64,000 nucleotides of DNA from Secundilactobacillus angelensis (GTDB taxonomy: Bacteria; Bacillota; Bacilli; Lactobacillales; Lactobacillaceae): assembly GCF_012641075.1 (NCBI RefSeq), contig NZ_JAAXLJ010000001.1, forward strand, positions 62,001 to 126,000, read 5' to 3'. Position 1 is the stretch's first letter. Every line of letters begins with the position of its first letter. Positions 1-64,000 of the stretch are shown here, one piece after another. The notes under the pieces are model-generated. The model was given only the letters and a program-made list of their open reading frames with translations, did no database searches and was not told the origin of the DNA. The translations under genes and the position numbers were made by a program.

Positions 1-1364
1 ACTTCCAGTACTTGCTGATGTCTGTTATCTTGATGTCAAGTTTGATTGCGATGTTACTACAATACATGGCGGCTAAACTTGGCATCGTGACGCAGATGGA
101 TTTAGCACAAGCCATTCGGGCTCGTACGAGTAAGTCATTAGGGATCGTTCTTTGGCTCCTAACTGAATTTGCGATTATGGCGACTGATATTGCGGAAGTT
201 ATCGGTGCTGCCATCGCGCTTTATCTATTATTCCATATTCCACTTGTATACGCGGTTTTCATTACCGTTTTTGATGTTTTGATATTGCTATTATTAACCA
301 AAATTGGGTTTCGTAAGATCGAAGCAATTGTTGTTTGCTTGATTCTGGTTATTTTACTGGTTTTCGCATATGAAGTTGCTTTGTCAAACCCTAACTGGGC
401 CGGTGTTTTTGGTGGCTTAATTCCTACTAAAGATACCTTCTCAAGTTCAATTAAGACTGGTGGCAGTACACCTTTGACTGGCGCCTTAGGTATCATTGGT
501 GCTACTGTTATGCCGCATAACTTGTACTTGCACTCTGCCATTTCACAAACTCGTAAAATTGATCACACTGATGAAGATGATGTGGCGCGGACCGTTCGTT
601 TTACCACTTGGGATTCAAACATTCAACTATCGTTGGCATTCGTTGTTAACTCTTTGTTGCTAGTGATGGGTGTTGCCGTCTTTAAGACTGGTGCTGTTAA
701 GGATCCTTCATTCTTCGGTTTGTTCCAAGCTTTATCTAATTCATCAATGCTTAGCAATCCAATTCTAATCAGTGTTGCTAAGTCTGGTGCATTGTCAGTA
801 CTGTTTGCCGTTGCACTGCTTGCTTCAGGTCAAAATTCTACGATTACCGGGACTTTAACTGGTCAAGTCATCATGGAAGGTTTCATTCACATGAAGATGC
901 CTCTTTGGGCTCGTCGGTTAGTTACCCGTTTGATTTCAGTGATTCCTGTTCTGATCTGTGTTGGGATGACCAGCGGTGAAACGCCTATTCAGCAACACGA
1001 GGCGCTTAACACGCTGATGAACAACTCTCAAGTCTTCTTGGCGTTCGCCTTACCATTCTCAATGCTGCCATTGTTAATGATGACAGACAGCAAGCTTGAG
1101 ATGGGTGACCGGTTCAAGAACACCTTGGTTATCAAGATTCTAGGCTGGTTCTCAGTTATCGCTTTAACCGTTCTGAACATGAAAGGCCTACCCAATAACA
1201 TCGAAGCCTTCTTACCTGCAAATGCCTCTGCTGCAGATTTTGCAATGGCTGACGATATTGCTTACTTCCTGATTGCATGTGTTGTTGCCTTGCTTGTTTG
1301 GATGATCATCGATTTGCATAGAGGTAACAAGTTGCTCAAGGCTAAGCTTGGTGTAGCAGAGTAG
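1..1364 (+). CDS. mntH: Nramp family Mn2+/H+ symporter, 5'-truncated by window edge
   Basis: The reading frame is open from the first bases of the window, so the true start and the first helices, including the DPGN motif of Nramp helix 1, lie outside. About 454 codons remain. The Nramp signature MPHNLYLHS in the centre of the protein (about nt 510-535) and around ten hydrophobic segments identify a proton-coupled divalent metal importer, in bacteria usually for manganese. It is followed after 13 bp by a universal stress protein gene, a pairing I know from other lactobacilli, and the two are probably co-transcribed. The family is clear; the substrate (Mn2+ rather than Fe2+) is inferred from family knowledge. 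Confidence 0.93.
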   Translation, partial: FQYLLMSVILMSSLIAMLLQYMAAKLGIVTQMDLAQAIRARTSKSLGIVLWLLTEFAIMATDIAEVIGAAIALYLLFHIPLVYAVFITVFDVLILLLLTKIGFRKIEAIVVCLILVILLVFAYEVALSNPNWAGVFGGLIPTKDTFSSSIKTGGSTPLTGALGIIGATVMPHNLYLHSAISQTRKIDHTDEDDVARTVRFTTWDSNIQLSLAFVVNSLLLVMGVAVFKTGAVKDPSFFGLFQALSNSSMLSNPILISVAKSGALSVLFAVALLASGQNSTITGTLTGQVIMEGFIHMKMPLWARRLVTRLISVIPVLICVGMTSGETPIQQHEALNTLMNNSQVFLAFALPFSMLPLLMMTDSKLEMGDRFKNTLVIKILGWFSVIALTVLNMKGLPNNIEAFLPANASAADFAMADDIAYFLIACVVALLVWMIIDLHRGNKLLKAKLGVAE

Positions 1365-1377
1365 ATGGAGGCTTGTA

Positions 1378-1815
1378 ATGACAAAAAAGACTGAATTTAA
1401 GCATATTTTAGTAGGTGTGGATGACTCTGAGGACGCACTGTTAGCCTTCCAGTATGCAATTGACATGGCTAAACGACGTCATGCTGAATTGACCATTGTC
1501 TCAATTCTTGAAAGTCATGAACTGAGTGTTTATGAGGCACTTGATAAAGACTACATCCATGGTGAGCGCAGCGAACTTGACGAACATATTAAAACGTACG
1601 TTAAGCAAGCGATGGATGCTGGTGTCGAAAAGGTTAACGCACTGGTTTCAGAGGGGAAACCGGGTGAAGTGATGGTCAAAGATGTTATTCCTCACGCAAA
1701 ACCAGACGTTCTTGTAATCGGATCAATTGCAAAAAAAGGATTCAAACGTCGGTTCGGTTCACAAGCCGCCTATATGGCAAAATACGCCCCCATTTCAGTT
1801 TTGGTGATTCGCTAA
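1378..1815 (+). CDS. Universal stress protein, UspA family
   Basis: A 145-residue protein, the normal length for a single-domain Usp. The N-terminal strand (HILVGVDDSEDALLAF) and the C-terminal VIGSIAKKGFKRRFGS followed by a final ISVLVIR strand are the Usp fold with its nucleotide-binding glycine loop. Start ATG with GGAGG 7 nt upstream. It lies 13 bp after the mntH-like gene and has no promoter of its own, so it is likely co-transcribed. The exact cellular role of such proteins is not known; the link to metal or oxidative stress is inferred from the neighbour. Confidence 0.93.
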   Translation: MTKKTEFKHILVGVDDSEDALLAFQYAIDMAKRRHAELTIVSILESHELSVYEALDKDYIHGERSELDEHIKTYVKQAMDAGVEKVNALVSEGKPGEVMVKDVIPHAKPDVLVIGSIAKKGFKRRFGSQAAYMAKYAPISVLVIR

Positions 1816-1850
1816 AACTGTGAATTAGGCGGAGCACGTGTGTGAAATAA

Positions 1851-1960
1851 TATGGTAGTTTCCAGAGTTTAAGACAAATAAGCCCATTCCGATTTTTATC
1901 GGGGTGGGCTTATTTGCCTTAAATGATCGGAATATCAGTTATATCAGAGGTTGGGGCTAG
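1851..1960. repeat. Palindromic intergenic repeat, copy A (also acts as terminator)
   Basis: Long imperfect inverted repeat with outer arms GGTAGTTTCCAGA / TCGGAATATCAGTT and an inner stem AAATAAGCCCATTCCGAT / ATCGGGGTGGGCTTATTT (1876-1917), ending in GGGGCTAGAT. The outer arms and tail match copies B (11222) and C (57848). The inner stem can serve as a factor-independent type hairpin after the stress protein gene, although it lacks a long T-run. Confidence 0.7.
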
Positions 1961-1972
1961 ATCAAAGTGTTG

Positions 1973-1987
1973 GATAAAATTGTTATC
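1973..1987. promoter_or_regulatory. Fur-family (Fur/PerR/Zur-like) 7-1-7 box
   Basis: GATAAAATTGTTATC is a 7-1-7 inverted repeat with one mismatched pair, matching the architecture of Fur-family operators (TGATAATnATTATCA type). It lies upstream of the P1B metal ATPase gene, where such control would make sense. Inference from motif only. Confidence 0.45.
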
Positions 1988-2003
1988 AATATCGTCTTAA
2001 GTC

Positions 2004-2042
2004 ACCATGGCCTCCCTCTACCATGGCCTCCTTCTACCATGG
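2004..2042. repeat. 16-bp tandem repeat with three CCATGG palindromes
   Basis: CCATGG occurs at 2005, 2021 and 2037, exactly every 16 bp, with the spacer CCTCCCTCTA / CCTCCTTCTA. It sits between the Fur-like box and the likely -10 (TATAAT 2107-2112) of the metal ATPase gene. The function is unknown; it could be an operator array. Confidence 0.6.
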
Positions 2043-2142
2043 ATATTTTCGGCGAATAATCACGAAATGTTGTCTAAGTCTTCATAATATCCAAGTAGAC
2101 TAATTGTATAATGAAGAAAAGCATCATAATGGAGGTGATATC

Positions 2143-3954
2143 ATGCAAAAACTTTCGAATTATCGACGATTATGGGCGGTATTAGGGGTTGGTGTAGTTT
2201 CTTTAGTAACGACATTTGTCTTTAATCAACCATTTTGGGCACAAACATTAGTGACCGTTTTAGGATCTTTGATTGCGTTGCTCATGTTCATTGACATGGT
2301 TAAAACATTGCGTTCTGGGAAGTTCGGAGTTGATTTACTGGCCATTACTGCTGTGATTGCCACCTTAGCTATTGGTGAGTATTGGGCTGCACTGATTGTG
2401 TTGCTGATGCTGACTGGTGGTGACGCCTTGGAAGACTACGCTGCTCACAAAGCAAATGCAGATCTACAATCCCTCCTAGATAAATCACCGCAAAATGCTC
2501 ATTTAATGGTCAACGGCAACATCAAAGCTATCGCCGTTGACCAGGTTGATGTTGGCGATTGGTTGCTAGTTAAGCCGGGAGAAGTGATCCCTGTGGATGG
2601 CACCATTGTTTTAGGTAGTACGACTTTAGACGAATCATCACTGACCGGTGAATCCCGTCCAGTTGATAAAGTCGTTAGTGATACCGTGATGTCAGGATCG
2701 GTCAACGGTGATGCTTCTATTCAAATCGTAGCCGACCAAAGGGCCGCTGACAGTCAGTTTCAAAATATTGTTCGGTTAGTGAAACAAGCTGAGGCACAAC
2801 CCGCACATTTTGTCCGAATGGCGGATCGGTATGCTGTCCCGTTTACCATTTTAGCGTACGTGATTGCTGGTGCGGCTTGGATTATTTCCGGAGATCCAGT
2901 TCGGTTTGCTGAAGTACTGGTTGTGGCATCACCGTGTCCACTCATACTCGCTGCGCCTATTGCTTTGGTGGCTGGCATGAGTCGGGCGAGTCAAAGTGGG
3001 ATTATCGTTAAAACGGGGACAACACTTGAGCAACTTGCCAAAGTAAAAACGATGGCATTTGATAAAACGGGTACAATTACCCAAGGACATTTACAAGTTA
3101 ATGAGATTATGACCCAGCCAAACATTGATAAGACTCGCCTATTAACACTCGCTGCCGCGACAGAGCAGCAGTCTAATCATATTTTGGCGCGTTCGTTGAT
3201 GCAGGCGGCACCAGATCAATTGCCTTCGGTTAGTAATGTGAAAGAAACCACTGGTGGCGGAGTTCAGGCCCAAATTGACGGTCAACTTATTCGGGTCGGC
3301 AAAGCCGATTTTGCAATGCCTGATGGGTCGATTGACAAGGTCAATGATACTGCAGTGTATGTTTCGGCCGATCATCACTATTTGGGTTGTGTGACCTTTA
3401 CGGATGAGCTACGGCCCGAAGCGGCAACAACCATGACTGAACTGCACAAGCTGGGAATCAAGAATTTAATGATGATTTCAGGAGATAGAACTGCTATTGC
3501 CCAAAAAATCGCTAAAGCGGTTGGAATTGATCGGGTTCACGCGGAATGTTTACCCGGCGAAAAAATTGCAGTGCTTAAACAAGTGCCTGATGATCAAAAG
3601 CCATTTGCCATGGTCGGTGATGGGGTCAATGATGCGCCTTCGCTGGTGACTGCCGACGTAGGTATTGCCATGGGTGCTAGCGGTGCAACGACGGCTAGTG
3701 AGTCGGCAGATGCAGTCATTTTGAAGGATGATCTGCAGCGGACGGTGGTTGCAGTCCAAATTTCTAGGGCAACAATGCACGTGGCTCGACAGTCGGTAAT
3801 GGTAGGTATCATTATCTGCACCATGCTGATGCTGATTGCCAGTTTCGGCGTGATTCCAGCAATCTTTGGCGCACTGCTACAAGAAGTCGTGGATACAGTC
3901 ACTATCCTTTGGGCATTAAGGGCTCGCAGTATTACAATAGCCAAGTTAAACTAA
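2143..3954 (+). CDS. P1B-type heavy-metal translocating ATPase
   Basis: An ATP-driven metal exporter in the cytoplasmic membrane, about 603 residues. Visible in order: N-terminal membrane segments with no CxxC or histidine-rich metal-binding domain, actuator loop LTGES, metal-site helix with SPCPL in place of the usual CPC, phosphorylation site DKTGTIT, a nucleotide domain, the hinge GDGVNDAP, and a last helix containing QEVVD. SPC ATPases are the P1B-4 group (Co, Zn, Fe2+ or Cd export), but the HEGG motif of that group is not seen, so the metal is uncertain. ATG at 2143 is preferred because GGAGGTGAT lies just upstream; an earlier TTG at 2104 has no ribosome binding site. A Fur-like box and a 16-bp repeat lie upstream. 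Confidence 0.92.
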   Translation: MQKLSNYRRLWAVLGVGVVSLVTTFVFNQPFWAQTLVTVLGSLIALLMFIDMVKTLRSGKFGVDLLAITAVIATLAIGEYWAALIVLLMLTGGDALEDYAAHKANADLQSLLDKSPQNAHLMVNGNIKAIAVDQVDVGDWLLVKPGEVIPVDGTIVLGSTTLDESSLTGESRPVDKVVSDTVMSGSVNGDASIQIVADQRAADSQFQNIVRLVKQAEAQPAHFVRMADRYAVPFTILAYVIAGAAWIISGDPVRFAEVLVVASPCPLILAAPIALVAGMSRASQSGIIVKTGTTLEQLAKVKTMAFDKTGTITQGHLQVNEIMTQPNIDKTRLLTLAAATEQQSNHILARSLMQAAPDQLPSVSNVKETTGGGVQAQIDGQLIRVGKADFAMPDGSIDKVNDTAVYVSADHHYLGCVTFTDELRPEAATTMTELHKLGIKNLMMISGDRTAIAQKIAKAVGIDRVHAECLPGEKIAVLKQVPDDQKPFAMVGDGVNDAPSLVTADVGIAMGASGATTASESADAVILKDDLQRTVVAVQISRATMHVARQSVMVGIIICTMLMLIASFGVIPAIFGALLQEVVDTVTILWALRARSITIAKLN

Positions 3955-4024
3955 TCAGTGTAATGCTAGCGCTTGCAATCAGAAGGAATTCATTGTACGA
4001 TAACTGCTGAAAACTGAATAGATT

Positions 4025-4170
4025 TCTTCGGGGCAGGGTGTAATTCCCGACCGATGGTGACAGTTAGATTGAACAAGCAATCGTAACATGGCTGAAGTCC
4101 GTGACCCACGTTATTCGTGGTTGACCCAGTGAGAGTCTGGGACCGACAGTTAAAGTCTGGATGGGAGAAG
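4025..4170 (+). ncRNA. FMN riboswitch (RFN element)
   Basis: Starts CTTCGGGGCAGGGTG and contains AATTCCCGACCGATGGTGACAG, then a variable stem, GACCCAGTGAGAGTCTGG, and ends GTCTGGATGGGAGAAG: all conserved parts of the FMN aptamer. It precedes the riboflavin operon, and FMN binding is expected to favour the terminator at 4253-4285. Confidence 0.96.
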
Positions 4171-4252
4171 AAAAGAACTATTTCGTACCATTGGTGTACA
4201 CTTTTTTGTGTACCATAACCGTATGAAATCTTGTTTAGCTTATCAATTAATT

Positions 4253-4285
4253 GGGCCCCGCATTTTAAATTGCGAGGCCCTTTTT
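4253..4285 (+). terminator. Riboswitch-controlled intrinsic terminator of the rib operon
   Basis: GGGCCCCGCA / TGCGAGGCCC stem followed by TTTTT, between the FMN aptamer and ribD. A second hairpin, GGTGTACAC / GTGTACC (about 4193-4214), precedes it and may belong to the expression platform. Confidence 0.88.
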
Positions 4286-4301
4286 GTGAGGTGAATAAGG
4301 T

Positions 4302-5345
4302 TTGATTGAACCAAAGTATTTTCAATTAGCAGTTGCGGCTGCAAAACGGGGTAAGGATACCTGGACGAACCCGCAAGTCGGTGCCGTGATTGTGAAAGAT
4401 CATCAGGTGTTAGCCGTTGGTTATCATCATCAGTATGGGCATCATCATGCCGAAATCGACGCGCTGGAACAGCTGGATGATATTAACCAGGCTAAGGGTG
4501 CAACAATGTACGTCACGTTAGAACCTTGTAGTCATTATGGTAAAACACCGCCCTGTGCGAAGCGATTGACGGAAGTGGGTATCTCCCAGGTGATGATTGG
4601 CCAGCTTGATCCTAATCCGATAGTAAGTGGTAAGGGTGTCGCCATTTTAAAGGATCACGGCATCAACGTAGAGGTACTGGGGGAGAGTCAGGGACTAAAT
4701 GAAGCTTACAACTTCTATTATCAACATGGCAGACCACTAGTAACCCTAAAATATGCGATGTCGTTGGATGGCAAAATCAATGGTGGCAAAAAGGAACGCA
4801 CCATGCTGACACAGACTGCGGCCCAACGAGATGCACAACAGTTACGAAGCCGTCAACAGGTCATCTTAGTGGGGGAGCATACTCTCTCGATTGATAATCC
4901 GCGACTGACAGTGAGGACCTCAACCATGGTGTTTCCACCAATTCGAGCAGCGTTGGTACGCAGTGTAGATGAGGTGAATCCAGAGAGCCATCTATTGGAT
5001 TGGTCTGCGCCAACGTGGATATTTAGCGAAACGGCAGCTACTAAACAATTACCCGAAAATGTGCGCGTTTTTGTAAGCCCACATTGGACACCATCAGCGA
5101 TTGTTCACCAGTTAGCTGATGAAGGGATTCAGTCGCTATTAGTTGAGGGCGGCAGTCATCTTCAGGCGGCCTTTATTGCTGCCGATTTGGTGGACAAAGC
5201 GGTCATGTACATTGCACCAATGATGTTAGGTGGCACTGGATTACCAGCAGCCATGGGTCTGCCAGCGACCAGTCAAATACAATTTGAAAAACCAGTGATT
5301 ACGACGCTAGGTCCGGATATTCGAGTGTCGACAAGGAGGGCGTAA
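4302..5345 (+). CDS. ribD: Riboflavin biosynthesis deaminase/reductase RibD
   Basis: A bifunctional enzyme that deaminates and then reduces the pyrimidine intermediate made after GTP cyclohydrolase II. The N-terminal deaminase domain shows the zinc and catalytic residues H49-A-E51 and C76/C85 in PCSHYGKTPPC. The C-terminal reductase domain begins near residue 145 (VTLKYAMSLDGKI) and contains LLVEGGSHL. 347 residues, normal for the family. TTG start with GAGGTG 8 nt upstream, just after the riboswitch terminator. First gene of ribD-ribE-ribBA-ribH; ribE starts 2 nt after its stop, so translation is probably coupled. Confidence 0.97.
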   Translation: MIEPKYFQLAVAAAKRGKDTWTNPQVGAVIVKDHQVLAVGYHHQYGHHHAEIDALEQLDDINQAKGATMYVTLEPCSHYGKTPPCAKRLTEVGISQVMIGQLDPNPIVSGKGVAILKDHGINVEVLGESQGLNEAYNFYYQHGRPLVTLKYAMSLDGKINGGKKERTMLTQTAAQRDAQQLRSRQQVILVGEHTLSIDNPRLTVRTSTMVFPPIRAALVRSVDEVNPESHLLDWSAPTWIFSETAATKQLPENVRVFVSPHWTPSAIVHQLADEGIQSLLVEGGSHLQAAFIAADLVDKAVMYIAPMMLGGTGLPAAMGLPATSQIQFEKPVITTLGPDIRVSTRRA

Positions 5346-5347
5346 GG

Positions 5348-5950
5348 ATGTTTACAGGTATTATCAAGGGGATTGGTCACGTTGTGGCAATCCAGCGCCA
5401 AGCAGAAACTGCTAAATTAACAATTTCGTCGCCGTTGTTTACCGAAATTAATCCCCAACTTGGCGATAGTTTTGCCATTAATGGGATTTGTCTAACAGCA
5501 ACCGGCGTGGCAGATAAGCAACTCTCCGTTGAGGTCATGCCAGAGACCACACGGCTAACAAATCTGGGACAATTGAAAACCGGTGAGCTGGTTAATTTAG
5601 AGCCAGCTCTTGGTGCAACAGCTCGTCTGGATGGTCATTTTGTCTTAGGCCACGTGGATACTACGGCTGAATTAGTGCAGCGAGTTGAGGATCAAAATGC
5701 CACTGTTCTAACCTTTAAAATTGCTCCAGAATATGACGACTATATTGTCAAAAAGGGCTCGATTGCGATTGACGGTGTCAGTTTAACGGTTACGCAAGCA
5801 GGACCGGGACAGTTTTCTGTTAGTCTTATTCCTTACACCCAAAACCAGACAACGTTGGGTAGTCGGCAAGTTGGCGATTTAGTGAATATTGAAACGGACG
5901 TATTGGGTAAGTACATTGTGGGCGCACAGCGAAAGGAAGCAGTCCAATGA
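5348..5950 (+). CDS. ribE: Riboflavin synthase alpha chain
   Basis: Catalyses dismutation of two 6,7-dimethyl-8-ribityllumazine molecules to riboflavin. 200 residues with the family start MFTGIIKGIG and two homologous lumazine-binding halves; each half carries the GDSFAINGICLT / KGSIAIDGVSLTV type signature. GGAGG lies within the last codons of ribD. Its end overlaps the ribBA start by 4 nt (ATGA), indicating translational coupling. It acts with ribH, the last gene of the operon. Confidence 0.97.
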   Translation: MFTGIIKGIGHVVAIQRQAETAKLTISSPLFTEINPQLGDSFAINGICLTATGVADKQLSVEVMPETTRLTNLGQLKTGELVNLEPALGATARLDGHFVLGHVDTTAELVQRVEDQNATVLTFKIAPEYDDYIVKKGSIAIDGVSLTVTQAGPGQFSVSLIPYTQNQTTLGSRQVGDLVNIETDVLGKYIVGAQRKEAVQ

Positions 5951-7155
5951 CAAATCAAGCATTAACTCCAAAAATTGAAGCAGCTATTAATATTCTTAAA
6001 CAGGGGAAATTGATCATTGTGGCAGATTCACTGGACCGTGAAGCTGAAGGCGACATGGTAGGACTGGCAGAATACGTTTCACCTGAAAATGTGAATACGA
6101 TGGTCACTAAAGCTCGTGGTCTCCTCTGTGTACCGATGAGTGCGGAGATAGCTGAGCGATTGGGGCTCAGACCCATGGTGACTGATGCAACGGATGCTTA
6201 CGGAACGGCCTTCACAATCAGTACTGACCTCAGGACAACGACCACTGGGATTTCAGCGTTCGATCGCGCAGCCACGATTGCAGCATTGGCTAAACCTAAC
6301 AGTCAGTTCGATGATTTTTATCATCCGGGGCACACCTTCCCTTTAATTGCCAAGGATAACGGCGTGTTAGAACGGGATGGTCATACGGAAGCCGCGGTGG
6401 ATTTGGCTAAATTAGCAGGAGCACAGCCGGTTGCTTACATTTGTGAGATTCTTAAAAAAGATGGCACCATGGCACGGCGAAAAGATTTAAAGGCCTATGC
6501 AGAGGGAACTCAGACGCCACTGATCACGATTGAGGAACTTCAGCAATATCGTCAACTAAAAGCGATTGAAGTGATTGCTGACGTAAAATTACCAACCAAG
6601 TATGGTGAGTTTCAAATGAAAGCTTTTAAAACCAGCCCTGATAGCGAACCAACCTTACTCATCACGAAAGGGCACATCGCTGGTTCCGCCCCCTTATTGC
6701 TCCGACTACATTCCGAATGTCTGACGGGTGACGTATTCGGCTCTAAACGCTGTGACTGCGGTGCCCAACTAGCTGAATCTCTAAAAAGAATCGAACTAGC
6801 TGGCCGTGGCGCGGTTTTATACTTACGCCAAGAAGGTCGAGGAATCGGCTTAGCCAACAAGTTAAAAGCTTATGAGTTGCAGGAGCAGGGATTCGATACG
6901 GTAGAAGCCAACTTGCATTTGGGCTTGCCCGCTGATGAACGAAACTATGGTTTAGCAGCTGCAATTCTCCGTCAGGAAGGTGTGACAACCGTTAATCTAA
7001 TGACCAATAACCCTGATAAAATTAGCCAACTGGAACAATATGGTATTCGGGTCAATCATCGAGTTCCGCTTGAAACTGGTCTGACACGTGAAAACGAGGG
7101 CTATTTGAAAACCAAGAAGGAAAAGTTTCACCACTTATTAAAGGAGGTAAATTAA
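5947..7155 (+). CDS. ribBA: Bifunctional DHBP synthase / GTP cyclohydrolase II RibBA
   Basis: Makes both riboflavin precursors. The N-terminal half is 3,4-dihydroxy-2-butanone-4-phosphate synthase with the acidic loop DSLDREAEGD and GHTEAAVDL. The C-terminal half is GTP cyclohydrolase II with the zinc cysteines in SECLTGDVFGSKRCDC and the signature RQEGRGIGLANKLKAY. 402 residues, a normal fusion length. In the acidic loop the third position, usually Glu or Asp, is Leu; the remaining loop acids and Arg are kept, so activity is still expected. Overlaps ribE by 4 nt and ends directly before the GTG of ribH. Confidence 0.97.
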   Translation: MTNQALTPKIEAAINILKQGKLIIVADSLDREAEGDMVGLAEYVSPENVNTMVTKARGLLCVPMSAEIAERLGLRPMVTDATDAYGTAFTISTDLRTTTTGISAFDRAATIAALAKPNSQFDDFYHPGHTFPLIAKDNGVLERDGHTEAAVDLAKLAGAQPVAYICEILKKDGTMARRKDLKAYAEGTQTPLITIEELQQYRQLKAIEVIADVKLPTKYGEFQMKAFKTSPDSEPTLLITKGHIAGSAPLLLRLHSECLTGDVFGSKRCDCGAQLAESLKRIELAGRGAVLYLRQEGRGIGLANKLKAYELQEQGFDTVEANLHLGLPADERNYGLAAAILRQEGVTTVNLMTNNPDKISQLEQYGIRVNHRVPLETGLTRENEGYLKTKKEKFHHLLKEVN

Positions 7156-7617
7156 GTGCAAGTCCTATCACATTCAAGAAATGGTAATGGTGTTCGAGTC
7201 GGTATCGTAGTGGCACAATTCAATGAAATCGTCACTGATAGACTACAGCAGGGAGCGGTATCACAATTAGAAAAGTATGGTGTGAACAGTGCAGATATGA
7301 CGATTGCTGCCGTTCCAGGGGCGTTGGAATTACCGCGAGTTACGAAATTGTTAGCTAATAGCGGTAAAGTCGACGGCATAATTGCCTTGGGAGCAGTTAT
7401 TCGCGGTGAAACTTCCCATTACGATTATGTTTGCTCTGAGACCGCTAGCGGTTTAGCTAACGTGTCTTTGAATGGGCCGGTTCCGGTGATGTTTGGTGTC
7501 TTAACCACCGATACCCTGGATCAGGCGATTAGTCGAGCTGGTGGTAAGGGCGGCAATAAGGGAGCCGATTGTGCAGATGGTTTGATTGAGATGATCAATT
7601 TGGAGAAACAGATTTAA
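7156..7617 (+). CDS. ribH: 6,7-dimethyl-8-ribityllumazine synthase
   Basis: Condenses the pyrimidine and the butanone phosphate to the lumazine, the penultimate step; typically forms an icosahedral shell. 153 residues with VGIVVAQFNEIVTDRL, PGALELP and GAVIRGETSHYDYVC, the standard substrate-binding segments. GTG start immediately after the ribBA stop, with AAGGAGG upstream. Last gene of the operon, followed by a hairpin terminator at about 7628-7672. Confidence 0.97.
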   Translation: MQVLSHSRNGNGVRVGIVVAQFNEIVTDRLQQGAVSQLEKYGVNSADMTIAAVPGALELPRVTKLLANSGKVDGIIALGAVIRGETSHYDYVCSETASGLANVSLNGPVPVMFGVLTTDTLDQAISRAGGKGGNKGADCADGLIEMINLEKQI

Positions 7618-7627
7618 GCTGCTTAAT

Positions 7628-7672
7628 ACAAAAATACGTATTCTGTCGCTTTCTCGGGATGCGTATTTTTTG
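7628..7672. terminator. Terminator after ribH, shared with convergent relP
   Basis: AAAAATACG ... CGTATTTTTT stem with a 20-nt apical part. A-rich on one side and T-rich on the other, so it can stop both the rib operon and the convergent alarmone synthetase gene. Confidence 0.75.
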
Positions 7673-7715
7673 TGTTAACTTCTGGAACCTACCAAGATGT
7701 ATCACACATTTTAAA

Positions 7716-7731
7716 TGTTTCACATGAAACA
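7716..7731. promoter_or_regulatory. parS-like ParB (Spo0J) binding site, copy 1
   Basis: TGTTTCACATGAAACA matches the parS consensus TGTTnCACGTGAAACA at all but one fixed position. It lies in the short gap between two convergent genes. It is the exact reverse complement of the site at 63374. Binding is inferred, not shown. Confidence 0.6.
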
Positions 7732-7744
7732 TTTTTGTTCAAAG

Positions 7745-8440
7745 TTATGATTGGTCCTTTTGCAAATCGTTAAAAATAGCCTGCATATTGGTCTCAATCT
7801 GATTTAGTTCCGCGGAGTAACCCTTTAGTTGATCACCATATTTTTCAACTTTTTGCTGATCAACATTGGTTTTGTATCGTAACTTGTGCTCCAGGCTTGC
7901 CCACATGTCCATTCCAACCGTACGCAGCTGAATTTCAACGGGTGTTGAAACCGGTCCGCTACGGCGAAAGACGGGTACTGAAACTACTAAGTGCAGACTT
8001 CGGTAACCACTGGGCTTGGGGTGTGAAATGTAATCTTTTCTTTTTAACAATGTCACATCAGTTTGTTTAGTGAGTGCTTCTTCCACAGTATTGATGTCTT
8101 CAATGTAATTGGTAATCACACGGATGCCAGCAATATCAAAGATATTGTTTTTAATGGCGTCGAAGCTGAAATCATAACCCTTTTTTCTTAATTTGCGCAT
8201 TAGGCTTTGAGGCGCCTTCATGCGGGTTTCCATATGATGGATGGGATTATGGTTGGTTAGTATCTCAAATTCACTGTCGAGGTTTTCTAGTTTAGCACCA
8301 AACTCCTTCGCACCAGCCTGACACTGTTGATAATAAACAAAAAATCGCCGTAAATCAGTCGTGTCATAATCTCCTAGAATTCGACTCATTTCATCAGAAA
8401 TCTGGTTGATGTTAGGAACGTTATTCCGTTGCAAAATCAT
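7745..8440 (-). CDS. relP: Small alarmone synthetase, RelP/YwaC type
   Basis: Transfers pyrophosphate from ATP to GTP or GDP to make (p)ppGpp. 231 residues consisting of the synthetase domain only, with no HD hydrolase and no TGS/ACT regulatory domains, as expected for small alarmone synthetases. Visible: HNPIHHMETRMK, NIFDIAGIRVI, the G-loop segment ISHPKPSGYRSLHLVV, and EIQLRTVGMDMWASLEH. PKPSGYRS and the spacing point to RelP/YwaC rather than RelQ/YjbM. Start ATG with AAGGAG 8 nt upstream. Monocistronic. Confidence 0.9.
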   Translation of the reverse strand: MILQRNNVPNINQISDEMSRILGDYDTTDLRRFFVYYQQCQAGAKEFGAKLENLDSEFEILTNHNPIHHMETRMKAPQSLMRKLRKKGYDFSFDAIKNNIFDIAGIRVITNYIEDINTVEEALTKQTDVTLLKRKDYISHPKPSGYRSLHLVVSVPVFRRSGPVSTPVEIQLRTVGMDMWASLEHKLRYKTNVDQQKVEKYGDQLKGYSAELNQIETNMQAIFNDLQKDQS

Positions 8441-8717
8441 AGTGTTTCTCCTTTGGTGATAATGCTATTATTTTAGCACTTAACAGCGATGCAAAGAAAC
8501 GGTACCAATTCTTAAAGTACACATGGTAACATTGAGTCACTTTCTTCATGTTGAGCGTCCCTTTAAGCCTCTTAGTCTCAAGGTGACCAGTAAAACTGTT
8601 CAAGTAGCGGTATTAAACAGATTAGGTTGTTTTGAAAATGACCTCTTAAGCTTGACTTTATGGGAATTAGGCGTAATATATTGGGCAATCAATGCAGCTT
8701 GAAGGGAGCCTGGGCAT

Positions 8718-8885
8718 ATGAAACGAACTTGGATGATTACTGGAATGAGCGCTAATTTTGGTCAACGATTGATTCAAAACTTGATTAAGAAGGGTAAGCT
8801 GGCAACGGCTAATGCCCAGAATGAATTGAAGATTAAATCACGTGATCAAGGTCAAGTTGATTTAATGATTAATTTGCGTGGCTAA
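8718..8885 (+). CDS. 55-residue SDR-like mini-protein or gene remnant
   Basis: Too short for most gene finders. ATG preceded by GAAGGGAG at 8701, ending TAA, with its own T-tailed terminator at 8916-8945. The first 30 residues look like the start of a short-chain dehydrogenase: MKRTWMITGMSANFGQRL resembles the strand, TGxxxGxG turn and first helix of an NAD(P)-binding Rossmann fold, with N in place of the middle glycine. The remainder (about 25 residues, charged) does not look like the rest of an SDR. It sits next to a convergent MerR-type regulator, a class that often controls SDR genes, so it may be a decayed SDR or a real micro-protein. Confidence 0.5.
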   Translation: MKRTWMITGMSANFGQRLIQNLIKKGKLATANAQNELKIKSRDQGQVDLMINLRG

Positions 8886-8915
8886 TTGATTCATAACTAA
8901 ATGAATAATGACGAG

Positions 8916-8945
8916 AGACGGCATTGTGACGATGTCGTCTTTTTT
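8916..8945 (+). terminator. Intrinsic terminator after the 55-residue ORF
   Basis: AGACGGCAT / ATGTCGTCT stem with a 7-nt loop followed by TTTTT. Its presence supports real transcription of the small ORF. Confidence 0.8.
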
Positions 8946-9060
8946 AACGCCAAAATACTCTGTCGATAGCGATGAAAATTTCATCTACTTTCTCAACTGG
9001 AACATCCCAAACAGCCCCTTTTTGTCCAGTACTATAATCTAGCTTAAACCCGCTCGCTAA

Positions 9061-9495
9061 CTATTTAGAAGAAACGGAGTTCGAGGTTTTCTTTCGGTTT
9101 GCAATGTTAGAAGGCACATAGCTGTCTTGCTTCTTATTAATTAGGATATCTGCGTAGTGAGCTACCTTGATATTGATCGTATCGAGGTGGGCATTAAGTT
9201 CAGCAATTTCATCTAGAGTTCGCTGCTGCTGAGCAAGCATAATCTCGTAACGTTCTGGTACCGTGGATTCGCCTTGAATGACGAGGTCAAAATAGTGCTT
9301 GATTTCATGAAGCGGCATGCCGGTTGAGCGTAAACATGTGATGAGATGCATCCATTCCAAGTCAGCGTCGTCGAAAACCCGGTGATTATTTTTATCCCGT
9401 TTAACGAACGGCAATAAGCCGTGATCGTGGTAGTAACGAACGGTGTAAGTTGTTAATCCCATCTTTTGGGCCACTTCTTGAACAGAATAAGTCAT
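9061..9495 (-). CDS. MerR family transcriptional regulator
   Basis: 144 residues. The N-terminal winged helix (YSVQEVAQKMGLTTYTVRYYHDHGLLP, followed by R-V-F wing) is the MerR DNA-binding domain. Residues 75-125 form the usual dimerisation coiled coil. There is no cysteine cluster for metal sensing, and the sequence resembles the aldehyde or redox-responsive AdhR-like subgroup. Convergent to the SDR-like mini-ORF. Start ATG with AAGGAA upstream. The target is unknown. Confidence 0.88.
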   Translation of the reverse strand: MTYSVQEVAQKMGLTTYTVRYYHDHGLLPFVKRDKNNHRVFDDADLEWMHLITCLRSTGMPLHEIKHYFDLVIQGESTVPERYEIMLAQQQRTLDEIAELNAHLDTINIKVAHYADILINKKQDSYVPSNIANRKKTSNSVSSK

Positions 9496-9997
9496 TTGTG
9501 AGTTCCTTTCTTAAGCTAAATAAGTCTCTGGTGTTGTTGACCGGTGTGTTAAAAATATCTCCATCATAGATGTTCGACCAAGTATAAGGCAAGGGAAATT
9601 TAAAATAATTTTTGGTGCTTATCGCCCGCCATACTGCAGGTATCTTTACAACGCACGTAGATGTTAGGGGTTGCATTACAGTAACTATAAGGTGATATAC
9701 TAGATTAATCTAATGCTAGATTTACGAAATGGTTCTCTTTGAGACTAGTAAAAAGTTAATTAGAATCGAAATTTTCATCGGTGATTGACGCAATTATTCG
9801 TTCCCCATCATGTTGGATGTGAGCCAACTATATTGGACAGATTCAGTGTATATATCCGTTAGTGGTTAGGAACAAGAATCGTTGACAAAATCGCGTATGA
9901 CTTGTAATCTAACCAATTAGTTAGTAAATGTTGTCAATTAAGTTAACAGGTTTAACTAATTATTCAGCATTAAATTTGTAAGAGAGAAGGCATTTTC
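9496..9997. other. Regulatory gap between merR and cfa
   Basis: 500 bp without a convincing gene. It must hold the divergent merR promoter and carries the cfa promoter (9882-9910). The dyad CTAGATTAATCTAATGCTAGA (around 9710) and AT-rich repeats TTAGTTAG / TTAACTAATTA near 9915-9962 are unexplained. Confidence 0.5.
9882..9910 (+). promoter_or_regulatory. Sigma-A type promoter of cfa
   Basis: TTGACA, 17-bp spacer, TAATCT. The leader to the GTG start would be about 80 nt and contains short inverted repeats of TTAACTAA type. Confidence 0.75.
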
Positions 9998-11206
9998 GTG
10001 TTAGAGAAAACCGTGTATCGACAATTATTGAGCCGTGCATTTGATATCACTATTTCAGTAACCTACTGGGATGGTAAAGAGGAAACTTATGGTGACGGTG
10101 AACCGGTTGTTAAAATCCGGTTTAATGAGGAACTTCCTTTGAAGAGCTTCACTGACGAGCCGACTTTGACACTAGCCGAAGATTACATGAAGGGTGCTAT
10201 TGAAATTGATGGCAGCATTGAAGAACTAGTTGCTTCGGCATTCCGCACGGATCACAGTTTTTTAACTAATAATCCATTTATCAAGCATTTTCCAAAGCGT
10301 TCACATTCCGAAAAGAGCAGTCAAAAGGACGTTCAGAGTCACTATGATATTGGTAATGACTTCTATGAAATGTGGCTGGATAAGACCATGACATACTCAT
10401 GTGCCTACTTCGTACATGACGACGATACCTTGGAAGAAGCCCAATTGAACAAGATGCACCATATTTTAAACAAGCTGAAGCCAGAACCTGGTAAGCGCTT
10501 GTTAGATATTGGTAGTGGTTGGGGTACGCTATTATTCATGGCGGCTGAAGAATATGGTCTGTACGCTACTGGCATTACACTTAGTCAGGAACAATATGAC
10601 TATACCCAGCAACAGATCAAAGACCGTCACCTGGAAGGTAAGGTCGACGTATTACTAGAAGACTATCGTGAAGTGGACGATCAATTTGATTACGTCACTT
10701 CCGTTGGGATGTTCGAACACGTTGGTAAGGAAAACCTTGGCCTTTACTTCCAGAAAGTTGCCGACTTTATGAAGCCCAATGGCCGTGCATTGATCCACGG
10801 TATTACTGGTCAACACGTTGGTGCTGGTGTAGATCCATTTATTACGAAGTACGTTTTCCCTGGTGGCTACATTCCTAACGTTGCCGAAAACTTAAAGCAC
10901 ATTATGGATGCGAAACTGCAATTTTCCGACCTCGAACCATTGCGACGTCATTATCAAAAGACGCTTGAGATGTGGCATGAAAACTACATGAAGGTTCAAG
11001 ATAAGGCTGCCGAAAAGTACGGTAAGGAATTTGCTCGGATGTGGGATATGTATCTCCAAGCTTGCGCCGGTTCATTTGAAGGTGGCAACATTGATGTGAT
11101 GCAGTACCTATTGGTTAAAGCACCAAGTGGTACTGGTCTGCCAATGACCCGTCAGTATATTTATGATGCTGATGAGAAAAAGACCGGTGTGAAGCAACTC
11201 GGTTAA
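9998..11206 (+). CDS. cfa: Cyclopropane-fatty-acyl-phospholipid synthase
   Basis: Transfers a methylene group from S-adenosylmethionine to unsaturated acyl chains in membrane phospholipid; linked to acid tolerance in lactobacilli. 402 residues. The N-terminal lipid-binding part is followed by QSHYDIGNDFYEMWLD, the SAM motif LLDIGSGWGTL, and the active-site region VGMFEHVGKENL, with a C-terminal helix bundle. GTG start with AGAGAAGG 8 nt upstream. Monocistronic, with a clear promoter and a palindromic repeat downstream. Confidence 0.97.
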   Translation: MLEKTVYRQLLSRAFDITISVTYWDGKEETYGDGEPVVKIRFNEELPLKSFTDEPTLTLAEDYMKGAIEIDGSIEELVASAFRTDHSFLTNNPFIKHFPKRSHSEKSSQKDVQSHYDIGNDFYEMWLDKTMTYSCAYFVHDDDTLEEAQLNKMHHILNKLKPEPGKRLLDIGSGWGTLLFMAAEEYGLYATGITLSQEQYDYTQQQIKDRHLEGKVDVLLEDYREVDDQFDYVTSVGMFEHVGKENLGLYFQKVADFMKPNGRALIHGITGQHVGAGVDPFITKYVFPGGYIPNVAENLKHIMDAKLQFSDLEPLRRHYQKTLEMWHENYMKVQDKAAEKYGKEFARMWDMYLQACAGSFEGGNIDVMQYLLVKAPSGTGLPMTRQYIYDADEKKTGVKQLG

Positions 11207-11221
11207 GTTTCAAAGTATAGA

Positions 11222-11340
11222 GGCTGTGACACAACCCGGTAGATGCCAGAATATAACGTCATTCCGATGGTCTTATCGGGATGGCGTTATTGGCGTTATA
11301 GGGCCGGAATTTGAGTTGCCGAACACGATTCGGCTAGGTT
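11222..11340. repeat. Palindromic intergenic repeat, copy B
   Basis: Begins GGCTGTGACACAACCCGGTAG; arms CGGTAGATGCCAGAATATAACG and CGTTATAGGGCCGGAATTTGAG pair across a variable core; the tail GAACACGATTCGGCTAGGT follows. Shares arms with copies A and C, and the tail with C and the tandem pair at 63034-63243. Confidence 0.75.
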
Positions 11341-11365
11341 AAAGCAATCAGTTCAACCGCAATAT

Positions 11366-11395
11366 TTTACAAATTCACCTTGTTGTCGCTATGAT
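11366..11395 (+). promoter_or_regulatory. Promoter of the PP2C-like gene
   Basis: TTTACA, 18-bp spacer, TATGAT. The -10 covers the upstream in-frame ATG at 11391, which argues that translation starts downstream at 11427. Confidence 0.6.
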
Positions 11396-11426
11396 AGACT
11401 CAGAAGCTATCACTGGAGGCGGTAAT

Positions 11427-12248
11427 TTGACAGCAGTTCAAGTTCTAGAAACGTTTATTCAAGGAAAAGTGAACGATGAGAAATGTGAAGATACCATTGT
11501 GGTCACGCCAGAGTTTATCGGCGTCATTGACGGTGTTACGAGTAAATCCCAGTTTATGTATCAGGGACAAACGACTGGAAAATTAGCTTCGACAATGATT
11601 GCGGGTGTTTTAGAACGGTTGCCAAAAGAGGCAACTTTATCGTCGCTGATTGAACGAGTGAACCAACAGTTCGCTGATTTTTATAATCGCGTTAAGTTCA
11701 CTGCTGACCGTGCTAGCCAAGGATTGCAGGCCGTGGCGGTCATCTATTCGCGGTTTCGTAACGAATTGTGGCAGGTTGGTGACGCTCAAATCAATCTGGA
11801 TGGGCGGTTGCTCACCAATCCTAAAGCCAGTGACTTAGTTTTATCGAATATGCGCAGTTTGATTTTACGGCTGTCTCCTAACAGTAACGATGAGTTAGAT
11901 CCCGGTCGTCAAGCCATTCTACCCTGGATTTTACAGGCCACGCAGTTTGCGAATTCGACTGATCGTGAGTGGGGGTATGCCATTTTTAATGGGCAACCAA
12001 TACCGGAATCCTTGCTGAAAATTTATCACTTATCGGCGGAATCTCATCAAATTGTGCTTGCCAGTGACGGCTATCCGAAGTTGGCGGAAAATTTAGCGGA
12101 CTCCGAAGCCGCCCTCGCCAATGTCTTGGAAAATGATCCCAGCTGCAGCCATGAATACCGTTCAACTAAGGGATTGAAGAAGGGGAACCGTTCGTTTGAC
12201 GATCGTAGTCTGGTTCACTTTAAGGTTTCCTCCGCTAATGATGAATAA
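11427..12248 (+). CDS. PP2C-like serine/threonine phosphatase family protein
   Basis: About 273 residues. Motifs in order match a divergent PP2C fold: EDTIVV and GVIDGVTS near the N-terminus (metal-binding Asp), LWQVGDAQI in the middle (GD motif), IVLASDGYPKL (SDG) and FDDRSLVHFKV at the end (DD). I therefore expect a Mn/Mg-dependent phosphatase or a related hydrolase, but the substrate is unknown. TTG start at 11427 with GGAGGCGG 5 nt upstream is preferred over ATG 11391, which overlaps the -10. No kinase partner next to it. Confidence 0.7.
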   Translation: MTAVQVLETFIQGKVNDEKCEDTIVVTPEFIGVIDGVTSKSQFMYQGQTTGKLASTMIAGVLERLPKEATLSSLIERVNQQFADFYNRVKFTADRASQGLQAVAVIYSRFRNELWQVGDAQINLDGRLLTNPKASDLVLSNMRSLILRLSPNSNDELDPGRQAILPWILQATQFANSTDREWGYAIFNGQPIPESLLKIYHLSAESHQIVLASDGYPKLAENLADSEAALANVLENDPSCSHEYRSTKGLKKGNRSFDDRSLVHFKVSSANDE

Positions 12249-12261
12249 TTAAATATAACGC

Positions 12262-12315
12262 AAAGGCGCCTAGATTTATCCAATAATCAATCATTGGACA
12301 AACCTAGGCGCCTTT
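12262..12315. terminator. Bidirectional terminator
   Basis: AAAGGCGCCTAG / CTAGGCGCCTTT stem between the PP2C-like gene and the convergent S14 operon. Confidence 0.85.
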
Positions 12316-12336
12316 CATATTAAGTTGACTTAAAAA

Positions 12337-12459
12337 TTATTTTTTCGTATTACTTGCATTGCGCTTCGCATCACGGATGATTTTCATCGCCCGCTTACGA
12401 GTCTTTAGACTGGGACTCTTAAGTCGACGGTAAGCGCTAGCCATATCGGTTTTTTCCAT
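12337..12459 (-). CDS. Tiny basic protein downstream of rpsN2 (putative metal homeostasis protein)
   Basis: About 40 residues, strongly basic (MEKTDMASAYRRLKSP...KTRKRAMKIIRDAKR). ATG at 12459 has AAGGAG 7 nt upstream; another ATG directly precedes it. It follows the zinc-independent S14 gene by 18 bp and is evidently co-transcribed. Small proteins of this type next to rpsN are annotated in lactobacilli as putative metal homeostasis proteins; I recall that name but not experimental proof. The basic composition would also suit an RNA- or ribosome-associated peptide. Confidence 0.7.
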   Translation of the reverse strand: MEKTDMASAYRRLKSPSLKTRKRAMKIIRDAKRNASNTKK

Positions 12460-12477
12460 CATAGATCTCCTTGTTTT

Positions 12478-12747
12478 CTACCAAGAAGCTTTACGGACAC
12501 CAGGAATTTGACCTAGATGCGCGTACTTCCGGAAATTCAGACGGGACATATTAAACTTACGCATATAACCCCGTGGACGACCGTCTAAGCCGTCACGATT
12601 ACGTAGCCGGTTAGGGTTAGAATCCTTCGGCAAGCGCGCCAAAGCTTCATAGTCACCCTGAGCCTTCAGTTCCTGGCGAATGGTTGCGTACTTAGCAATC
12701 AATTCGCGTTGCTTGTTATACTTTGCAATCTTAGATTTTTTTGCCAT
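12478..12747 (-). CDS. rpsN: 30S ribosomal protein S14, zinc-independent paralogue
   Basis: 89 residues ([15 protein letters not shown] ... [11 protein letters not shown]), the long S14 form. It has no cysteine at all, so it lacks the CxxC zinc site of the short form: this is the C-minus variant that in Bacillus replaces the zinc form under zinc starvation. Start at 12747 with GGAGG 5 nt upstream; the upstream ATG at 12759 has no ribosome binding site. Stand-alone outside the main ribosomal operon, followed by a tiny basic gene. A GTAATAATTAC dyad lies about 160 bp upstream. Confidence 0.95.
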
Positions 12748-12904
12748 ATTTTCCTCCAATGACTTAGTGATGTAGGTGTACCAAACTCATTAAGTAATTG
12801 CTAGGTCAACGGTGTTAGTAACCCTTTATTTCGTCACAACAATGTTATTAACTTACCAATAATTAGTAGAAAATGCCACTAATTTGTCTTAACGTAACTA
12901 AACT

Positions 12905-12915
12905 GTAATAATTAC
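12905..12915. promoter_or_regulatory. Zur-like dyad between rpsN2 and cytX
   Basis: GTAATAATTAC is a perfect 5-1-5 inverted repeat and matches the core of the Bacillus Zur box (TCGTAATnATTACGA). It lies in the divergent promoter region of a zinc-independent S14 gene, the expected target. Motif-based inference. Confidence 0.4.
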
Positions 12916-13009
12916 TCTTTACATGAACGATTTCATGAAACCAAGTATGTTAAAATTAACTTTAGTTATTTGAGGTGCTGCAAGGGCACCTGGAGAGAGG
13001 AGTTTTAAA

Positions 13010-14194
13010 GTGGGTCATACTAAACCAAGCGGCTTATTTTTGCTGTGGATGGGTGCGGCGATTTCGATTGCTGAAATTGTTACGGGAACGCTTATTGCGC
13101 CACTGGGCTGGAAGAGTGGACTACTAGCGATTTTAATTGGTCATGTCATTGGCTGTTTTGTTTTCTTGCTGCCAGCCGGCTATTTGTCAGCACAACAGAA
13201 TCGAACAGCTATTCAAACGACTCAAACGGTATTTGGTCAGCCAGGTGTTTGGTTGTTTTCAGGGTTAAATGCATTGCAATTGCTGGGATGGACAGCTGTG
13301 ATGATCGTTAATGCTCAATTGGCGATGAACGGGTTGTCGAAGGTACTGTTTAACTACCAATCAGTGATAGTGATGTCACTAATTGTTGCGGTTTTGATTA
13401 TTCTTTGGCTATTAATGGATCACGATTGGCTTTTTAAAGTCAATAACGTCATTGTTGTGCTCTTAGCCCTGGGGATGGTATTGATGTTGTGGACAATCAT
13501 TAAAGAGGGTCGGTTGCAAAGTAGTGCTAACTTGGCACCACTCAGTTTTGGCAGCGCAGTTGAACTAAACGTGACGATGGCACTGTCCTGGTTACCACTG
13601 ATTGGTGATTATACTCGGCATACTGAACGCCCATTTCAAACGTCGATGGCCAGCGTGAGTGGGTATTTTATTGCTAGTGTTGCCATGTTCTCACTGGGCA
13701 TGTTCACTGTTATTTTGACGGGGCAGTCAGACTTTACAACGGTTTTATCTCATTCCAGTTTGGGAATGATCGCTCTCTTGGTCATCGTGTTCTCAACCGT
13801 AACCACAACCTTTATGGATGCCTATTCAGCTGCGACGAATATTGCTAATTTGGTTAAGACTAAAGCAGTGAATTTCATTGCGATTGGCGTAACGGTTTTA
13901 GGGTTACTGATCGCGCTGTTTGTTTCAATGTCTTACTACCAAAATTTTCTGTACGCGATTGGTGCGGTGTTCACACCGTTATTCGCGATTCTGTTTGTCA
14001 GCGTCTTCTTAATGCATCAACGCCTGTCACTACCGCTTAACTTTATTTGGTGGTTCGTTGGCGTGATTGGCTATTCCTGGCTACAGAAGCTGGACTTTTT
14101 CTTAGGCACCACGTTCTTTTTGTTATTAGTTCTGGGTCTGGGCGTTTACCTGACCGGATTAGTGACGAAAAAGTATCCGTTAATCACAGATTAG
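13010..14194 (+). CDS. cytX: NCS1 family permease, CytX-like (thiamine pyrimidine precursor)
   Basis: 394 residues with about 12 hydrophobic segments, starting SGLFLLWMGAAISIAEIVTGTLIAPLGW, typical of the CytX branch of nucleobase:cation symporters thought to import hydroxymethylpyrimidine. LSWLPLIGDYTRH is the NCS1 helix with the conserved Asp. GTG start with GAGAGGAG 7 nt upstream. No TPP riboswitch precedes it, which is unusual for a thiamine-linked transporter; only a short GGTGC / GGCACC hairpin is present. Cytosine or another base is an alternative substrate. Confidence 0.82.
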   Translation: MGHTKPSGLFLLWMGAAISIAEIVTGTLIAPLGWKSGLLAILIGHVIGCFVFLLPAGYLSAQQNRTAIQTTQTVFGQPGVWLFSGLNALQLLGWTAVMIVNAQLAMNGLSKVLFNYQSVIVMSLIVAVLIILWLLMDHDWLFKVNNVIVVLLALGMVLMLWTIIKEGRLQSSANLAPLSFGSAVELNVTMALSWLPLIGDYTRHTERPFQTSMASVSGYFIASVAMFSLGMFTVILTGQSDFTTVLSHSSLGMIALLVIVFSTVTTTFMDAYSAATNIANLVKTKAVNFIAIGVTVLGLLIALFVSMSYYQNFLYAIGAVFTPLFAILFVSVFLMHQRLSLPLNFIWWFVGVIGYSWLQKLDFFLGTTFFLLLVLGLGVYLTGLVTKKYPLITD

Positions 14195-14243
14195 AAAAAC
14201 CAGTTCAATTACCAGTCGGATGACTGATAGTTGAACTGGTTTT
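14195..14243. terminator. Bidirectional terminator between cytX and apbE
   Basis: AAAAACCAGTTCAA / TTGAACTGGTTTT stem between two convergent genes. Confidence 0.85.
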
Positions 14244-14254
14244 ACGTTATTGTT

Positions 14255-15199
14255 TTAAATGATATGGTAATCGCTATCCGTTAAAACGAAGCTGTCCTTG
14301 ATGCCAGAAGTGATAGCGACTTTGAAATCGCGCGTAACGAAAATGGCGTCTAAACCAGGCTGCTTTTCAATTAATGGCATTCCCTTATCAATATCTTGAT
14401 AGAAAGCTTCAGTGGTCCAGATATCACCATCGATAGATAGGTCACTCACAATGGTGACACTCTCCAAATCGTTTTGAATGGGGTAGCCCGTTTTAGAGTC
14501 AAACATGTGATGGTAATTGTGCCCGTTAATGACAAGATAACGTTCATAGATGCCAGAGGTTACAACCGATTTAGCAGGTGTGGTGAGAACCCCTAAGGCG
14601 ACATGACGCTGCTGCAAAGGGTTTTGTATCCCAATACGCCACAGGCCATTAGGACGGGTACTATCACCGACTAACAAAATGTTACCACCAAGGTCGACAA
14701 TGCCGCTTTGAACGCCGCGGGAAACCCACAGATCCTTGATAGCATCAGCAATATAACCCTTGGCGATGGCGCCAAGGTCGATCTCCATGCCAGCTTTGGT
14801 CAAAAATACCGAGTGGCTATCATCGTCTAATTTGATATCCGTTGGGTCAATGAGTTGGAGCCGTTTCTTAATGTCTTCATCCGCGGGCAAATTAGCGCCA
14901 TCAAAGCCAATTTTCCATAATTTTACCAGGGGGCCAATGGCGGTGTTAAAGCCTAACTGCCATTGACTGACTTCAACTGCTCGTTTGATCAGTTGGTAAG
15001 TAATATCTGACACTTGGATGGCTTTGTGCCCTGCCGCGTGGTTAATCGACATCACTTCAGAGACTGGACGATTAACCGTTAGAATATCTTCGTAGTGCTT
15101 GATTAATTCGTTACCCGCGTCTAAGTCAGCCGTTGTTGCTGGTTCATTCACCGAGAGCGTAATTGCTGTGCCTAAGCCATAATATTGTTTTTGAATCAT
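14255..15199 (-). CDS. apbE: FAD:protein FMN transferase ApbE
   Basis: Attaches FMN covalently to Ser/Thr of FMN-binding domains, using FAD. 314 residues with ApbE hallmarks: DLGAIAKGYIADAI (flavin-binding turn), GIVDLGGNILLVG, SGIYERYLVINGHNYHHMFDSKTGYP, and the C-terminal Mg2+ Asp/Thr site in DIWTTEAF (usually DALST-like). There is no signal peptide or lipobox, so this copy is cytoplasmic. Substrate candidates would be fumarate reductase-type flavoproteins, but the one at 19724 lacks the FMN-binding domain, so the target is elsewhere. Confidence 0.93.
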   Translation of the reverse strand: MIQKQYYGLGTAITLSVNEPATTADLDAGNELIKHYEDILTVNRPVSEVMSINHAAGHKAIQVSDITYQLIKRAVEVSQWQLGFNTAIGPLVKLWKIGFDGANLPADEDIKKRLQLIDPTDIKLDDDSHSVFLTKAGMEIDLGAIAKGYIADAIKDLWVSRGVQSGIVDLGGNILLVGDSTRPNGLWRIGIQNPLQQRHVALGVLTTPAKSVVTSGIYERYLVINGHNYHHMFDSKTGYPIQNDLESVTIVSDLSIDGDIWTTEAFYQDIDKGMPLIEKQPGLDAIFVTRDFKVAITSGIKDSFVLTDSDYHII

Positions 15200-15285
15200 C
15201 TAGGGTCACGCCTTCCATAAAATGCTTGTGATTTTAAGATAACACAAAATCAGTAGGCGGCCTAACTTGGTTGATTTTGGGAACC

Positions 15286-15324
15286 AAAAAGGCCCCATTT
15301 CGAAATTATCGAAATGGGACTCTT
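15286..15324 (-). terminator. Terminator of the orphan minus-strand unit
   Basis: On the minus strand CCCATTTCGATAATTTCGAAATGGGG followed by CCTTTTT (reading 15324 to 15286), a stable hairpin with T-rich end upstream of apbE. Confidence 0.7.
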
Positions 15325-15409
15325 TGTGCTGAATGACTAGCAGTTCAATTCTGACATTGATTGACTGAGTGATCATTAGGCTAGGACGATTTTATTTGCC
15401 AAATTATCA

Positions 15410-15661
15410 TCAATCGGCATCAACGTTGTCAGCCTCGTGGCTAATCATAAATCGTCTAAATGATGAGAATGAAATTTGCGCTTCTATCGTTCGGTTAGAT
15501 GCCTTGATTATGCCATACAGAATTGCCGTTGCTTGATGAGCAAAACTTGTCAGTAGACGTGTAGCCATAACCATTATGTAGTAGTTTCTTCCATACGCAA
15601 GCCCTCCATATCTAGTTTTGACAGAGACATATGTATGCAATTTTAAGCTGGTAACTGTCAC
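15410..15661 (-). CDS. Hypothetical 83-residue ORF in an orphan transcription unit
   Basis: GTG start inside the sequence GGGAGGTGACAG, which is a poor start arrangement. The product resembles nothing I recognise. It has its own promoter (15714-15742) and a terminator (15286-15324), so the region is probably transcribed, but the RNA rather than the ORF may be the product. A hairpin CAAAGGGAGC / GCTCCCTTTG (15672-15700) forms the very 5' end of the transcript. Treat as doubtful coding. Confidence 0.25.
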   Translation of the reverse strand: MTVTSLKLHTYVSVKTRYGGLAYGRNYYIMVMATRLLTSFAHQATAILYGIIKASNRTIEAQISFSSFRRFMISHEADNVDAD

Positions 15662-15713
15662 CTCCCAAAGTCAAAGGGAGCCCCCTAATTGCTCCCTTTG
15701 ATAAGTTGCAGTT

Positions 15714-15742
15714 ACTATAACATTAAAATCAAATGAGTTCAA
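15714..15742 (-). promoter_or_regulatory. Minus-strand promoter of the orphan unit
   Basis: On the minus strand TTGAAC, 17-bp spacer, TATAGT. Transcription would start near 15707, directly before a hairpin of 10-bp stem. Confidence 0.6.
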
Positions 15743-15865
15743 TATTAAAAACAGATTAAATTGATAAATTGCAACTTTTCCTATCTTTCTCTGAGCTTGC
15801 CATTTAATTCTGAGCGGCGTAACTTAAATGATGTATGAAGAGAAAAGAGAAGAGAGGGTCAAAAA

Positions 15866-16300
15866 TTGAAAGTTGAAAAACTGGACAACTTGACTGAAGC
15901 AGATAGAAAGTCGTTGATGGCCATTTGGCTCGCAGGTAATTTAGATGCTCACCCGTTTATTGCGGCCAGTTATTGGCACGGGCAGGCCGCCAAAGTTGCT
16001 GATCAGTTAGCCCAGGCAAGCATTTATGTGGTTAAACAGGATCATCAAATCGTTGGCTTTGCTGGGATGCAGACGCATTATTTGGCAGGAATGTTTGTTA
16101 AACCAGGGTTTCGCGATAATGGGATTGGCAGCCTACTGTTGTTTGCATTGAAATCAGACTACAAGCAGGTTCGGCTGAACGTTTATGAAAAGAATCCTAA
16201 GGCGATCCGCTTCTACCAGCGACATGATTTTGTGGAAAACAAGCGTGGCGTGGATCCGGATACGGATGAAGTTGAATTAACAATGAAATGGCAAGAATAG
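15866..16300 (+). CDS. GNAT family N-acetyltransferase
   Basis: 144 residues. Acetyl-CoA binding region LAGMFVKPGFRDNGIGSLLLFALK contains the family's R/QxxGxG/A turn (RDNGIG), and NPKAIRFYQRHDFVENKRG is the conserved C-terminal motif. The overall form resembles YjaB-like small GNATs. TTG start with AGAGAGGG upstream; weak ribosome binding site. The substrate cannot be told from sequence. Monocistronic. Confidence 0.85.
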   Translation: MKVEKLDNLTEADRKSLMAIWLAGNLDAHPFIAASYWHGQAAKVADQLAQASIYVVKQDHQIVGFAGMQTHYLAGMFVKPGFRDNGIGSLLLFALKSDYKQVRLNVYEKNPKAIRFYQRHDFVENKRGVDPDTDEVELTMKWQE

Positions 16301-16434
16301 TTTAGGCGTTATTACTGATAGGTTGAATGGCTTCTTACCCCTAGTCTTACATCGCCTAAAAGGATTATAATAGATAGGTAATTAAGCAATTCGGCTCGAT
16401 TTTTATTCGATATTATAACAGGGGGCAATATGTA

Positions 16435-17034
16435 ATGGGGATCATTTTAGTGTTTATCTTTACTCTCATGACTATTATGGGGGGATTTTCATGGTGGTAT
16501 GCTGCTCACTATAACGGGTTAGTCGGTACTACGCGAATCCTAACGATCATCAGTGTATTGGGGCTGTTATTTAGTTTCGGGTACGTGTATAAAAATGGCT
16601 GGATAAAGCCAAGACCGACCCAAACGTCACAAAGACGTAATGTTCGTTCCAATCAATATTTTGAGCAGAAAAGCTCAGAATCAGCTTCGCTTGTGCAGCT
16701 TCATAAGAATGAACAAAACGTGCTGCAGCAACTACAGAAATCGTATCAGAATAGCGTTGGTGATGTGACTTTTAATCAGGATAACAAGACGTTTACAATC
16801 ACGCCAACCAACACCAAGTACGTCAAAGCGATTAACACAATGTGGAAGTATCCCAAGACCAATGCAAAATCAATCAAATCAATGTCAGATAACTATTTGA
16901 AGATGTCTAAATCAATCGATAAGTCATTGAATGGTAGTTATACGTTCCAGGTGAAGAAATCAAAGACTGGACCAGTGATTTTGTCAGTGAAAAATGGCAA
17001 AGTAACGCTTCTGCATGAGAGTCAGCAAAATTAG
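16435..17034 (+). CDS. Hypothetical membrane-anchored protein
   Basis: 199 residues. Two hydrophobic helices (about 1-20 and 33-52) followed by a polar domain rich in Lys, Ser, Asn and Gln (residues 60-199). Residues 85-105 may form a short coiled coil (VQLHKNEQNVLQQLQKSYQN). With two N-terminal helices the large domain should be on the same side as the N-terminus. No family recognised. ATG with GGGGGC 8 nt upstream; a TATAAT lies at about 16366. Ends in a terminator shared with the convergent lipoprotein gene. Confidence 0.7.
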   Translation: MGIILVFIFTLMTIMGGFSWWYAAHYNGLVGTTRILTIISVLGLLFSFGYVYKNGWIKPRPTQTSQRRNVRSNQYFEQKSSESASLVQLHKNEQNVLQQLQKSYQNSVGDVTFNQDNKTFTITPTNTKYVKAINTMWKYPKTNAKSIKSMSDNYLKMSKSIDKSLNGSYTFQVKKSKTGPVILSVKNGKVTLLHESQQN

Positions 17035-17042
17035 TAGATAAT

Positions 17043-17086
17043 AAAAGCAGCCTTGATCCGATAACTAACGGACCGAGGCTGCTTTT
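17043..17086. terminator. Bidirectional terminator
   Basis: AAAAGCAGCC / GGCTGCTTTT stem with an inner pairing TCCG / CGGA, between convergent genes. Confidence 0.88.
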
Positions 17087-17095
17087 GATATTGGA

Positions 17096-17917
17096 CTATT
17101 CCGCGGCAGTTGGTTTTGAAACGCCAGCTGTTTTTTGCTGGTCGTAAACAATTCGAGTATGTTTAGTGACCCGTGTCAGAATTAAGTAGTGATCGTCATT
17201 CACGGTCGAACTGTAGCCCCCATAATAGTGGCCATCAATATGAGTTGGCTGGATGCGTTTATTGAAGGTGTAATTAGATAGTGAAAGCTCGCTGGCCATA
17301 ATAACGTTGGCATCACCGTACTGAACGGTTTTTACGGGGTAGAGTTTCAGGCCAAACTGTTCACCGCGAGCTTGTTGGTTGGCCGTTAATGGATAGGCAC
17401 TAGGTGCTGCATAGTTGCTGGGATTATCGTGAATGGCCTCGTTGATTTTTAAGTACTGCTGTAACGCTTTGACTTGTGTCGGGTCACTTTTAGAGGCTTG
17501 TAGCCGTTTTAAGTCGGTCTTAATACCATCAATACTATCTTTCACCTTAGTTTGCTGGGCGCTAACACCAGTCTGAAATGCTTTGCGATCCTGATTCTTC
17601 GCCCATTTGAGTAGTGTTGGTGTGGGCATTTTGGATACCTGACGTAGGGTTACCTTATTCTTACCAGTTGGTAGCATGTAAGTGGTGGCTTTGCCGTTTT
17701 TAAGGATGAAAATACCATTTACAGCACTATTTCTCGTGACTTGAGTTTGATCCTGAGAAAAATGATACCAAACCCGTGCCTGATGACCTTGCCCTGATTT
17801 AACTAAGGCCAGCTTATTGACGGGTTGGGTTTGCTTTTGTTGATTGCCACAAGCGGTCAATAGGGCGCCTGCGAGTAGAATTAAAATGCTGAATAAAAAA
17901 TGTTTAAAGCGAAACAA
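17096..17917 (-). CDS. Predicted lipoprotein of unknown function
   Basis: 273 residues. N-terminal signal peptide with lipobox LTAC (Cys at residue 23), so the mature protein should be lipid-anchored on the outer face of the membrane. The mature part has a helical middle (about 100-160, rich in Lys, Asp, Gln) and a C-terminal beta-rich segment (YYGGYSSTVNDDHYLILTR). No family recognised. TTG start with GGAGG 8 nt upstream. Convergent to the membrane protein gene at 16435. Confidence 0.75.
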   Translation of the reverse strand: MFRFKHFLFSILILLAGALLTACGNQQKQTQPVNKLALVKSGQGHQARVWYHFSQDQTQVTRNSAVNGIFILKNGKATTYMLPTGKNKVTLRQVSKMPTPTLLKWAKNQDRKAFQTGVSAQQTKVKDSIDGIKTDLKRLQASKSDPTQVKALQQYLKINEAIHDNPSNYAAPSAYPLTANQQARGEQFGLKLYPVKTVQYGDANVIMASELSLSNYTFNKRIQPTHIDGHYYGGYSSTVNDDHYLILTRVTKHTRIVYDQQKTAGVSKPTAAE

Positions 17918-18039
17918 TGGACTGCCTCCTATGTCTGACAGAAAAGACCTAATCTAAGTAGAATTCCATTCTACTATAAAACGGGAAATAATCATATGAA
18001 CCTGATTAAATAATGAAAGGAAACAGTCTGATTTAGTTA

Positions 18040-18053
18040 CGAAATCGCTTTCA
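18040..18053. promoter_or_regulatory. cre-like site upstream of fumC
   Basis: CGAAATCGCTTTCA differs from the CcpA consensus TGNAANCGNWNNCA only at the first base. A second weaker match GGTAAGCGTTTGAC (18178-18191) overlaps the likely -35 TTGACT (18188), which pairs with TATTGT (18212) at 18 bp. Suggests carbon catabolite control of the fumarate genes. Confidence 0.5.
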
Positions 18054-18296
18054 AATAATCTGTGTGAAAGTGTAAACGATACAAAAAAATATTCATTTAA
18101 ATTGTGCAAAATCAAATTAAGCCTTATATAAGCTAGCAATGCCCAGTATATCAACCTCATAAGAAAATATAATGGCTTGGTAAGCGTTTGACTATAACGG
18201 AAAACAGGAAGTATTGTACAGTTGTTAGTGAATAACATCACTAAACGATACTTGTTGGTAGTATACATTATTCACAAATCAATGGAGGTCAAAACA

Positions 18297-19682
18297 ATGG
18301 CAGATTACAGAATTGAATCAGATACGATTGGTGAAGTTAAGATCCCTTCTAACGCACTCTGGGGTGCTCAAACTGAAAGAAGTCGTAACAACTTCCCAAC
18401 TGGTGAAAAAATGCCGCTTGAGATTATCAAAGCGTTATTACAGATCAAGAAAGCTGCAGCTACCGCTAATAAAGAATTAAAGAACATTGATGGTGCCAAA
18501 GCAGACTTGATTGTCGAAGCAATCGATACGCTGCTTGCACTTGACGATGAAGACTTGCGTAAAGATTTCCCACTGGTTGTGTACCAAACTGGTTCAGGTA
18601 CTCAAACCAACATGAACGTCAACGAAGTCGTTGCTCACCAAGCAGCTAAAATCAATGCTGACATTGAAATCTTACCTAATGATGATGTTAACAAGGGTCA
18701 AAGTTCTAATGATATCTTCCCAACGGCCATGAACATTACCGCTGCTAAGGCTGTTAGCCATTTGGAAGAATCAACTCAACACTTAATTGATGAATTAAAA
18801 GTTAAACAAGAAAAATACTGGAAGACCGTTAAGATTGGCCGGACCCACTTACAAGATGCAACACCATTAACCTTTGGCCAAGAAGTTTCTGGCTGGGTCA
18901 GTGCTTTGGAACATGATTTGGATTACCTGCAAACGTTAGGTAAGACACTGAGTGAATTAGCAATGGGTGGTACCGCTGTTGGTACTGGTTTAAACGCCGC
19001 ACCTGGTTTTGCTGGTATTATTGCTGACAAGATGGGCGAAGTGTACGACCTACACTTTACTGCTGACACCAACAAATTCTATGGCTTGGCTCACCACTCA
19101 GGCTTAAATGTCGTCCACGGTGCTATCAAGACGTTAGCTGCCGATTTGATGAAGATTGCTAACGATGTTCGTTTCTTAGCTTCTGGTCCTCGTGCCGGTT
19201 ACGGTGAATTGAACATTCCTGCTAACGAACCTGGTTCTTCAATCATGCCTGGTAAGGTTAACCCAACTCAAGCTGAAGCCATCACCATGGCCGCTGTTCG
19301 GGTAATGGGTAACGATGTAGTCGTTGACCTAGCTTCAAGCCAAGGTAACTTTGAAATGAACGTTTACAAGCCAGTTCTGATTTCTGCTTTCCTTGAATCA
19401 GCTGAATTACTTGAAGGTACGATGCGTGGCTTTGCCGACAAGATGATTCACGGTCTGTCTGTTAACTCAGAACGGATGGAAGAATTAGTTGACCGTTCAT
19501 TAATGACTGTTACTGCATTATCACCACACATTGGCTATCACGAAAGTGCCACTATTGCTCAAGAAGCATTAAAGGAAGGTACTTTACTGAAGGAAGCTGC
19601 TTTGAAGTCTGGCTTGCTGACAGAAGAAGAGTACGACAAGTGGGTTGTGCCGATTAACATGACTAACATCGATCAAAAGTAA
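18297..19682 (+). CDS. fumC: Fumarate hydratase class II
   Basis: Interconverts malate and fumarate. 461 residues, the family's normal length, with the superfamily signature GSSIMPGKVNPTQ and the substrate-site segments SGTQTNMNVNEV and KIGRTHLQDATP. ATG at 18297 preceded by GGAGG; an upstream in-frame TTG (18222) lies before that site and is not used. It is followed by a fumarate reductase flavoprotein and a dicarboxylate transporter, so the trio likely imports malate or a related acid, dehydrates it and reduces fumarate to succinate as an electron sink. Confidence 0.97.
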   Translation: MADYRIESDTIGEVKIPSNALWGAQTERSRNNFPTGEKMPLEIIKALLQIKKAAATANKELKNIDGAKADLIVEAIDTLLALDDEDLRKDFPLVVYQTGSGTQTNMNVNEVVAHQAAKINADIEILPNDDVNKGQSSNDIFPTAMNITAAKAVSHLEESTQHLIDELKVKQEKYWKTVKIGRTHLQDATPLTFGQEVSGWVSALEHDLDYLQTLGKTLSELAMGGTAVGTGLNAAPGFAGIIADKMGEVYDLHFTADTNKFYGLAHHSGLNVVHGAIKTLAADLMKIANDVRFLASGPRAGYGELNIPANEPGSSIMPGKVNPTQAEAITMAAVRVMGNDVVVDLASSQGNFEMNVYKPVLISAFLESAELLEGTMRGFADKMIHGLSVNSERMEELVDRSLMTVTALSPHIGYHESATIAQEALKEGTLLKEAALKSGLLTEEEYDKWVVPINMTNIDQK

Positions 19683-19723
19683 ATTAAACACAGTGATACA
19701 CAATTAAGAATAGGAGTAATAAC

Positions 19724-21121
19724 ATGGCTGAAAAATTTCATTTCCAACCAACCCCACTCACACGATTACGCAAGCACTATGATGTGATTGTGATTGGTTC
19801 TGGCGCAGCTGGTATGACGGCCGCCATTCAGGCACATGAGCTAGGCCTGTCACCAGTTATCCTTGAAAAAATGGACAAATTGGGTGGTAACACTAACCGG
19901 GCTTCATCAGGGATGAACGCCGCCGAAACTAATGTCCAATTAAAGCATCACGTGGTCGATAGTTTCCAAGAATTCTACGATGAAACTTTAAAGGGTGGCG
20001 GTGGCCAAAACAACACCGAACTACTGAAGTACTTCTCTGAACACGCTGCTTTAGCCATTGACTGGTTGGCTGATCATGATATTCAATTGGATGAAATCAC
20101 GATCACGGGTGGGATGAGTAAGATGCGGACTCACCGGCCCCACTCATTGGCTGCAATTGGCGGGTTCCTGGTTACTGAATTGTTGAAGCAAGTTCAAAAA
20201 GCCCGTATTCCACTATTCTCTGGTTTAAAGGTCACCGAGCTAACTACAGATGATGACGGTAAGGTCACCGGTGTGCGTGCCACAACTGGTAAGCAAAGCG
20301 GTCCATTGACCGCGGATGCTGTTATTCTGGCCGCTGGTGGTTTCGGTGCTAACCAAGACATGCTGGCAAAGTATCGTCCTGATTTAAAGGGCATGGAGAC
20401 GACTAACCAACCAGGCGCAACTGGTGATGGCATCAAGCTGGCTCAAGCGTTAGGTGCAAAACTAGTCGATATGGATCAGGTTCAAGTCCACCCAACAGTT
20501 CAGCAAGATACACCACATGCTTACCTGATTGGTGAAGCGGTTCGTGGCGAAGGTGCCATCTTAGTTAATAAGCATGGTGACCGTTTTGTGAACGAATTGG
20601 ATACCCGTAAGAACGTTACTGCAGCAATTGATGGTTTAAACGAGAACGGTGCTTACCTGATCTTTGATCAGGGCATCCGCGACCGTGCCAAGGCCGTTGA
20701 ATTTTACGATTCAATTGGTTTAGTTCACACTGGTCAATCACTGGATGATTTGGCTAGTCAGCTCGGGTTTGATGCTGCTACGTTGAAGCAGACTGTTAGC
20801 GACTGGAATACCGCCGTTGCTGACCAAAACGATTCAGCCTTTAACCGAACCACAGGGATGGATCGAGACATTTCAACAGCACCATTCTTCGCCATTCACA
20901 TTGCACCAGCCATCCATTACACAATGGGTGGGATTGCCATCAATCATAAGACTGAAGTGCTTAACGAAGATGGTAAAGCAATCAAGGGTCTTTATGCTGC
21001 TGGTGAAATTGTTGGGGGGCTTCACGGGAATAACCGAATTGGCGGTAATTCAATCGCTGAAACAGTTATCTTTGGTCGTCAAGCCGGTGAACAAGTATTC
21101 AACTACATTAATGAAAAATAA
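19724..21121 (+). CDS. Soluble fumarate reductase-type flavoprotein
   Basis: 465 residues. FAD-binding GxGxxG at residues 25-30 (VIVIGSGAAGMTAA) preceded by a strand; GGNTNRASSGMNAAE, MRTHRPH and the active-site segment VRGEGAILVNKHGDRFVNE are typical of fumarate reductase / flavocytochrome c type FAD proteins. The C-terminal GGNSIAETVIFGRQAG closes the FAD domain. There is no FMN-binding domain, heme site or signal peptide, so it is a cytoplasmic single-domain reductase. It lies 41 bp after fumC and 27 bp before the transporter. Related reductases for other enoates exist, but the context favours fumarate. Confidence 0.92.
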   Translation: MAEKFHFQPTPLTRLRKHYDVIVIGSGAAGMTAAIQAHELGLSPVILEKMDKLGGNTNRASSGMNAAETNVQLKHHVVDSFQEFYDETLKGGGGQNNTELLKYFSEHAALAIDWLADHDIQLDEITITGGMSKMRTHRPHSLAAIGGFLVTELLKQVQKARIPLFSGLKVTELTTDDDGKVTGVRATTGKQSGPLTADAVILAAGGFGANQDMLAKYRPDLKGMETTNQPGATGDGIKLAQALGAKLVDMDQVQVHPTVQQDTPHAYLIGEAVRGEGAILVNKHGDRFVNELDTRKNVTAAIDGLNENGAYLIFDQGIRDRAKAVEFYDSIGLVHTGQSLDDLASQLGFDAATLKQTVSDWNTAVADQNDSAFNRTTGMDRDISTAPFFAIHIAPAIHYTMGGIAINHKTEVLNEDGKAIKGLYAAGEIVGGLHGNNRIGGNSIAETVIFGRQAGEQVFNYINEK

Positions 21122-21148
21122 TGCATTTTATATAGGAGAGCATGGAAA

Positions 21149-22567
21149 ATGACACTCAATAAGGTTAATTATAAGAAATTTATCTTGCCGATAGTGGTCG
21201 GCTTGATTATCTGGTTCTTGGCACCAATTAAGCCAGCTGCTGTTTCACTTGTAGCCTGGCATATGTTAGCTATTTTTATCGCAACTATTCTTGCATGTAT
21301 TACTCAACCCTTGCCTATCGCAGGGTCAGCACTTATTGGAATTACTTTATCCGTTTTGCTTGGCGTTGTTAAGATGGAAGACGCGGCTTCAGGTTTTGGG
21401 AACGACACTGTTTGGATGATTGGGATGGCATACTTCCTGTCACGTGGATTTATCAACACGGGTCTGGGGCGTCGAATTGCATTGATTTTCGTCCGTCTAT
21501 TTGGTAAACGAACACTGGGCTTATCATACGCCTTGATTGGTGTGGATCTGGTTACTGCGCCAGCTACACCAAGTAACACTGCTCGTGCCGGTGGGATTGT
21601 TATGCCTATCATCGAATCTCTATCTGAGACTTTTGGTTCATCACCTAAAGATGGTACGCAAAGCAAGATTGGTTCATACCTGATGTTTACTGAATTCCAT
21701 GGTGACATTATCACTTCTGGTATGTTTATGACTGCTATGGCACCTAACTTGGTTGCCGTTGCTTTAGCTAAAGGGATGCACGTTCAGATTTCATGGATGG
21801 GCTGGTTCATTGCCGCACTTGTTCCTGGTATTATTTGCTTGCTCTTGGTTCCATGGTTGATTTACAAGATGTATCCACCAGAAATCAAGGAAACACCAAA
21901 TGCCAAAGAATGGGCTGACAAAGAGTTAGCCGAAATGGGTAAAATGTCGTTGCCTGAAAAGATCATGGCTTCAGTTTTCGTTGTTGCCTTGCTTCTCTGG
22001 ATGATTTCTAGTTTTATTGGTTTGGAAGCTTCTACGGTTGCGTTCTTAGCCGTTGTCTTACTGCTATTGACTGGCGTTTTAAGCACTAAGGATATTTTGA
22101 ATGAAACTGGTGCATGGAACACGATTATTTGGTTCTCAATTCTGATCTTCATGGCCAACGAATTAAACGTTTTAGGCTTTATTCCTTGGTTATCAAAGGC
22201 CTTGGGTACAAGTCTTCACGGTATGAGTTGGGAAATTGTCCTGGTGGTATTGGTTCTGTTCTACTTCTACAGCCATTACTTATTTGCATCAGGTACTGCG
22301 CACGTTACTGCAATGTACGGTGCTTTGTTGGCCGTTGCTATTTCAGCTGGTGCACCAGCAACCTTTGCGGCTATGATTTTAGGTTTCACCGGAGCAATCT
22401 TCGGTTCAACTACTCAATATGCTAACGGTCCTGCTTCAGCATTGTTCGGTGCTGGTTATAACAAGCAGAGCGACTGGTGGCGTTTGAACTTCGTCTTGGG
22501 CCTGGTTTACATCGTTATTTGGGGCGGTGTTGGTTCACTCTGGATGAAAGTTCTCGGTATGTGGTAA
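21149..22567 (+). CDS. DASS family dicarboxylate transporter
   Basis: 472 residues with about 12 hydrophobic helices. The sequence (PLPIAGSALIGITLSVLLGV; VTAPATPSNTARAGGIVMPI; the C-terminal ASGTAHVTAMYGAL) matches the divalent anion:sodium symporter / CitT-like antiporter family, with two SNT/T-rich substrate motifs. It is the last gene of the fumC - fumarate reductase - transporter operon, fitting malate, fumarate or citrate uptake with succinate export. ATG 21149 with AGGAGAG upstream. Terminator follows at 22590. Confidence 0.92.
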   Translation: MTLNKVNYKKFILPIVVGLIIWFLAPIKPAAVSLVAWHMLAIFIATILACITQPLPIAGSALIGITLSVLLGVVKMEDAASGFGNDTVWMIGMAYFLSRGFINTGLGRRIALIFVRLFGKRTLGLSYALIGVDLVTAPATPSNTARAGGIVMPIIESLSETFGSSPKDGTQSKIGSYLMFTEFHGDIITSGMFMTAMAPNLVAVALAKGMHVQISWMGWFIAALVPGIICLLLVPWLIYKMYPPEIKETPNAKEWADKELAEMGKMSLPEKIMASVFVVALLLWMISSFIGLEASTVAFLAVVLLLLTGVLSTKDILNETGAWNTIIWFSILIFMANELNVLGFIPWLSKALGTSLHGMSWEIVLVVLVLFYFYSHYLFASGTAHVTAMYGALLAVAISAGAPATFAAMILGFTGAIFGSTTQYANGPASALFGAGYNKQSDWWRLNFVLGLVYIVIWGGVGSLWMKVLGMW

Positions 22568-22589
22568 AAACGAATTTAATTTAGATACT

Positions 22590-22626
22590 AAAAGTTGCAC
22601 TTGCTAACTAAGCAGGCGCAACTTTT
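22590..22626 (+). terminator. Terminator of the fumarate operon
   Basis: AAAAGTTGC / GCAACTTTTT stem with a 19-nt apical part. Confidence 0.85.
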
Positions 22627-22674
22627 TAATTTGTGATAAGCTATGGTGAATGATCTATTCTAAGGAGCATTAGG

Positions 22675-23574
22675 ATGAACACGAAAGACTTAGCTTATTT
22701 TAAAGCATTGGTTGAAAAGCGAAATTTCACGGCTGTCGCAAAGGCCTTTAACGTCTCACAGCCCACTGTTACGCAGGCAGTTAAACGTCTAGAACGGGAA
22801 TTCGAAGACGAACTCGTTCACGTTGATCGCGCACACAATCGAACTGAAATCACGCGGTCAGGATTATTACTCTACGAAAAAGCTAGCACAGTGGCTGCTA
22901 GCCTCAATTTAGCTCATCAAGAGATCGAAAACGCCAAATTATCACGAATCAGGTTTGGCTTACCACCCATTATCGGCACATTGTACTTTCCCGCACTAGC
23001 TGGTCAGCTGCTAAAAGACGGCCTACTACAGCGGTTAGACCTGGTAGAGACTGGGTCTGGTGGCCTGCTAAGCGCCGTCAAAGAAGGAGAAATCGATATT
23101 GCCCTATTGGCTTCGGTGTTACCGTTGCACGATCCCTCGCTGAACGTGATTCACATTGGAAGCCGGCCATTTGTGGCGGTAGTTAGTCGTCGCCATCGGT
23201 TGGCTAATCGAGGGAGTGTTTTCTTTAAAGAGTTAGCCAACGAAGAGTTCATTATGCTGAACCGCAAGTTTGTTCATCCTAAAGCGTTCAAAGCATACAG
23301 CCAATTTGCCGGTGTCAATCCCCCGGTCATTTATCGGACCCCAGATATCTCGTGGATTACGAGTTTAGTTAAGGAAAACTTAGGTGTCAGTTTATTGGTT
23401 CGCGACGTCGTGAGCTCTAGTGATGAATCAGAGCTATCCTGCTTGCAAATTTTGGATCCCGTTGCTGAACGGTTTAACGTCTCGATTGTCATTCGTCAAG
23501 GTTACGTATTGACGGCAGAAGAGAAGCATTTTATTGAGGAACTAAAGCAGTTAAAGATCCCGCAAAGTCAGTAA
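22675..23574 (+). CDS. LysR family transcriptional regulator
   Basis: 299 residues. The N-terminal HTH (MNTKDLAYFKALVEKRNFTAVAKAFNVSQPTVTQAVKRLE) and the LysR substrate-binding domain from about residue 90 are clear. It lies directly downstream of the fumarate operon in the same direction and resembles MleR-type regulators of malate metabolism in lactic acid bacteria. It probably responds to a dicarboxylate and activates the fumC operon; the T-N11-A operator was not located with confidence. AAGGAG upstream of ATG. Confidence 0.93.
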   Translation: MNTKDLAYFKALVEKRNFTAVAKAFNVSQPTVTQAVKRLEREFEDELVHVDRAHNRTEITRSGLLLYEKASTVAASLNLAHQEIENAKLSRIRFGLPPIIGTLYFPALAGQLLKDGLLQRLDLVETGSGGLLSAVKEGEIDIALLASVLPLHDPSLNVIHIGSRPFVAVVSRRHRLANRGSVFFKELANEEFIMLNRKFVHPKAFKAYSQFAGVNPPVIYRTPDISWITSLVKENLGVSLLVRDVVSSSDESELSCLQILDPVAERFNVSIVIRQGYVLTAEEKHFIEELKQLKIPQSQ

Positions 23575-23580
23575 ATAGAG

Positions 23581-23617
23581 AAAAAAACGAATTTCCGATG
23601 TCGGAAATTCGTTTTTT
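23581..23617. terminator. Bidirectional terminator
   Basis: AAAAAAACGAATTTCCGA / TCGGAAATTCGTTTTTT stem between lysR and the convergent Doc-like gene. Confidence 0.92.
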
Positions 23618-23634
23618 AGTAGTGTGCCTATCGC

Positions 23635-24018
23635 CTATTTTTGTTTTAAATGACTGTTGAAAATGACGAATAGATCGGTGGCACCAACTTCATGCTGGTT
23701 AACACGTTTGACCAGATTAATCAGTTCATCATCAGTGAAAGTTAGCTGATAATCGTTTAAATCAGCTAGCGCCGCCACAGCAACAGCGGCTGTTTGCAGA
23801 TTCATGTGCACAAATGGTTTTCCTGAAATAATTGAATCCATCAGGAAACCGGTTTTATTCGCTACCATTTCATGTAAGCTTTGATCGTAAAAATTAGATT
23901 GCGGAACAGCAATGATTTTATCAAGTTGTTCCGCATTCTTGATACCAGGTTGTTGACCAGCCCTAATAGCGAGGCGACTATTAATGGCGGCTAATTCGTC
24001 AGCTGTTAGATAACGCAT
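23635..24018 (-). CDS. Doc-like (Fic fold) protein with degenerate catalytic motif
   Basis: 127 residues, the length of Doc (death-on-curing) toxins, which phosphorylate EF-Tu. The N-terminus (MRYLTADELAAINSRLAIRAGQQPG...NAEQLDKII) aligns well with Doc. Where Doc has H-x-F-x-D-x-N-K-R-T-A, this protein reads KPFVHMNLQTA: the catalytic His, the Asp and the Lys-Arg pair are replaced, with only Phe, Asn and Thr-Ala kept. It is therefore unlikely to be an active kinase or AMPylator. The ATG overlaps the antitoxin stop (TAATG) and AGGAGG lies within the antitoxin gene, so translation is coupled. Confidence 0.82.
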   Translation of the reverse strand: MRYLTADELAAINSRLAIRAGQQPGIKNAEQLDKIIAVPQSNFYDQSLHEMVANKTGFLMDSIISGKPFVHMNLQTAAVAVAALADLNDYQLTFTDDELINLVKRVNQHEVGATDLFVIFNSHLKQK

Positions 24019-24236
24019 TACTTGCCTCCTATTTGATTCAATGCACTTTCAAATTGATCGATGACAGTTTCCATACTTTGGAAAAATTGTGCATCGAGCT
24101 GAGTGTCGTTTCGGAAAGAGACGTCAATTTCGTCGCCTTTTTGGACCGCTAATTTCCGAGCAATATTTGCTGGGATTGTAATTGCTAATGAATTGCCAAC
24201 TTGAATGATTTGGCGTTGTGATTTAATTTCATTCAT
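24018..24236 (-). CDS. AbrB/MazE-like antitoxin
   Basis: 72 residues. SQRQIIQVGNSLAITIPANIARKLAVQKGDEIDVSF is a SpoVT-AbrB swapped-hairpin DNA-binding domain of the MazE type; the C-terminal acidic amphipathic part should contact the partner. It overlaps the Doc-like gene by one base. A minus-strand promoter lies at 24292-24320. The ribosome binding site is weak (AAAGGA, 14 nt away). Expected to repress its own operon. It pairs an AbrB-type antitoxin with a Doc-type partner, rather than the classic Phd. Confidence 0.85.
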   Translation of the reverse strand: MNEIKSQRQIIQVGNSLAITIPANIARKLAVQKGDEIDVSFRNDTQLDAQFFQSMETVIDQFESALNQIGGK

Positions 24237-24291
24237 GAGTCCAAATTTATCCTTTCGTTATAACAAATTCATGATTTCTTAGAAGTAGTAT

Positions 24292-24320
24292 AGCATATTT
24301 GGTCTATCCAATCATGGCAA
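24292..24320 (-). promoter_or_regulatory. Promoter of the AbrB-Doc pair
   Basis: On the minus strand TTGCCA, 17-bp spacer, TATGCT, with the leader to the antitoxin ATG about 50 nt long. Confidence 0.55.
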
Positions 24321-24338
24321 AATAGTCAGGTTGCTTTA

Positions 24339-24372
24339 ATATTCCAATATAATATTAGTGGCATTGGAATAT
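24339..24372. promoter_or_regulatory. Perfect 10-bp dyad, likely operator
   Basis: ATATTCCAAT, 14-bp spacer, ATTGGAATAT, with a further half-site AATATTGGAAAT at 24389-24400. It lies between the divergent TA pair and leu operon; either could be the target. Confidence 0.5.
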
Positions 24373-24498
24373 ATTTCTGAGAGAAAAGAATATTGGAAAT
24401 TGCTGTATCTTTTCTATTCCTTTGAGGACGGCAAGCCAGGTAATTATTAGGGAAAATAGTTGTCAGGAATATTAGAAAACGGTTTGTCAGCTCTCATT

Positions 24499-24522
24499 TG
24501 GTATGCTAGTGTGTGAGCATAC
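24499..24522 (+). promoter_or_regulatory. Extended -10 promoter and dyad of the leu operon
   Basis: TGGTATGCT is an extended -10 element. It overlaps the inverted repeat GTATGCT (24501-24507) and AGCATAC (24516-24522), which could be an operator over the start point. Confidence 0.5.
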
Positions 24523-24555
24523 TAAAAACGACAAAGAGATAAGGAGGTACATCTG

Positions 24556-24618
24556 ATGACTGTTCAATTCAATAACAACTCAACACTTGCAACCTCTTTA
24601 TTAGCCTTATTATTATGA
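24556..24618 (+). CDS. leuL: Leucine-rich leader peptide of the leu operon
   Basis: A 20-codon ORF with AAGGAGG 9 nt upstream of ATG. Five of the last six residues are leucine, all TTA codons, then TGA. It is followed by a hairpin (24623-24650) and a strong terminator (24680-24717). This is the layout of a translation-coupled attenuator: scarce Leu-tRNA stalls the ribosome at the TTA run and allows readthrough into leuA. The peptide itself is not expected to have another function. Confidence 0.88.
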   Translation: MTVQFNNNSTLATSLLALLL

Positions 24619-24622
24619 CCTA

Positions 24623-24717
24623 GGATTTGACAATGTAACACGTCAAGTCCTGTTTGCGTTATGGAATGGGGCTTGTCGAAACAACACCCCATTCAATGCG
24701 AATGGGGTGTTGTTTTT
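24623..24717 (+). terminator. Leucine attenuator: pause hairpin, antiterminator and terminator
   Basis: Hairpin 1: GGATTTGAC / GTCAAGTCC (24623-24650). Terminator: AACACCCCATTC / GAATGGGGTGTT then TTTTT (24680-24717). The upstream GAATGGGG (24663-24670) can pair with CCCCATTC (24687-24694) instead, giving the antiterminator. Confidence 0.88.
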
Positions 24718-24749
24718 GGTTAAAACTCAAATTTGAAGGGATGATTATT

Positions 24750-25913
24750 ATGAGTAAACAGATTCAGTTTTTTGATACCACGCTTCGCGATGGTGAACAG
24801 ACAATTAGCGTCAACTTCAGTATTGATGAGAAAGTTGCAATTGCAAAACAGCTTGAAGCATGGGGTGTTGATGTAATCGAAGCAGGATTTCCAGTAGCTT
24901 CTAAGGGCGATTTTGAAGCGGTTCAAGCAGTTTCACGTGCCGTGAAGAAGGCCTGCGTTACTGGTTTGGCGCGAGCCCGAAAAGGTGATATTGATGCCTG
25001 TGTAAAGGCGACTGCAGATGCCGTACATAAACAAGTTCATGTCTTCATTGCAACCAGTCCCATTCACCGTGACTCCAAATTACATATGACGAAGCAAGAA
25101 GTCATTGATACCATTACCGACTGCGTGTCATACGCGCATCAGTTCTTCGATATCGTGGAATTTTCACCAGAAGATGCCACTCGAACAGAACCCGACTTCC
25201 TGGTTGAATCAATCAACGCGGCAACGGCTGCAGGAGCAACCGTGATCAACATTCCGGATACGGTGGGTTACACCAATCCAGCTGAATTCGCAGCGCTCTT
25301 TAAGAACCTTCGCGAAAACGTCAACGATTTTGATAAGTACACCTTTTCAGTGCACTGTCACGATGATCTTGGTATGGCGGTTGCTAACAGCCTTGCTTCC
25401 ATTGAAAACGGTGCTACTCGAATTGAAGGGACCATCAACGGAATCGGTGAACGGGCCGGCAACGCAGCGTTGGAAGAAGTTGCCGCAGCAATGTACGTTC
25501 GCAAGGATTACTACGATGCGACGAACAACATTAATATGAAAGAAACCAAGCGTACCAGTGACATGATCAGCAAATTTGCTAAGATGCCGGTACCGCATAA
25601 TAAGGCCGTAGTTGGGGCGAACGCATTTGCTCACGAATCTGGGATTCACCAAGACGGCATGCTGAAGAATCCGCAAACTTACGAGATCCTAACTCCTGAA
25701 TGCGTTGGCGCTCATAAGACCACGTTGCCACTTGGTAAGCTTTCCGGCTCACATGCCGTGATGACTAAGCTAAATGAGATGGGTTACGAGGTTAACCGCG
25801 ATGATATGAAGGTTATTTTCCCACACTTTAAAGACAGGGCGGATCATACCGACATTGTTTCTGACGATGATCTTCGAGTGATTATGAACAAATTTAGTGA
25901 GGTGAGCGCATAA
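24750..25913 (+). CDS. leuA: 2-isopropylmalate synthase lacking the regulatory domain
   Basis: First committed step of leucine synthesis: acetyl-CoA plus 2-ketoisovalerate. 387 residues. The catalytic TIM barrel is complete (FFDTTLRDGEQTISVNFS; FSVHCHDDLGMAVANSL with the metal HxH-type residues; GERAGNAALEEV) and the linker subdomain follows (HESGIHQDGMLKNPQTYEIL). The protein ends where the C-terminal leucine-binding domain of about 120 residues would begin in the usual 510-residue enzyme. Start ATG 24750 with GAAGGG upstream; the ATG at 24741 is too close to it. Overlaps leuB by one base. Confidence 0.95.
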   Translation: MSKQIQFFDTTLRDGEQTISVNFSIDEKVAIAKQLEAWGVDVIEAGFPVASKGDFEAVQAVSRAVKKACVTGLARARKGDIDACVKATADAVHKQVHVFIATSPIHRDSKLHMTKQEVIDTITDCVSYAHQFFDIVEFSPEDATRTEPDFLVESINAATAAGATVINIPDTVGYTNPAEFAALFKNLRENVNDFDKYTFSVHCHDDLGMAVANSLASIENGATRIEGTINGIGERAGNAALEEVAAAMYVRKDYYDATNNINMKETKRTSDMISKFAKMPVPHNKAVVGANAFAHESGIHQDGMLKNPQTYEILTPECVGAHKTTLPLGKLSGSHAVMTKLNEMGYEVNRDDMKVIFPHFKDRADHTDIVSDDDLRVIMNKFSEVSA

Positions 25914-26983
25914 TGACAGCCAATATTACAGTTCTTGCCGGTGATTATATCGGGCCAGAAATTATGGCAGCGGGTTTAAAAGTATTAGCCGCCGTTAGTG
26001 AAGATCAGGACTTCGACTATCGGCTTCATGAGATGCCTTTTGGTGGTGCTGGTATCGATCAGACAGGAGAGCCATTACCTGCTGAAACGTTGAAGGCTGC
26101 ACAGCAAAGTGACGCGGTTCTACTGGCTGCCATCGGCGGTCCTAAGTGGGACGGTGCGCCAAAGACACCTGAGCAAGGACTATTGGCAATTCGCAAAGCA
26201 CTGAATTTGTTCGCAAATATTCGACCAACGGAAATTAGTTCTGCTATGCAGAAGTATTCACCACTTAAAAACACTGAACCAGTGGATTTTGTGATTGTCC
26301 GTGAGTTGACCAGCGGGATTTACTTTGGTACCCCACGAGAAACAACTGACACTTACGCTTTAGACACGATGCGTTACACCAACGAAGAAATCGAACGGAT
26401 TACTCGGGTGGCTTTTGATATGGCTATGAAACGGCGCAAACACGTCACACTGGTGGATAAAGCTAACGTACTGGATACCAGTAAACTATGGCGGAAAATC
26501 GTTGCTCAGATTGCAACGGAATATCCTCAAGTTACCTATGATACTAGCTATGTAGACGCAGCTTCCATGAAGATTATTGCTTCACCAGGCCAGTTCGATG
26601 TGATTCTGACCGAAAATCTCTTTGGCGACATTCTCAGTGATGAGGCTGCTCAGACTACGGGTTCGCTTGGTACGATTCCATCCATGAGCCGTGGGACAGA
26701 TGGGCCATCACTCTATGAGCCGATTCACGGTTCAGCACCTGACATTGCCGGTAAAGGAATTGCCGACCCAATCTCGATGATCCGTTCAGTTGCCATGATG
26801 CTGACCCACTCGTTTAATCGGGCTGACATGGCAACGGAAATTAGCGATGCAATTAACCAGACGGTAGCAGCTGGTATCGTTACGCCGGATTTAGGCGGGC
26901 AAGCAACTACTGAAGAAATGACAAAGACAATTATTAACCATATTAAGGAAAGCAGGCATTCATATGAGCCAGACCATGTTTGA
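25913..26983 (+). CDS. leuB: 3-isopropylmalate dehydrogenase
   Basis: NAD-dependent oxidative decarboxylation of 3-isopropylmalate. 356 residues with [29 protein letters not shown] and the C-terminal [23 protein letters not shown] signature of the isocitrate/isopropylmalate dehydrogenase family. The start overlaps the leuA stop (TAATG), and the end overlaps the leuC start by 20 nt, showing tight translational coupling. Confidence 0.97.
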
Positions 26984-28340
26984 TAAAATTTGGAGTAAGC
27001 ACGTGATTACGGGGAAGGTTGGCGATCCGCAACTGCTGTACGTTGATTTGCACTTACTTCACGAAGTAACGTCACCGCAAGCGTTTGAAGGATTACGTGA
27101 AAATCACCGGAAAGTGCGCCGAACCGACAAAACTTTTGCAACCATGGATCATAACGTGCCGACAAAGGATATTTTTAACATTAAAGATGAAATTTCACGT
27201 AAGCAGATCGATACTTTGGGCAAGAATGCCAAGGAATTCGGCGTTCGGTTAGCCGGTATGGGGGATGAAGATCAAGGTATTATCCACGTCATTGGTCCTC
27301 AATTAGGCCTAACTCAACCCGGAATGGTCATCGTTTGCGGGGACTCGCATACTGCTACTCACGGGGCGTTCGGTTCAATTGCGTTTGGTATCGGAACTTC
27401 AGAAGTGGAACACGTCTTAGCCACTCAAACCATTTGGCAGACGAAGCCCAAGACCATGGGCATCCACATTCATGGTGAATTATCTAAGGGCGTGTATGCT
27501 AAGGACATCATTATGGGGCTGATTGCCCGCGAAGGGGTTTCGTTTGGAACTGGATATGCGGCTGAATTCTACGGCGATACCATTGAACGGATGAGCATGG
27601 AAGAACGGATGACGTTAAGCAATATGGCCATTGAAGGTGGCGCTAAGGTTGGGATAATTCGCCCTGACCAAACAACCTTTGACTACGTTGCCGGCCGGAA
27701 GTACGCACCTAAGAACATGGCTAAAGCAATCGAATACTGGAAGCAGTTTTACACGGATGACGAATCCACCTTTGATCGAATCGTTGACTTTGACGTGAGT
27801 GATTTAGCACCGTTCGTTTCATGGGGAACTAATCCTGGTATGGCCGTACCGGTTGACCAGTCGTTTCCAGAAATCAAGAATGCTGACGATCAAAAAGCCT
27901 ATGACTACGTTGGGCTTAAGCCGGGCCAAACCGCACCGGAGATTCCAATTGAATTTGCCTTCTTTGGTTCCTGCACCAATGGCCGTTTGTCCGACCTGAA
28001 GATTGCAGCCTCTGTTTTAAAGGGGCATCACATTGCCCCGCAAGTTACGGCACTGGTGGTACCTGGTTCTCGTACTATTAAGGAAGAAGCTGAGAAGCAG
28101 GGAATTGATAAGATTTTCAAGGATGCCGGTTGTGACTGGCGCGAACCCGGTTGTTCAGCTTGTCTGGGTATGAATCCCGATCAAGTTCCGGCTGGTGTTC
28201 ACTGTGCTTCAACTTCTAACCGAAATTTTGAAGGCCGCCAAGGTGCTGGGTCACGGACGCACTTAGCGAGTCCGGCAATGGTTGCTGCAGCGGCTATTAA
28301 CGGTCATTTTGTAGATATCAGAAAGGCAGGCATCGCATAA
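26964..28340 (+). CDS. leuC: 3-isopropylmalate dehydratase large subunit
   Basis: Isomerises 2- to 3-isopropylmalate together with LeuD. 458 residues of the aconitase fold: [26 protein letters not shown], and the three Fe4S4 cysteines in [11 protein letters not shown] and CSACLGMN near the C-terminus. Starts inside the leuB 3' end; a second in-frame ATG lies four codons later. Ends overlapping leuD (TAATG). Confidence 0.97.
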
Positions 28341-28921
28341 TGGAACCCATTACAACAATTACGAGTACTTCAGTACCAATCATGAAGGATAATATCGATA
28401 CCGACCAACTGATTCCAAAGCAATTTTTGAAGAATATCCTGAAAGTGGGTTACGGCCGGCACCTGTTCTTTGACTGGCGCTACGAAAAAGACGGTAAGCC
28501 AAATCCTGACTTTATTTTGAATAAGCCTGAACGCCAGGGTGCCGAGATCTTAGTCGCCGGTGATAATTTTGGCTGCGGGTCTTCTCGTGAACACGCGGTT
28601 TGGGCACTAAAAGATTACGGATTTAAAGCCGTGATTGCCGGTGGCTTCAGTGATATTTTCTACATGAATAGTACTAAGAATGGTTTTCTAGCAATCACCT
28701 TACCCCGGGATCAACGGGAAATCCTAGCAGCTGCACCAGCGGATGCTAAAATTACCGTTGATCTGCCTAATCAGGAAGTACGTTACGATAGGCACCAATT
28801 TAAATTTGAGATTGATCCGCTATGGAAGCACAAGTTTATTAATGGTTTGGACGATATTGCCATTACGATGCAATATGAGGATCAAATCGAAGCTTACGAG
28901 GCAAAAATGCCACAATTTTAA
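28340..28921 (+). CDS. leuD: 3-isopropylmalate dehydratase small subunit
   Basis: Swivelling domain subunit of isopropylmalate isomerase, 193 residues, normal length. [14 protein letters not shown] and [15 protein letters not shown] are the LeuD signatures. Last gene of leuABCD; no ilv genes follow, so the branched-chain keto acid precursor pathway must be encoded elsewhere. A hairpin terminator follows. Confidence 0.97.
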
Positions 28922-28927
28922 TCATCA

Positions 28928-28963
28928 AAAAAATGGTTCCCAACGTTGGCTGGGAGCCATTTT
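28928..28963. terminator. Terminator after leuD, shared with gntR
   Basis: AAAATGGTTCCCA / TGGGAGCCATTTTA stem between leuD and the convergent regulator gene. Confidence 0.82.
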
Positions 28964-28995
28964 ATTCGCCTATGTAACTCAAACAGTTTTAACTG

Positions 28996-29688
28996 TTATG
29001 ATACCTGGTCGTCATCGTTGACCTTGAAGTAATCAGGATAGGCATTCAGCACGGTTCCTTTTTCTTCAAGCATTAGGTGTAGGTGTTCTTTAATTAAGTA
29101 GTCAATGGTATCGAGATCTTTATTAATAACCGCATCATAGATCAAACGGTGTTGCTTGGTCAGCGTTTGCCAATTCAGATCCGTTTCCTTCAAACGAAGT
29201 CGGCGGAATCGGTTCAGCTGCGTGTTGTTCATTTGCAGCCAAGACCAAACGGTATCCTTATTGTCCAGTGAGTAAAAGAGGTGATGGAAATCCTGATCCA
29301 AATCAAAGAAACTATCTGGTTGGTTTAGTTTGGCCGTTTTTTCCTGTTCTTTCAAATTGTCTTGAATTTTGGCCTTCGTTTCAGGCGTCATCATCGTGGC
29401 GGCTTGAAGCATGATTCTCGGCTCAATGGATTCACGCACAAAGCGGCCATCTTCGGCTTCTTGTAAATCAATTCTGGTGATATAGGTACCACTTTGAGGG
29501 ATGACTTCAATTAATTCCTCACGCTCAATTCGGATAAGGGCTTCACGAATTGGTGTCCGGCCTAAGTTCAGTTCGGTAGAAATCAGTTTTTCCGAAATCT
29601 TTTGTCCGGGAATGTATTCAAAGTGAATGATGCGATATTTAATCTGATCGTAAGCGTCTTTACGCATATTGTCTCGTGTATTGTCCAT
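28996..29688 (-). CDS. GntR family regulator, FCD subfamily (proposed hexuronate regulator)
   Basis: 230 residues. Winged-helix HTH at about 15-75 (YIPGQKISEKLISTELNLGRTPIREALIRIEREELIEVIPQSGTYIT without its wing end) and an all-helical FCD effector domain with a metal-site-like His pattern (HHLFYSLDNKD). ATG 29688 with GGAGG; the upstream in-frame start at 29724 lies before that site. Divergent from the FGGY kinase gene. Its promoter region carries the perfect dyad CTATGGTATT-N11-AATACCATAG, and related GGTATA motifs occur at the other uronate promoters, so it probably controls the block. Confidence 0.88.
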   Translation of the reverse strand: MDNTRDNMRKDAYDQIKYRIIHFEYIPGQKISEKLISTELNLGRTPIREALIRIEREELIEVIPQSGTYITRIDLQEAEDGRFVRESIEPRIMLQAATMMTPETKAKIQDNLKEQEKTAKLNQPDSFFDLDQDFHHLFYSLDNKDTVWSWLQMNNTQLNRFRRLRLKETDLNWQTLTKQHRLIYDAVINKDLDTIDYLIKEHLHLMLEEKGTVLNAYPDYFKVNDDDQVS

Positions 29689-29708
29689 CAAGGAACCTCC
29701 TGCAGAAA

Positions 29709-29739
29709 CTATGGTATTTAGCAATTCGCAATACCATAG
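29709..29739. promoter_or_regulatory. Operator dyad at the gntR promoter
   Basis: CTATGGTATT, 11-bp spacer, AATACCATAG: a perfect 10-bp inverted repeat, with a further TTATACCATT at 29745. E. coli UxuR/ExuR sites (TTGGTATACCAA) have the same core. Confidence 0.6.
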
Positions 29740-29881
29740 ATTAGTTATACCATTAAAATGTAAAAAATTGTTGAAAAATCAGATAAATCAGCTTATTTCT
29801 TGACTCAAAAGTGGTTATTAAGTGATATTTGTTGCTTTTTCTCTCTAATTTTATAGAATGTAATTACCCATGTGACGGCAA

Positions 29882-29921
29882 TGTAAGCGCTATTGACAAA
29901 CTGGTATATCAGAAGTACAAT
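29882..29921 (+). promoter_or_regulatory. Promoter, cre-like site and operator motif of the FGGY kinase operon
   Basis: TTGACA (29893), 17-bp spacer, TACAAT (29916). A cre-like TGTAAGCGCTATTG (29882-29895) overlaps the -35. CTGGTATATCAG (29901-29912) sits between -35 and -10, where a bound repressor would block polymerase. Confidence 0.65.
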
Positions 29922-29956
29922 TCTTGTATATTAGTTTAAGTGAGGACGGGATAGTG

Positions 29957-31510
29957 ATGGATTACATTATTGGAATCGACGTCGGTACTACGAGTACCAA
30001 GGCGTTACTCTATGATTTAAACGGTAAAATTTACGCTAAAGCAAATAAGGGCTACACGTTGTATCAAAGTGTACCTGATATGGCAGAAGAAGATCCAGAA
30101 GACATTTTTAATGCAACGTTACAAGCCATTCAAGAAGTTGTGGCAAAGGCCCAGTTAAAGGATGGCAAAGTTGTTGCGGTCTCCTGGTCAGCACAACAGC
30201 ACAGTTTGATTGCGCTCGATAAGGATTATAAGCCAATTACTAAGGCAATTACTTGGGCGGATAACCGAGCTGGTAAATACGCAGATGAATACCGCGAAAA
30301 CGGTCGCGGAATGGAAATGTACAAGCGTACAGGTCTGCCAATTCACCCCATGGGACCGTTTTATAAGTTACTGTGGTTGAAGAACGAAGAACCTGATATT
30401 TTCAAGAATGCAGCCTACTGGGTCGGCATCAAGGAATACATCATTTGGCGCTATACGAACGTGCTCAAAGAAGAGATTTCGATGGGTGCCGCAACTGGTC
30501 TGATGAACATGAAGACGGCCGATTGGGATGACGAAGCAATGAAGGAAGCTGGCGTTAAACGCGAACAGCTGCCTGAACTTGTCGACACCACCTATAAGAT
30601 CAAGGGTATTCGTTCTGAGTACGCTAAGGTGATGGGCATTGACGATGACGTTTACTTCGTGATGGGTGCGACTGATGGTGCACTTTCAACCATCGGTGTC
30701 GGTGCCATTGAAACCGGTGTTCTCGCCATTAACATTGGGACTTCTGCCGCTGTCCGTAGTTTTGTGGACAAACCGGTTATTGATCCAAAGGGCCGGCTTT
30801 ACTGCTACCTGATCATGAAGGGCAAGTATCTCGTTGGTGGTCCTATTAACAACGGGGGAATTGTCTTCAGTTGGGCGCATGATGCCTTATTTGGTTCTGA
30901 ACTGGAAACCGCTAAGATGTTGAAGATGAATTCCTTTGATATGCTGACTGAAATTGCTAAGAAGGTTCCCGCTGGCTCTAATGGGCTTATTTTCCATCCA
31001 TATCTAGGTGGGGAACGGGCACCATTATGGGATGCCAATGCCCGTGGTTCATTCTTCGGACTCAATCGTTCTCACACTCGCGCACACATGATTCGTGCCG
31101 TGCTCGAAGGCATTGTTTATAATCTATATTCAGTTACCTTGGCGCTGCGAGAAGTTACTGGGAAACCTAAGGCCATTTTAGCTGCCGGTGGGTTCGTGCA
31201 GTCGTCTCTTGGCCGTCAGATTTTGGCCGACGTTTACGAAAACGATGTGACTATTCCAGAATCGTATGAAAGTGGTAGTTTAGCTGCCATGTTCTTAGCT
31301 AAAATGAGCCTAGGTCTTGAGGATAAGTTAGAGGATATCAGCAAGTATATTGGTGCTAAGAACGTTTATCATCCTAATGAAGAAAACTATGCAAAATATC
31401 GTGCTTTGATCCCAATTTATATTCGTTTAAGTCGGGAACTTTCAAAGGAATACAAGAGTATCGCTGATTATCAACGAGAATTCCCAGAATCTATTGATGA
31501 TCAGAAGTAA
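29957..31510 (+). CDS. FGGY carbohydrate kinase, gluconokinase-like
   Basis: About 517 residues. N-terminal IIGIDVGTTSTKALLYD is the phosphate-1 loop of the FGGY/ASKHA fold; VSWSAQQHSLIALD, TWADNRAG and the C-terminal ILAAGGFVQSSLGRQILADV follow. The sequence resembles gluconate kinases of lactobacilli, phosphorylating the C6 of gluconate; no gluconate permease or 6-phosphogluconate dehydrogenase is adjacent. ATG 29957 with GAGGACGG upstream. Transcribed with kdgK (29 bp gap) and divergent from the GntR gene. Another sugar acid substrate is possible given the uronate context. Confidence 0.85.
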   Translation: MDYIIGIDVGTTSTKALLYDLNGKIYAKANKGYTLYQSVPDMAEEDPEDIFNATLQAIQEVVAKAQLKDGKVVAVSWSAQQHSLIALDKDYKPITKAITWADNRAGKYADEYRENGRGMEMYKRTGLPIHPMGPFYKLLWLKNEEPDIFKNAAYWVGIKEYIIWRYTNVLKEEISMGAATGLMNMKTADWDDEAMKEAGVKREQLPELVDTTYKIKGIRSEYAKVMGIDDDVYFVMGATDGALSTIGVGAIETGVLAINIGTSAAVRSFVDKPVIDPKGRLYCYLIMKGKYLVGGPINNGGIVFSWAHDALFGSELETAKMLKMNSFDMLTEIAKKVPAGSNGLIFHPYLGGERAPLWDANARGSFFGLNRSHTRAHMIRAVLEGIVYNLYSVTLALREVTGKPKAILAAGGFVQSSLGRQILADVYENDVTIPESYESGSLAAMFLAKMSLGLEDKLEDISKYIGAKNVYHPNEENYAKYRALIPIYIRLSRELSKEYKSIADYQREFPESIDDQK

Positions 31511-31539
31511 TCCGTGTGTGATTAAGGAAGTGCTACGTG

Positions 31540-32496
31540 ATGAGTGAATTTTTAACAATCGGTGAACCCTTGGCGCTTTTCGCGTCCACTGATACTGACC
31601 AATCGTTAGTTGATGCCACCCATTTTCAAAAATTTGCGGCTGGTGCGGAACTGAACGTCTCTATCGGTGTTTCCCGTTTGGGTCACCAAACGCAATACAT
31701 CACGCGTTTAGGACAAGACCCGCTTGGCGATTTTATCAAAAAGCAGTTGCAGAGTGCTGGAGTGGGAATTTCCTATATCGATCAGACTTCAGCATACTGG
31801 ACCGGCTTTCAGATGAAGGAACGGGTGTCACAGGGTGATCCACAGACTCACTACTTCAGAAGTGGTTCGGCTGCCGCACACATTGATAGTAGCCAAATAA
31901 CCAAAATTGATTTAAATGATGTCAAATTCTTTCATTACACGGGGATCTTCCCCGCCATTTCTCAGCAGGCGCTTTTAGCAACTCAATCGCTGATTAGCCG
32001 AGTTCAGGCTAAACGGGGTGTTAAGCTCACTTTTGATCCCAACCTGCGACCATCTTTGTGGCCTAGCAAGGAAATCATGATTGAAACGATTAATCAATTG
32101 GCTTTTCAAGCGGATGTTGTTCTGCCAGGGATTCATGAAGCTGAACAGTTGACGGGTCTTTCGGATTTAAACCAAATGGCAGACTTCTACTTTGATCACA
32201 GTCAGAGAACTGAACTGGTCATTATTAAGCTTGGTGCGAAGGGTGCGTTTGTTAAGGAACGCAATGGAAACGTCTTGCACGTTAATGGATACAAAGTTAA
32301 TCAAATTGTCGATACGGTTGGGGCAGGCGATGGCTTTACCACCGGCTTTATCACTGGCTGCTTGGATGGCTTATCTTTAGAAGAAGCTGTCCGGCGTGGC
32401 AATGCGATTGGTGCCTTGGCTATTCAATCTGCTGGGGATAATGATGGTTATCCAACGATTGATGAACTGAGACAATATCAAAAAAGCTCGGCTTAA
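31540..32496 (+). CDS. kdgK: 2-dehydro-3-deoxygluconate kinase (PfkB family)
   Basis: Phosphorylates KDG to KDPG, the last uronate-specific step before aldol cleavage. About 318 residues of the ribokinase fold: AAGAELNVSIGVSRLG near the N-terminus, YFRSGSAAAHI, and the ATP/catalytic motif VDTVGAGDGFTTGFITG with the catalytic Asp. ATG 31540, with AAGGAAG 9 nt upstream; a GTG lies directly before it. Second gene after the FGGY kinase. The KDPG aldolase that should follow is not in the window. Confidence 0.92.
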   Translation: MSEFLTIGEPLALFASTDTDQSLVDATHFQKFAAGAELNVSIGVSRLGHQTQYITRLGQDPLGDFIKKQLQSAGVGISYIDQTSAYWTGFQMKERVSQGDPQTHYFRSGSAAAHIDSSQITKIDLNDVKFFHYTGIFPAISQQALLATQSLISRVQAKRGVKLTFDPNLRPSLWPSKEIMIETINQLAFQADVVLPGIHEAEQLTGLSDLNQMADFYFDHSQRTELVIIKLGAKGAFVKERNGNVLHVNGYKVNQIVDTVGAGDGFTTGFITGCLDGLSLEEAVRRGNAIGALAIQSAGDNDGYPTIDELRQYQKSSA

Positions 32497-32509
32497 TGCC
32501 GAGCTTTTT
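32480..32509. terminator. Bidirectional terminator kdgK / uxuA
   Basis: AAAAAAGCTCGGC / GCCGAGCTTTTT stem. It overlaps the last codons of uxuA. Confidence 0.92.
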
Positions 32510-33575
32510 GTATGCCTTCCCATAATCCTAATAAATAAGTAATCCCTAAAGCGCGGTCGTATAACCCATACCCAGGGCGGCCGTGTTCATCCCAAATATC
32601 ACGACCATGATCCGGTCTAACGTAACCGTCAAAATGGTTATCATCAAGGGCTTTTAGAATTGCGAACATATCTAGTGAGCCCTCGCTAGATTCGTGTGCC
32701 GATTCACGGAAATCCTGCGGGTGAGTCGGGTCGTGCTTGATGTTACGCAGGTGAATGAACGGTGCCTTGCCTTTGCTGACAAATTCTGAAATAATAGCGG
32801 GTACGTCATTATCTGGATTCTCGCCTAAACTGCCTGTGCAGATCGTAAAGCCATTCATTTTCGAAGAATAAAGGCTCTCAATTTGTCTCATATCTTCAAT
32901 ATTTTTGTAAATTCTTGGCAGCCCAAACAATGCCATTGGCGGATCATCCGGGTGCATTGCCATCTGAACGCCAACTTGCTCACAGACGGGAATAACGGCA
33001 TCTAAGAAGTACTTCAGGTTTTCTCTTAATTGTTCTTCGTCAACGTTAGAATATGCCTTAAATAACTGCTTTAAATGGCTCAGACGCTCGGGTTCCCATC
33101 CCGGCAGCTCAAAGTGGTTGGAAGACTGCGTAATTTGATCAAACAAAGCTTGCGGATCTTGCGGCAAGTCTGCTCGCTTAAATTGCATGGCGGTAGAACC
33201 GTCACTCAAAGGATAACGCAGGTTAGTTCTGATCCAATCAAAAATGGGCATAAAGTTGTAACAAATAACCTTCACACCACAAGCTGCCAGATTTCTAATT
33301 GTCTGACAGTAATTTTCAATGTACCGGTCCCGAGTTGGCAGACCGATTTTAATATCATCATGGATATTAACGGATTCGACTACTTCAAATTTAAGGCCGG
33401 CTTGATTGATCTGGTCTTTAAGTGCTTGAATGGCGTCAGTAGGCCAAACTTCGCCAACAGGAATGTCTGGTAACATCCCAACAATTTGTTTGGTCATTGG
33501 AATTTGTTTAATTTGAGAAAGTGTAATGCTATCGTGTGGTCCAAACCACCGAAAACTCATATTTAGTCGTGACAA
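32493..33575 (-). CDS. uxuA: Mannonate dehydratase
   Basis: Dehydrates D-mannonate to KDG. 360 residues with MSFRWFGPHDSITLSQIKQIP, VICYNFMPIFDWIRTNL, MHPDDPP, CTGSLGEN and YVRPDHGRDIWDE, the metal and substrate motifs of UxuA. TTG start at 33575 with GGGAGGG 5 nt upstream; an in-frame ATG occurs five codons later. Monocistronic, divergent from the GPH transporter. A perfect palindrome TTCTAGATCTAGAA lies at its predicted transcription start. Confidence 0.95.
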   Translation of the reverse strand: MSRLNMSFRWFGPHDSITLSQIKQIPMTKQIVGMLPDIPVGEVWPTDAIQALKDQINQAGLKFEVVESVNIHDDIKIGLPTRDRYIENYCQTIRNLAACGVKVICYNFMPIFDWIRTNLRYPLSDGSTAMQFKRADLPQDPQALFDQITQSSNHFELPGWEPERLSHLKQLFKAYSNVDEEQLRENLKYFLDAVIPVCEQVGVQMAMHPDDPPMALFGLPRIYKNIEDMRQIESLYSSKMNGFTICTGSLGENPDNDVPAIISEFVSKGKAPFIHLRNIKHDPTHPQDFRESAHESSEGSLDMFAILKALDDNHFDGYVRPDHGRDIWDEHGRPGYGLYDRALGITYLLGLWEGIQKARH

Positions 33576-33591
33576 AATTACCCTCCCTAAG

Positions 33592-33620
33592 TTCTAGATC
33601 TAGAATGCGTTAAAAGTTTA
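33592..33620 (-). promoter_or_regulatory. uxuA promoter with start-site palindrome
   Basis: On the minus strand TGTTAAACT is an extended -10 (33615-33623) and TTTATC lies 18 bp further up. The 14-bp perfect palindrome TTCTAGATCTAGAA (33592-33605) falls at about +3 to +16, a repressor position. Confidence 0.55.
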
Positions 33621-33972
33621 ACATAAATTGGTCGTGGGATAAATAAGTGGCCGTCTGAACTCAGTGTCGCTACGGTGTTGAGAGGGTTGGCGCTACTCAT
33701 TGTGGGTTAAAAATGTTCTCGTGAACATTATAGTGCACAAAATAGCTGAACATCACTTTAAATACAGCTAATTAACGGGCAAAACTGTTATTTATTTGCC
33801 GATAAATGTTCAGGAGAAAATTATTTTAACTAAATATTTACCGATATAAATGCCTATACCAAGGCATTAGTTGTGCACAAAGTAAGTTTTAAGAGAAAAA
33901 TAACATAATAAAATCTTCACGTGTGCAAAAAAATGTGCTATTATAATCAGTGGTCTTAAGAAAGCGCTTTCG
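33621..33972. promoter_or_regulatory. Divergent control region between uxuA and the first GPH transporter
   Basis: No gene seen. Holds a strong cre AGAAAGCGCTTTCG (33959-33972), a TATAAT (33942-33947), the dyad AATGTTC-TC-GTGAACATT (about 33713-33730), GTGCACAAA repeated at 33733 and 33873 with a variant GTGTGCAAA at 33921, and the dyad TGCCTATACCAAGGCA (33851-33866) whose centre matches the GGTATA operator core. Confidence 0.55.
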
Positions 33973-34017
33973 AATCGAGGTTATTGTTTATGTCTTGTCA
34001 GTTTAGGAGGTTGTGTT

Positions 34018-35463
34018 ATGGATGAGTCAACTGCGAAGAAATCATCGGGGAACACCGGCAAAGAAACCGGTTTGATGAATGATTCTTCTAAGCGAATTCC
34101 AACCCGCGAAAAGGTTGCTTATGGTTTTGGAGATTTTGGTAATGGGTTCATGTTTGATTTAGGGCAAGCCTATTTAACCAAGTTCTGGATTGATGGCGTT
34201 GGTATTGGTGCTGGCGTTGTCGCAGGAATCTTTGCATTTACTAAAATTTTCGATGCATTCATGGATCCGATTGCAGGGTCATTTATTGATAATCGAAGAA
34301 ATATCAGTTCACGCGGTAAGTTCCGTCCAGTGATGATGATTTCAGCTATTATCCTAGGGATTATGACGGTTGTTACGTTTACCATGCCGATGGGATTGTC
34401 GATGACCCAAAAGATCATTTATGCTTATGCTGCTTATATGATTTGGGGAGTTGCTTATTCATTCACCAACGATCCATATGGGTCACTTGCTTCTGTGATG
34501 TCACGTAATTCTCAGGATAGAAGTTTCATGGCAACCACGCGTCAAGTTGGGTCAGTCAGTGCTCAGTTTATCGCCGGTGTTGCTTTTATCCCATTGATGG
34601 GCCTGTTCAGTGATGGTCACGAGACCCACGGGTACTTTATTGCAGCTGCAATCTTTGCTGTTATCGGTGTTTTGATGTTTGCCGTTTGTTACTTTGGGAC
34701 ACGTGAAAATGTCAAGGTTAACCGCAAGAGTGAAACCAAAGAAGGCTTCAAGGATTATCTACGAGTTGTCTTCCACAATGGCCCTCTAGGCGCTTTGATT
34801 TTGATGACGTTGTTTACCATTTCAGCAATGAACACTAACAACCAAATGATGGTGTTCTACGCACAATATAATCTAGGTAACATTGGCCTACAACCTGTGA
34901 TCAACGCGATTATGATGGGGACTTCAATCATTGGGGTCTTCATGATCCCAACCTTGACCAAGCACTTTGGTCAAAAGAAAACGGCACTTGTTAGTTTCGC
35001 GATTGGTGCCGTTGCCAACATTGCTAACTACTTTCTGCCAACGAATATCATCACGTTTATCGTCCTTGTGTCGATTGGCTACATTGCTTTAGCAATTCCT
35101 AATGGGATTACTTGGGCCATGGTTTCCAACGCCATTGATTATGGCGAATGGCACACTGGTATTCGTAAGGAAGCAATTACTTACGCAGCGTTTAACTTCT
35201 CTCGTAAGATTGCCCAATCACTTGCTGCTTTAGTCAGTGCGGGTGTTCTTGCTTTGACTGGTTACGTTGCTAACGCACATCAAACACCAGGTGCATTGAA
35301 CGGTATTAAAGCCGCTATGACACTTTATCCAGGGGTTTGCTTAGTTCTTGCAGCAATCATCTTCGGCTTGTTCTACAAACTGGATGATGACAATTTCGCC
35401 AAGATTGCCGATGATCTTGATCATGGTAAGTGGGAAAACGGTACGATTGGTGAAACTAAATAA
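34018..35463 (+). CDS. GPH family symporter, probable uronide/uronate importer 1
   Basis: 481 residues, 12 predicted helices. YGFGDFGNGFMFDLGQAYLTKFWIDGVG and DAFMDPIAGSFIDNRR are typical of the glycoside-pentoside-hexuronide:cation symporter family. It heads an operon with uxaE and uxaC, so hexuronate or a small uronide is the likely substrate. ATG 34018 with AGGAGG 8 nt upstream. The N-terminal 25 residues are polar and cytoplasmic. Strong cre and a GGTATA-type dyad upstream. Confidence 0.9.
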   Translation: MDESTAKKSSGNTGKETGLMNDSSKRIPTREKVAYGFGDFGNGFMFDLGQAYLTKFWIDGVGIGAGVVAGIFAFTKIFDAFMDPIAGSFIDNRRNISSRGKFRPVMMISAIILGIMTVVTFTMPMGLSMTQKIIYAYAAYMIWGVAYSFTNDPYGSLASVMSRNSQDRSFMATTRQVGSVSAQFIAGVAFIPLMGLFSDGHETHGYFIAAAIFAVIGVLMFAVCYFGTRENVKVNRKSETKEGFKDYLRVVFHNGPLGALILMTLFTISAMNTNNQMMVFYAQYNLGNIGLQPVINAIMMGTSIIGVFMIPTLTKHFGQKKTALVSFAIGAVANIANYFLPTNIITFIVLVSIGYIALAIPNGITWAMVSNAIDYGEWHTGIRKEAITYAAFNFSRKIAQSLAALVSAGVLALTGYVANAHQTPGALNGIKAAMTLYPGVCLVLAAIIFGLFYKLDDDNFAKIADDLDHGKWENGTIGETK

Positions 35464-35501
35464 TTTGTTTTTGAACATATAAAAATTTGGAGGTTTATAC
35501 G

Positions 35502-37097
35502 ATGGATTTAAATAAGTTGTTACAAGATGTTCATGAGATTTATGACAAGAATGGCGATTATAAAGATTTGAGCGACAAGGCCGTATACGCACCTTCAATT
35601 CAAGTTGATCGTCGTAACGTTTACTTTATTTTGCACAATACGAATGAAAAAGGCTACATCGAAAAGTGCCTAGTTGTATACGAAAATCGTTTAACTGCTG
35701 GTGATTTTGAAGCTGTCGAAAGCTTAGACGACAAAGATTCTGTTCTGTTAGTTGGGGAACTGAACGAACACAATAACGTTGCTTTAGCCAAGAGATTTCA
35801 ATGGATGCGTCCAGTTTCTCGTCGTAACTACAAGTACACCTTTGGTTTAGGCGATCGTCTTGGAAATGCTTCTAACGCACATCTACGTTTGTTCAAGGGC
35901 CGCGGCATCATGCCAGTTTTGGCTCAACAATCTATTCGTGAATTAACTCTGATGCACCGTACAAACACGGATGTTTTCCAATCAGCATCTTGGGCTGTAT
36001 TCGAAGAAGGCTTCACTTATGGCTGGGGCGCTGATGGTGACCACGTTAAAACACCATACGAAGTTGACTATGCCGTTAAGATTGGCTGCTCAATGATCAC
36101 TTTGGACTGCACGGAAGAAATTCATAACGATGTTGTTAACTTGGACGAAGCTGCATTGGACAAGCGCTTTAACGCTTTGGATCCAGACCAGATCAAGTAC
36201 TTCAATGATACTTATCTCAACAAAGACTTTGAAGTTGCTGATGGTGTAAAGGTTCACTTTACTAAGAAAGACGTTGAAGAATCAGTATTGACTTTCTATG
36301 ACGCTATCTTGTTTGCCATTGGTATTCACGACAAATTCGTTGTGCCATATAACTTGGACTTTGAAATCTCAATGGATGAAACACCATATCAAACAACGCC
36401 AGAAAACCACTTCTTCTTTGCAAATGAGTTACACCGTAAGGGTATTACACCAGTTACGATGGCACCACGTTTCTACGGCGAATTCCAGAAAGCCATTGAT
36501 TACATCGGTGACACTGATCGCTTCGAACGTGAGTATGTTGTTCACGAATCAATTGCTGAACACTTTGGCTACAAGTTGAGTATCCACTCAGGTTCAGATA
36601 AGCTCTCAGTTTACGAAATCATTGGTCGCTTGTCTAAACAGCATGGCTGGCACGTTAAGACTGCCGGTACTAACTGGTTGGAAGCTCTCCGTGTCATTGC
36701 ACACAAGGATCCTAAATTCATGCTTGAACTCTACAAGTTCTCTTATGAAAATCTTGATGATGTTAAAGCATTCTATGTCTTTAACGCTCAAACCGATGGT
36801 ACTGCACCAAAGCCAGCAGATATGAACGAAAGCAACGTTATGGATCTCTTGGACAACGATGATGCCCGTCAGGTATTGCACACAATGTATGGTTCTATCA
36901 TGAACTTGAAGAAGAACTACCACTATGTTTACCGTGATAAGCTTTGGGACATCTTGTTGAAGAACCAAGCACTGTACGATAAGTATCTGAACATTCACAT
37001 TGCTGAACATTTGGACTTATTACAAGGTGTTGTTAAGACTAAGGCTGAAGCACGTGAAAAGAACGAGCCTAAGACTGACATCTCAAAGAACTATTAA
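35502..37097 (+). CDS. uxaE: Tagaturonate epimerase (UxaE family)
   Basis: Converts D-tagaturonate to D-fructuronate, which lets galacturonate enter the glucuronate branch without UxaA/UxaB. 531 residues, with FGLGDRLGNASNAHLRLFKG, YGWGADGDHVKTPYEVD and FAIGIHDKFVVPYNLDFEISMDETPYQTTPE, features I associate with the UxaE family. ATG 35502 with GGAGG; an in-frame upstream start at 35487 precedes that site. It lies between the transporter and uxaC, and no altronate pathway gene is nearby, which supports the assignment. Confidence 0.88.
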   Translation: MDLNKLLQDVHEIYDKNGDYKDLSDKAVYAPSIQVDRRNVYFILHNTNEKGYIEKCLVVYENRLTAGDFEAVESLDDKDSVLLVGELNEHNNVALAKRFQWMRPVSRRNYKYTFGLGDRLGNASNAHLRLFKGRGIMPVLAQQSIRELTLMHRTNTDVFQSASWAVFEEGFTYGWGADGDHVKTPYEVDYAVKIGCSMITLDCTEEIHNDVVNLDEAALDKRFNALDPDQIKYFNDTYLNKDFEVADGVKVHFTKKDVEESVLTFYDAILFAIGIHDKFVVPYNLDFEISMDETPYQTTPENHFFFANELHRKGITPVTMAPRFYGEFQKAIDYIGDTDRFEREYVVHESIAEHFGYKLSIHSGSDKLSVYEIIGRLSKQHGWHVKTAGTNWLEALRVIAHKDPKFMLELYKFSYENLDDVKAFYVFNAQTDGTAPKPADMNESNVMDLLDNDDARQVLHTMYGSIMNLKKNYHYVYRDKLWDILLKNQALYDKYLNIHIAEHLDLLQGVVKTKAEAREKNEPKTDISKNY

Positions 37098-37117
37098 TGA
37101 CGTGGAGGAACAAGTAA

Positions 37118-38536
37118 ATGGCACTATTAGATGACGATTTCTTACTTGGCAATCAAACAGCTAAGACACTCTTTAACAAATACGCTAAAGATATGCCTAT
37201 CATTGACTTTCATTGCCATTTAAACCCAGAAGAAATTTACGAAAACAAGAATTATCCTAACATCACTCGGATTTGGCTGAACGAAGGCACATATGGTGAC
37301 CACTACAAGTGGCGTCTAATGCGTGCCAACGGTGTGCCAGAAGAACTGATTACCGGTGATGGGGATGAATATCAGAAGTTCCTGGCATGGGCAGATACCA
37401 TTGAGAAGTCATATGGTAACCCACTATACGAATGGACTCACCTCGAATTGAAGCGGTTCTTCCACATTGACGATGTGTTTACTCGAAAGAGCGCACCTGC
37501 TATTTGGAAGAAAGCCAATGAATTACTTCAAACGGATGCCTTCAAGCCCCGTAATCTGATTAAGAATATGAACGTCAAAGTTGTCTGCACCACTGATGAC
37601 CCAGCTTCTGACTTACATTATCATAAATTGTTGAAGAAGGATGAAGCTGAAAACGGCTTCAAGACTTTACCAGCAATGCGTCCTGATAAATTGATTCAGA
37701 TTGAAAGTGATGGTTTTGGTGACTATCTGAAGCAGTTGTCTGACGTTTCAGGTGTCAAAATCAGTTCATTTAAAGATATTATTACTGCTCTTGATCAACG
37801 ATTTGAATTCTTTAACGAAATGGGCGGTCGTTTATCAGACCATTCATTGTTAACCTATCATTTTGCTGAAGCTACGGATGCTGAACTTGACGCCATCGTT
37901 AACAAGGCGGTTGCTAATCAAGAATTAACACCTAAAGAGCACGATCAGTATTTGACCATATTGTTAGAGAACTTGATGCACCTTAACACCAAGTACAACT
38001 GGACGATGCAATTCCACGTTAACTCAATTCGTGATTTGAACCATCCAATGTTTGATCAATTAGGCCCTGATACCGGCTACGATGCAGTTGGGACACAACC
38101 AGATATCGTGGCACACTTGCAACAACTGTACACGAAGATGCGGGATACCAATGATATTCCAAAGACCATCTTTTATTCATTGAATCCAAATGATTGGATG
38201 CAATTAGCCACTTTGATGGGTGCCTTCCAAGAAGGCGGCAAGCAACGCCTTCAATTGGGTGCCGGCTGGTGGTTCAACGATACAGCGGAAGGGATGAATG
38301 AGCAGTTAAGAATCTTTGCTCAAGAAAGTCTCTTACCTAACTTTGTTGGGATGCTAACTGATTCACGGAGCTTCCTCTCCTATCCAAGACACGAATACTT
38401 CCGTCGGGTATTGTGTAACTTCTATGGGAACTTAGTAGAGCAAGGCCGTGTACCAGATGACGAAGAATCATTGGGTAAGATTATTCAAGATATTTCTTAC
38501 AATAACGCTTATCATTACTTTGGTTTCTTCGATTAA
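37118..38536 (+). CDS. uxaC: Glucuronate isomerase, copy 1
   Basis: Isomerises D-glucuronate to D-fructuronate and D-galacturonate to D-tagaturonate. 472 residues with [28 protein letters not shown] (metal HxH in FHCHL), [15 protein letters not shown] and the C-terminal [30 protein letters not shown] with GGAGG upstream, 21 bp after uxaE. A second, clearly related copy lies at 44648. In this operon with UxaE it probably serves galacturonate. Terminator follows at 38595. Confidence 0.96.
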
Positions 38537-38594
38537 CTCAAGTTTTAGCACACTCCAAAAAATATTTTTGCCAGAAATATTTGTCGTGTGAAAA

Positions 38595-38626
38595 TAAGGA
38601 ACTGGGATCATATTCCAGTTCCTTTT
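38595..38626 (+). terminator. Terminator of the transporter-uxaE-uxaC operon
   Basis: AAGGAACTGG / CCAGTTCCTTTT stem with a 9-nt loop. Confidence 0.85.
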
Positions 38627-38771
38627 AGTGTGTGATTAAAGGGTTAATTAATCGTACCAGATTGGGGACCATTGCGGTAAAATAGAAGTAACAGTTTTTG
38701 TTAACCAGCACAGTGTAAATCTAACTTTTTTAAATCAGCCTAAGTAGGGTATAACAGGGAGATGACCAGGC

Positions 38772-39788
38772 TTGGAGAATATCACCATTATGACGATCGC
38801 AAAGATGGCAGGCGTTTCTCATACAACGGTGTCGCGTGCTTTAAACGATAGTCCGCTCGTTAAAGAGAAAACGAAACAGAAAATTCGCCAGATTGCTAAT
38901 GATCTAGGCTATGTTCCTAATCTAAACGCAAAGGGATTAGTAAAAAACCAGTCCTTTTTAATTGGTATCTTCTTTTCGGAAATGAAAACAGGTACGTCAC
39001 CAAGTTTCCTGGTCGATGTTATGAACAAAGCTCGCGACACATTGCCCAAGGGTTACATTATCTCAGTTGACAGTATGGATAATTACAATGAACAATCGTT
39101 ACCCATTAACCGCTACGATGGCGTCATTGTCGTGAGTCAGTCAACGGATGATGATGCGTTTATTGAAACTTTGGCTAGTCGGAAGATTCCCTTAGTCGTG
39201 CTGAACCGGAAGTTAGAGCGAGATGATATTGTCAATTACGCTACAGATGATTATTTAGGGGCACAAATGCTGCTTCGATACGCTGTACGGATGGGTCATC
39301 GACACTTTGGTATCATTGAAGGCCAGTCTAGGTTTATGTCCACGGTTGAAAGACGCCGTGCTTTTGATGATGTCATGAGTGAAAACCATTTAGCGGTTTC
39401 GAATGATCATATTAAGAGCGGTAACTATTTGCCTGAGAGTGGTTATTTAGAAATGAAAGAAATGCTAACGGTTTCCCAGGCGCCGACCTGCGTTTTTGTG
39501 ACTAATGATGATATGGCAATTGGTGCTATTCGGGCTTGTAATGATCTTGGATACGGGGTACCAGAAGACATTTCAATCCTTGGTTTTGATGATATGGATT
39601 ACACTAAATACTTAGTGCCAAGGTTAACAACCGTTAGAAAGCCCACGCCATCACTGGTTGAGGCGGGGGTGTCGGCCTTAACTAATTTATTAGAGGGACT
39701 TTCAATTGAGACGCCAAAGTGTGTATTTCCCCCTGCACTAGTGGTTCGTGCCTCCGTACAAGACTTGCGCAATGAAACACAATCATAA
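38772..39788 (+). CDS. LacI family transcriptional regulator
   Basis: 338 residues. HTH at residues 5-25 (TIMTIAKMAGVSHTTVSRALN) and hinge helix, then a periplasmic-binding-protein-like effector domain with RYDGVIVVSQS, FVTNDDMAIGAIRACNDLGY and ISILGFDDMDYTKYLVPRLTTV. TTG start at 38772 gives the usual five residues before the first helix; ATG 38790 would cut into it. Monocistronic. It probably responds to a uronate or uronate-containing sugar and may use the GTGCACAAA repeats near 33733-33930, but no operator can be assigned. Confidence 0.92.
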   Translation: MENITIMTIAKMAGVSHTTVSRALNDSPLVKEKTKQKIRQIANDLGYVPNLNAKGLVKNQSFLIGIFFSEMKTGTSPSFLVDVMNKARDTLPKGYIISVDSMDNYNEQSLPINRYDGVIVVSQSTDDDAFIETLASRKIPLVVLNRKLERDDIVNYATDDYLGAQMLLRYAVRMGHRHFGIIEGQSRFMSTVERRRAFDDVMSENHLAVSNDHIKSGNYLPESGYLEMKEMLTVSQAPTCVFVTNDDMAIGAIRACNDLGYGVPEDISILGFDDMDYTKYLVPRLTTVRKPTPSLVEAGVSALTNLLEGLSIETPKCVFPPALVVRASVQDLRNETQS

Positions 39789-39797
39789 CTTATTTCA

Positions 39798-39857
39798 AGA
39801 AAACGTTTTAATTATGAAAAAGCATTGCATTATTTTCATGACGTGCTAGTATATGAG
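39798..39857 (+). promoter_or_regulatory. Promoter of the 73-residue peptide gene with cre-like and operator motifs
   Basis: AGAAAACGTTTTAA (39798-39811) is cre-like (12 of 14). TTGCAT (39825) and extended -10 TGCTAGTAT (39844-39852). CTAGTATATGAG (39846-39857) matches the motif CTRGTATATCAG found at the other uronate promoters. Confidence 0.55.
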
Positions 39858-39897
39858 TTGTCGAAAAGAGAAAACAACCATATAGGAGGCATTTGCC

Positions 39898-40119
39898 ATG
39901 ATCAACTCATACTCAAACGTTAAAGAAAATAACCATTCAGTTGTTGAAGAATCAGTCGTACGTCCAGCCAAAACAAGTCATCTTGTTCGTAACCTGAATG
40001 TTGCTTTAATCAGCATCATTGTACTAGGTAGCTTAATTCTGGGTGGTATGTCTGCTGCGAACGATGGCAGTGCTTTGGCACACGCCTTCGTTGCAACTAC
40101 TACTGCAACAACTAAGTAA
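39898..40119 (+). CDS. 73-residue single-span membrane protein or secreted peptide precursor
   Basis: N-terminal polar part of about 32 residues, one hydrophobic segment (about 33-53, NVALISIIVLGSLILGGMSA), then a short C-terminus, SALAHAFVATTTATTK. The ALA-H bond after the helix could be a signal peptidase site, which would release an 11-12 residue threonine-rich peptide; otherwise it is a bitopic membrane protein. ATG with AGGAGG 7 nt upstream. It has its own promoter and terminator and sits between the LacI gene and a transporter. No family recognised. Confidence 0.75.
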   Translation: MINSYSNVKENNHSVVEESVVRPAKTSHLVRNLNVALISIIVLGSLILGGMSAANDGSALAHAFVATTTATTK

Positions 40120-40137
40120 TCACTAAATTAGATGATA

Positions 40138-40179
40138 TAAAAAGAATGCCTTCCGAGAAATCGGAAGGCATTCTTTTTA
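40138..40179. terminator. Bidirectional terminator
   Basis: AAAAAGAATGCCTTCCGA / TCGGAAGGCATTCTTTTT stem between the peptide gene and the convergent transporter. Confidence 0.93.
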
Positions 40180-40219
40180 TATGAAAATTCATGAAAACAA
40201 CTCATGGAATTTTGAAGTT

Positions 40220-41656
40220 TTAGTTTTGTGGAGCAGCCTCTTCTTTTTCTTCTTCAGTGTTTTCAGCATGAATCTTAGCTAAGGTTGCAGCGTTTTGCTT
40301 AACCCGCTTCTTGTTCAAAGGATAGAAGATGATTAAGAGCAGTGCCGCTACCAACAGACAAACAGTTGGAATACCAGTTGCTAAGTGATAAATCTTATCA
40401 ATAACAGCCGTGGTTTGAGTCACACCACCAGCAGTAGATGATTGGTACCCAATGAAGGTTAACATGAAACCACCAAAGCCACCGGCGATAGCTTGAGCAA
40501 CTTTACGGGCGAAGGAGTTCACACCATAAACGACACCATCTTCACGGGTACCCGTTAACACTTCATGGTTATCGATAACATCGGTGATGAAGGCCCAGAC
40601 CATCAGGTTAAACATACCAGCACCCAATGAACCGAAGAACAACATTACCAAGTAGAAGATAACACTGTGAGTGTGAACCACGAACAAGATGCCATAAACA
40701 GCAGCACCAAAAATCAATGCAACAATGGAACTTTCCTTACGACCAAACTTGTTGGTAATCCAAGTACTGAATGGAGCCAGTAGAATAACAGTCGCAAAGT
40801 TGAAGATCAAGGCAATTGACATCGCAGTCTTATTCTTGAAGTAATCGTTAAACAGGTAAGAAATCATTGTACCTGAAAGGTTTTGGTTAATAACGATCAT
40901 AATATCAACAAGAACTAAGACAACTAATGCTTTGTTTTCGAACAGGCCCTTCACCAAGCGACCCATAGGAACCTTTTCACTCTTTTCAGTACGAACACGT
41001 TCAGTAGTTAAACTTGTGGTTAATTGATAGCAGATCCACGCAAGAACACCACAGGCAACGATAACCCAGAAGAAACGGCTACCAGAAATCTTTTGTGAAG
41101 CGCCAATGTAAATGAACATTGGTAAGATGTAACTTGTGATTGCTGAACCTAAGGCAGAACCAACGGCACGGAATGTAGAGAGCGATGTTTTATCATCTGG
41201 CTTACTACTGATAGCGGATGCCATTGAACCATAAGGGATGTTGACAGATGAGTAGAAAATGCCCCAACCTAAGTAGGTAATGAAGACATAAACTAAACGA
41301 GCTGGCATTGCCCAGTCTTTAACGATCGGTACGAAAGTTAAGATGAAGAAGATTACCAGTGGGTAACGCATCCGGTTCATCCAAGGTTGGAAACGACCAT
41401 TTTTATGAAGTTTACTATTATCAACCAAACGCCCAACAGTAATATCGGCGAATGCATCAATGAAACGAGCTGTTAGGAACAATACCCCAACTTGAGCACC
41501 CGTCAAACCTAAAACGTTGGTGTAAAAAATCATTAAGAACGAGTTGACAACGTTAAACGAGAAATTGTTACCAATATCACCGAACATATACCCGACTTTA
41601 TCTTTAATACCAAACGGGGCAGCAGAAACAGTGATAGTTTTCTGTGTCTTATCCAA
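40220..41656 (-). CDS. GPH family symporter, probable uronide/glycoside importer 2
   Basis: 478 residues, 12 predicted helices. YMFGDIGNNFSFNVVNSFLMIFYTNVLG and DAFADITVGRLVDNSK match the glycoside-pentoside-hexuronide:cation symporters. The C-terminal tail is acidic (HAENTEEEKEEAAP). TTG start at 41656 with GGGAGTG upstream. Divergent from the GH31-uxaC2 operon, so it likely imports the glycoside that operon breaks down. Paralogue of the transporter at 34018 but clearly distinct in sequence. Confidence 0.9.
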   Translation of the reverse strand: MDKTQKTITVSAAPFGIKDKVGYMFGDIGNNFSFNVVNSFLMIFYTNVLGLTGAQVGVLFLTARFIDAFADITVGRLVDNSKLHKNGRFQPWMNRMRYPLVIFFILTFVPIVKDWAMPARLVYVFITYLGWGIFYSSVNIPYGSMASAISSKPDDKTSLSTFRAVGSALGSAITSYILPMFIYIGASQKISGSRFFWVIVACGVLAWICYQLTTSLTTERVRTEKSEKVPMGRLVKGLFENKALVVLVLVDIMIVINQNLSGTMISYLFNDYFKNKTAMSIALIFNFATVILLAPFSTWITNKFGRKESSIVALIFGAAVYGILFVVHTHSVIFYLVMLFFGSLGAGMFNLMVWAFITDVIDNHEVLTGTREDGVVYGVNSFARKVAQAIAGGFGGFMLTFIGYQSSTAGGVTQTTAVIDKIYHLATGIPTVCLLVAALLLIIFYPLNKKRVKQNAATLAKIHAENTEEEKEEAAPQN

Positions 41657-41804
41657 AATATTTCACTCCCAAGTTATAAAATTATGATTGCCAGAAACAA
41701 CAAAGGTTCAATTAAGCGACAAAATAAAAAGAACCCCTAAAAATTATCAGCTATTATATCTAAAACTGAACCCGTCAAATTCAGTCTTAATTTAACCTCC
41801 CAAG

Positions 41805-42047
41805 CTGATATATAAGTTGCCAAAAGAATAACATCAAAAGAGAACGCTTTCAAGAGTTTTTTGTGAAAAAATATATTTCCTATATCAAAAAATAAAAGTT
41901 CAGATATTCTCAATCACATGTGTATTATAAGGCTTTAGCAAACTTTTTGGTTAGATTTTCGTGTTTGAAAAAAGTTTATCTAAATAGTATTGACAGCGCT
42001 TACCAAACGTTTTAAAGTAGTGATGTATTAACAATCTGGTATATTAC
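41805..42047. promoter_or_regulatory. Divergent control region, GPH transporter 2 / GH31 operon
   Basis: For the + operon: TTGACA (41990), 17-bp spacer, TAAAGT (42013); cre TGACAGCGCTTACC (41991-42004) over the -35; CTGGTATATTAC (42036-42047) downstream of the -10. For the transporter: cre TGAAAGCGTTCTCT on the minus strand (41839-41852) and CTTATATATCAG on the minus strand (41805-41816). No gene is seen in 41657-42133. Confidence 0.6.
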
Positions 42048-42133
42048 TTGATTTGGCAAATCAATTGTATATCAGCGGCTCCTTGTTAATTTTTCAACAA
42101 GAGAAAAAATTTCATCACCGATGGAGGTGTGCT

Positions 42134-44629
42134 ATGAAAACGAGTTCTAAACTCCTTGATGTTGATAATCAGCATGATCATTTGAATTTGACAACCGACG
42201 GAGCCAAATTTCAAATTTATCTGCTTGACGACAATATCATCCGAATTCGCGGTACTTTTGATGAGCAGTTTGCGCCAGAAGCTTCGTATGCGTTAGTGAA
42301 GACAGCCTGGTCTGATCAAACTGATGACTTATTAGCTGATGAGCGTCAGCGCGTTACCCCTATTAATGTTGATCTTCAGCAGACTGATACGGGTTATGCA
42401 GTTTCGAACGGCGAGTACACGTTGCAGATCAACGCTGATCCGTTTTATTTTGAGATTACTGATAAAGCGGGACATGTTCTGCACAAGGATTTACCTAAGC
42501 GTTCGTTTCTGCAGGATGATCTTGGCAGAAACTACCACTACAGTAGTATGGGCGACCACAATAAGTTTTATGGTTTTGGCGAAAAGTCAGGAAAACTCAA
42601 TAAGTTTAAACGTCACATGCGGATGCACAATACCGACTCACTGGGTTGGAATGCTGCCAAATCAGACCCACTGTATAAGATGATTCCGTTTTACATTGAT
42701 TTTAATACTGAAGATGATCTGGCTAGCGGGCTGTTTTACAACAATGCTCACGACTCTGTTTTTGACATGGACTGTGAGCACAGTAATTATTGGAAACGCT
42801 ACAGTTACTTCCAATGTGATGCTGGCGATTTAGACGTCTTCTTCATTGGCGGTCCCACTATTAAGGACGTTGTTGAGCACTACACTGATTTGACTGGTAA
42901 ATCTGCAATGATGCCAATGGCTTCACTAGGATACATGGGTTCAACGATGTTTTATACCGAGCTTGAAAAGGATTCGGATAAAGCAATCTTAGATTTCGTG
43001 GATACCTGTAAGAAGAATGGTATTCCCTGTGATGGGTTCTTCCTGTCTTCCGGTTATACCACCGGTGACGATGGCAAACGTTATGTCTTCAACTGGAATA
43101 AGGATCGTTTTCCCAATCCCAAGCAATTTGTGGATGAGCTCAAAAAGCGTGGCGTGCTGTTGGCACCAAACGTTAAACCGGGCATGTTAGTTACTCATCC
43201 TCTAGCAAAGGAATTTAGTGATAAGGATGCCTACATCAAGACTCCAGACGGATCCGATGACCAAGTGGATCAGTATTGGGGTGGCGATGCGCACTTTGTT
43301 GACTTTACCAATCCACACGGTCGTGATACCTGGGAACAAAAGATGATTGATGCTTTAGTTTCCCTTGGGATTACTTCCATTTGGAACGATAACAATGAAT
43401 ATGAAATTAATAATACGCAAGCTAAAGTTGATGCAGAAGGTTTGAAAGAGCCAATTGGTGCTTTAAAGCCAGTGATGCCAACGATGATGGCCAAAGCAGC
43501 TAAAGAAGCGGTTCATAAACATGATCCAAATGTCCGGCCATATCTCATTAACCGTGCAGGCTTTGCGGGTATTCAAAGATATTCTCAAACCTGGGCCGGT
43601 GATAATTACACGAGCTGGACTAACGTTAAGTATAATGTTCCAACTATCTTGGGAATGGGACTATCGGGTGTCGCTAACCAAGGTTGCGATATTGGTGGTT
43701 TTGATGGGCCCTTACCAGAACCTGAACTATTCGTTCGTTGGGTTCAAAATGGCATTTTCCAACCGCGGTTCTCAATTCATTCCAGCAATAACGACAACAC
43801 GGTGACTGAACCTTGGACGTATCCAAGTTACACGAAGTACATTGGAGCAGCAATTCAATTGCGCTATTCTCTGGTGCCATACTTCTATTCATTACTATAC
43901 GAAGCTTCTACCAAGGGTTCACCGATTATGAGACCGTTAGTATATGAATTTCAAGACGACCCCGCAGTTTCAGAAGAAAGCTTTGAGTTTATGCTTGGAA
44001 GTTCACTTCTAGTGGCCAATGTCTTGGATAAGGGGCAAACACAAAAGGATGTCTATTTGCCTAAGGGTGCTGACTGGTTAGATTTGACCACCAACACTTA
44101 TTACGTGGGTGGACAAACGATCTCAATCCCCGTTGATTTAAGCAGTATTCCAATGTTCTTGAGAACTGGGAGCATTATTCCTCGTAGTTTAGGGTTAATG
44201 AATATTCACAATGAGGTCATCGAAAAACTCAACTTCTTGATTGAGCCAAGTACGGATTCCAGTTTTACCGTGTACGAAGATGATGGTGTTTCTAACGATT
44301 ATCTCAAGGGACTTTCTTTGCGGACACAAGTCACTTCTGAAAGTAGTGAAGATGGTGTCGTTGTTTCCTTTGGGCGTACTGGTGATTACCAGACCAAAGT
44401 AAAAACGGTTGAACTGTCGGTGTGCTGTCCCAAATTAGCACCATTAACGGTCAGCTTGGGTGACCAAGTTTTACCACGGTACCTGAACTCAGAAAAGTTC
44501 GAAACTGCAACTTCTGGCTGGTACTTCAATGGTGAAAAGCGCCAAGTTGAAGTTCGTTACGCGAACCCGGTAGCAACAGATTACAAAGTGGATATTAACT
44601 TTAACCAACAAGATTTGATTTCGATTTAA
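42134..44629 (+). CDS. Glycoside hydrolase family 31 (alpha-glucosidase/alpha-xylosidase type)
   Basis: About 831 residues, no signal peptide, so cytoplasmic. N-terminal beta-sandwich, TIM barrel with the nucleophile Asp in SIWNDNNEYEIN, RAGFAGIQRYSQTWAGDNYTSW and the long QPRFSIHSSNNDNTVTEPW, then a C-terminal DUF5110-like beta domain ending in the DVYLPKG...YEDDG part. The family covers alpha-glucosidases, alpha-xylosidases and related enzymes; the exact glycoside is unknown. ATG 42134 with GGAGGTG upstream. First gene of an operon with a glucuronate isomerase, suggesting a substrate containing glucuronic acid. Confidence 0.9.
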   Translation: MKTSSKLLDVDNQHDHLNLTTDGAKFQIYLLDDNIIRIRGTFDEQFAPEASYALVKTAWSDQTDDLLADERQRVTPINVDLQQTDTGYAVSNGEYTLQINADPFYFEITDKAGHVLHKDLPKRSFLQDDLGRNYHYSSMGDHNKFYGFGEKSGKLNKFKRHMRMHNTDSLGWNAAKSDPLYKMIPFYIDFNTEDDLASGLFYNNAHDSVFDMDCEHSNYWKRYSYFQCDAGDLDVFFIGGPTIKDVVEHYTDLTGKSAMMPMASLGYMGSTMFYTELEKDSDKAILDFVDTCKKNGIPCDGFFLSSGYTTGDDGKRYVFNWNKDRFPNPKQFVDELKKRGVLLAPNVKPGMLVTHPLAKEFSDKDAYIKTPDGSDDQVDQYWGGDAHFVDFTNPHGRDTWEQKMIDALVSLGITSIWNDNNEYEINNTQAKVDAEGLKEPIGALKPVMPTMMAKAAKEAVHKHDPNVRPYLINRAGFAGIQRYSQTWAGDNYTSWTNVKYNVPTILGMGLSGVANQGCDIGGFDGPLPEPELFVRWVQNGIFQPRFSIHSSNNDNTVTEPWTYPSYTKYIGAAIQLRYSLVPYFYSLLYEASTKGSPIMRPLVYEFQDDPAVSEESFEFMLGSSLLVANVLDKGQTQKDVYLPKGADWLDLTTNTYYVGGQTISIPVDLSSIPMFLRTGSIIPRSLGLMNIHNEVIEKLNFLIEPSTDSSFTVYEDDGVSNDYLKGLSLRTQVTSESSEDGVVVSFGRTGDYQTKVKTVELSVCCPKLAPLTVSLGDQVLPRYLNSEKFETATSGWYFNGEKRQVEVRYANPVATDYKVDINFNQQDLISI

Positions 44630-44647
44630 GAAAAGGAGTCATTAAAA

Positions 44648-46093
44648 ATGACATTAATAGATAAAGACTTTTTACTTACGAACGATATGGCAAAGAAACT
44701 GTTCCACAATCATGCTGAAGGCATGCCAATCATTGATTATCACTGTCATTTGGATCCTAAGGAAATTTATGAGAACAAGAACTATCCTAATTTAACCCGG
44801 ATCTGGATCAATGATGGGTCATTCGGTGATCACTACAAGTGGCGTTTGATGCGTGCTAATGGTGTTCCTGAAGATTTGATCACTGGTGATGGTGACGAAT
44901 ATCAGAAGTTAGTTGCTTGGGCTGGTACGATTGAAAAGGCTGTTGGGAACCCACTGTTCGAATGGACTCACTTGGAACTGCAACGTTTCTTTGGTATTAA
45001 AGATCAATTTACAACCAAGAACGTTAAAGAAGTCTGGGACAAGGCCAACGCTTTGTTAGCAACTGACGACTTTAAGCCACGCAACTTGATCAAGAATTCC
45101 AATGTTAAAGCTGTCTGCACCACCGATGACCCAGCTTCAGACTTGAAGTATCACAAGTTATTGAAGGACGAAGAAAAAGAAAACGGTTTTAAAGTGTTAC
45201 CTGCTATGCGTCCTGACAAAGCCTTCAACATTGCTGCTGATAGCTTTGACGAATACCTGAAGGGCTTTGAAGACGTTTCGGGTGTCAAGATCACTGATTT
45301 TGCATCACTGACCAAGGCCTTTGAACAACGTTTTGAATACTTCACCAGCCTGGGTGGTCGTCTATCTGATCACGGTTTGAACTCCTTCCACTTTGCTAAA
45401 GCTTCGGAAGCTGAAGTTGATGCTGTTTTGGCTAAGGGTCGTCAGAACGAACAGTTAACTGATCACGAAATTGACATTTACTCAACTGCCTTGATTGAAG
45501 CCTTGATGCGCTTGAACCACAAGTTCAATTGGACGATGCAATTCCACGTTAACGCATTGAGAAACCAAAATGGCCCAATGTACAAACAATTAGGTGCCGA
45601 TGCTGGTTTGGATTCAATGGGGACTCAACCAGATATGGCTGCCCAATTGATGAACCTATTGAGAGATATGCAAAACGAAAATAGTATTCCTCGTACCATT
45701 CTCTACTCGTTGAATCCTAACGACTGGATGCAATTAGCAACCGGGATGGGTGACTTCTATGGCGACGGTACTGGTAAAGGTATCGAACAGAAGTTACAAC
45801 TCGGCTGTGCATGGTGGTTCAACGATACCCGTGAAGGCATGGAAGAACAGTTACGGATCATGGCACAACAAAGTCTGTTACCAAACTTTGTTGGTATGCT
45901 GACTGATTCACGGAGCTTCCTGTCATACCCTCGTCATGAATACTTCCGCCGCGTATTATGCAACTTCTTCGGTGAATTAGTGGAACGGGGCCAAGCACCT
46001 GACGACGAAGAATACTTGGGCAAGATCGTTGAAGATATTTCTTACAACAACGCCTACAACTACTTCAAGTTCTTCGAGAACGATGAAAAGTAA
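44648..46093 (+). CDS. uxaC: Glucuronate isomerase, copy 2
   Basis: 481 residues, with [38 protein letters not shown] and [27 protein letters not shown], the same hallmarks as the copy at 37118. The two copies are full length and share most of these blocks, so both should be active. ATG with AAAGGAG upstream, 18 bp after the GH31 gene. Its position suggests it handles glucuronate freed inside the cell by the neighbouring glycosidases. A hairpin follows, then aldose epimerase. Confidence 0.96.
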
Positions 46094-46108
46094 ATAGTGT
46101 ACTAAGTC

Positions 46109-46146
46109 AAAAAGGGCCGGCCGGTAATGAACCGGTTGGCCCTTTT
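46109..46146 (+). terminator. Intra-operon hairpin between uxaC2 and aldose epimerase
   Basis: AAAAGGGCC-GGCCGGT / ACCGGTTGGCCCTTTT stem. No promoter is obvious before the next gene, so it may be a partial terminator or a processing site. Confidence 0.7.
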
Positions 46147-46169
46147 AAATAAAGGAGTTTAATCTTATT

Positions 46170-47051
46170 ATGCAAACAATCGAAAATGCAAAGTTTAAAG
46201 CTGAAATTAATGAACATGGTGCTGAATTGACTCATTTGATCAACAAAGACGGCAACTTTGACTACATGTGGAATAACGATTTATGGCCAAAGCACGCGCC
46301 TGTCTTATTCCCAGCTATTGGCCGTTCGGAAAAGGATTCGTACTTCTATAACGGCAAGGAATATGAAATGCCACAACATGGTTTTGCTGGCGATCAAGAC
46401 TTTACTGTGACAGCGAATGATGGTGACAAGTTAGCCCTGACGTTAACTGATAACGATGCCACCCGTAAGTTTTATCCGTTTGCCTTCAAGTTAGCCATCA
46501 CGTTTAGTTTGACGGATGCTGGTTTGAACTTTAATTTTGAAGTTGAAAACACGGATGATAAGACGCTGGCCTTCTCACTGGGTTCACACCCTGCATTGAA
46601 CGTGCCAATCAATGGTGAAGGCTCATTTGACGATTATCAATTGGACTTCGAACCAGCTGGTCTGGATCTCAAGCAATTCGAAATCGTCAAAACACCAAAC
46701 CCATATCGGGATGGCAAAGTTGTGCCATTAACAGCTGCAGATGGCAGTCAAATCAAGCTCAATCACGACATGTTTGAAAAAGGATTAGTCATTATTGAAA
46801 ATGATGGCATCGACAAGGTGACGTTGAGTTCCAGCGCAACTAGTCACAGTGTTTCGCTTAACCTCGAAGACTTCCGCTACGTCTGCATTTGGACTAAGGA
46901 GGGCGCTAACGCACCATTCTTATGCATCGAGCCTTTCTCAGGACTGCCAGATGTGAGTGGTCATGAAGTTGAATTACTGGATAAGGAAGCTAACAATAAG
47001 CTAGCTGCCGGCGAGACTAAGACGCTGAACTATACGTTGACTTTGAAGTAA
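46170..47051 (+). CDS. Aldose 1-epimerase family protein
   Basis: 293 residues of the galactose mutarotase-like beta-sandwich (LacX-type). N-terminal AEINEHGAELTHLINKDGNFDYMWNNDLWP, then FPAIGR, PQHGFAGDQDF (catalytic His), and C-terminal CIEPFSGLPD (catalytic Glu region). Probably interconverts anomers of the sugar released by the GH31 or GH30 enzyme, or of glucuronate itself. ATG with AAAGGAG upstream; precedes GH30 by 33 bp. Confidence 0.9.
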   Translation: MQTIENAKFKAEINEHGAELTHLINKDGNFDYMWNNDLWPKHAPVLFPAIGRSEKDSYFYNGKEYEMPQHGFAGDQDFTVTANDGDKLALTLTDNDATRKFYPFAFKLAITFSLTDAGLNFNFEVENTDDKTLAFSLGSHPALNVPINGEGSFDDYQLDFEPAGLDLKQFEIVKTPNPYRDGKVVPLTAADGSQIKLNHDMFEKGLVIIENDGIDKVTLSSSATSHSVSLNLEDFRYVCIWTKEGANAPFLCIEPFSGLPDVSGHEVELLDKEANNKLAAGETKTLNYTLTLK

Positions 47052-47084
47052 TTTTTGCCATTAATGAAAAGGGGAAAATGGGTT

Positions 47085-48638
47085 ATGTCGAACGATGTTA
47101 GTTCCACTCAATTTCAAAATGAATTTTGGACGGCTACTTCTGGTGATTTAAAGCAGAAACGTGAGCATATTGAAACACCAAAGAAGGGCACGTTAGCGGA
47201 TGATGCGGTAAAAATCATGCTTGATCCTAGCGAGAAGCATCAAGATTGGCTTGGTGCCGGCGCAGCAATTACTGATTCAGCTGCTTCGCTGATTTGGGGC
47301 GCAATGGATGCCAGTCACAGAGATCAACTACTGCATGAATTATTTGACCCAGAACAGGGTGGCTACTCAGCGGTTCGTGTACCACTTGGTTCGTGTGATT
47401 TCCAGAGTCAAACCTACTACACGTATGATGACGTGCCAGCGGGTGAACACGATGCTGATTTAGAAAAGTTCTCCATTGGCGAAGGGACACCAGGTGCGCC
47501 AGATGCCACCAAGGACTTGAAGTATATCGTGCCAGTGTTGCAAGAAATTCTTAAAATTAATCCAGCAGTGAAGGTGATTGCTTCGCCTTGGTCATCACCA
47601 GCATGGATGAAGAATACGGATCATTTGACCCATGGCGGGCATCTGCGCTTTGGTGAATATACTGGTAATGGCTACACTGACAAGGACCGTTTTGAATATA
47701 TTTATGCGCAATACTTCGTACGTTACATCGAAGCATATCAGAAGCTGGGTATTCCAATCTATGGCGTTACGATTCAAAACGAACCTTCTAACGCGGCTCA
47801 CTGGCCAGCCATGATTTGGACGCCCGCACAATTAGCTGATTTTGGCTATCATTTCTTACGGCCAGCACTGAACCATTCCTTCCCAGATACTAAGATGTAC
47901 TTCCTTGATGATAGTCCCCACGCGTTGACGAAGCCTATCAGCGAAGAGGTGCCATTCGAACAGGCAATGGCGTTTGATGGTATGGCAGTGCATACCTATA
48001 TGGAGCCGTATGATCGCTTGTATAACGCCAACCGGGCATTTCCAAACTGGTCATTGCTGATGACTGAGCGCCGATGCATGATGCGAGAAACACCGGAAAA
48101 TGCGGCCCACATCATGTTTGGTGTGATTGGCAACTGGTTAGTTCATAATGGCCTTGGTATGGTGACGTTGTGGAATTTGGCACTGGATGAACGGGGCTTA
48201 CCTAACGCTGCTGACTCAACTGGCCGGCGTGGTGTCATCACGATTGACCATACAACGGGTAAAGTTCAGCGTAACTTGGAGTATTACATGCTACGTAACT
48301 TTGGGCAAGATGTGCCAGTTGGTTCTAAAGTCATCAAGTCAACCAACTATACGCCAGACGGTTATTCTGGTGGTCTCGGTTCCGTTGCGTTTCTAGCCCC
48401 AGATGGTGCTATTGCGGCCCATTTGTACAATCCAACGGGTGAACCAATCAAGGCTGCTGTTACCATTAACGGTCTTGGTGATCAATGGCAAAACGTGACT
48501 GTACCCGCTTGGGGAACAGTAACTTTGCATAAATCAAATAGTCTGATTAATGAATCAGGTATTCCTGCTGATGATGAATTTAAACTGAATCCATCACCAG
48601 ATCACCGGACGGATGTTGCGCCGGGGCAGGAACAGTAA
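47085..48638 (+). CDS. Glycoside hydrolase family 30 enzyme
   Basis: 517 residues, no signal peptide. Clan GH-A barrel: WLGAGAAITDSAA at the start, VIASPWSSPAWMKNT, acid/base Glu in VTIQNEPSNAAHWPAM, nucleophile Glu in SLLMTERRCMM, and a C-terminal beta-sandwich. GH30 includes beta-glucosidases, beta-xylosidases, glucuronoxylanases and glucosylceramidases; the cytoplasmic location favours a small imported oligosaccharide. ATG 47085 with AAGGGG 10 nt upstream. Last gene of the GH31-uxaC2-epimerase-GH30 set. Confidence 0.9.
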   Translation: MSNDVSSTQFQNEFWTATSGDLKQKREHIETPKKGTLADDAVKIMLDPSEKHQDWLGAGAAITDSAASLIWGAMDASHRDQLLHELFDPEQGGYSAVRVPLGSCDFQSQTYYTYDDVPAGEHDADLEKFSIGEGTPGAPDATKDLKYIVPVLQEILKINPAVKVIASPWSSPAWMKNTDHLTHGGHLRFGEYTGNGYTDKDRFEYIYAQYFVRYIEAYQKLGIPIYGVTIQNEPSNAAHWPAMIWTPAQLADFGYHFLRPALNHSFPDTKMYFLDDSPHALTKPISEEVPFEQAMAFDGMAVHTYMEPYDRLYNANRAFPNWSLLMTERRCMMRETPENAAHIMFGVIGNWLVHNGLGMVTLWNLALDERGLPNAADSTGRRGVITIDHTTGKVQRNLEYYMLRNFGQDVPVGSKVIKSTNYTPDGYSGGLGSVAFLAPDGAIAAHLYNPTGEPIKAAVTINGLGDQWQNVTVPAWGTVTLHKSNSLINESGIPADDEFKLNPSPDHRTDVAPGQEQ

Positions 48639-48651
48639 TCTATAAGGTATA

Positions 48652-48708
48652 AAGAAGAGTTTCTTAATGTCGTATTCTAAAAAGAATCGATATTAAGAGA
48701 CTCTTTTC
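48652..48708. terminator. Bidirectional terminator after GH30
   Basis: AAGAGTTTCTTAAT / ATTAAGAGACTCTTTT stem with inner pairing, shared with the convergent MATE gene. Confidence 0.85.
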
Positions 48709-48719
48709 TGTTTATTGAT

Positions 48720-50090
48720 CTACAAGGGCGTTGTATTTGGTTTTAAATGATTATCCTTCTTGAACACCCACCAAACCATGAAGACACAGTAGCACAGTGA
48801 CAGCCCCCAGGCTAACTGATTGGCGTAACAGATTGCGGTGTAGCCAATTGAAGTCATCGCCACCAAGCTCGCAATACCACGACCGACTAACTCACCCAGT
48901 CCGGAAACAATGGCGTACATGCTATGACCTAAACCTTGCAGCGTATTTCTAAAGATCATGAGCAGCCCGTGGACGATGAAGAAGAAACTGATCGTTGTGA
49001 GGTAGATATCTGTGAGGTGGAAAGTTTGACCATGGGTGGTGCCTAAGACTAGCCCAATCAACGTTTTTTTGAAAATCATGACCAGCACAAAGGCTGCGAA
49101 TGACCAGGAAAGTTGGATGAGTGATCCACTTTTGATTCCTTGTTTAATCCGTTGCGGTTTGCGAGCACCGTAATTTTGCGCCATGTAAGTGGCAATCGCC
49201 ATGCCGACGCTTTCCATTGGCAAAGTAAACAACTGACGGATTTTGTCACCGGCAGATTGAGCGGCCACTGCAGTGACACCCAAGAGATTAATAGCGTCTT
49301 GCATGATGACAGCACCGATTGCTGATACGGAATACTCAAGCCCCATAGGGAAGCCAATCATACAGATATGTCCCAGTATCCGCCGATTCAAACCGTCTGT
49401 TGTCACTTTAATCTTTGGAAAGCGGCCACTATATATGAAAAAGATCACGTTTAGTATGCCAGCAAAGAATTCACTAATTACTGTTGCGATGGCCACACTT
49501 AACAGGCCTAAATGCAAATAAAGAATCATGAAAAGTGCTAGGGCGATGTTTAAGAAAAGCGACATCACAAGGAAATAGAAGGGATGGTTGGAATCACCAA
49601 AAGCTCGTAACGCGCTGGCTGAATAGTTATACAAAATATTTGCTGGGATCCCTGCAAAAGCAATCATGGTAAAACCGGTTGCTAGTTGTAGGATTTGGTG
49701 TGGCGTGCTAAGCAGCGTGAGTATTGAATGAGTCGAGACGATCATAATTGGCGTTATGATAATTGCCAGCACCAGACAAATTAGATACCCACCTACTAAA
49801 TAACGCTGGATATGTCTTGGGTTTTCTTCACCGACACTTTGAGCTAAAGGAATACTAAAGCCAATACAGCTACCCTGTACAAAGCCAAGAATCAAAAAGC
49901 TGAGCGGGTAATAAGCGCCAATCGCTGCTAGGGCATCGATACCAAGTAGTCGACCAATAATGAGCGTATCAATGAAATTATAAAATTGCTGGAAAATGCT
50001 GCCGCCAACCAGTGGAATTGAGAACTGAATAATTTTTCTTAGGGGTGCGCCCTGAGTTAAGTCATTGTTCTGCGACAAAACCATCACCAT
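48720..50090 (-). CDS. MATE family efflux transporter
   Basis: 456 residues, 12 helices in two similar halves. PLRKIIQFSIPLVGGSIFQQFYNFIDTLIIGRLLG is the typical N-terminal MATE helix. It exports cationic drugs or metabolites with Na+ or H+ counter-flow; the substrate is unknown. The start is uncertain: three possible starts (ATG 50090, ATG 50084, TTG 50078) share one weak AGG. Convergent to GH30 and divergent from uxuB; not obviously part of the uronate pathway. Confidence 0.9.
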   Translation of the reverse strand: MVMVLSQNNDLTQGAPLRKIIQFSIPLVGGSIFQQFYNFIDTLIIGRLLGIDALAAIGAYYPLSFLILGFVQGSCIGFSIPLAQSVGEENPRHIQRYLVGGYLICLVLAIIITPIMIVSTHSILTLLSTPHQILQLATGFTMIAFAGIPANILYNYSASALRAFGDSNHPFYFLVMSLFLNIALALFMILYLHLGLLSVAIATVISEFFAGILNVIFFIYSGRFPKIKVTTDGLNRRILGHICMIGFPMGLEYSVSAIGAVIMQDAINLLGVTAVAAQSAGDKIRQLFTLPMESVGMAIATYMAQNYGARKPQRIKQGIKSGSLIQLSWSFAAFVLVMIFKKTLIGLVLGTTHGQTFHLTDIYLTTISFFFIVHGLLMIFRNTLQGLGHSMYAIVSGLGELVGRGIASLVAMTSIGYTAICYANQLAWGLSLCYCVFMVWWVFKKDNHLKPNTTPL

Positions 50091-50306
50091 CCTAAAATAT
50101 ATTAGTTTGCTTAATTAGTATTGGACTAATTCGGATTACTGAGTAAGTATACCAGTTGAAGAAAATGAAAGCGAATTCAATTCAAAGACGATCGCTAAGC
50201 GCACGATTAACGGCATATCAGTCATCATCAGAATCTAATCAGTGCGGTAATTCGATAATTTTTTGGTTAAAATGATGATTTTAGGGCAGAATGAGTAGAT
50301 TATTGT

Positions 50307-50365
50307 TTGACAGATAAGCAATTTATGGTAAACTGAAAGCGTATTCAGGCATACTAGTATATCAG
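50307..50365 (+). promoter_or_regulatory. uxuB promoter with cre and operator motif
   Basis: TTGACA (50307), 16-bp spacer, extended -10 TGGTAAACT (50326-50334). TGAAAGCGTATTCA (50334-50347) matches the cre consensus at every defined position and covers the start point. CTAGTATATCAG (50354-50365) follows. Confidence 0.75.
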
Positions 50366-50408
50366 TTAGTACTTTATGAATTCAGTTTAAATGGAGGAAA
50401 AGTAAATT

Positions 50409-52055
50409 ATGGTTAAAATTACCGACGATTATTCAACTGATAAAGCAGCCTTCGATAAGGCAGCTATTAAGGTTCCGAGTTACAATCAAAAAGATGTTAC
50501 GGCAAAAACATTAGAGTCACCACACTGGGTTCACTTTGGTGGTGGGAATCTTTTCCGTGCATTTCATGCTGGAATTGCTAGCCATTTAATTGATGCCGGT
50601 AAAGCTGACACGGGTATTATTGTTGCTGAAACATACGATGATGCTGTTGTATCAGATATTTACGGTAAATATGACAACCGGATCCTTCGTGTGATCACTA
50701 AGGCTGATGGCACCCAAGACCGCGAATTGTTTGGCTCAGTTGCCAAGGCAATTTACGCTGGTCCAGCTACTCAAGATGCTTCAGGTTTCGAAGCATTAAA
50801 GGCCATTTTTGAAAAGGACAGCTTACAAGTTGCTTCCTTCTCAATTACTGAAAAGGGTTATCATTTAAAGAATGGTGCCGGCGAATTCTTCCCACCAGTT
50901 GCCCGTGACCTTGAAAACGGCCCAGCTAAGCCAGAAAACAACATGTCGTTGCTTGTTAGCTTATTGTTTGCACGGTTTAATGCCGGGGCAACTCCAATTA
51001 CGATGATGAGTACCGATAACTTCTCGCAAAACGGTGACCGTTTAAAGGAAAGTGTTATGACGATTGCTAAAGCTTGGCAAGACAAGGGCTTTGTTGGTCA
51101 AGACTTCATTGATTACATCTCTGATCCCAAGAAGGTTGGTTTCCCACTTTCAATGATCGACCGGATCACACCAAACCCATCTGATAGCATTTCTGATTCA
51201 TTGAAGAAAGATGGCTTTGAAGATGCTGATATTACCCACACAGAAAAGCACACTAATATTGCAGCTTTCACTAACACTGAAGAAGCTCACTACTTAGTTG
51301 TTGAAGATGATTTTCCAAACGGTCGTCCTGCATTCGAGGCTGACGGTGTGATCATGACTGATCGTGATACAGTTAACGCAGCTGATGAAATGAAAGTGAC
51401 AACCTGCTTGAACCCTCTGCACACTGCATTAGCTATTTATGGTAGTATCTTAGGCTTTAAGTCAATTTCTTCAGAATTACAAAACAAGGATCTTGTTGCT
51501 TTGATCAAGCAAATTGGTTACGTTGAAGGCTTACCTGTTGTTAAGGATCCAAAGGTTATCAACCCACAGAAGTTTATTGACGAATTAGTGACTAAGCGTC
51601 TGCCTAACCCTTATATTCCAGATACACCACAACGGATTGCTACTGATACTTCTCAGAAGTTAAGTGTTCGTTATGGGGTAACGATTCAACACTACGTTGA
51701 TGACGCCAACCGCGACCCTAAGAGCTTGAACTTCATTCCACTGGTTATCGCTACATGGTTACGTTACCTGATGGGTATCAACGATAAGGGTGAGACATTT
51801 GAACCAAGTCCAGATCCAATGTTTGACGAGTTGCACGAAAAGGTTGCCGGCTTTAAACTAGGTAGCAGTGACGTTGACGTTCACGATGCTGTTAAGGGCA
51901 TTTTGAGCAACACTGGTATCTTCGGCCTCGATCTTTACAAAGTTGGTTTGGGCGACAAAGTTGAAGCTTACTTCAAGCAAATGCTTGCAGGTGAAGGTGC
52001 TATTGTTAAGACCTTGGAAGATACTTTAGCAGCAAAAGCTCAAAAAACTGACTAA
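50409..52055 (+). CDS. uxuB: Fructuronate reductase (mannitol dehydrogenase family)
   Basis: NADH-dependent reduction of D-fructuronate to D-mannonate. 548 residues of the long-chain mannitol dehydrogenase family: WVHFGGGNLFRAFHAG (Rossmann glycine motif GGGNLFRAF), IVAETYDDAVV, and the active-site region MIDRITPNPSD with a later KVTTCLNPLHT Lys/Asn/His part. 548 residues fits UxuB-type oxidoreductases. ATG with GGAGG 9 nt upstream, after a promoter carrying a perfect cre and the shared operator motif. Followed after 25 bp by a 2-hydroxyacid dehydrogenase. Confidence 0.93.
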   Translation: MVKITDDYSTDKAAFDKAAIKVPSYNQKDVTAKTLESPHWVHFGGGNLFRAFHAGIASHLIDAGKADTGIIVAETYDDAVVSDIYGKYDNRILRVITKADGTQDRELFGSVAKAIYAGPATQDASGFEALKAIFEKDSLQVASFSITEKGYHLKNGAGEFFPPVARDLENGPAKPENNMSLLVSLLFARFNAGATPITMMSTDNFSQNGDRLKESVMTIAKAWQDKGFVGQDFIDYISDPKKVGFPLSMIDRITPNPSDSISDSLKKDGFEDADITHTEKHTNIAAFTNTEEAHYLVVEDDFPNGRPAFEADGVIMTDRDTVNAADEMKVTTCLNPLHTALAIYGSILGFKSISSELQNKDLVALIKQIGYVEGLPVVKDPKVINPQKFIDELVTKRLPNPYIPDTPQRIATDTSQKLSVRYGVTIQHYVDDANRDPKSLNFIPLVIATWLRYLMGINDKGETFEPSPDPMFDELHEKVAGFKLGSSDVDVHDAVKGILSNTGIFGLDLYKVGLGDKVEAYFKQMLAGEGAIVKTLEDTLAAKAQKTD

Positions 52056-52080
52056 TTAATATTTGAAGGAGAATTCACTG

Positions 52081-53076
52081 ATGACGGAATATAACATTGC
52101 GGTAGTTAACTCAAGTAGTTTTGGACAAGTTTTCAAAGAACACTGGCAGGAATTGGAACAGATTGGAAAAGTTGATCGTTTTATGGTTGATCCTGATATT
52201 CCAGGTCCTGAATTAGCTGAAAAATTAAAGGGCTACAACGTAATCATTTCAAGTGTGACCCCATTTTTCAAGGAAGATTTCTTTGAGAACAAGGATGAAT
52301 TGCTTTTGATCTCTCGTCACGGGATTGGCTACAACAACATTGACTTAGCTGCTGCCAAAAAGCACGGTACAAAGGTTACCATCGTTCCACCATTGGTTGA
52401 GCGAAATGCCGTTGCTGAAAACGCCTTTGCTAACTTAATGGCGCTGACCCGTCAAGCAGTGGCATCTTCAGAACGAATCAAAGCTGACCACTATGAAGAT
52501 CGTGCTCAATTCATGGGTAACGAATTCAGTGGTAAAACCTTTGGTGTCATTGGCTGTGGTAATATTGGTAGCCGTGTGGCCGAATTATTCCAAGTCTTTG
52601 GCGGCACTGTGATGATCAACGATCCAGAACCACATGCACCAGAAGGCTGGTTCGAAGCCAACCCATCTGTTAAGCGGGTTGAATTAGACGAATTACTCAG
52701 CAAGTGTGACTACATCTCATTGAACGCTTCACTGAATGAGGGCGACACCCACATGATCAATGCTGAAGCATTAAAAAAGGCCAAGAAGGGCGTTTACTTC
52801 GTGAACCATGCCCGTGGTGCTTTAATTGATGAAAAGGCGATGTTGGCTGCTGTTGAAAGTGGTCAAGTGTCTGGTTACGCTGCTGATACGATGGAAGTTG
52901 AACCAGTTCGCGCCAACCACCCATTCCTGAAGAACAGCCACTTCTTGATTACACCACATACTTCCGCATACACTTACGAGTGTCTGCACGGTATGGGTGA
53001 GAAGTGTGTCTCCGATGTGAAGAACATCGTTGCTGGCAAACCACTTGTTCGCGAATTAACTGGTGATATTAAATAA
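52081..53076 (+). CDS. D-isomer specific 2-hydroxyacid dehydrogenase
   Basis: 331 residues. NAD-binding domain GVIGCGNIGSRVAELF, catalytic Arg in LISRHGIGYNNIDL / VNHARGALIDEKAM region, and a C-terminal His in FLITPHTSAYTYE. ATG 52081 with AAGGAG; an upstream in-frame TTG at 52063 precedes it. Co-transcribed with uxuB. It may reduce a 2-keto acid produced in sugar acid breakdown or pyruvate (to D-lactate), but the substrate cannot be told from sequence. Terminator follows at 53087. Confidence 0.88.
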   Translation: MTEYNIAVVNSSSFGQVFKEHWQELEQIGKVDRFMVDPDIPGPELAEKLKGYNVIISSVTPFFKEDFFENKDELLLISRHGIGYNNIDLAAAKKHGTKVTIVPPLVERNAVAENAFANLMALTRQAVASSERIKADHYEDRAQFMGNEFSGKTFGVIGCGNIGSRVAELFQVFGGTVMINDPEPHAPEGWFEANPSVKRVELDELLSKCDYISLNASLNEGDTHMINAEALKKAKKGVYFVNHARGALIDEKAMLAAVESGQVSGYAADTMEVEPVRANHPFLKNSHFLITPHTSAYTYECLHGMGEKCVSDVKNIVAGKPLVRELTGDIK

Positions 53077-53086
53077 AAGTCTTAAT

Positions 53087-53125
53087 TAAAGCAGGGCGAT
53101 CGGTAACGATTTTCCCTGCTTTTTA
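53087..53125 (+). terminator. Terminator after the 2-hydroxyacid dehydrogenase
   Basis: AAAGCAGGG / CCCTGCTTTTT stem with a 17-nt apical part. gudD follows only 28 bp later, so readthrough may be its source of transcription. Confidence 0.8.
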
Positions 53126-53152
53126 GTTTGAAAATAGGCAGGTCTTTCAAAA

Positions 53153-54481
53153 ATGAACGTAAAAATTAGTCAAATGACGGTGTATCCAGTTGCTGGCCGT
53201 GACAGTATGCTTCTTAATCTAAGCGGGGCACACGGGCCATTTTTCACCCGTAACATCGTGCTTTTAACGACGAATACTGACCAGGTTGGGGTAGGTGAGG
53301 TTCCGGGTGGCACCGCCATTACCGAGATTTTGAATCAATCCAAAGATTTAGTCGTTGGATCCACCTTGGGCGAATATAAGCAAGTTCTGCAGAAAATGAA
53401 GCGTCAATTTGGTTACCTTGATGCCGGCGGTCGTGGTCAGCAGACCTTCGACCAGCGAACAACGATTCATGCAATCACTGGTGTGGAGACGGCCTTTCTA
53501 GATCTCATTGGTCAGTATTTCCACGTACCAGTGGCGCAGTTGTTAGGTGATGGCCAGCAACGTGAATCCGTTGGCGTGTTAGGTTACCTGTTTTATATTG
53601 GTGATAGTCAAAAAACGGACTTGCCTTATTTAACTGACGATGATCAAAGCGATGATTGGGGCAAATTACGTCGGCAGCCAGCCACAACCGCTGAAGATAT
53701 AGTGAAACTGGCGCAGGCAGCTTATAATCGTTATGGTTTTAAGACTTTCAAACTAAAGGGCGGCGTCTTTGATGGTGAAACTGAAGTACAGACCATGAAA
53801 GCTTTGCACCAAGCCTTTCCGAAGGCTAAGCTGGACCTTGATCCAAACGGTGGCTGGTCGTTGAAAGATGCCCTGCATTACGCGGATGAGTTGAAAGATG
53901 TGCTCCACTATATTGAGAACCCTTGCGGTGCGGAAGACGGGTTTTCTGGTCGTGAAATTTTATCAGAGTTTCAACAGCGCACACATATGCCAACTGCCAC
54001 CAACATGGTTGATACTGATTGGCGACAAATGGCGCATGCACTGGAACTGCATGCCGTGTCTATTCCACTGGCTGATCCGCATTTCTGGACCATGGCTGGA
54101 TCAGTTCGAGTGGCACAACTTTGCGATGCTTTCGGGCTGAACTGGGGAATTCATTCTAATAACCACTTTGATATTTCACTGGCAATGGCAGTGAATGCCG
54201 CTGCGGCAGCGCCGGGAAAAATCTTTGACATTGATACCCACTGGATCTGGCAAGACGGTCAGTACCTCACTAAGAACCCTTACGAAATTCATGATGGGGC
54301 AGTGGCTGTTCCTAAAACTAATGAAGGATTGGGCATTGAAGTCAATCTGAATGCTATCAAGGAGGCCAACCGGCTTTACGTTGAAAATCAGCTGGGTGCC
54401 CGTGATGATGCTGCAACCATGCAGTATTTGATTCCAGGTTGGCAATTTGATCCTAAACGGCCGGCGATGGTTCGCAAATGA
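53153..54481 (+). CDS. gudD: Glucarate dehydratase (enolase superfamily)
   Basis: Dehydrates D-glucarate (or idarate) to 5-keto-4-deoxyglucarate. 442 residues. Enolase superfamily residues: KTFKLKGG (KxK base), DLDPNGGW and ENPCG (metal ligands), NMVDTDWRQ and IHSNNHFDISLAM (His base), which are those of GudD. The ribosome binding site is weak and no separate promoter is obvious; it probably depends on readthrough from the uxuB unit. The aldolase (GarL) or dehydratase (KdgD) needed for the product is not in the window. Confidence 0.92.
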   Translation: MNVKISQMTVYPVAGRDSMLLNLSGAHGPFFTRNIVLLTTNTDQVGVGEVPGGTAITEILNQSKDLVVGSTLGEYKQVLQKMKRQFGYLDAGGRGQQTFDQRTTIHAITGVETAFLDLIGQYFHVPVAQLLGDGQQRESVGVLGYLFYIGDSQKTDLPYLTDDDQSDDWGKLRRQPATTAEDIVKLAQAAYNRYGFKTFKLKGGVFDGETEVQTMKALHQAFPKAKLDLDPNGGWSLKDALHYADELKDVLHYIENPCGAEDGFSGREILSEFQQRTHMPTATNMVDTDWRQMAHALELHAVSIPLADPHFWTMAGSVRVAQLCDAFGLNWGIHSNNHFDISLAMAVNAAAAAPGKIFDIDTHWIWQDGQYLTKNPYEIHDGAVAVPKTNEGLGIEVNLNAIKEANRLYVENQLGARDDAATMQYLIPGWQFDPKRPAMVRK

Positions 54482-54522
54482 GATTAGGCTAAACCTAGTG
54501 GCAAAAAGATTAGAGATTAATG

Positions 54523-54550
54523 TTGACATTCTCATTTTAAATGTTAAGAT
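54523..54550 (+). promoter_or_regulatory. Promoter of the brnQ T-box transcript
   Basis: TTGACA, 16-bp spacer, TAAGAT with an extended TGT just upstream. Confidence 0.75.
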
Positions 54551-54564
54551 TGGCAGTGTTAAAT

Positions 54565-54838
54565 CAATTACAAACGCTATGAGAAAGTTAAGTAGCTGTT
54601 CAGCACCTGTAAGCGAGCTTCGGTTGGTGAGAGGAAGCCAGAGTTGAACAGTGAACATCCCTTTTGAGCGACGTACCGAATTTTAGTAACGTACGTTGGG
54701 CACTCCCATTATCGAGTTAGCGTATCGTCCTAGCGACCGTACGTGAAGAGGTTATTTTAGCGATAAAATAACAAAATAAGGTGGTACAGTGCAGAAGCAC
54801 CCTTAGTTCACACAGAATGTGGACGGAGGGTGCTTTTT
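54565..54838 (+). ncRNA. T-box leader, Ile specifier, controlling brnQ
   Basis: Stem I with the TGAGAAAG and GTGAAC motifs; the specifier loop reads GTGAAC-ATC with ATC (Ile) at 54657-54659. The T-box sequence AAGGTGGTACAG (54778-54789) precedes the terminator AGCACCCT / AGGGTGCTTTTT (54797-54838). Uncharged tRNA-Ile should stabilise the antiterminator and switch on the permease. Confidence 0.88.
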
Positions 54839-54967
54839 AGTTTACATAGCGTATCAAACATATAAAGGTGGTGGTTTCCGTGGAAGATCAGATTAGTCAT
54901 ATTAGTCAGAACCAAATGAATTTTCAATTATTTAGCAATCATACACATATTACGGAGGTCTTCAATC

Positions 54968-56374
54968 ATGGAACAGGTCAAAGATTTAAATCCAAAACCG
55001 TTATCAGTTAAACAATATTTAGTCGTCAGCTCAATGCTATTCGGACTCTTCTTCGGTGCTGGGAACTTGATTTTCCCAATTCATCTTGGGCAGTTAGCCG
55101 GCGCTCACTGGGGAATGGCAACGGTTGGTTTTCTAGTTACCGCGGTGCTGTTGCCAATGCTTTCAGTGCTGGCCGTTGCCGTTACCCGGTCAAAGGGTGT
55201 CTATGACATTGGCCGTCCTCTGGGTCCAGCATTCGCACTGGCGTTTATGGTTATGATTCACGCTACCATCGGGCCATTATTCGGGACACCAAGAACGGCC
55301 ACGATTCCATTTTCAGTTGGCGTCCAACCGCTACTTCCTGCAAGCTGGACACACGTTGGTCTACTGGTTTTCTCAGTGCTGTTCTTTGGGACCGCATTCC
55401 TTGTTTCGTACAAGGAATCGAACATCATGACCAGTGTTGGTAAGGTTTTGAACCCAGTATTTCTGCTAATGCTTTTCGCAGTCTTCGCCATGGGTTTTGC
55501 TCATCCAATGGGCAGTGTTGGTAAAATGGCTGCTACTACAGCATACCAGCACGCATCATTCTTCAATGGGTTCTTACAAGGTTACAACACAATGGACGCA
55601 CTAGCTGGCTTAGCCTTTGGGGTTACAGTTGTTACCGCTGTTAATCAACTTGGTAAAACGACGCCCAAGAGCAATGCTAAAGTCACTGCCCGTGCAGGCG
55701 TTCTTGCCACAAGCATGATCGGTGTGATCTACGTTGGTTTAATCTTATTAGGCGCAACGACATTAGGTAAGTACAAAGTTTCTGCAGATGGCGGGGTTGC
55801 CTTCAACCAGTTAGTCACTTACTACATGGGTACTTTGGGTCACGCATTGCTGGCCACGTTGCTGACAGTGACCTGCTTAACCACTGCTATCGGTTTGGTT
55901 GCAGCCTTTGCACAAGATTTCCACAAGCACTTCAGTCGTGTGAGCTACCGTCAATGGCTAGGTTTCATGTGTGCGGCATCGTTTTTGACAGCTAACTTCG
56001 GCTTGGATACCATCATCGCATGGTCAACGCCAATGCTGATGTTCCTCTACCCATTTGCCATGGTACTGATCTTGTTGTCAGTCTTCTCACCACTATTCCA
56101 TCGTGACGGTGTCGTTTACGCATTCGTCGTTGCCTTCACCGCTGTACCAGCCTTCTTCGACATGGTAGATGCTTTCCCAGCCGTTGTTAGCCAGAGTGGT
56201 TTTGGTAAAGCCGTTGCGACGTTCCAGCAAAGCGTTTTGCCTTTCGCAAATCTTGGCATGGACTGGGTCGTTCCAGCTGTAGTTGGTTTGGCACTCGGAT
56301 TGGGTGTACACGTATTACGTCCAGTATTTGCTGCACGTCGTAGTGTTGCATCACAAGAAGTTCACAATCACTAA
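54968..56374 (+). CDS. brnQ: Branched-chain amino acid:cation symporter BrnQ
   Basis: 468 residues with about 12 helices. SMLFGLFFGAGNLIFPIHLGQLAG is the LIVCS family N-terminal signature. Imports Ile, Leu and Val with Na+ or H+. ATG with CGGAGGTC 9 nt upstream. Monocistronic behind an isoleucine T-box, which directly supports the substrate assignment. With the leucine attenuator and the second T-box permease it forms a set of branched-chain supply genes, each under a tRNA-sensing control. Confidence 0.95.
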   Translation: MEQVKDLNPKPLSVKQYLVVSSMLFGLFFGAGNLIFPIHLGQLAGAHWGMATVGFLVTAVLLPMLSVLAVAVTRSKGVYDIGRPLGPAFALAFMVMIHATIGPLFGTPRTATIPFSVGVQPLLPASWTHVGLLVFSVLFFGTAFLVSYKESNIMTSVGKVLNPVFLLMLFAVFAMGFAHPMGSVGKMAATTAYQHASFFNGFLQGYNTMDALAGLAFGVTVVTAVNQLGKTTPKSNAKVTARAGVLATSMIGVIYVGLILLGATTLGKYKVSADGGVAFNQLVTYYMGTLGHALLATLLTVTCLTTAIGLVAAFAQDFHKHFSRVSYRQWLGFMCAASFLTANFGLDTIIAWSTPMLMFLYPFAMVLILLSVFSPLFHRDGVVYAFVVAFTAVPAFFDMVDAFPAVVSQSGFGKAVATFQQSVLPFANLGMDWVVPAVVGLALGLGVHVLRPVFAARRSVASQEVHNH

Positions 56375-56516
56375 TTCACATTTATTGTTATGTTCAGAGG
56401 GAGTTGGCGTTAGCTGACTCCTTTTTGTGTTCTGTAGAAAGGTTGAGAAATGATATCAATTTGGGGTTAAGCGTATAATTAAAGTAAAGGCAGAGAAAAT
56501 AAAGGTGGGTGGATGA

Positions 56517-57851
56517 ATGATGCATCAAGAATCACTTTTTTCAAACCAGTCGCAAAATGACCCACTTGCCAGCAGGGTGCGCCCCAAAGATTTAGACCAA
56601 TTCGTTGGCCAACAACACCTTCTTGGCAAGGGGAAAATTTTACGGGAAATTATCGAATCCGATCAAGTCTCCTCCATGATTTTTTGGGGACCACCGGGTG
56701 TTGGCAAAACGACCTTAGCTGAAATTATTGCTCACAAGACAAACTCCAGCTTCTTAAGTTTCAGTGCCGTTGATAGCAGTATCAGTAAAATTAAGAAAAT
56801 TATGAAACAGGCCGAATTAGACCGGGAGATTGGTCAGCGTACGACTGTATTTGTCGATGAAATACACCGGTTCAATAAGGCTCAGCAGGACGCGTTCTTG
56901 CCCTATGTGGAACGGGGCAGCATCATTTTAATTGGTGCCACCACTGAAAATCCGTCCTTTGAAATTAATTCCGCCCTGCTCTCTCGCTGTAAGGTTTTCG
57001 TGCTGCATGAGTTGAAGCAAGATGATATTATCACGTTACTCAATAATGCTCTCAGCAATCCCGCTGGTTACGGTAAAGAATCGATCAAGATTACCGCGGA
57101 TGAGATTCAAGCGATTGCTAATTTTGCCGATGGTGATGCCCGAACCGCTCTCAATACTTTGGAGATGGCAATACTGAACGGCGATAAGCAGGAAGATGGC
57201 ACCACTGTCACCATGGATGATCTCAGTCAGTTGATCACCCGGAAGTTCTCGCTTTATGACAAGAATGGCGAAGAGCACTACAACATTATTTCAGCATTAC
57301 ACAAATCCATGCGTAATAGTGACGTGGATGCCGCTATTTACTGGCTGTCACGGATGCTGGAAGGCGGCGAAGATCCACTGTACATCGCCAGACGGTTGGT
57401 GCGCTTTGCCAGTGAGGATGTGGGTCTAGCAGATACGAACGCACTGAACGTAGCAATCAACGTTTTTCAGGCTTGCCAATTTCTTGGGATGCCAGAGTGT
57501 GACGTTCATTTGGTAGAGGCAGTGACTTACCTATCATTAGCCCCCAAATCCAACGCGATTTATAAAGCACGGTTGGCTGCGGCCAAGGATGTGAAACAAA
57601 CTGCCAATGATCCAGTACCATTGCAGATCCGGAATGCGCCAACCAAGTTGATGAAGGACTTGGGGTATGGCGAGGGCTATGAATTAGCGCAAAATTACAA
57701 AGATAAACTGACTACTATGAAGACCATGCCACCTTCCGTGGATGGTCATGAGTATTATCTGCCAACGAGCCAAGGCCATGAAGACCGGTTTAAGGAACGG
57801 CTTGCGCAGATCAAGGCTTGGCATAAGGAACATGATACGGAGAGTGAGTGA
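56517..57851 (+). CDS. rarA: Replication-associated recombination protein A (AAA+ ATPase)
   Basis: 444 residues. PLASRVRPKDLDQFVGQQHLLG at the start, Walker A GPPGVGKTT, Walker B VDEIHRFN, sensor 1 IGATTENPSFEIN and arginine finger SALLSRCKVF are the RarA/MgsA/Mgs1 hallmarks; the C-terminal tetramerisation domain starts near residue 240. It acts at stalled replication forks. AAGGTGG precedes two consecutive ATG codons (56517, 56520). Followed by palindromic repeat copy C. Confidence 0.96.
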   Translation: MMHQESLFSNQSQNDPLASRVRPKDLDQFVGQQHLLGKGKILREIIESDQVSSMIFWGPPGVGKTTLAEIIAHKTNSSFLSFSAVDSSISKIKKIMKQAELDREIGQRTTVFVDEIHRFNKAQQDAFLPYVERGSIILIGATTENPSFEINSALLSRCKVFVLHELKQDDIITLLNNALSNPAGYGKESIKITADEIQAIANFADGDARTALNTLEMAILNGDKQEDGTTVTMDDLSQLITRKFSLYDKNGEEHYNIISALHKSMRNSDVDAAIYWLSRMLEGGEDPLYIARRLVRFASEDVGLADTNALNVAINVFQACQFLGMPECDVHLVEAVTYLSLAPKSNAIYKARLAAAKDVKQTANDPVPLQIRNAPTKLMKDLGYGEGYELAQNYKDKLTTMKTMPPSVDGHEYYLPTSQGHEDRFKERLAQIKAWHKEHDTESE

Positions 57852-57975
57852 CGAAACTCGGTAGATTCCAGAATGTAACGCAAATAATGCCGGTTCCGGT
57901 GAAATCCCCGGAGCTGGCATTATTTGCGTTACATGGCCGGAATCTGAGTTTGGGAGCGCGATTGGACTATATTGG
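57848..57975. repeat. Palindromic intergenic repeat, copy C
   Basis: Arms AACTCGGTAGATTCCAG-AATGTAACGCAAATAATGCC (57853-57889, in two parts) and GGCATTATTTGCGTTACAT-GGCCGGAATCTGAGTT pair over nearly their whole length, with an inner CCGG stem. The tail GAGCGCGATTGGACTATATT corresponds to the GAACACGATTCGGCTAGGT of copy B. Confidence 0.8.
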
Positions 57976-58152
57976 ATTATTGAACGAAAGGCTAATTTAT
58001 AAGTAATATTACGGATATGAGTGTATGAAAATACTTGCCAGTATAAACTCAAGGGATAGCACCTTTTTCATTAACAAACGAAGTCAGAAACTAAGAGTAA
58101 TCAACAATAGTTGTGTATAATAAGGTTACTAATTAAATGGGGGGAGTCGACC

Positions 58153-58452
58153 ATGCCACTATTAGCCATTATTATTGATATCATTACCGCTGCCGCCTAT
58201 TTTTTCCAGATTAGAGCAGGCTCACTACCAATTTACTCGTTGGGGATTATCATTCAGGCTGTTGCAACGTTGATGTTGATTGTTTGGACCTTTACGTATC
58301 ATCGCAAAAAATACCGTAATCCAATAATATTTGGGTTCTTCACAGCAACGATTTCTTACGGAATCATTTTGATTTCTGCAGCTGTTAATGCGCTGGTACT
58401 GGTGTTATATGTGATGAATATCATGGGAATCAATAACGTTATTTTCCGGTAA
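58153..58452 (+). CDS. Small membrane protein, three helices
   Basis: 99 residues with three hydrophobic segments (about 3-20, 28-45, 60-90) and a short basic loop YHRKKYRNP. No family recognised. ATG 58153 with GGGGGGAG 8 nt upstream; an upstream in-frame start at 58111 has none. TATAAT is present at 58116. A weak hairpin GATCCG / CGGAT (58511-58528) follows. The sequence context gives no clue to function. Confidence 0.7.
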   Translation: MPLLAIIIDIITAAAYFFQIRAGSLPIYSLGIIIQAVATLMLIVWTFTYHRKKYRNPIIFGFFTATISYGIILISAAVNALVLVLYVMNIMGINNVIFR

Positions 58453-58976
58453 AAATTGAATAATTTCTTATCTCACAAAGAAGATACTTATGAATGCAAT
58501 AATGTTTTTTGATCCGATAAAAGCGGATTATTTACCGTTTATCGTTATTTTTAAAGATTGAGTGCTGATAATAACATATTTTCTAATAGATCCGATAATA
58601 TAACGTTTAAAATTTATTTTAAGAGTGGTGTTATAATTAAAATGTAAGCGCTTTATATAGTTGAAGCGCTTGGTATTTGTGAAATCCCTCTGGAAAGAAC
58701 TTAAACCATGAGATAAACGCGCGTAGGCAACTCAACGCTCTATCTGAACTTACTTTCATACCAACAACTTGTATGCACGTTTTCAACTACAACTTTTGGT
58801 TTGGGGCTCTTTTACAGAGAGATTTTAGTGTGCAAATTAATGCTAAAACATTTAAAAATTAATATTGAACAATGTTTCGGTTCCACGTTTTAATCTGGGG
58901 ACTGAATTTTTTTATTCCCAGGCTTTAGTATGATATTATAGTTATAAAGAAAGTCCAATTTGGAGGGTAGCTATCT
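58453..58976. other. 520-bp gene-free region with promoter-like and cre-like elements
   Basis: AT-rich, no convincing ORF. GATCCGATAA occurs twice (58511, 58592). TATAAT at 58632 is followed by a cre-like TGTAAGCGCTTTAT (58643-58656) and a second AAGCGCTT at 58664. Further on, CTGGGGA / TTCCCAG forms a hairpin (about 58897-58921). It could encode a small RNA; the promoter of the gene at 58977 (extended -10 TGATATTAT) lies at the end. Confidence 0.4.
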
Positions 58977-59201
58977 ATGTGGCGCAAATATATCGGCGAA
59001 GTTTTGTCTGATCTTTTAATCATATTCGTCTTACTCGTTGTTCTCACTATCGGCAAAGGCGCCTACGATTTAATCACTAGCGGGCAACTTCACTTTTGGA
59101 GATACACCACATCACTGATTTATGAATTATTTGGTTCAGCTATATTTTTTGGCATCATGGAATTGGTGTCTATGCTGTGGAACCACCGTAAAAGCAAATA
59201 G
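58977..59201 (+). CDS. Small membrane protein, two helices
   Basis: 74 residues. Hydrophobic segments at about 10-30 (SDLLIIFVLLVVLTIGKGAY) and 46-64 (LIYELFGSAIFFGIMELV), with a basic C-terminus NHRKSK, giving a hairpin topology with both ends inside. ATG with GGAGGG 9 nt upstream. Followed by a clear terminator. No family recognised. Confidence 0.75.
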   Translation: MWRKYIGEVLSDLLIIFVLLVVLTIGKGAYDLITSGQLHFWRYTTSLIYELFGSAIFFGIMELVSMLWNHRKSK

Positions 59202-59216
59202 GTAACTGTTAACAGT

Positions 59217-59253
59217 AAAAAACGTCCCAGTTGATATGACCGGGACGTTTTTG
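59217..59253 (+). terminator. Intrinsic terminator
   Basis: AAAAACGTCCCAG / CCGGGACGTTTTT stem after the 74-residue gene. Confidence 0.9.
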
Positions 59254-59349
59254 CACAAACCATTATAGATTAAATGGTTGTTTGAACTAAACTTGAACAA
59301 TAATTGTGATCGACAAAACAGATTTAGTTGCCTGGAAATTCATGCCAGT

Positions 59350-60738
59350 TTACTGATACTTCACGCTCAGGCCGTCATCACGTTTGAGTAGCAGGTTGAA
59401 GGCAACCGCCCAAATAATGGCGCCGATTGCTGGTAGCATCGATTCATGGCTGAAGAACAAACTCACAAAAATCGCGATAAAGAAGACAACCGTCAGTGGG
59501 TTGGTCCATTTATATTCGGGCATCTTGAAGCCGTTCTTCTGGAAATCAGCGGAACGGCGATACTTGTAATGCGCCACCATGGTTAAAATGCAGACCAGAA
59601 TATAGATATCGCTGGAGACTGACGCAATGAAGGTAAATGCCGTACTCAACGCGTTAAATGAGCTGATGATGGGGGCAAACAACATGCAGGCTGCTGAGAA
59701 GAGGACGGCATAGATTGGAATCCCGTTGGTGGATACTTTAGTGAATGCCTTCATCTGTTTCGAGTGTGATTCTAATGCCAGTTGATACAAGTGACGACCG
59801 GTTGAGAAAATGGAGCTGTTCAATGTCGACATGGCAGCGGCGATAACCACCACGTTGATCACCTGAGAAGCGGCTGGCAAGCCAGCTAGCGTAAAGATTT
59901 GTACGAATGGACTTTGAGAAGGATCCAGTGATCGCCAAGGCGTAATGGCCATGATGACCACCAGTGAACCGATATAAAATAGCAGAATTCTGAAAATAAT
60001 TTGGTTGACTGCTTTCGGCAAAACGTGTTTTGGATCTTTGGTTTCAGCAGTGGTAATTCCAACGAATTCCATTCCTTGAAAGGCGAAGAAGACCATTGGA
60101 AAGGCCATGATGAACTGGTGGAAGCCGTTTGGAAACATCGTGAAGTTGTTAGTTAAATTACCCCAAGAAGCGCGGGTGCCGGCAGGGTTTTGGTGCTGAG
60201 TGAAGACCAAATAGATACCCACCAATATCAATACAATGATTGCGAGAATTTTAATTCCTGATAAGAACGTTTCGGAGTGGCCAAATGAGCTGACCATGGC
60301 AATGTTGACGCCAGTCAAAACGACCCAAAATCCAAGTTGCACCCATGCGGCAGAAATGTGGGGGAACCAAAATTTGACGTAGGTCGACAATGCGATTAAT
60401 TCGGCGTTGGCCACCAAAATTAATTCTAGCCAATAACTCCATTCGGAGAACTTACCCAATCTTGGACCAACGTATTTCCGGATAAACGAGACGAAAGTGT
60501 GCTGGTCCGGGTCGGAGTACATCATTTCACCAATTGCCCGCATCATCAAAAAGAAGAAGCCACCGATGATTAAATAAACTAATAGAATCGAAGGGCCGGT
60601 TCTGTGAATCGTACTCCCAGCACCCAGAAAGAGCCCGGTTCCAATGGAGCCACCAAACGCAATCATTTGAACTGCGACGTTGGACAGGCCACGACGCGTC
60701 CCATCCTTGTTGATTTGAATTTTCTCTGGTTTCAACAT
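59350..60738 (-). CDS. Amino acid permease (APC family) under T-box control
   Basis: 462 residues, 12 predicted helices. RRGLSNVAVQMIAFGGSIGTGLFLGAGSTIHRTGPS is the amino acid transporter N-terminal signature of the AAT/APC group. ATG with AAGGAGG 8 nt upstream. The leader is a T-box with a probable leucine codon, so it may import leucine or another branched-chain amino acid, though family homologues carry various amino acids. Monocistronic. Confidence 0.9.
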   Translation of the reverse strand: MLKPEKIQINKDGTRRGLSNVAVQMIAFGGSIGTGLFLGAGSTIHRTGPSILLVYLIIGGFFFLMMRAIGEMMYSDPDQHTFVSFIRKYVGPRLGKFSEWSYWLELILVANAELIALSTYVKFWFPHISAAWVQLGFWVVLTGVNIAMVSSFGHSETFLSGIKILAIIVLILVGIYLVFTQHQNPAGTRASWGNLTNNFTMFPNGFHQFIMAFPMVFFAFQGMEFVGITTAETKDPKHVLPKAVNQIIFRILLFYIGSLVVIMAITPWRSLDPSQSPFVQIFTLAGLPAASQVINVVVIAAAMSTLNSSIFSTGRHLYQLALESHSKQMKAFTKVSTNGIPIYAVLFSAACMLFAPIISSFNALSTAFTFIASVSSDIYILVCILTMVAHYKYRRSADFQKNGFKMPEYKWTNPLTVVFFIAIFVSLFFSHESMLPAIGAIIWAVAFNLLLKRDDGLSVKYQ

Positions 60739-60894
60739 ATGTTACCTCCTTAGCCACTGATTAATCACTACTGTTTATTCTTTAAATAACTTGGTAAGTG
60801 GTACCTGTTCAAGTACCCCAACACAAAATGTTGGCGGCATCACCCTGAATTGTTTTTAAATTGAATTTCAACATGTAATCGCCCACTTTCTAAG

Positions 60895-61168
60895 CAAAAA
60901 GTCGTCCCCGCACAGAATGTTCTGTACAGGGACGACTTTTCATCGTGTTACCACCCATCGTTCGTAGTGTTGTCACCACCGCTACCTCTAAGGCACATAC
61001 ATGCCCGGAATTTTATCGTGTTTCCCACGTATCGCAAGCTTTCACTTTTGATAATTGCTCAGAGCTCATCTTCAAAAGACGTTTTGGCCCATCCTTTCAC
61101 CAACGATGGTCGCTGTTCAACCTTACTGATCTTTCTACTCTTCTCTTCATTGCAGTTCGTATTAAGTT
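60895..61168 (-). ncRNA. T-box leader with probable Leu specifier, controlling the APC permease
   Basis: Minus strand. Stem I ends ...GATGAG-CTC-TGAGC, with CTC (Leu) at 61064-61062. The T-box GATGGGTGGTAACACGA precedes the terminator AAAAGTCGTCCC / GGGGACGACTTTTT (60895-60941). A minus-strand promoter TTTAAT-N17-TATTAT (-10 at 61181-61176) starts the transcript near 61169. The specifier assignment is by alignment to the brnQ leader and less certain than there. Confidence 0.85.
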
Positions 61169-61234
61169 ATGATAGATAATAGCACACATTATTAGAAAAT
61201 TAAACAGTTTTCACAGAATTTTTTAATGTTAGTG

Positions 61235-61594
61235 TTAAAAGAAAAAGATGCCAATAGTCGTAACCAGTGCGATAACTGTCCACCAGTACTCGGCCAGGAA
61301 GTCCCAAAAATTCATCCCACCACGGCGACGTTCGTATTCACCAGTTGTTGGATTGTAGACGAAAACTGACGAGTCAATGTGATCACCAGTTGCTGGTTTG
61401 GTTCCAAGCACCAAAGTGTCTAAACTAACGTGCAAGATTTCAGCTAGCTTGACTAGTGTTTTCAGATCCGGTGTGCCATCGCCGTTTTCCCATTTTGAGA
61501 CTGCCTGGCGAGAGACGAAAAGTTGAGATGCCAGGTTGTCTTGTGACAAATGCAATTCCGAGCGTAATGCTTTAAGCTGTTCTGCAAATTTCAT
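61235..61594 (-). CDS. XRE family regulator with C-terminal membrane segment
   Basis: 119 residues. HTH of the XRE/Cro type at 1-60 (LKALRSELHLSQDNLASQLFVSRQAVSKWENGDGTPDLKTLVKLAEILHVSLDTL). A linker follows, then a hydrophobic segment at about 97-119 (FLAEYWWTVIALVTTIGIFFF) reaching the C-terminus. Start ATG with GGAG upstream. Probably a membrane-tethered DNA-binding protein; the target is unknown. Monocistronic. Confidence 0.85.
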   Translation of the reverse strand: MKFAEQLKALRSELHLSQDNLASQLFVSRQAVSKWENGDGTPDLKTLVKLAEILHVSLDTLVLGTKPATGDHIDSSVFVYNPTTGEYERRRGGMNFWDFLAEYWWTVIALVTTIGIFFF

Positions 61595-61760
61595 GATGAA
61601 ATCTCCTCTCTGTTCTTTCAGGATTGATTATGCTCGCAAACCTAGCAGAAGGCACGCAAACAAAGTGATAAATTCCGCCCGAATCAACTAATATTTGCGC
61701 AACTGTGAGTTGCAAAGAAAGCACAAACCCTTAATACATAGGAGTTGCGGTGGTTGCAAC

Positions 61761-61808
61761 CAAAAAACTCGCGCTTCTCTGTCGTTTTGGCAAATAAGCG
61801 CGAGTTGG
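61761..61808 (-). terminator. Terminator of the MFS gene
   Basis: CCAACTCGCGCTT / AAGCGCGAGTTTTTTGG stem on the minus strand, directly after the MFS stop codon. Confidence 0.85.
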
Positions 61809-61811
61809 TTG

Positions 61812-62996
61812 TTAGTCATGTAATGTTTCTGGTTCCTTCAGAATCAAATGTCCAAGTAGTGCGATGACCAAAAAGACGACTGCCACCAAGCAAACACCAT
61901 TCCACTTGGCGATGCTCCAAGCCCGGGTAGCGGATAACGTTCCTAACGAACCACCGAGGAAGTAGCTGAACATGAAGATGGAATTGTTGCGACTGCTTTC
62001 CTTACGGTTGAGTGACTGGACGATGGCTTGGTTGGACACTTGACTGAATTGAGTACCCAGATCCAGAAGAATGATGCCGATGATTAGGCCAATCATCCAA
62101 TGGCCAATCAGCCAGAACAACAGGAAGGCTAAACCAGAGAAAAAGACCGATAGTCCAATTGTCAGGCGGGGTGAACGGTGATCTACCAAGTTCCCAATAT
62201 AGGGAGCAGCTAAGACTCCCGCAATCCCTAATAGACCCAACAATCCAGCAACGTTACTACCTAGATGATATTGATCAGCCAAGTAGAACGCGATGGTTGA
62301 CCACATGACGTTAGAAACCGCGAACATGGTAAAACCATTGAGCGAAGAACCGCGCAGTCGTCGCTGAGTAGTGAATAGGCGGGGCAATGATTTAATGACG
62401 TTAGCGTAACTTAAATTTTGATGACCACGAGGATCCCGTGGCATTGCTTGATGAACGATCAGAAGCAGGATAAGATCCATGACTGCAGCAATCAAGTAAA
62501 TGTATTGCCAGTTAATGACGCTACCAAGCAGGCCACTGAAAGACCGTGACAATAATATCCCGGTCAAAAGACCACTTAAGACGGTTCCCAGTACTTTTCC
62601 CCGTTGCATTGCGGGGGCAAGAAAGCCAGCGTATGGGATAATAATTTGAGGTGCCACTGAGGTGATACCAATGAGAGTGGTCGCAATCGCAAAAATCATT
62701 GCATTGGGTGACATGAACGCAATTAACAGAGAAATAATCGATAAGACCATCATGAATTGAATCAAGTGGTAACGATCAAAAATATCACCAAGTGGAACGA
62801 TTAATAACAGACCAACAGCGTAGCCCATTTGTGTGAGCATTGCCAGCACACCGACAATGGCTTTAGAAAGGTGAAAATCATTAGCGATTAACCCCTCGAT
62901 GGGTTGGATAAAGTTCAGATTAGCGACGATAATACCGGTGGTAATCGCCATGAGTAAGACGGTTTTGCGTGAAATTGATTGTGGTTCTTTCATCAT
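61812..62996 (-). CDS. MFS transporter, probable drug or sugar efflux
   Basis: 394 residues, 12 predicted helices. The N-half motif GDIFDRYHLIQFMMVLS is the MFS loop 2-3 signature, and PYAGFLAPAMQRGKVLGTVLSGLLTGILLSRSFSG resembles AraJ/YnfM-like exporters. The ribosome binding site is weak; two ATG codons stand in a row. The downstream tail of tandem palindromic repeats lies before its promoter. Substrate unknown. Confidence 0.85.
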   Translation of the reverse strand: MMKEPQSISRKTVLLMAITTGIIVANLNFIQPIEGLIANDFHLSKAIVGVLAMLTQMGYAVGLLLIVPLGDIFDRYHLIQFMMVLSIISLLIAFMSPNAMIFAIATTLIGITSVAPQIIIPYAGFLAPAMQRGKVLGTVLSGLLTGILLSRSFSGLLGSVINWQYIYLIAAVMDLILLLIVHQAMPRDPRGHQNLSYANVIKSLPRLFTTQRRLRGSSLNGFTMFAVSNVMWSTIAFYLADQYHLGSNVAGLLGLLGIAGVLAAPYIGNLVDHRSPRLTIGLSVFFSGLAFLLFWLIGHWMIGLIIGIILLDLGTQFSQVSNQAIVQSLNRKESSRNNSIFMFSYFLGGSLGTLSATRAWSIAKWNGVCLVAVVFLVIALLGHLILKEPETLHD

Positions 62997-63033
62997 ATAA
63001 AGAGGCTTCTTTCAAATAGAGTAGAGTGCGAAA

Positions 63034-63150
63034 GCGGGCGTTAAGGGACTGGAGCCTGAGGGTGGGCTGACAAAAATCCCGATTCTGGATTTTAGTCAGT
63101 TCACCCTCAGGTGCAAGTCTCTGCCCGCTTGAGCACGTTTCGGCTAGATA
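63034..63150. repeat. Palindromic repeat D1 (first of a tandem pair)
   Basis: Nested inverted pairs: GCGGGC / GCCCGC, GGACT / AGTCTC, CCTGAGGGTG / CACCCTCAGG, CTGAC / GTCAG and AAAATCC / GGATTTT, giving one long cruciform. Tail GAGCACGTTTCGGCTAGATA. The stem is unlike copies A-C, but the tail is shared with copy B. Confidence 0.8.
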
Positions 63151-63243
63151 GCAGGTGGACTGACAAAAATCCCGGCTTTGGATTTTAGTTAGTCCGTTCT
63201 TAGGTGCAAGTCTCTGCCTGCTGCAGCACGTTTAAGCTAGGTA
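63151..63243. repeat. Palindromic repeat D2 (second of a tandem pair)
   Basis: Shorter relative of D1 directly abutting it: GCAGG / CCTGC, GGACTGAC / GTTAGTCC, AAAATCC / GGATTTT. Shares GCAAGTCTCTGCC and the tail AGCACGTTTAAGCTAGGTA with D1. Confidence 0.8.
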
Positions 63244-63373
63244 CAATATTCTATTCACAGTAAAAAGGGACTCTCCGTCCTCACAATCAACCAATGGAAA
63301 ATCTGGTATGTCATCATTAACTTCCTCAATTCTCTCATTTCTTATATGCCGAACACGAATAGCAGGTTAGCTA

Positions 63374-63389
63374 TGTTTCATGTGAAACA
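63374..63389. promoter_or_regulatory. parS-like ParB (Spo0J) binding site, copy 2
   Basis: TGTTTCATGTGAAACA, one substitution from the parS consensus TGTTnCACGTGAAACA, and the exact reverse complement of the site at 7716. Confidence 0.6.
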
Positions 63390-63460
63390 ATCTCTTTACC
63401 TGCTTTTAATTAGTGTTCAATTATCAATTATACGACAACTAGCAATTATTTTGAAAATTG

Positions 63461-63497
63461 AAAAATCCGGTACCATCACTGGCACCGGATTATTTTT
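63461..63497 (-). terminator. Terminator of the Dps-like gene
   Basis: AATCCGGTGCCAG ... TACCGGATTTTT stem on the minus strand, downstream of the stop codon at 63543. Confidence 0.85.
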
Positions 63498-63542
63498 CGT
63501 ATATCGGTTATTAAATCGGCCACTCGCGGTCAGCCATTTAAT

Positions 63543-64000
63543 TTAATCGTCATCATCATCATCGTCTTCTTCAACTAAGCCTTCCCAGGCAGTCTTGCCT
63601 AAGAGAGCTTGCAGTTGTTGAATGGCGTGGTTGTTTTGCTTTAATAGGTTGGTTAACGTAGCAGCTAGTGCTGGTCGGTCTTCCTTGTCAGCTAACTTGA
63701 TTGCCCGGGTCACAAACAGATTTTCCGTGTTGTAATCATGAACGGTAATATCGATCATTTCGGAAGTGGTCAGGTACTTGTTACGGCCGTCTTCGTCTAA
63801 CATCTTGTAGTTACCGTATTCTTCAGTAGTCGAAGGTGGCAGTTCGTTTTCGTCTAACAGGGCTTCAGCAACCATGTCGTAATCTTTGCGGGCTTGGTCG
63901 ATGAGTTCGTCATACAGCGGGCGAACGGCGGCGGCTTCAAAGCCTTTCATGAACCATTTAGCCTGGTGAAGTTTTACATCCAAGATACGTAAGTTGGAAA
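63543..64000 (-). CDS. dps: Dps-like ferritin family protein, 5'-truncated by window edge
   Basis: The frame stays open to the window end, so the N-terminus is missing; a TTG at 63983 is only an apparent start. LHQAKWFMKGFEAAAVRPLYDELIDQARKDYDMVAEALL carries the ferroxidase-site His and Asp/Glu pattern of Dps (HxxxWF...D...E), and the last two helices follow. Dps shells store iron and protect DNA under stress. The C-terminus ends in a run of seven aspartates after two glutamates, unusual compared with the typical basic or neutral Dps tail. Own terminator follows. Confidence 0.85.
   Translation of the reverse strand, partial: SNLRILDVKLHQAKWFMKGFEAAAVRPLYDELIDQARKDYDMVAEALLDENELPPSTTEEYGNYKMLDEDGRNKYLTTSEMIDITVHDYNTENLFVTRAIKLADKEDRPALAATLTNLLKQNNHAIQQLQALLGKTAWEGLVEEDDDDDDD

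What the first reader, a model, noticed from the sequence alone, without database searches (positions are those of the whole stretch)
23635..24236. Doc-type partner with lost catalytic motif, paired with an AbrB/MazE antitoxin
The protein aligns along its length with Doc, but the H-x-F-x-D-x-N-K-R core reads KPFVHMNLQ: His, Asp, Lys and Arg are all replaced. The gene is otherwise intact, translationally coupled to its antitoxin (TAATG overlap) and has a good ribosome binding site, so it is not simply decaying. It may have become a co-repressor or acquired a different activity.
Basis: partly seen in the sequence, partly recalled or inferred. Interest (0 to 1): 0.6.

Follow-up and report, generated by a model that had tools for sequence, protein, structure and literature searches.

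The report
Conserved inactive Doc toxin beside AbrB
A bacterial gene descended from a growth-stopping toxin has lost its catalytic residues, yet a group of silage and food lactobacilli has kept it, together with its antitoxin partner and control site, so it probably now works as a regulator or has a new job rather than being a broken leftover.

Summary
Window 23635-24018 (-) is a 127-aa Doc homologue whose Fic/Doc core reads KPFVHMNLQ; it overlaps an AbrB/MazE-type gene (24018-24236) by TAATG. It is not recent decay: both genes have orthologues in 11 of 15 Secundilactobacillus genomes, all 11 with GKPFxxxN[LY]QTA. The 11 form one clade on a long stem among Docs that keep NKR. Since then the protein has been constrained: 51 of 127 positions are invariant, and dN/dS is 0.08 in the only pair with dS below 1. 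The AbrB gene and an 11-bp operator candidate (TTGTTATAACG, between the -10 box and the ribosome-binding site) are kept in all 11. The extended operator matches exactly at the pair in each carrier and is absent from the 4 non-carriers. AlphaFold gives a Doc fold (Z 17.3 to P1 Doc). Most likely this is a pseudotoxin kept as regulatory partner of an AbrB autorepressor; a new pocket function or an anti-addiction role is not excluded. Inactive co-repressing toxins (Salmonella CcdB) and Docs with other motif changes are known. A Doc with this motif, fixed by descent, was not found in the searches made. New variant of a known kind.

The parts
23635..24018 (-). pseudo-Doc: 127-aa Doc-fold protein without the HxFx(D/N)(A/G)NKR motif
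   Evidence: ORF; TIGR01550 35.1 bits; AF2 best model pLDDT 89.8, pTM 0.84; Z 17.3 to P1 Doc H66Y, 120 residues, rmsd 2.1; orthologue in 11 of 15 genus genomes
23794..23820 (-). codons 67-75, KPFVHMNLQ, in place of the HxFxDxNKR core
   Evidence: K67, P68, F69, N73 and Q75 invariant in 11 of 11; position 71 (the metal Asp) is H, N, S, T or D
24018..24236 (-). AbrB/MazE-type antitoxin-like protein, 72 aa, MNEIKSQRQIIQVGNSLAITIPA...
   Evidence: Pfam MazE_antitoxin 34.8 bits over cut-off 24.7; orthologue next to pseudo-Doc in 11 of 15 genus genomes
24025..24030 (-). AGGAGG ribosome-binding site of pseudo-Doc; stop and start codons overlap as TAATG
   Evidence: sequence; overlap of 1 base in 10 of 11 loci, 0 in S. 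folii
24252..24266 (-). operator candidate TTGTTATAACGAAAG with palindrome GTTATAAC (24257-24264), between the -10 box and the antitoxin start, overlapping the ribosome-binding site
   Evidence: 11-bp invariant run TTGTTATAACG in 11 of 11 loci, 0 of 10000 column shuffles as long (shuffles ignore relatedness); one exact match, at the pair, in each of 11 carriers and none in 4 non-carriers
24287..24295 (-). extended -10 box TGCTATACT, read by eye
   Evidence: largely conserved in the upstream alignment; the consensus scan places a promoter-like site at 24320-24292, and its 3 sites in the region are no more than chance gives (4.1)
23582..23617 (-). terminator-like hairpin after pseudo-Doc, between it and the convergent LysR gene
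   Evidence: 16-pair stem (1 found, 0.7 expected by chance)

Best explanation
The pair descends from a composite MazE-Doc (TasAB-type) toxin-antitoxin operon whose toxin lost its kinase site in an ancestor of most Secundilactobacillus species. It was then kept as a non-toxic two-protein regulatory unit. Proposed working: an AbrB-fold dimer binds the single palindrome TTGTTATAACG between the -10 box and the ribosome-binding site and represses its own operon; pseudo-Doc captures the antitoxin's C-terminal helix and tunes that repression according to the ratio of the two proteins. Whether it strengthens repression (co-repressor, as inactive CcdB of Salmonella plasmid pSLT) or releases it (as the E. 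faecalis complex, which did not bind DNA) is open. Shown here by computation: homology, predicted fold, loss of the motif, one clade for the changed form, inheritance with the species, selective constraint, conserved operator candidate and partner. Inferred: lack of toxicity, complex formation, DNA binding, and the benefit to the cell.
For: Orthologues of both genes in the same 11 of 15 genus genomes, adjacent in all 11. Changed motif in 11 of 11, with synonymous diversity under it: Gly66 by all four codons, Pro68 by three, Thr76 by three. rpoB DNA tree, rooted at the midpoint only: G004, G005 and G008 fall outside the group that holds all carriers; the fourth non-carrier, G009, is sister to carrier G001. 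Doc tree: the 11 are one clade (100/100) inside a group with 14 Docs that keep NKR (97/87; 98/89 with the motif columns removed), on a stem of 1.27 or 1.06 changes per site. Among 8 intact pairs (of 19 fetched) the toxin is more conserved than the antitoxin (mean 52.5 vs 42.4%; 26 of 28 comparisons); between 7 of the 11 pseudo-Doc pairs and those 8 the toxin falls to the antitoxin's level (33.1 vs 34.5%; toxin higher in 20 of 56). dN 0.038, dS 0.488 for silagei/hailunensis. Operator core invariant in 11 of 11, its exact extended form only at the pair, and GTTATAAC also near the antitoxin start of 4 of 19 NKR-bearing relatives. The antitoxin keeps a C-terminal helix like that of an intact relative: 46% identity over 72 aa between S. 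similis and the partner of L032; the window's own antitoxin is 36% identical to it. Doc fold predicted. Precedents: PMC5065971 (passages) and PMC13034048 (abstract, passages, sections 13 and 16).
Against: No binding, DNA or toxicity data. The operator has no conserved second target, so a pure autoregulatory loop would have no visible output and the benefit is unexplained. The E. faecalis complex did not bind DNA (PMC13034048), which argues against the co-repressor form. Conservation of K67 and Q75 at the old active site is more than a scaffold strictly needs. dS is saturated or not computable for most species pairs, so dN/dS rests mainly on one pair. Long stems also occur for intact Streptococcus Docs (1.13) and for another degenerate Doc pair (0.94-1.0), so stem length alone proves nothing.
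Confidence: 0.5

Rival explanations
1. Pseudo-Doc has gained a different activity: the pocket rebuilt around K67, N73 and Q75 binds another ligand or catalyses another reaction, and the AbrB protein still restrains it.
For: G66, K67, P68, F69, N73, Q75, T76 and A77 are invariant in 11 of 11 while the metal-Asp position varies. Precedents: AvrB has the Fido fold without the motif and is crystallised with UDP and RIN4 T166-Rha (title; PMC2686095 passages); Doc clade D2 with Gln for His and Fic clade F6 without a conserved motif (PMC4454073 passages); degenerate Fic2 of C. fetus, which keeps its toxicity (PMC5651007 passages).
Against: His, metal ligand, Lys and Arg are all gone; Asn73, T76 and A77 are also conserved in intact Docs and may be structural; the protein is a bare Doc domain of 127 aa with no added domain.
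Confidence: 0.23
2. Anti-addiction unit: the AbrB protein, or mixed dimers with pseudo-Doc, neutralises related active MazE-Doc systems that arrive on mobile elements, so the pair protects the host.
For: Relatives with the NKR core share GTTATAAC near the antitoxin start in 4 of 19 loci and a similar antitoxin helix; antitoxin binding dimerises E. faecalis Doc (PMC13034048, section 13), so mixed dimers are thinkable; none of the six genus paralogues matched and read is of the L032 type (tree).
Against: Plasmid and phage collections hold only distant relatives (4 and 2 records, 23-33% identity); identity of the window protein to the intact Docs compared is 23-38%, so cross-neutralisation is doubtful; other intact Docs coexist in the genus with different antitoxins.
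Confidence: 0.15
3. Still a toxin: growth arrest by another route or weak residual kinase activity.
For: Operon form, overlap and operator are those of a toxin-antitoxin pair; incomplete loss of activity after a His to Ala change is reported for the Fic protein IbpA (PMC4454073 passage); degenerate Fic2 is toxic (PMC5651007).
Against: P1 Doc loses toxicity on mutation of the motif His (PMC2686095 passage); here Asp, Lys and Arg are gone too.
Confidence: 0.07
4. Slow decay: the pair persists by chance.
For: Absent from 4 of 15 genomes, among them G009, which groups with a carrier.
Against: Constraint on both proteins and the operator, and no stop inside any of the 11 frames; G009 is 91% complete with 8% contamination and a broken rpoB, so its absence is weak evidence.
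Confidence: 0.05

Closest known systems
TasA-TasB / composite MazE-Doc family (B. thuringiensis pGI1; PMC1626090, passages read)
   Same: Upstream MazE/AbrB-like antitoxin with a GNS motif, overlapping stop and start codons, Doc-like downstream protein
   Different: Family motif H(x)5NKR(x)8F(x)3N is lost here (K67, N73-L74-Q75, L84); TasB is toxic in E. coli, this protein is predicted not to be
Enterococcus faecalis Phd-Doc, PDB 9VZC (PMC13034048)
   Same: Best sequence match among solved structures (E 3.7e-8); AbrB-like antitoxin; a single palindromic operator near the promoter
   Different: E. faecalis Doc keeps the HxFx(D/N)(A/G)NKR motif (HCFYNANKR) and kinase activity
P1 Doc (3DD7, 3K33)
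   Same: Whole-length fold match, Z 17.3
   Different: Phd has another fold than the AbrB-like antitoxins; P1 Doc is an EF-Tu kinase with the motif (PMC4177925 passages)
Inactive CcdB of Salmonella plasmid pSLT (PMC5065971, passages read)
   Same: Inactive toxin kept with its antitoxin, regulating transcription
   Different: One substitution, on a plasmid, with downstream genes under its control; here four catalytic residues, chromosomal contigs, clade-wide, two genes then a terminator-like site
Doc clade D2 (Qx[FY]x[DE][GV]NKR) and Fic clade F6 without a conserved motif (PMC4454073, passages read)
   Same: Fic/Doc groups with natural loss of catalytic residues
   Different: D2 keeps Asp/Glu and NKR; the K-x5-N[LY]Q form is not among the five motif groups quoted there

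Membership tests
Doc kinase toxins (TIGR01550) | Doc fold | tested here: met
   AF2 best model pLDDT 89.8; Z 17.3 over 120 residues to 3dd7
Doc kinase toxins (TIGR01550) | HxFx(D/N)(A/G)NKR motif | tested here: not met
   KPFVHMNLQ; changed in 11 of 11 orthologues
Doc kinase toxins (TIGR01550) | Curated score of at least 38.65 bits | tested here: not met
   35.1 bits for the window protein; 4 of 11 orthologues do pass in the genome search, 39.0-40.8 bits
Doc kinase toxins (TIGR01550) | Growth arrest and EF-Tu phosphorylation | not testable with these tools
   needs an experiment
TasAB / composite MazE-Doc | MazE/AbrB-like antitoxin upstream, overlapping start and stop codons | tested here: met
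   MazE_antitoxin over cut-off; 1-base overlap in 10 of 11 loci, 0 in 1
TasAB / composite MazE-Doc | TasB motif H(x)5NKR(x)8F(x)3N | tested here: not met
   K67, N73-L74-Q75, L84, N88: only the two Asn remain; motif as given in PMC1626090
doc_partner antitoxin (TIGR02609) | Curated score of at least 55.9 bits | tested here: not met
   37.7 bits
Inactive toxin acting as transcriptional regulator (CcdB-pSLT type) | Toxin-antitoxin complex controls the operon promoter | tested here: inconclusive
   operator candidate and both genes conserved; binding not testable here

The most novel reading that the evidence does not exclude
A toxin-fold protein was converted in one ancestor into a non-toxic protein with a rebuilt pocket (invariant K67, N73, Q75) that senses a ligand and, through its former antitoxin, turns that into a transcriptional or other response: a toxin-antitoxin pair turned sensor and regulator.
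Probability: 0.15. Interest if true: 0.78.

Novelty: new variant of a known kind. Interest (0 to 1): 0.5.

Why it matters
What chromosomal toxin-antitoxin pairs are for is a long argument. Here is a natural experiment in which the catalytic site has been removed but the operon, operator and partner have been kept through the divergence of 11 species. If the pair has a measurable function, that function is unlikely to be toxicity, which makes 'regulation without poisoning' directly testable in harmless silage lactobacilli. It also warns that annotation as a 'death-on-curing toxin' from family similarity alone is unsafe.

Tried and rejected
Recent decay: rejected.

Regulon: the exact operator TTGTTATAACGRAAG occurs once per carrier genome, at the pair. 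With one mismatch allowed two further sites appeared (one each in G012 and G013), in different sequence contexts and not shared between genomes; the reversed control pattern gave 14 chance matches in the 15 genomes at that stringency. A conserved regulon at this stringency is not supported; looser sites were not tested.

Link to the leu operon: leuA is divergent from the pair in 7 of 11 carrier loci. G006 and G007 keep the pair with no leuB match at E 1e-60, and G001 and G013 have leuB on another contig. So the link looks like neighbourhood, not function.

Link to the fumarate/LysR cluster: at least one of its genes lies within the fetched flanks of 10 of 11 carrier loci, but the cluster also exists in G005 and G008, which lack the pair.

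Mobile origin: 4 plasmid and 2 phage records, all distant. A pattern-seeded scan of IMG/VR with the pseudo-Doc alignment found no relative.

Pseudo-Doc outside the genus: I read 19 loci from the family search (best matches; 48 non-genus genomes had a match), 11 further loci from the order search, 4 Streptococcus loci and 9 viral loci, 43 in all. All 43 keep NKR; the His is Tyr in L050 and Arg in L142; none has K-x5-N[LY]Q. Matches whose loci were not fetched were not read.

Structured RNA in 23500-24800: none at Rfam gathering scores.

Literature: seven searches bearing on novelty (listings, of which one search showed 15 of 35 papers) listed no paper on this pair or this motif. Only the open-licence library was searched. 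A further search (15 of 58 shown) served the mechanism. P1 Doc kinase papers PMC3836179 and PMC3953291 are not held.

First rpoB protein tree was discarded because a wrong frame was taken for G009; the DNA tree replaces it. One search read the loci without their strands and was replaced.

Full report
WHAT IS THERE. The window lies in a Secundilactobacillus genome: orthologues at 55-83% identity were found in ten named Secundilactobacillus species. Two ORFs on the minus strand form an operon: an AbrB/MazE-like gene (24018-24236) and a Doc-like gene (23635-24018), overlapping by one base (TAATG), with AGGAGG before the second. A terminator-like hairpin at 23582-23617 follows, before a convergent LysR gene, so the operon appears to hold these two genes only. 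On the other side a leucine-rich leader and the leu genes run the opposite way.

IDENTITY. The second protein matches Doc (TIGR01550, E 1.2e-8) but falls below the curated cut-off, and Pfam sees no Fic domain. Among solved structures its family profile finds E. faecalis Doc 9vzc (E 3.7e-8), then P1 Doc weakly (E 0.08 and 0.22). AlphaFold2 on 15 sequences gives pLDDT 89.8 and pTM 0.84 for the best model; the other four were less confident (69-80). Foldseek and VIA-align put P1 Doc first (Z 17.3, 120 residues, rmsd 2.1), far above other Fic proteins at Z below 10.

THE MOTIF. The alignments to 9vzc and 3k33 have no gap inside the core. K67 stands for the catalytic His, H71 for the Asp/Asn, L74 for the Lys that marks Doc kinases (PMC4177925 passages) and Q75 for the Arg; Phe and Asn stay. 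In 11 of 11 orthologues positions 66-69, 73 and 75-77 read GKPF, N and QTA without exception, while position 71 is H, N, S, T or D and position 74 is L or, once, Y. The codons under these residues vary synonymously, so it is the protein that is conserved, not just the DNA.

DISTRIBUTION AND ORIGIN. Orthologues of both genes occur together in 11 of 15 genus genomes (one search's tally of 12 includes a paralogue in G005). In the rpoB DNA tree, which has no outgroup and is rooted at the midpoint only, three non-carriers (G004, G005, G008) fall outside the group that holds all carriers. The fourth (G009) is the sister of carrier G001, in an incomplete, frameshift-ridden assembly. The branch that unites the 12 has support 81/94. 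A single gain or fixation with one loss or gap fits; other histories are not excluded. A tree of 39 Doc proteins places the 11 as one clade (100/100) in a group with 14 Docs that keep NKR. With the motif columns removed it stays there (98/89) on a stem of 1.06 changes per site, against 1.27 with them; intact Streptococcus Docs have a similar stem (1.13). Of 43 loci read from other genera and viral contigs, all keep NKR and none shows the K-x5-N[LY]Q form; further matches were not fetched. No plasmid or phage record in the collections searched holds a close relative.

CONSTRAINT. Between silagei and hailunensis, the only pair with toxin dS below 1, dN/dS is 0.078 for pseudo-Doc and 0.072 for the antitoxin; most other pairs are saturated in dS or not computable. 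Among eight intact relatives (of 19 fetched) the toxin is the better conserved partner (52.5 vs 42.4% mean identity, 26 of 28 comparisons). Between seven of the 11 pseudo-Doc pairs and those eight the advantage is gone (33.1 vs 34.5%, toxin higher in 20 of 56). The comparisons are not independent, but they suggest that the change fell mainly on the toxin and was followed by new constraint.

CONTROL SITE. Upstream DNA is largely unalignable across the 11 loci except a -10-like box and the block TTGTTATAACG(A/G)AAGG. The 11-bp run TTGTTATAACG is invariant; none of 10000 column shuffles gave so long a run, though shuffling ignores relatedness. TTGTTATAACGRAAG has one exact match in each carrier, at the pair; the four non-carriers have none even with one mismatch. 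The reversed control pattern, with one mismatch, gave 14 matches over the 15 genomes, so it is the exactness and place of the matches, not their number, that count. Part of the block is the ribosome-binding site, whose conservation is expected; the palindrome GTTATAAC is not. The same core lies near the antitoxin start of 4 of 19 relatives with NKR (L032, L034, L036, L037), which suggests that the operator is older than the loss of the motif.

HOW IT MOST LIKELY WORKS. In the E. faecalis system the AbrB-like antitoxin binds one palindrome with its N-terminal domain, its C-terminal helix sits in Doc, and the full complex did not bind DNA (PMC13034048; abstract, passages and sections 13 and 16 read). 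The Secundilactobacillus antitoxins keep the GNS-bearing N-terminal half and a C-terminal helix similar to that of an intact relative. I infer that pseudo-Doc still binds that helix and so sets the level of free AbrB repressor. Inactive CcdB of pSLT does the comparable thing with one substitution (PMC5065971, passages read). What the cell gains is not shown: the operator has no second conserved target, and neighbouring genes are not consistently linked. That gap is why the new-activity rival keeps real weight, helped by the invariant K67, N73 and Q75 and by AvrB, a Fido-fold protein without the motif.

WHAT IS KNOWN AND WHAT IS NEW. Composite MazE-Doc operons (TasAB, PMC1626090, passages), Fic/Doc groups with other motif changes (PMC4454073, passages), degenerate but toxic Fic2 (PMC5651007, passages) and inactive regulatory toxins (PMC5065971, passages) are in print. 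A Doc without His, Asp, Lys and Arg, kept across a clade with operator and partner, was not listed by the searches made. It fails the motif test for Doc kinase toxins and for TasB, so it is not filed as either; it is a homologue that has probably left the family's function. Verdict: a real, conserved, probably non-toxic derivative; interest 0.5.

Noticed in passing
24556-24618 (+), hairpin about 24681-24717: Short ORF MTVQFNNNSTLATSLLALLL (6 Leu of 20) upstream of leuA, followed by a GC-rich hairpin and T run read by eye: a likely leucine attenuator leader for the leu genes.
   Followed up: no
   Followed up: partly
L050 and L142: Doc relatives with Tyr (L050) or Arg (L142, viral contig) in place of the catalytic His but NKR kept.
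   Followed up: no
18222-23574 (+): Fumarase/aspartase-like lyase, flavocytochrome c, DASS anion symporter and LysR regulator in a row; genes of it also found together in two genomes without the pair: looks like a fumarate or malate use cluster.
   Followed up: partly
24300-24480, both strands: Repeated GGAATAT/AATATTCC-like elements in the region between the pair and the leu leader, partly conserved in species with adjacent leuA (by eye): possible binding sites of a leu regulator.
   Followed up: no
G009 and G013 assemblies: rpoB is broken into several frames in both, so gene absence in these two should not be trusted.
   Followed up: partly
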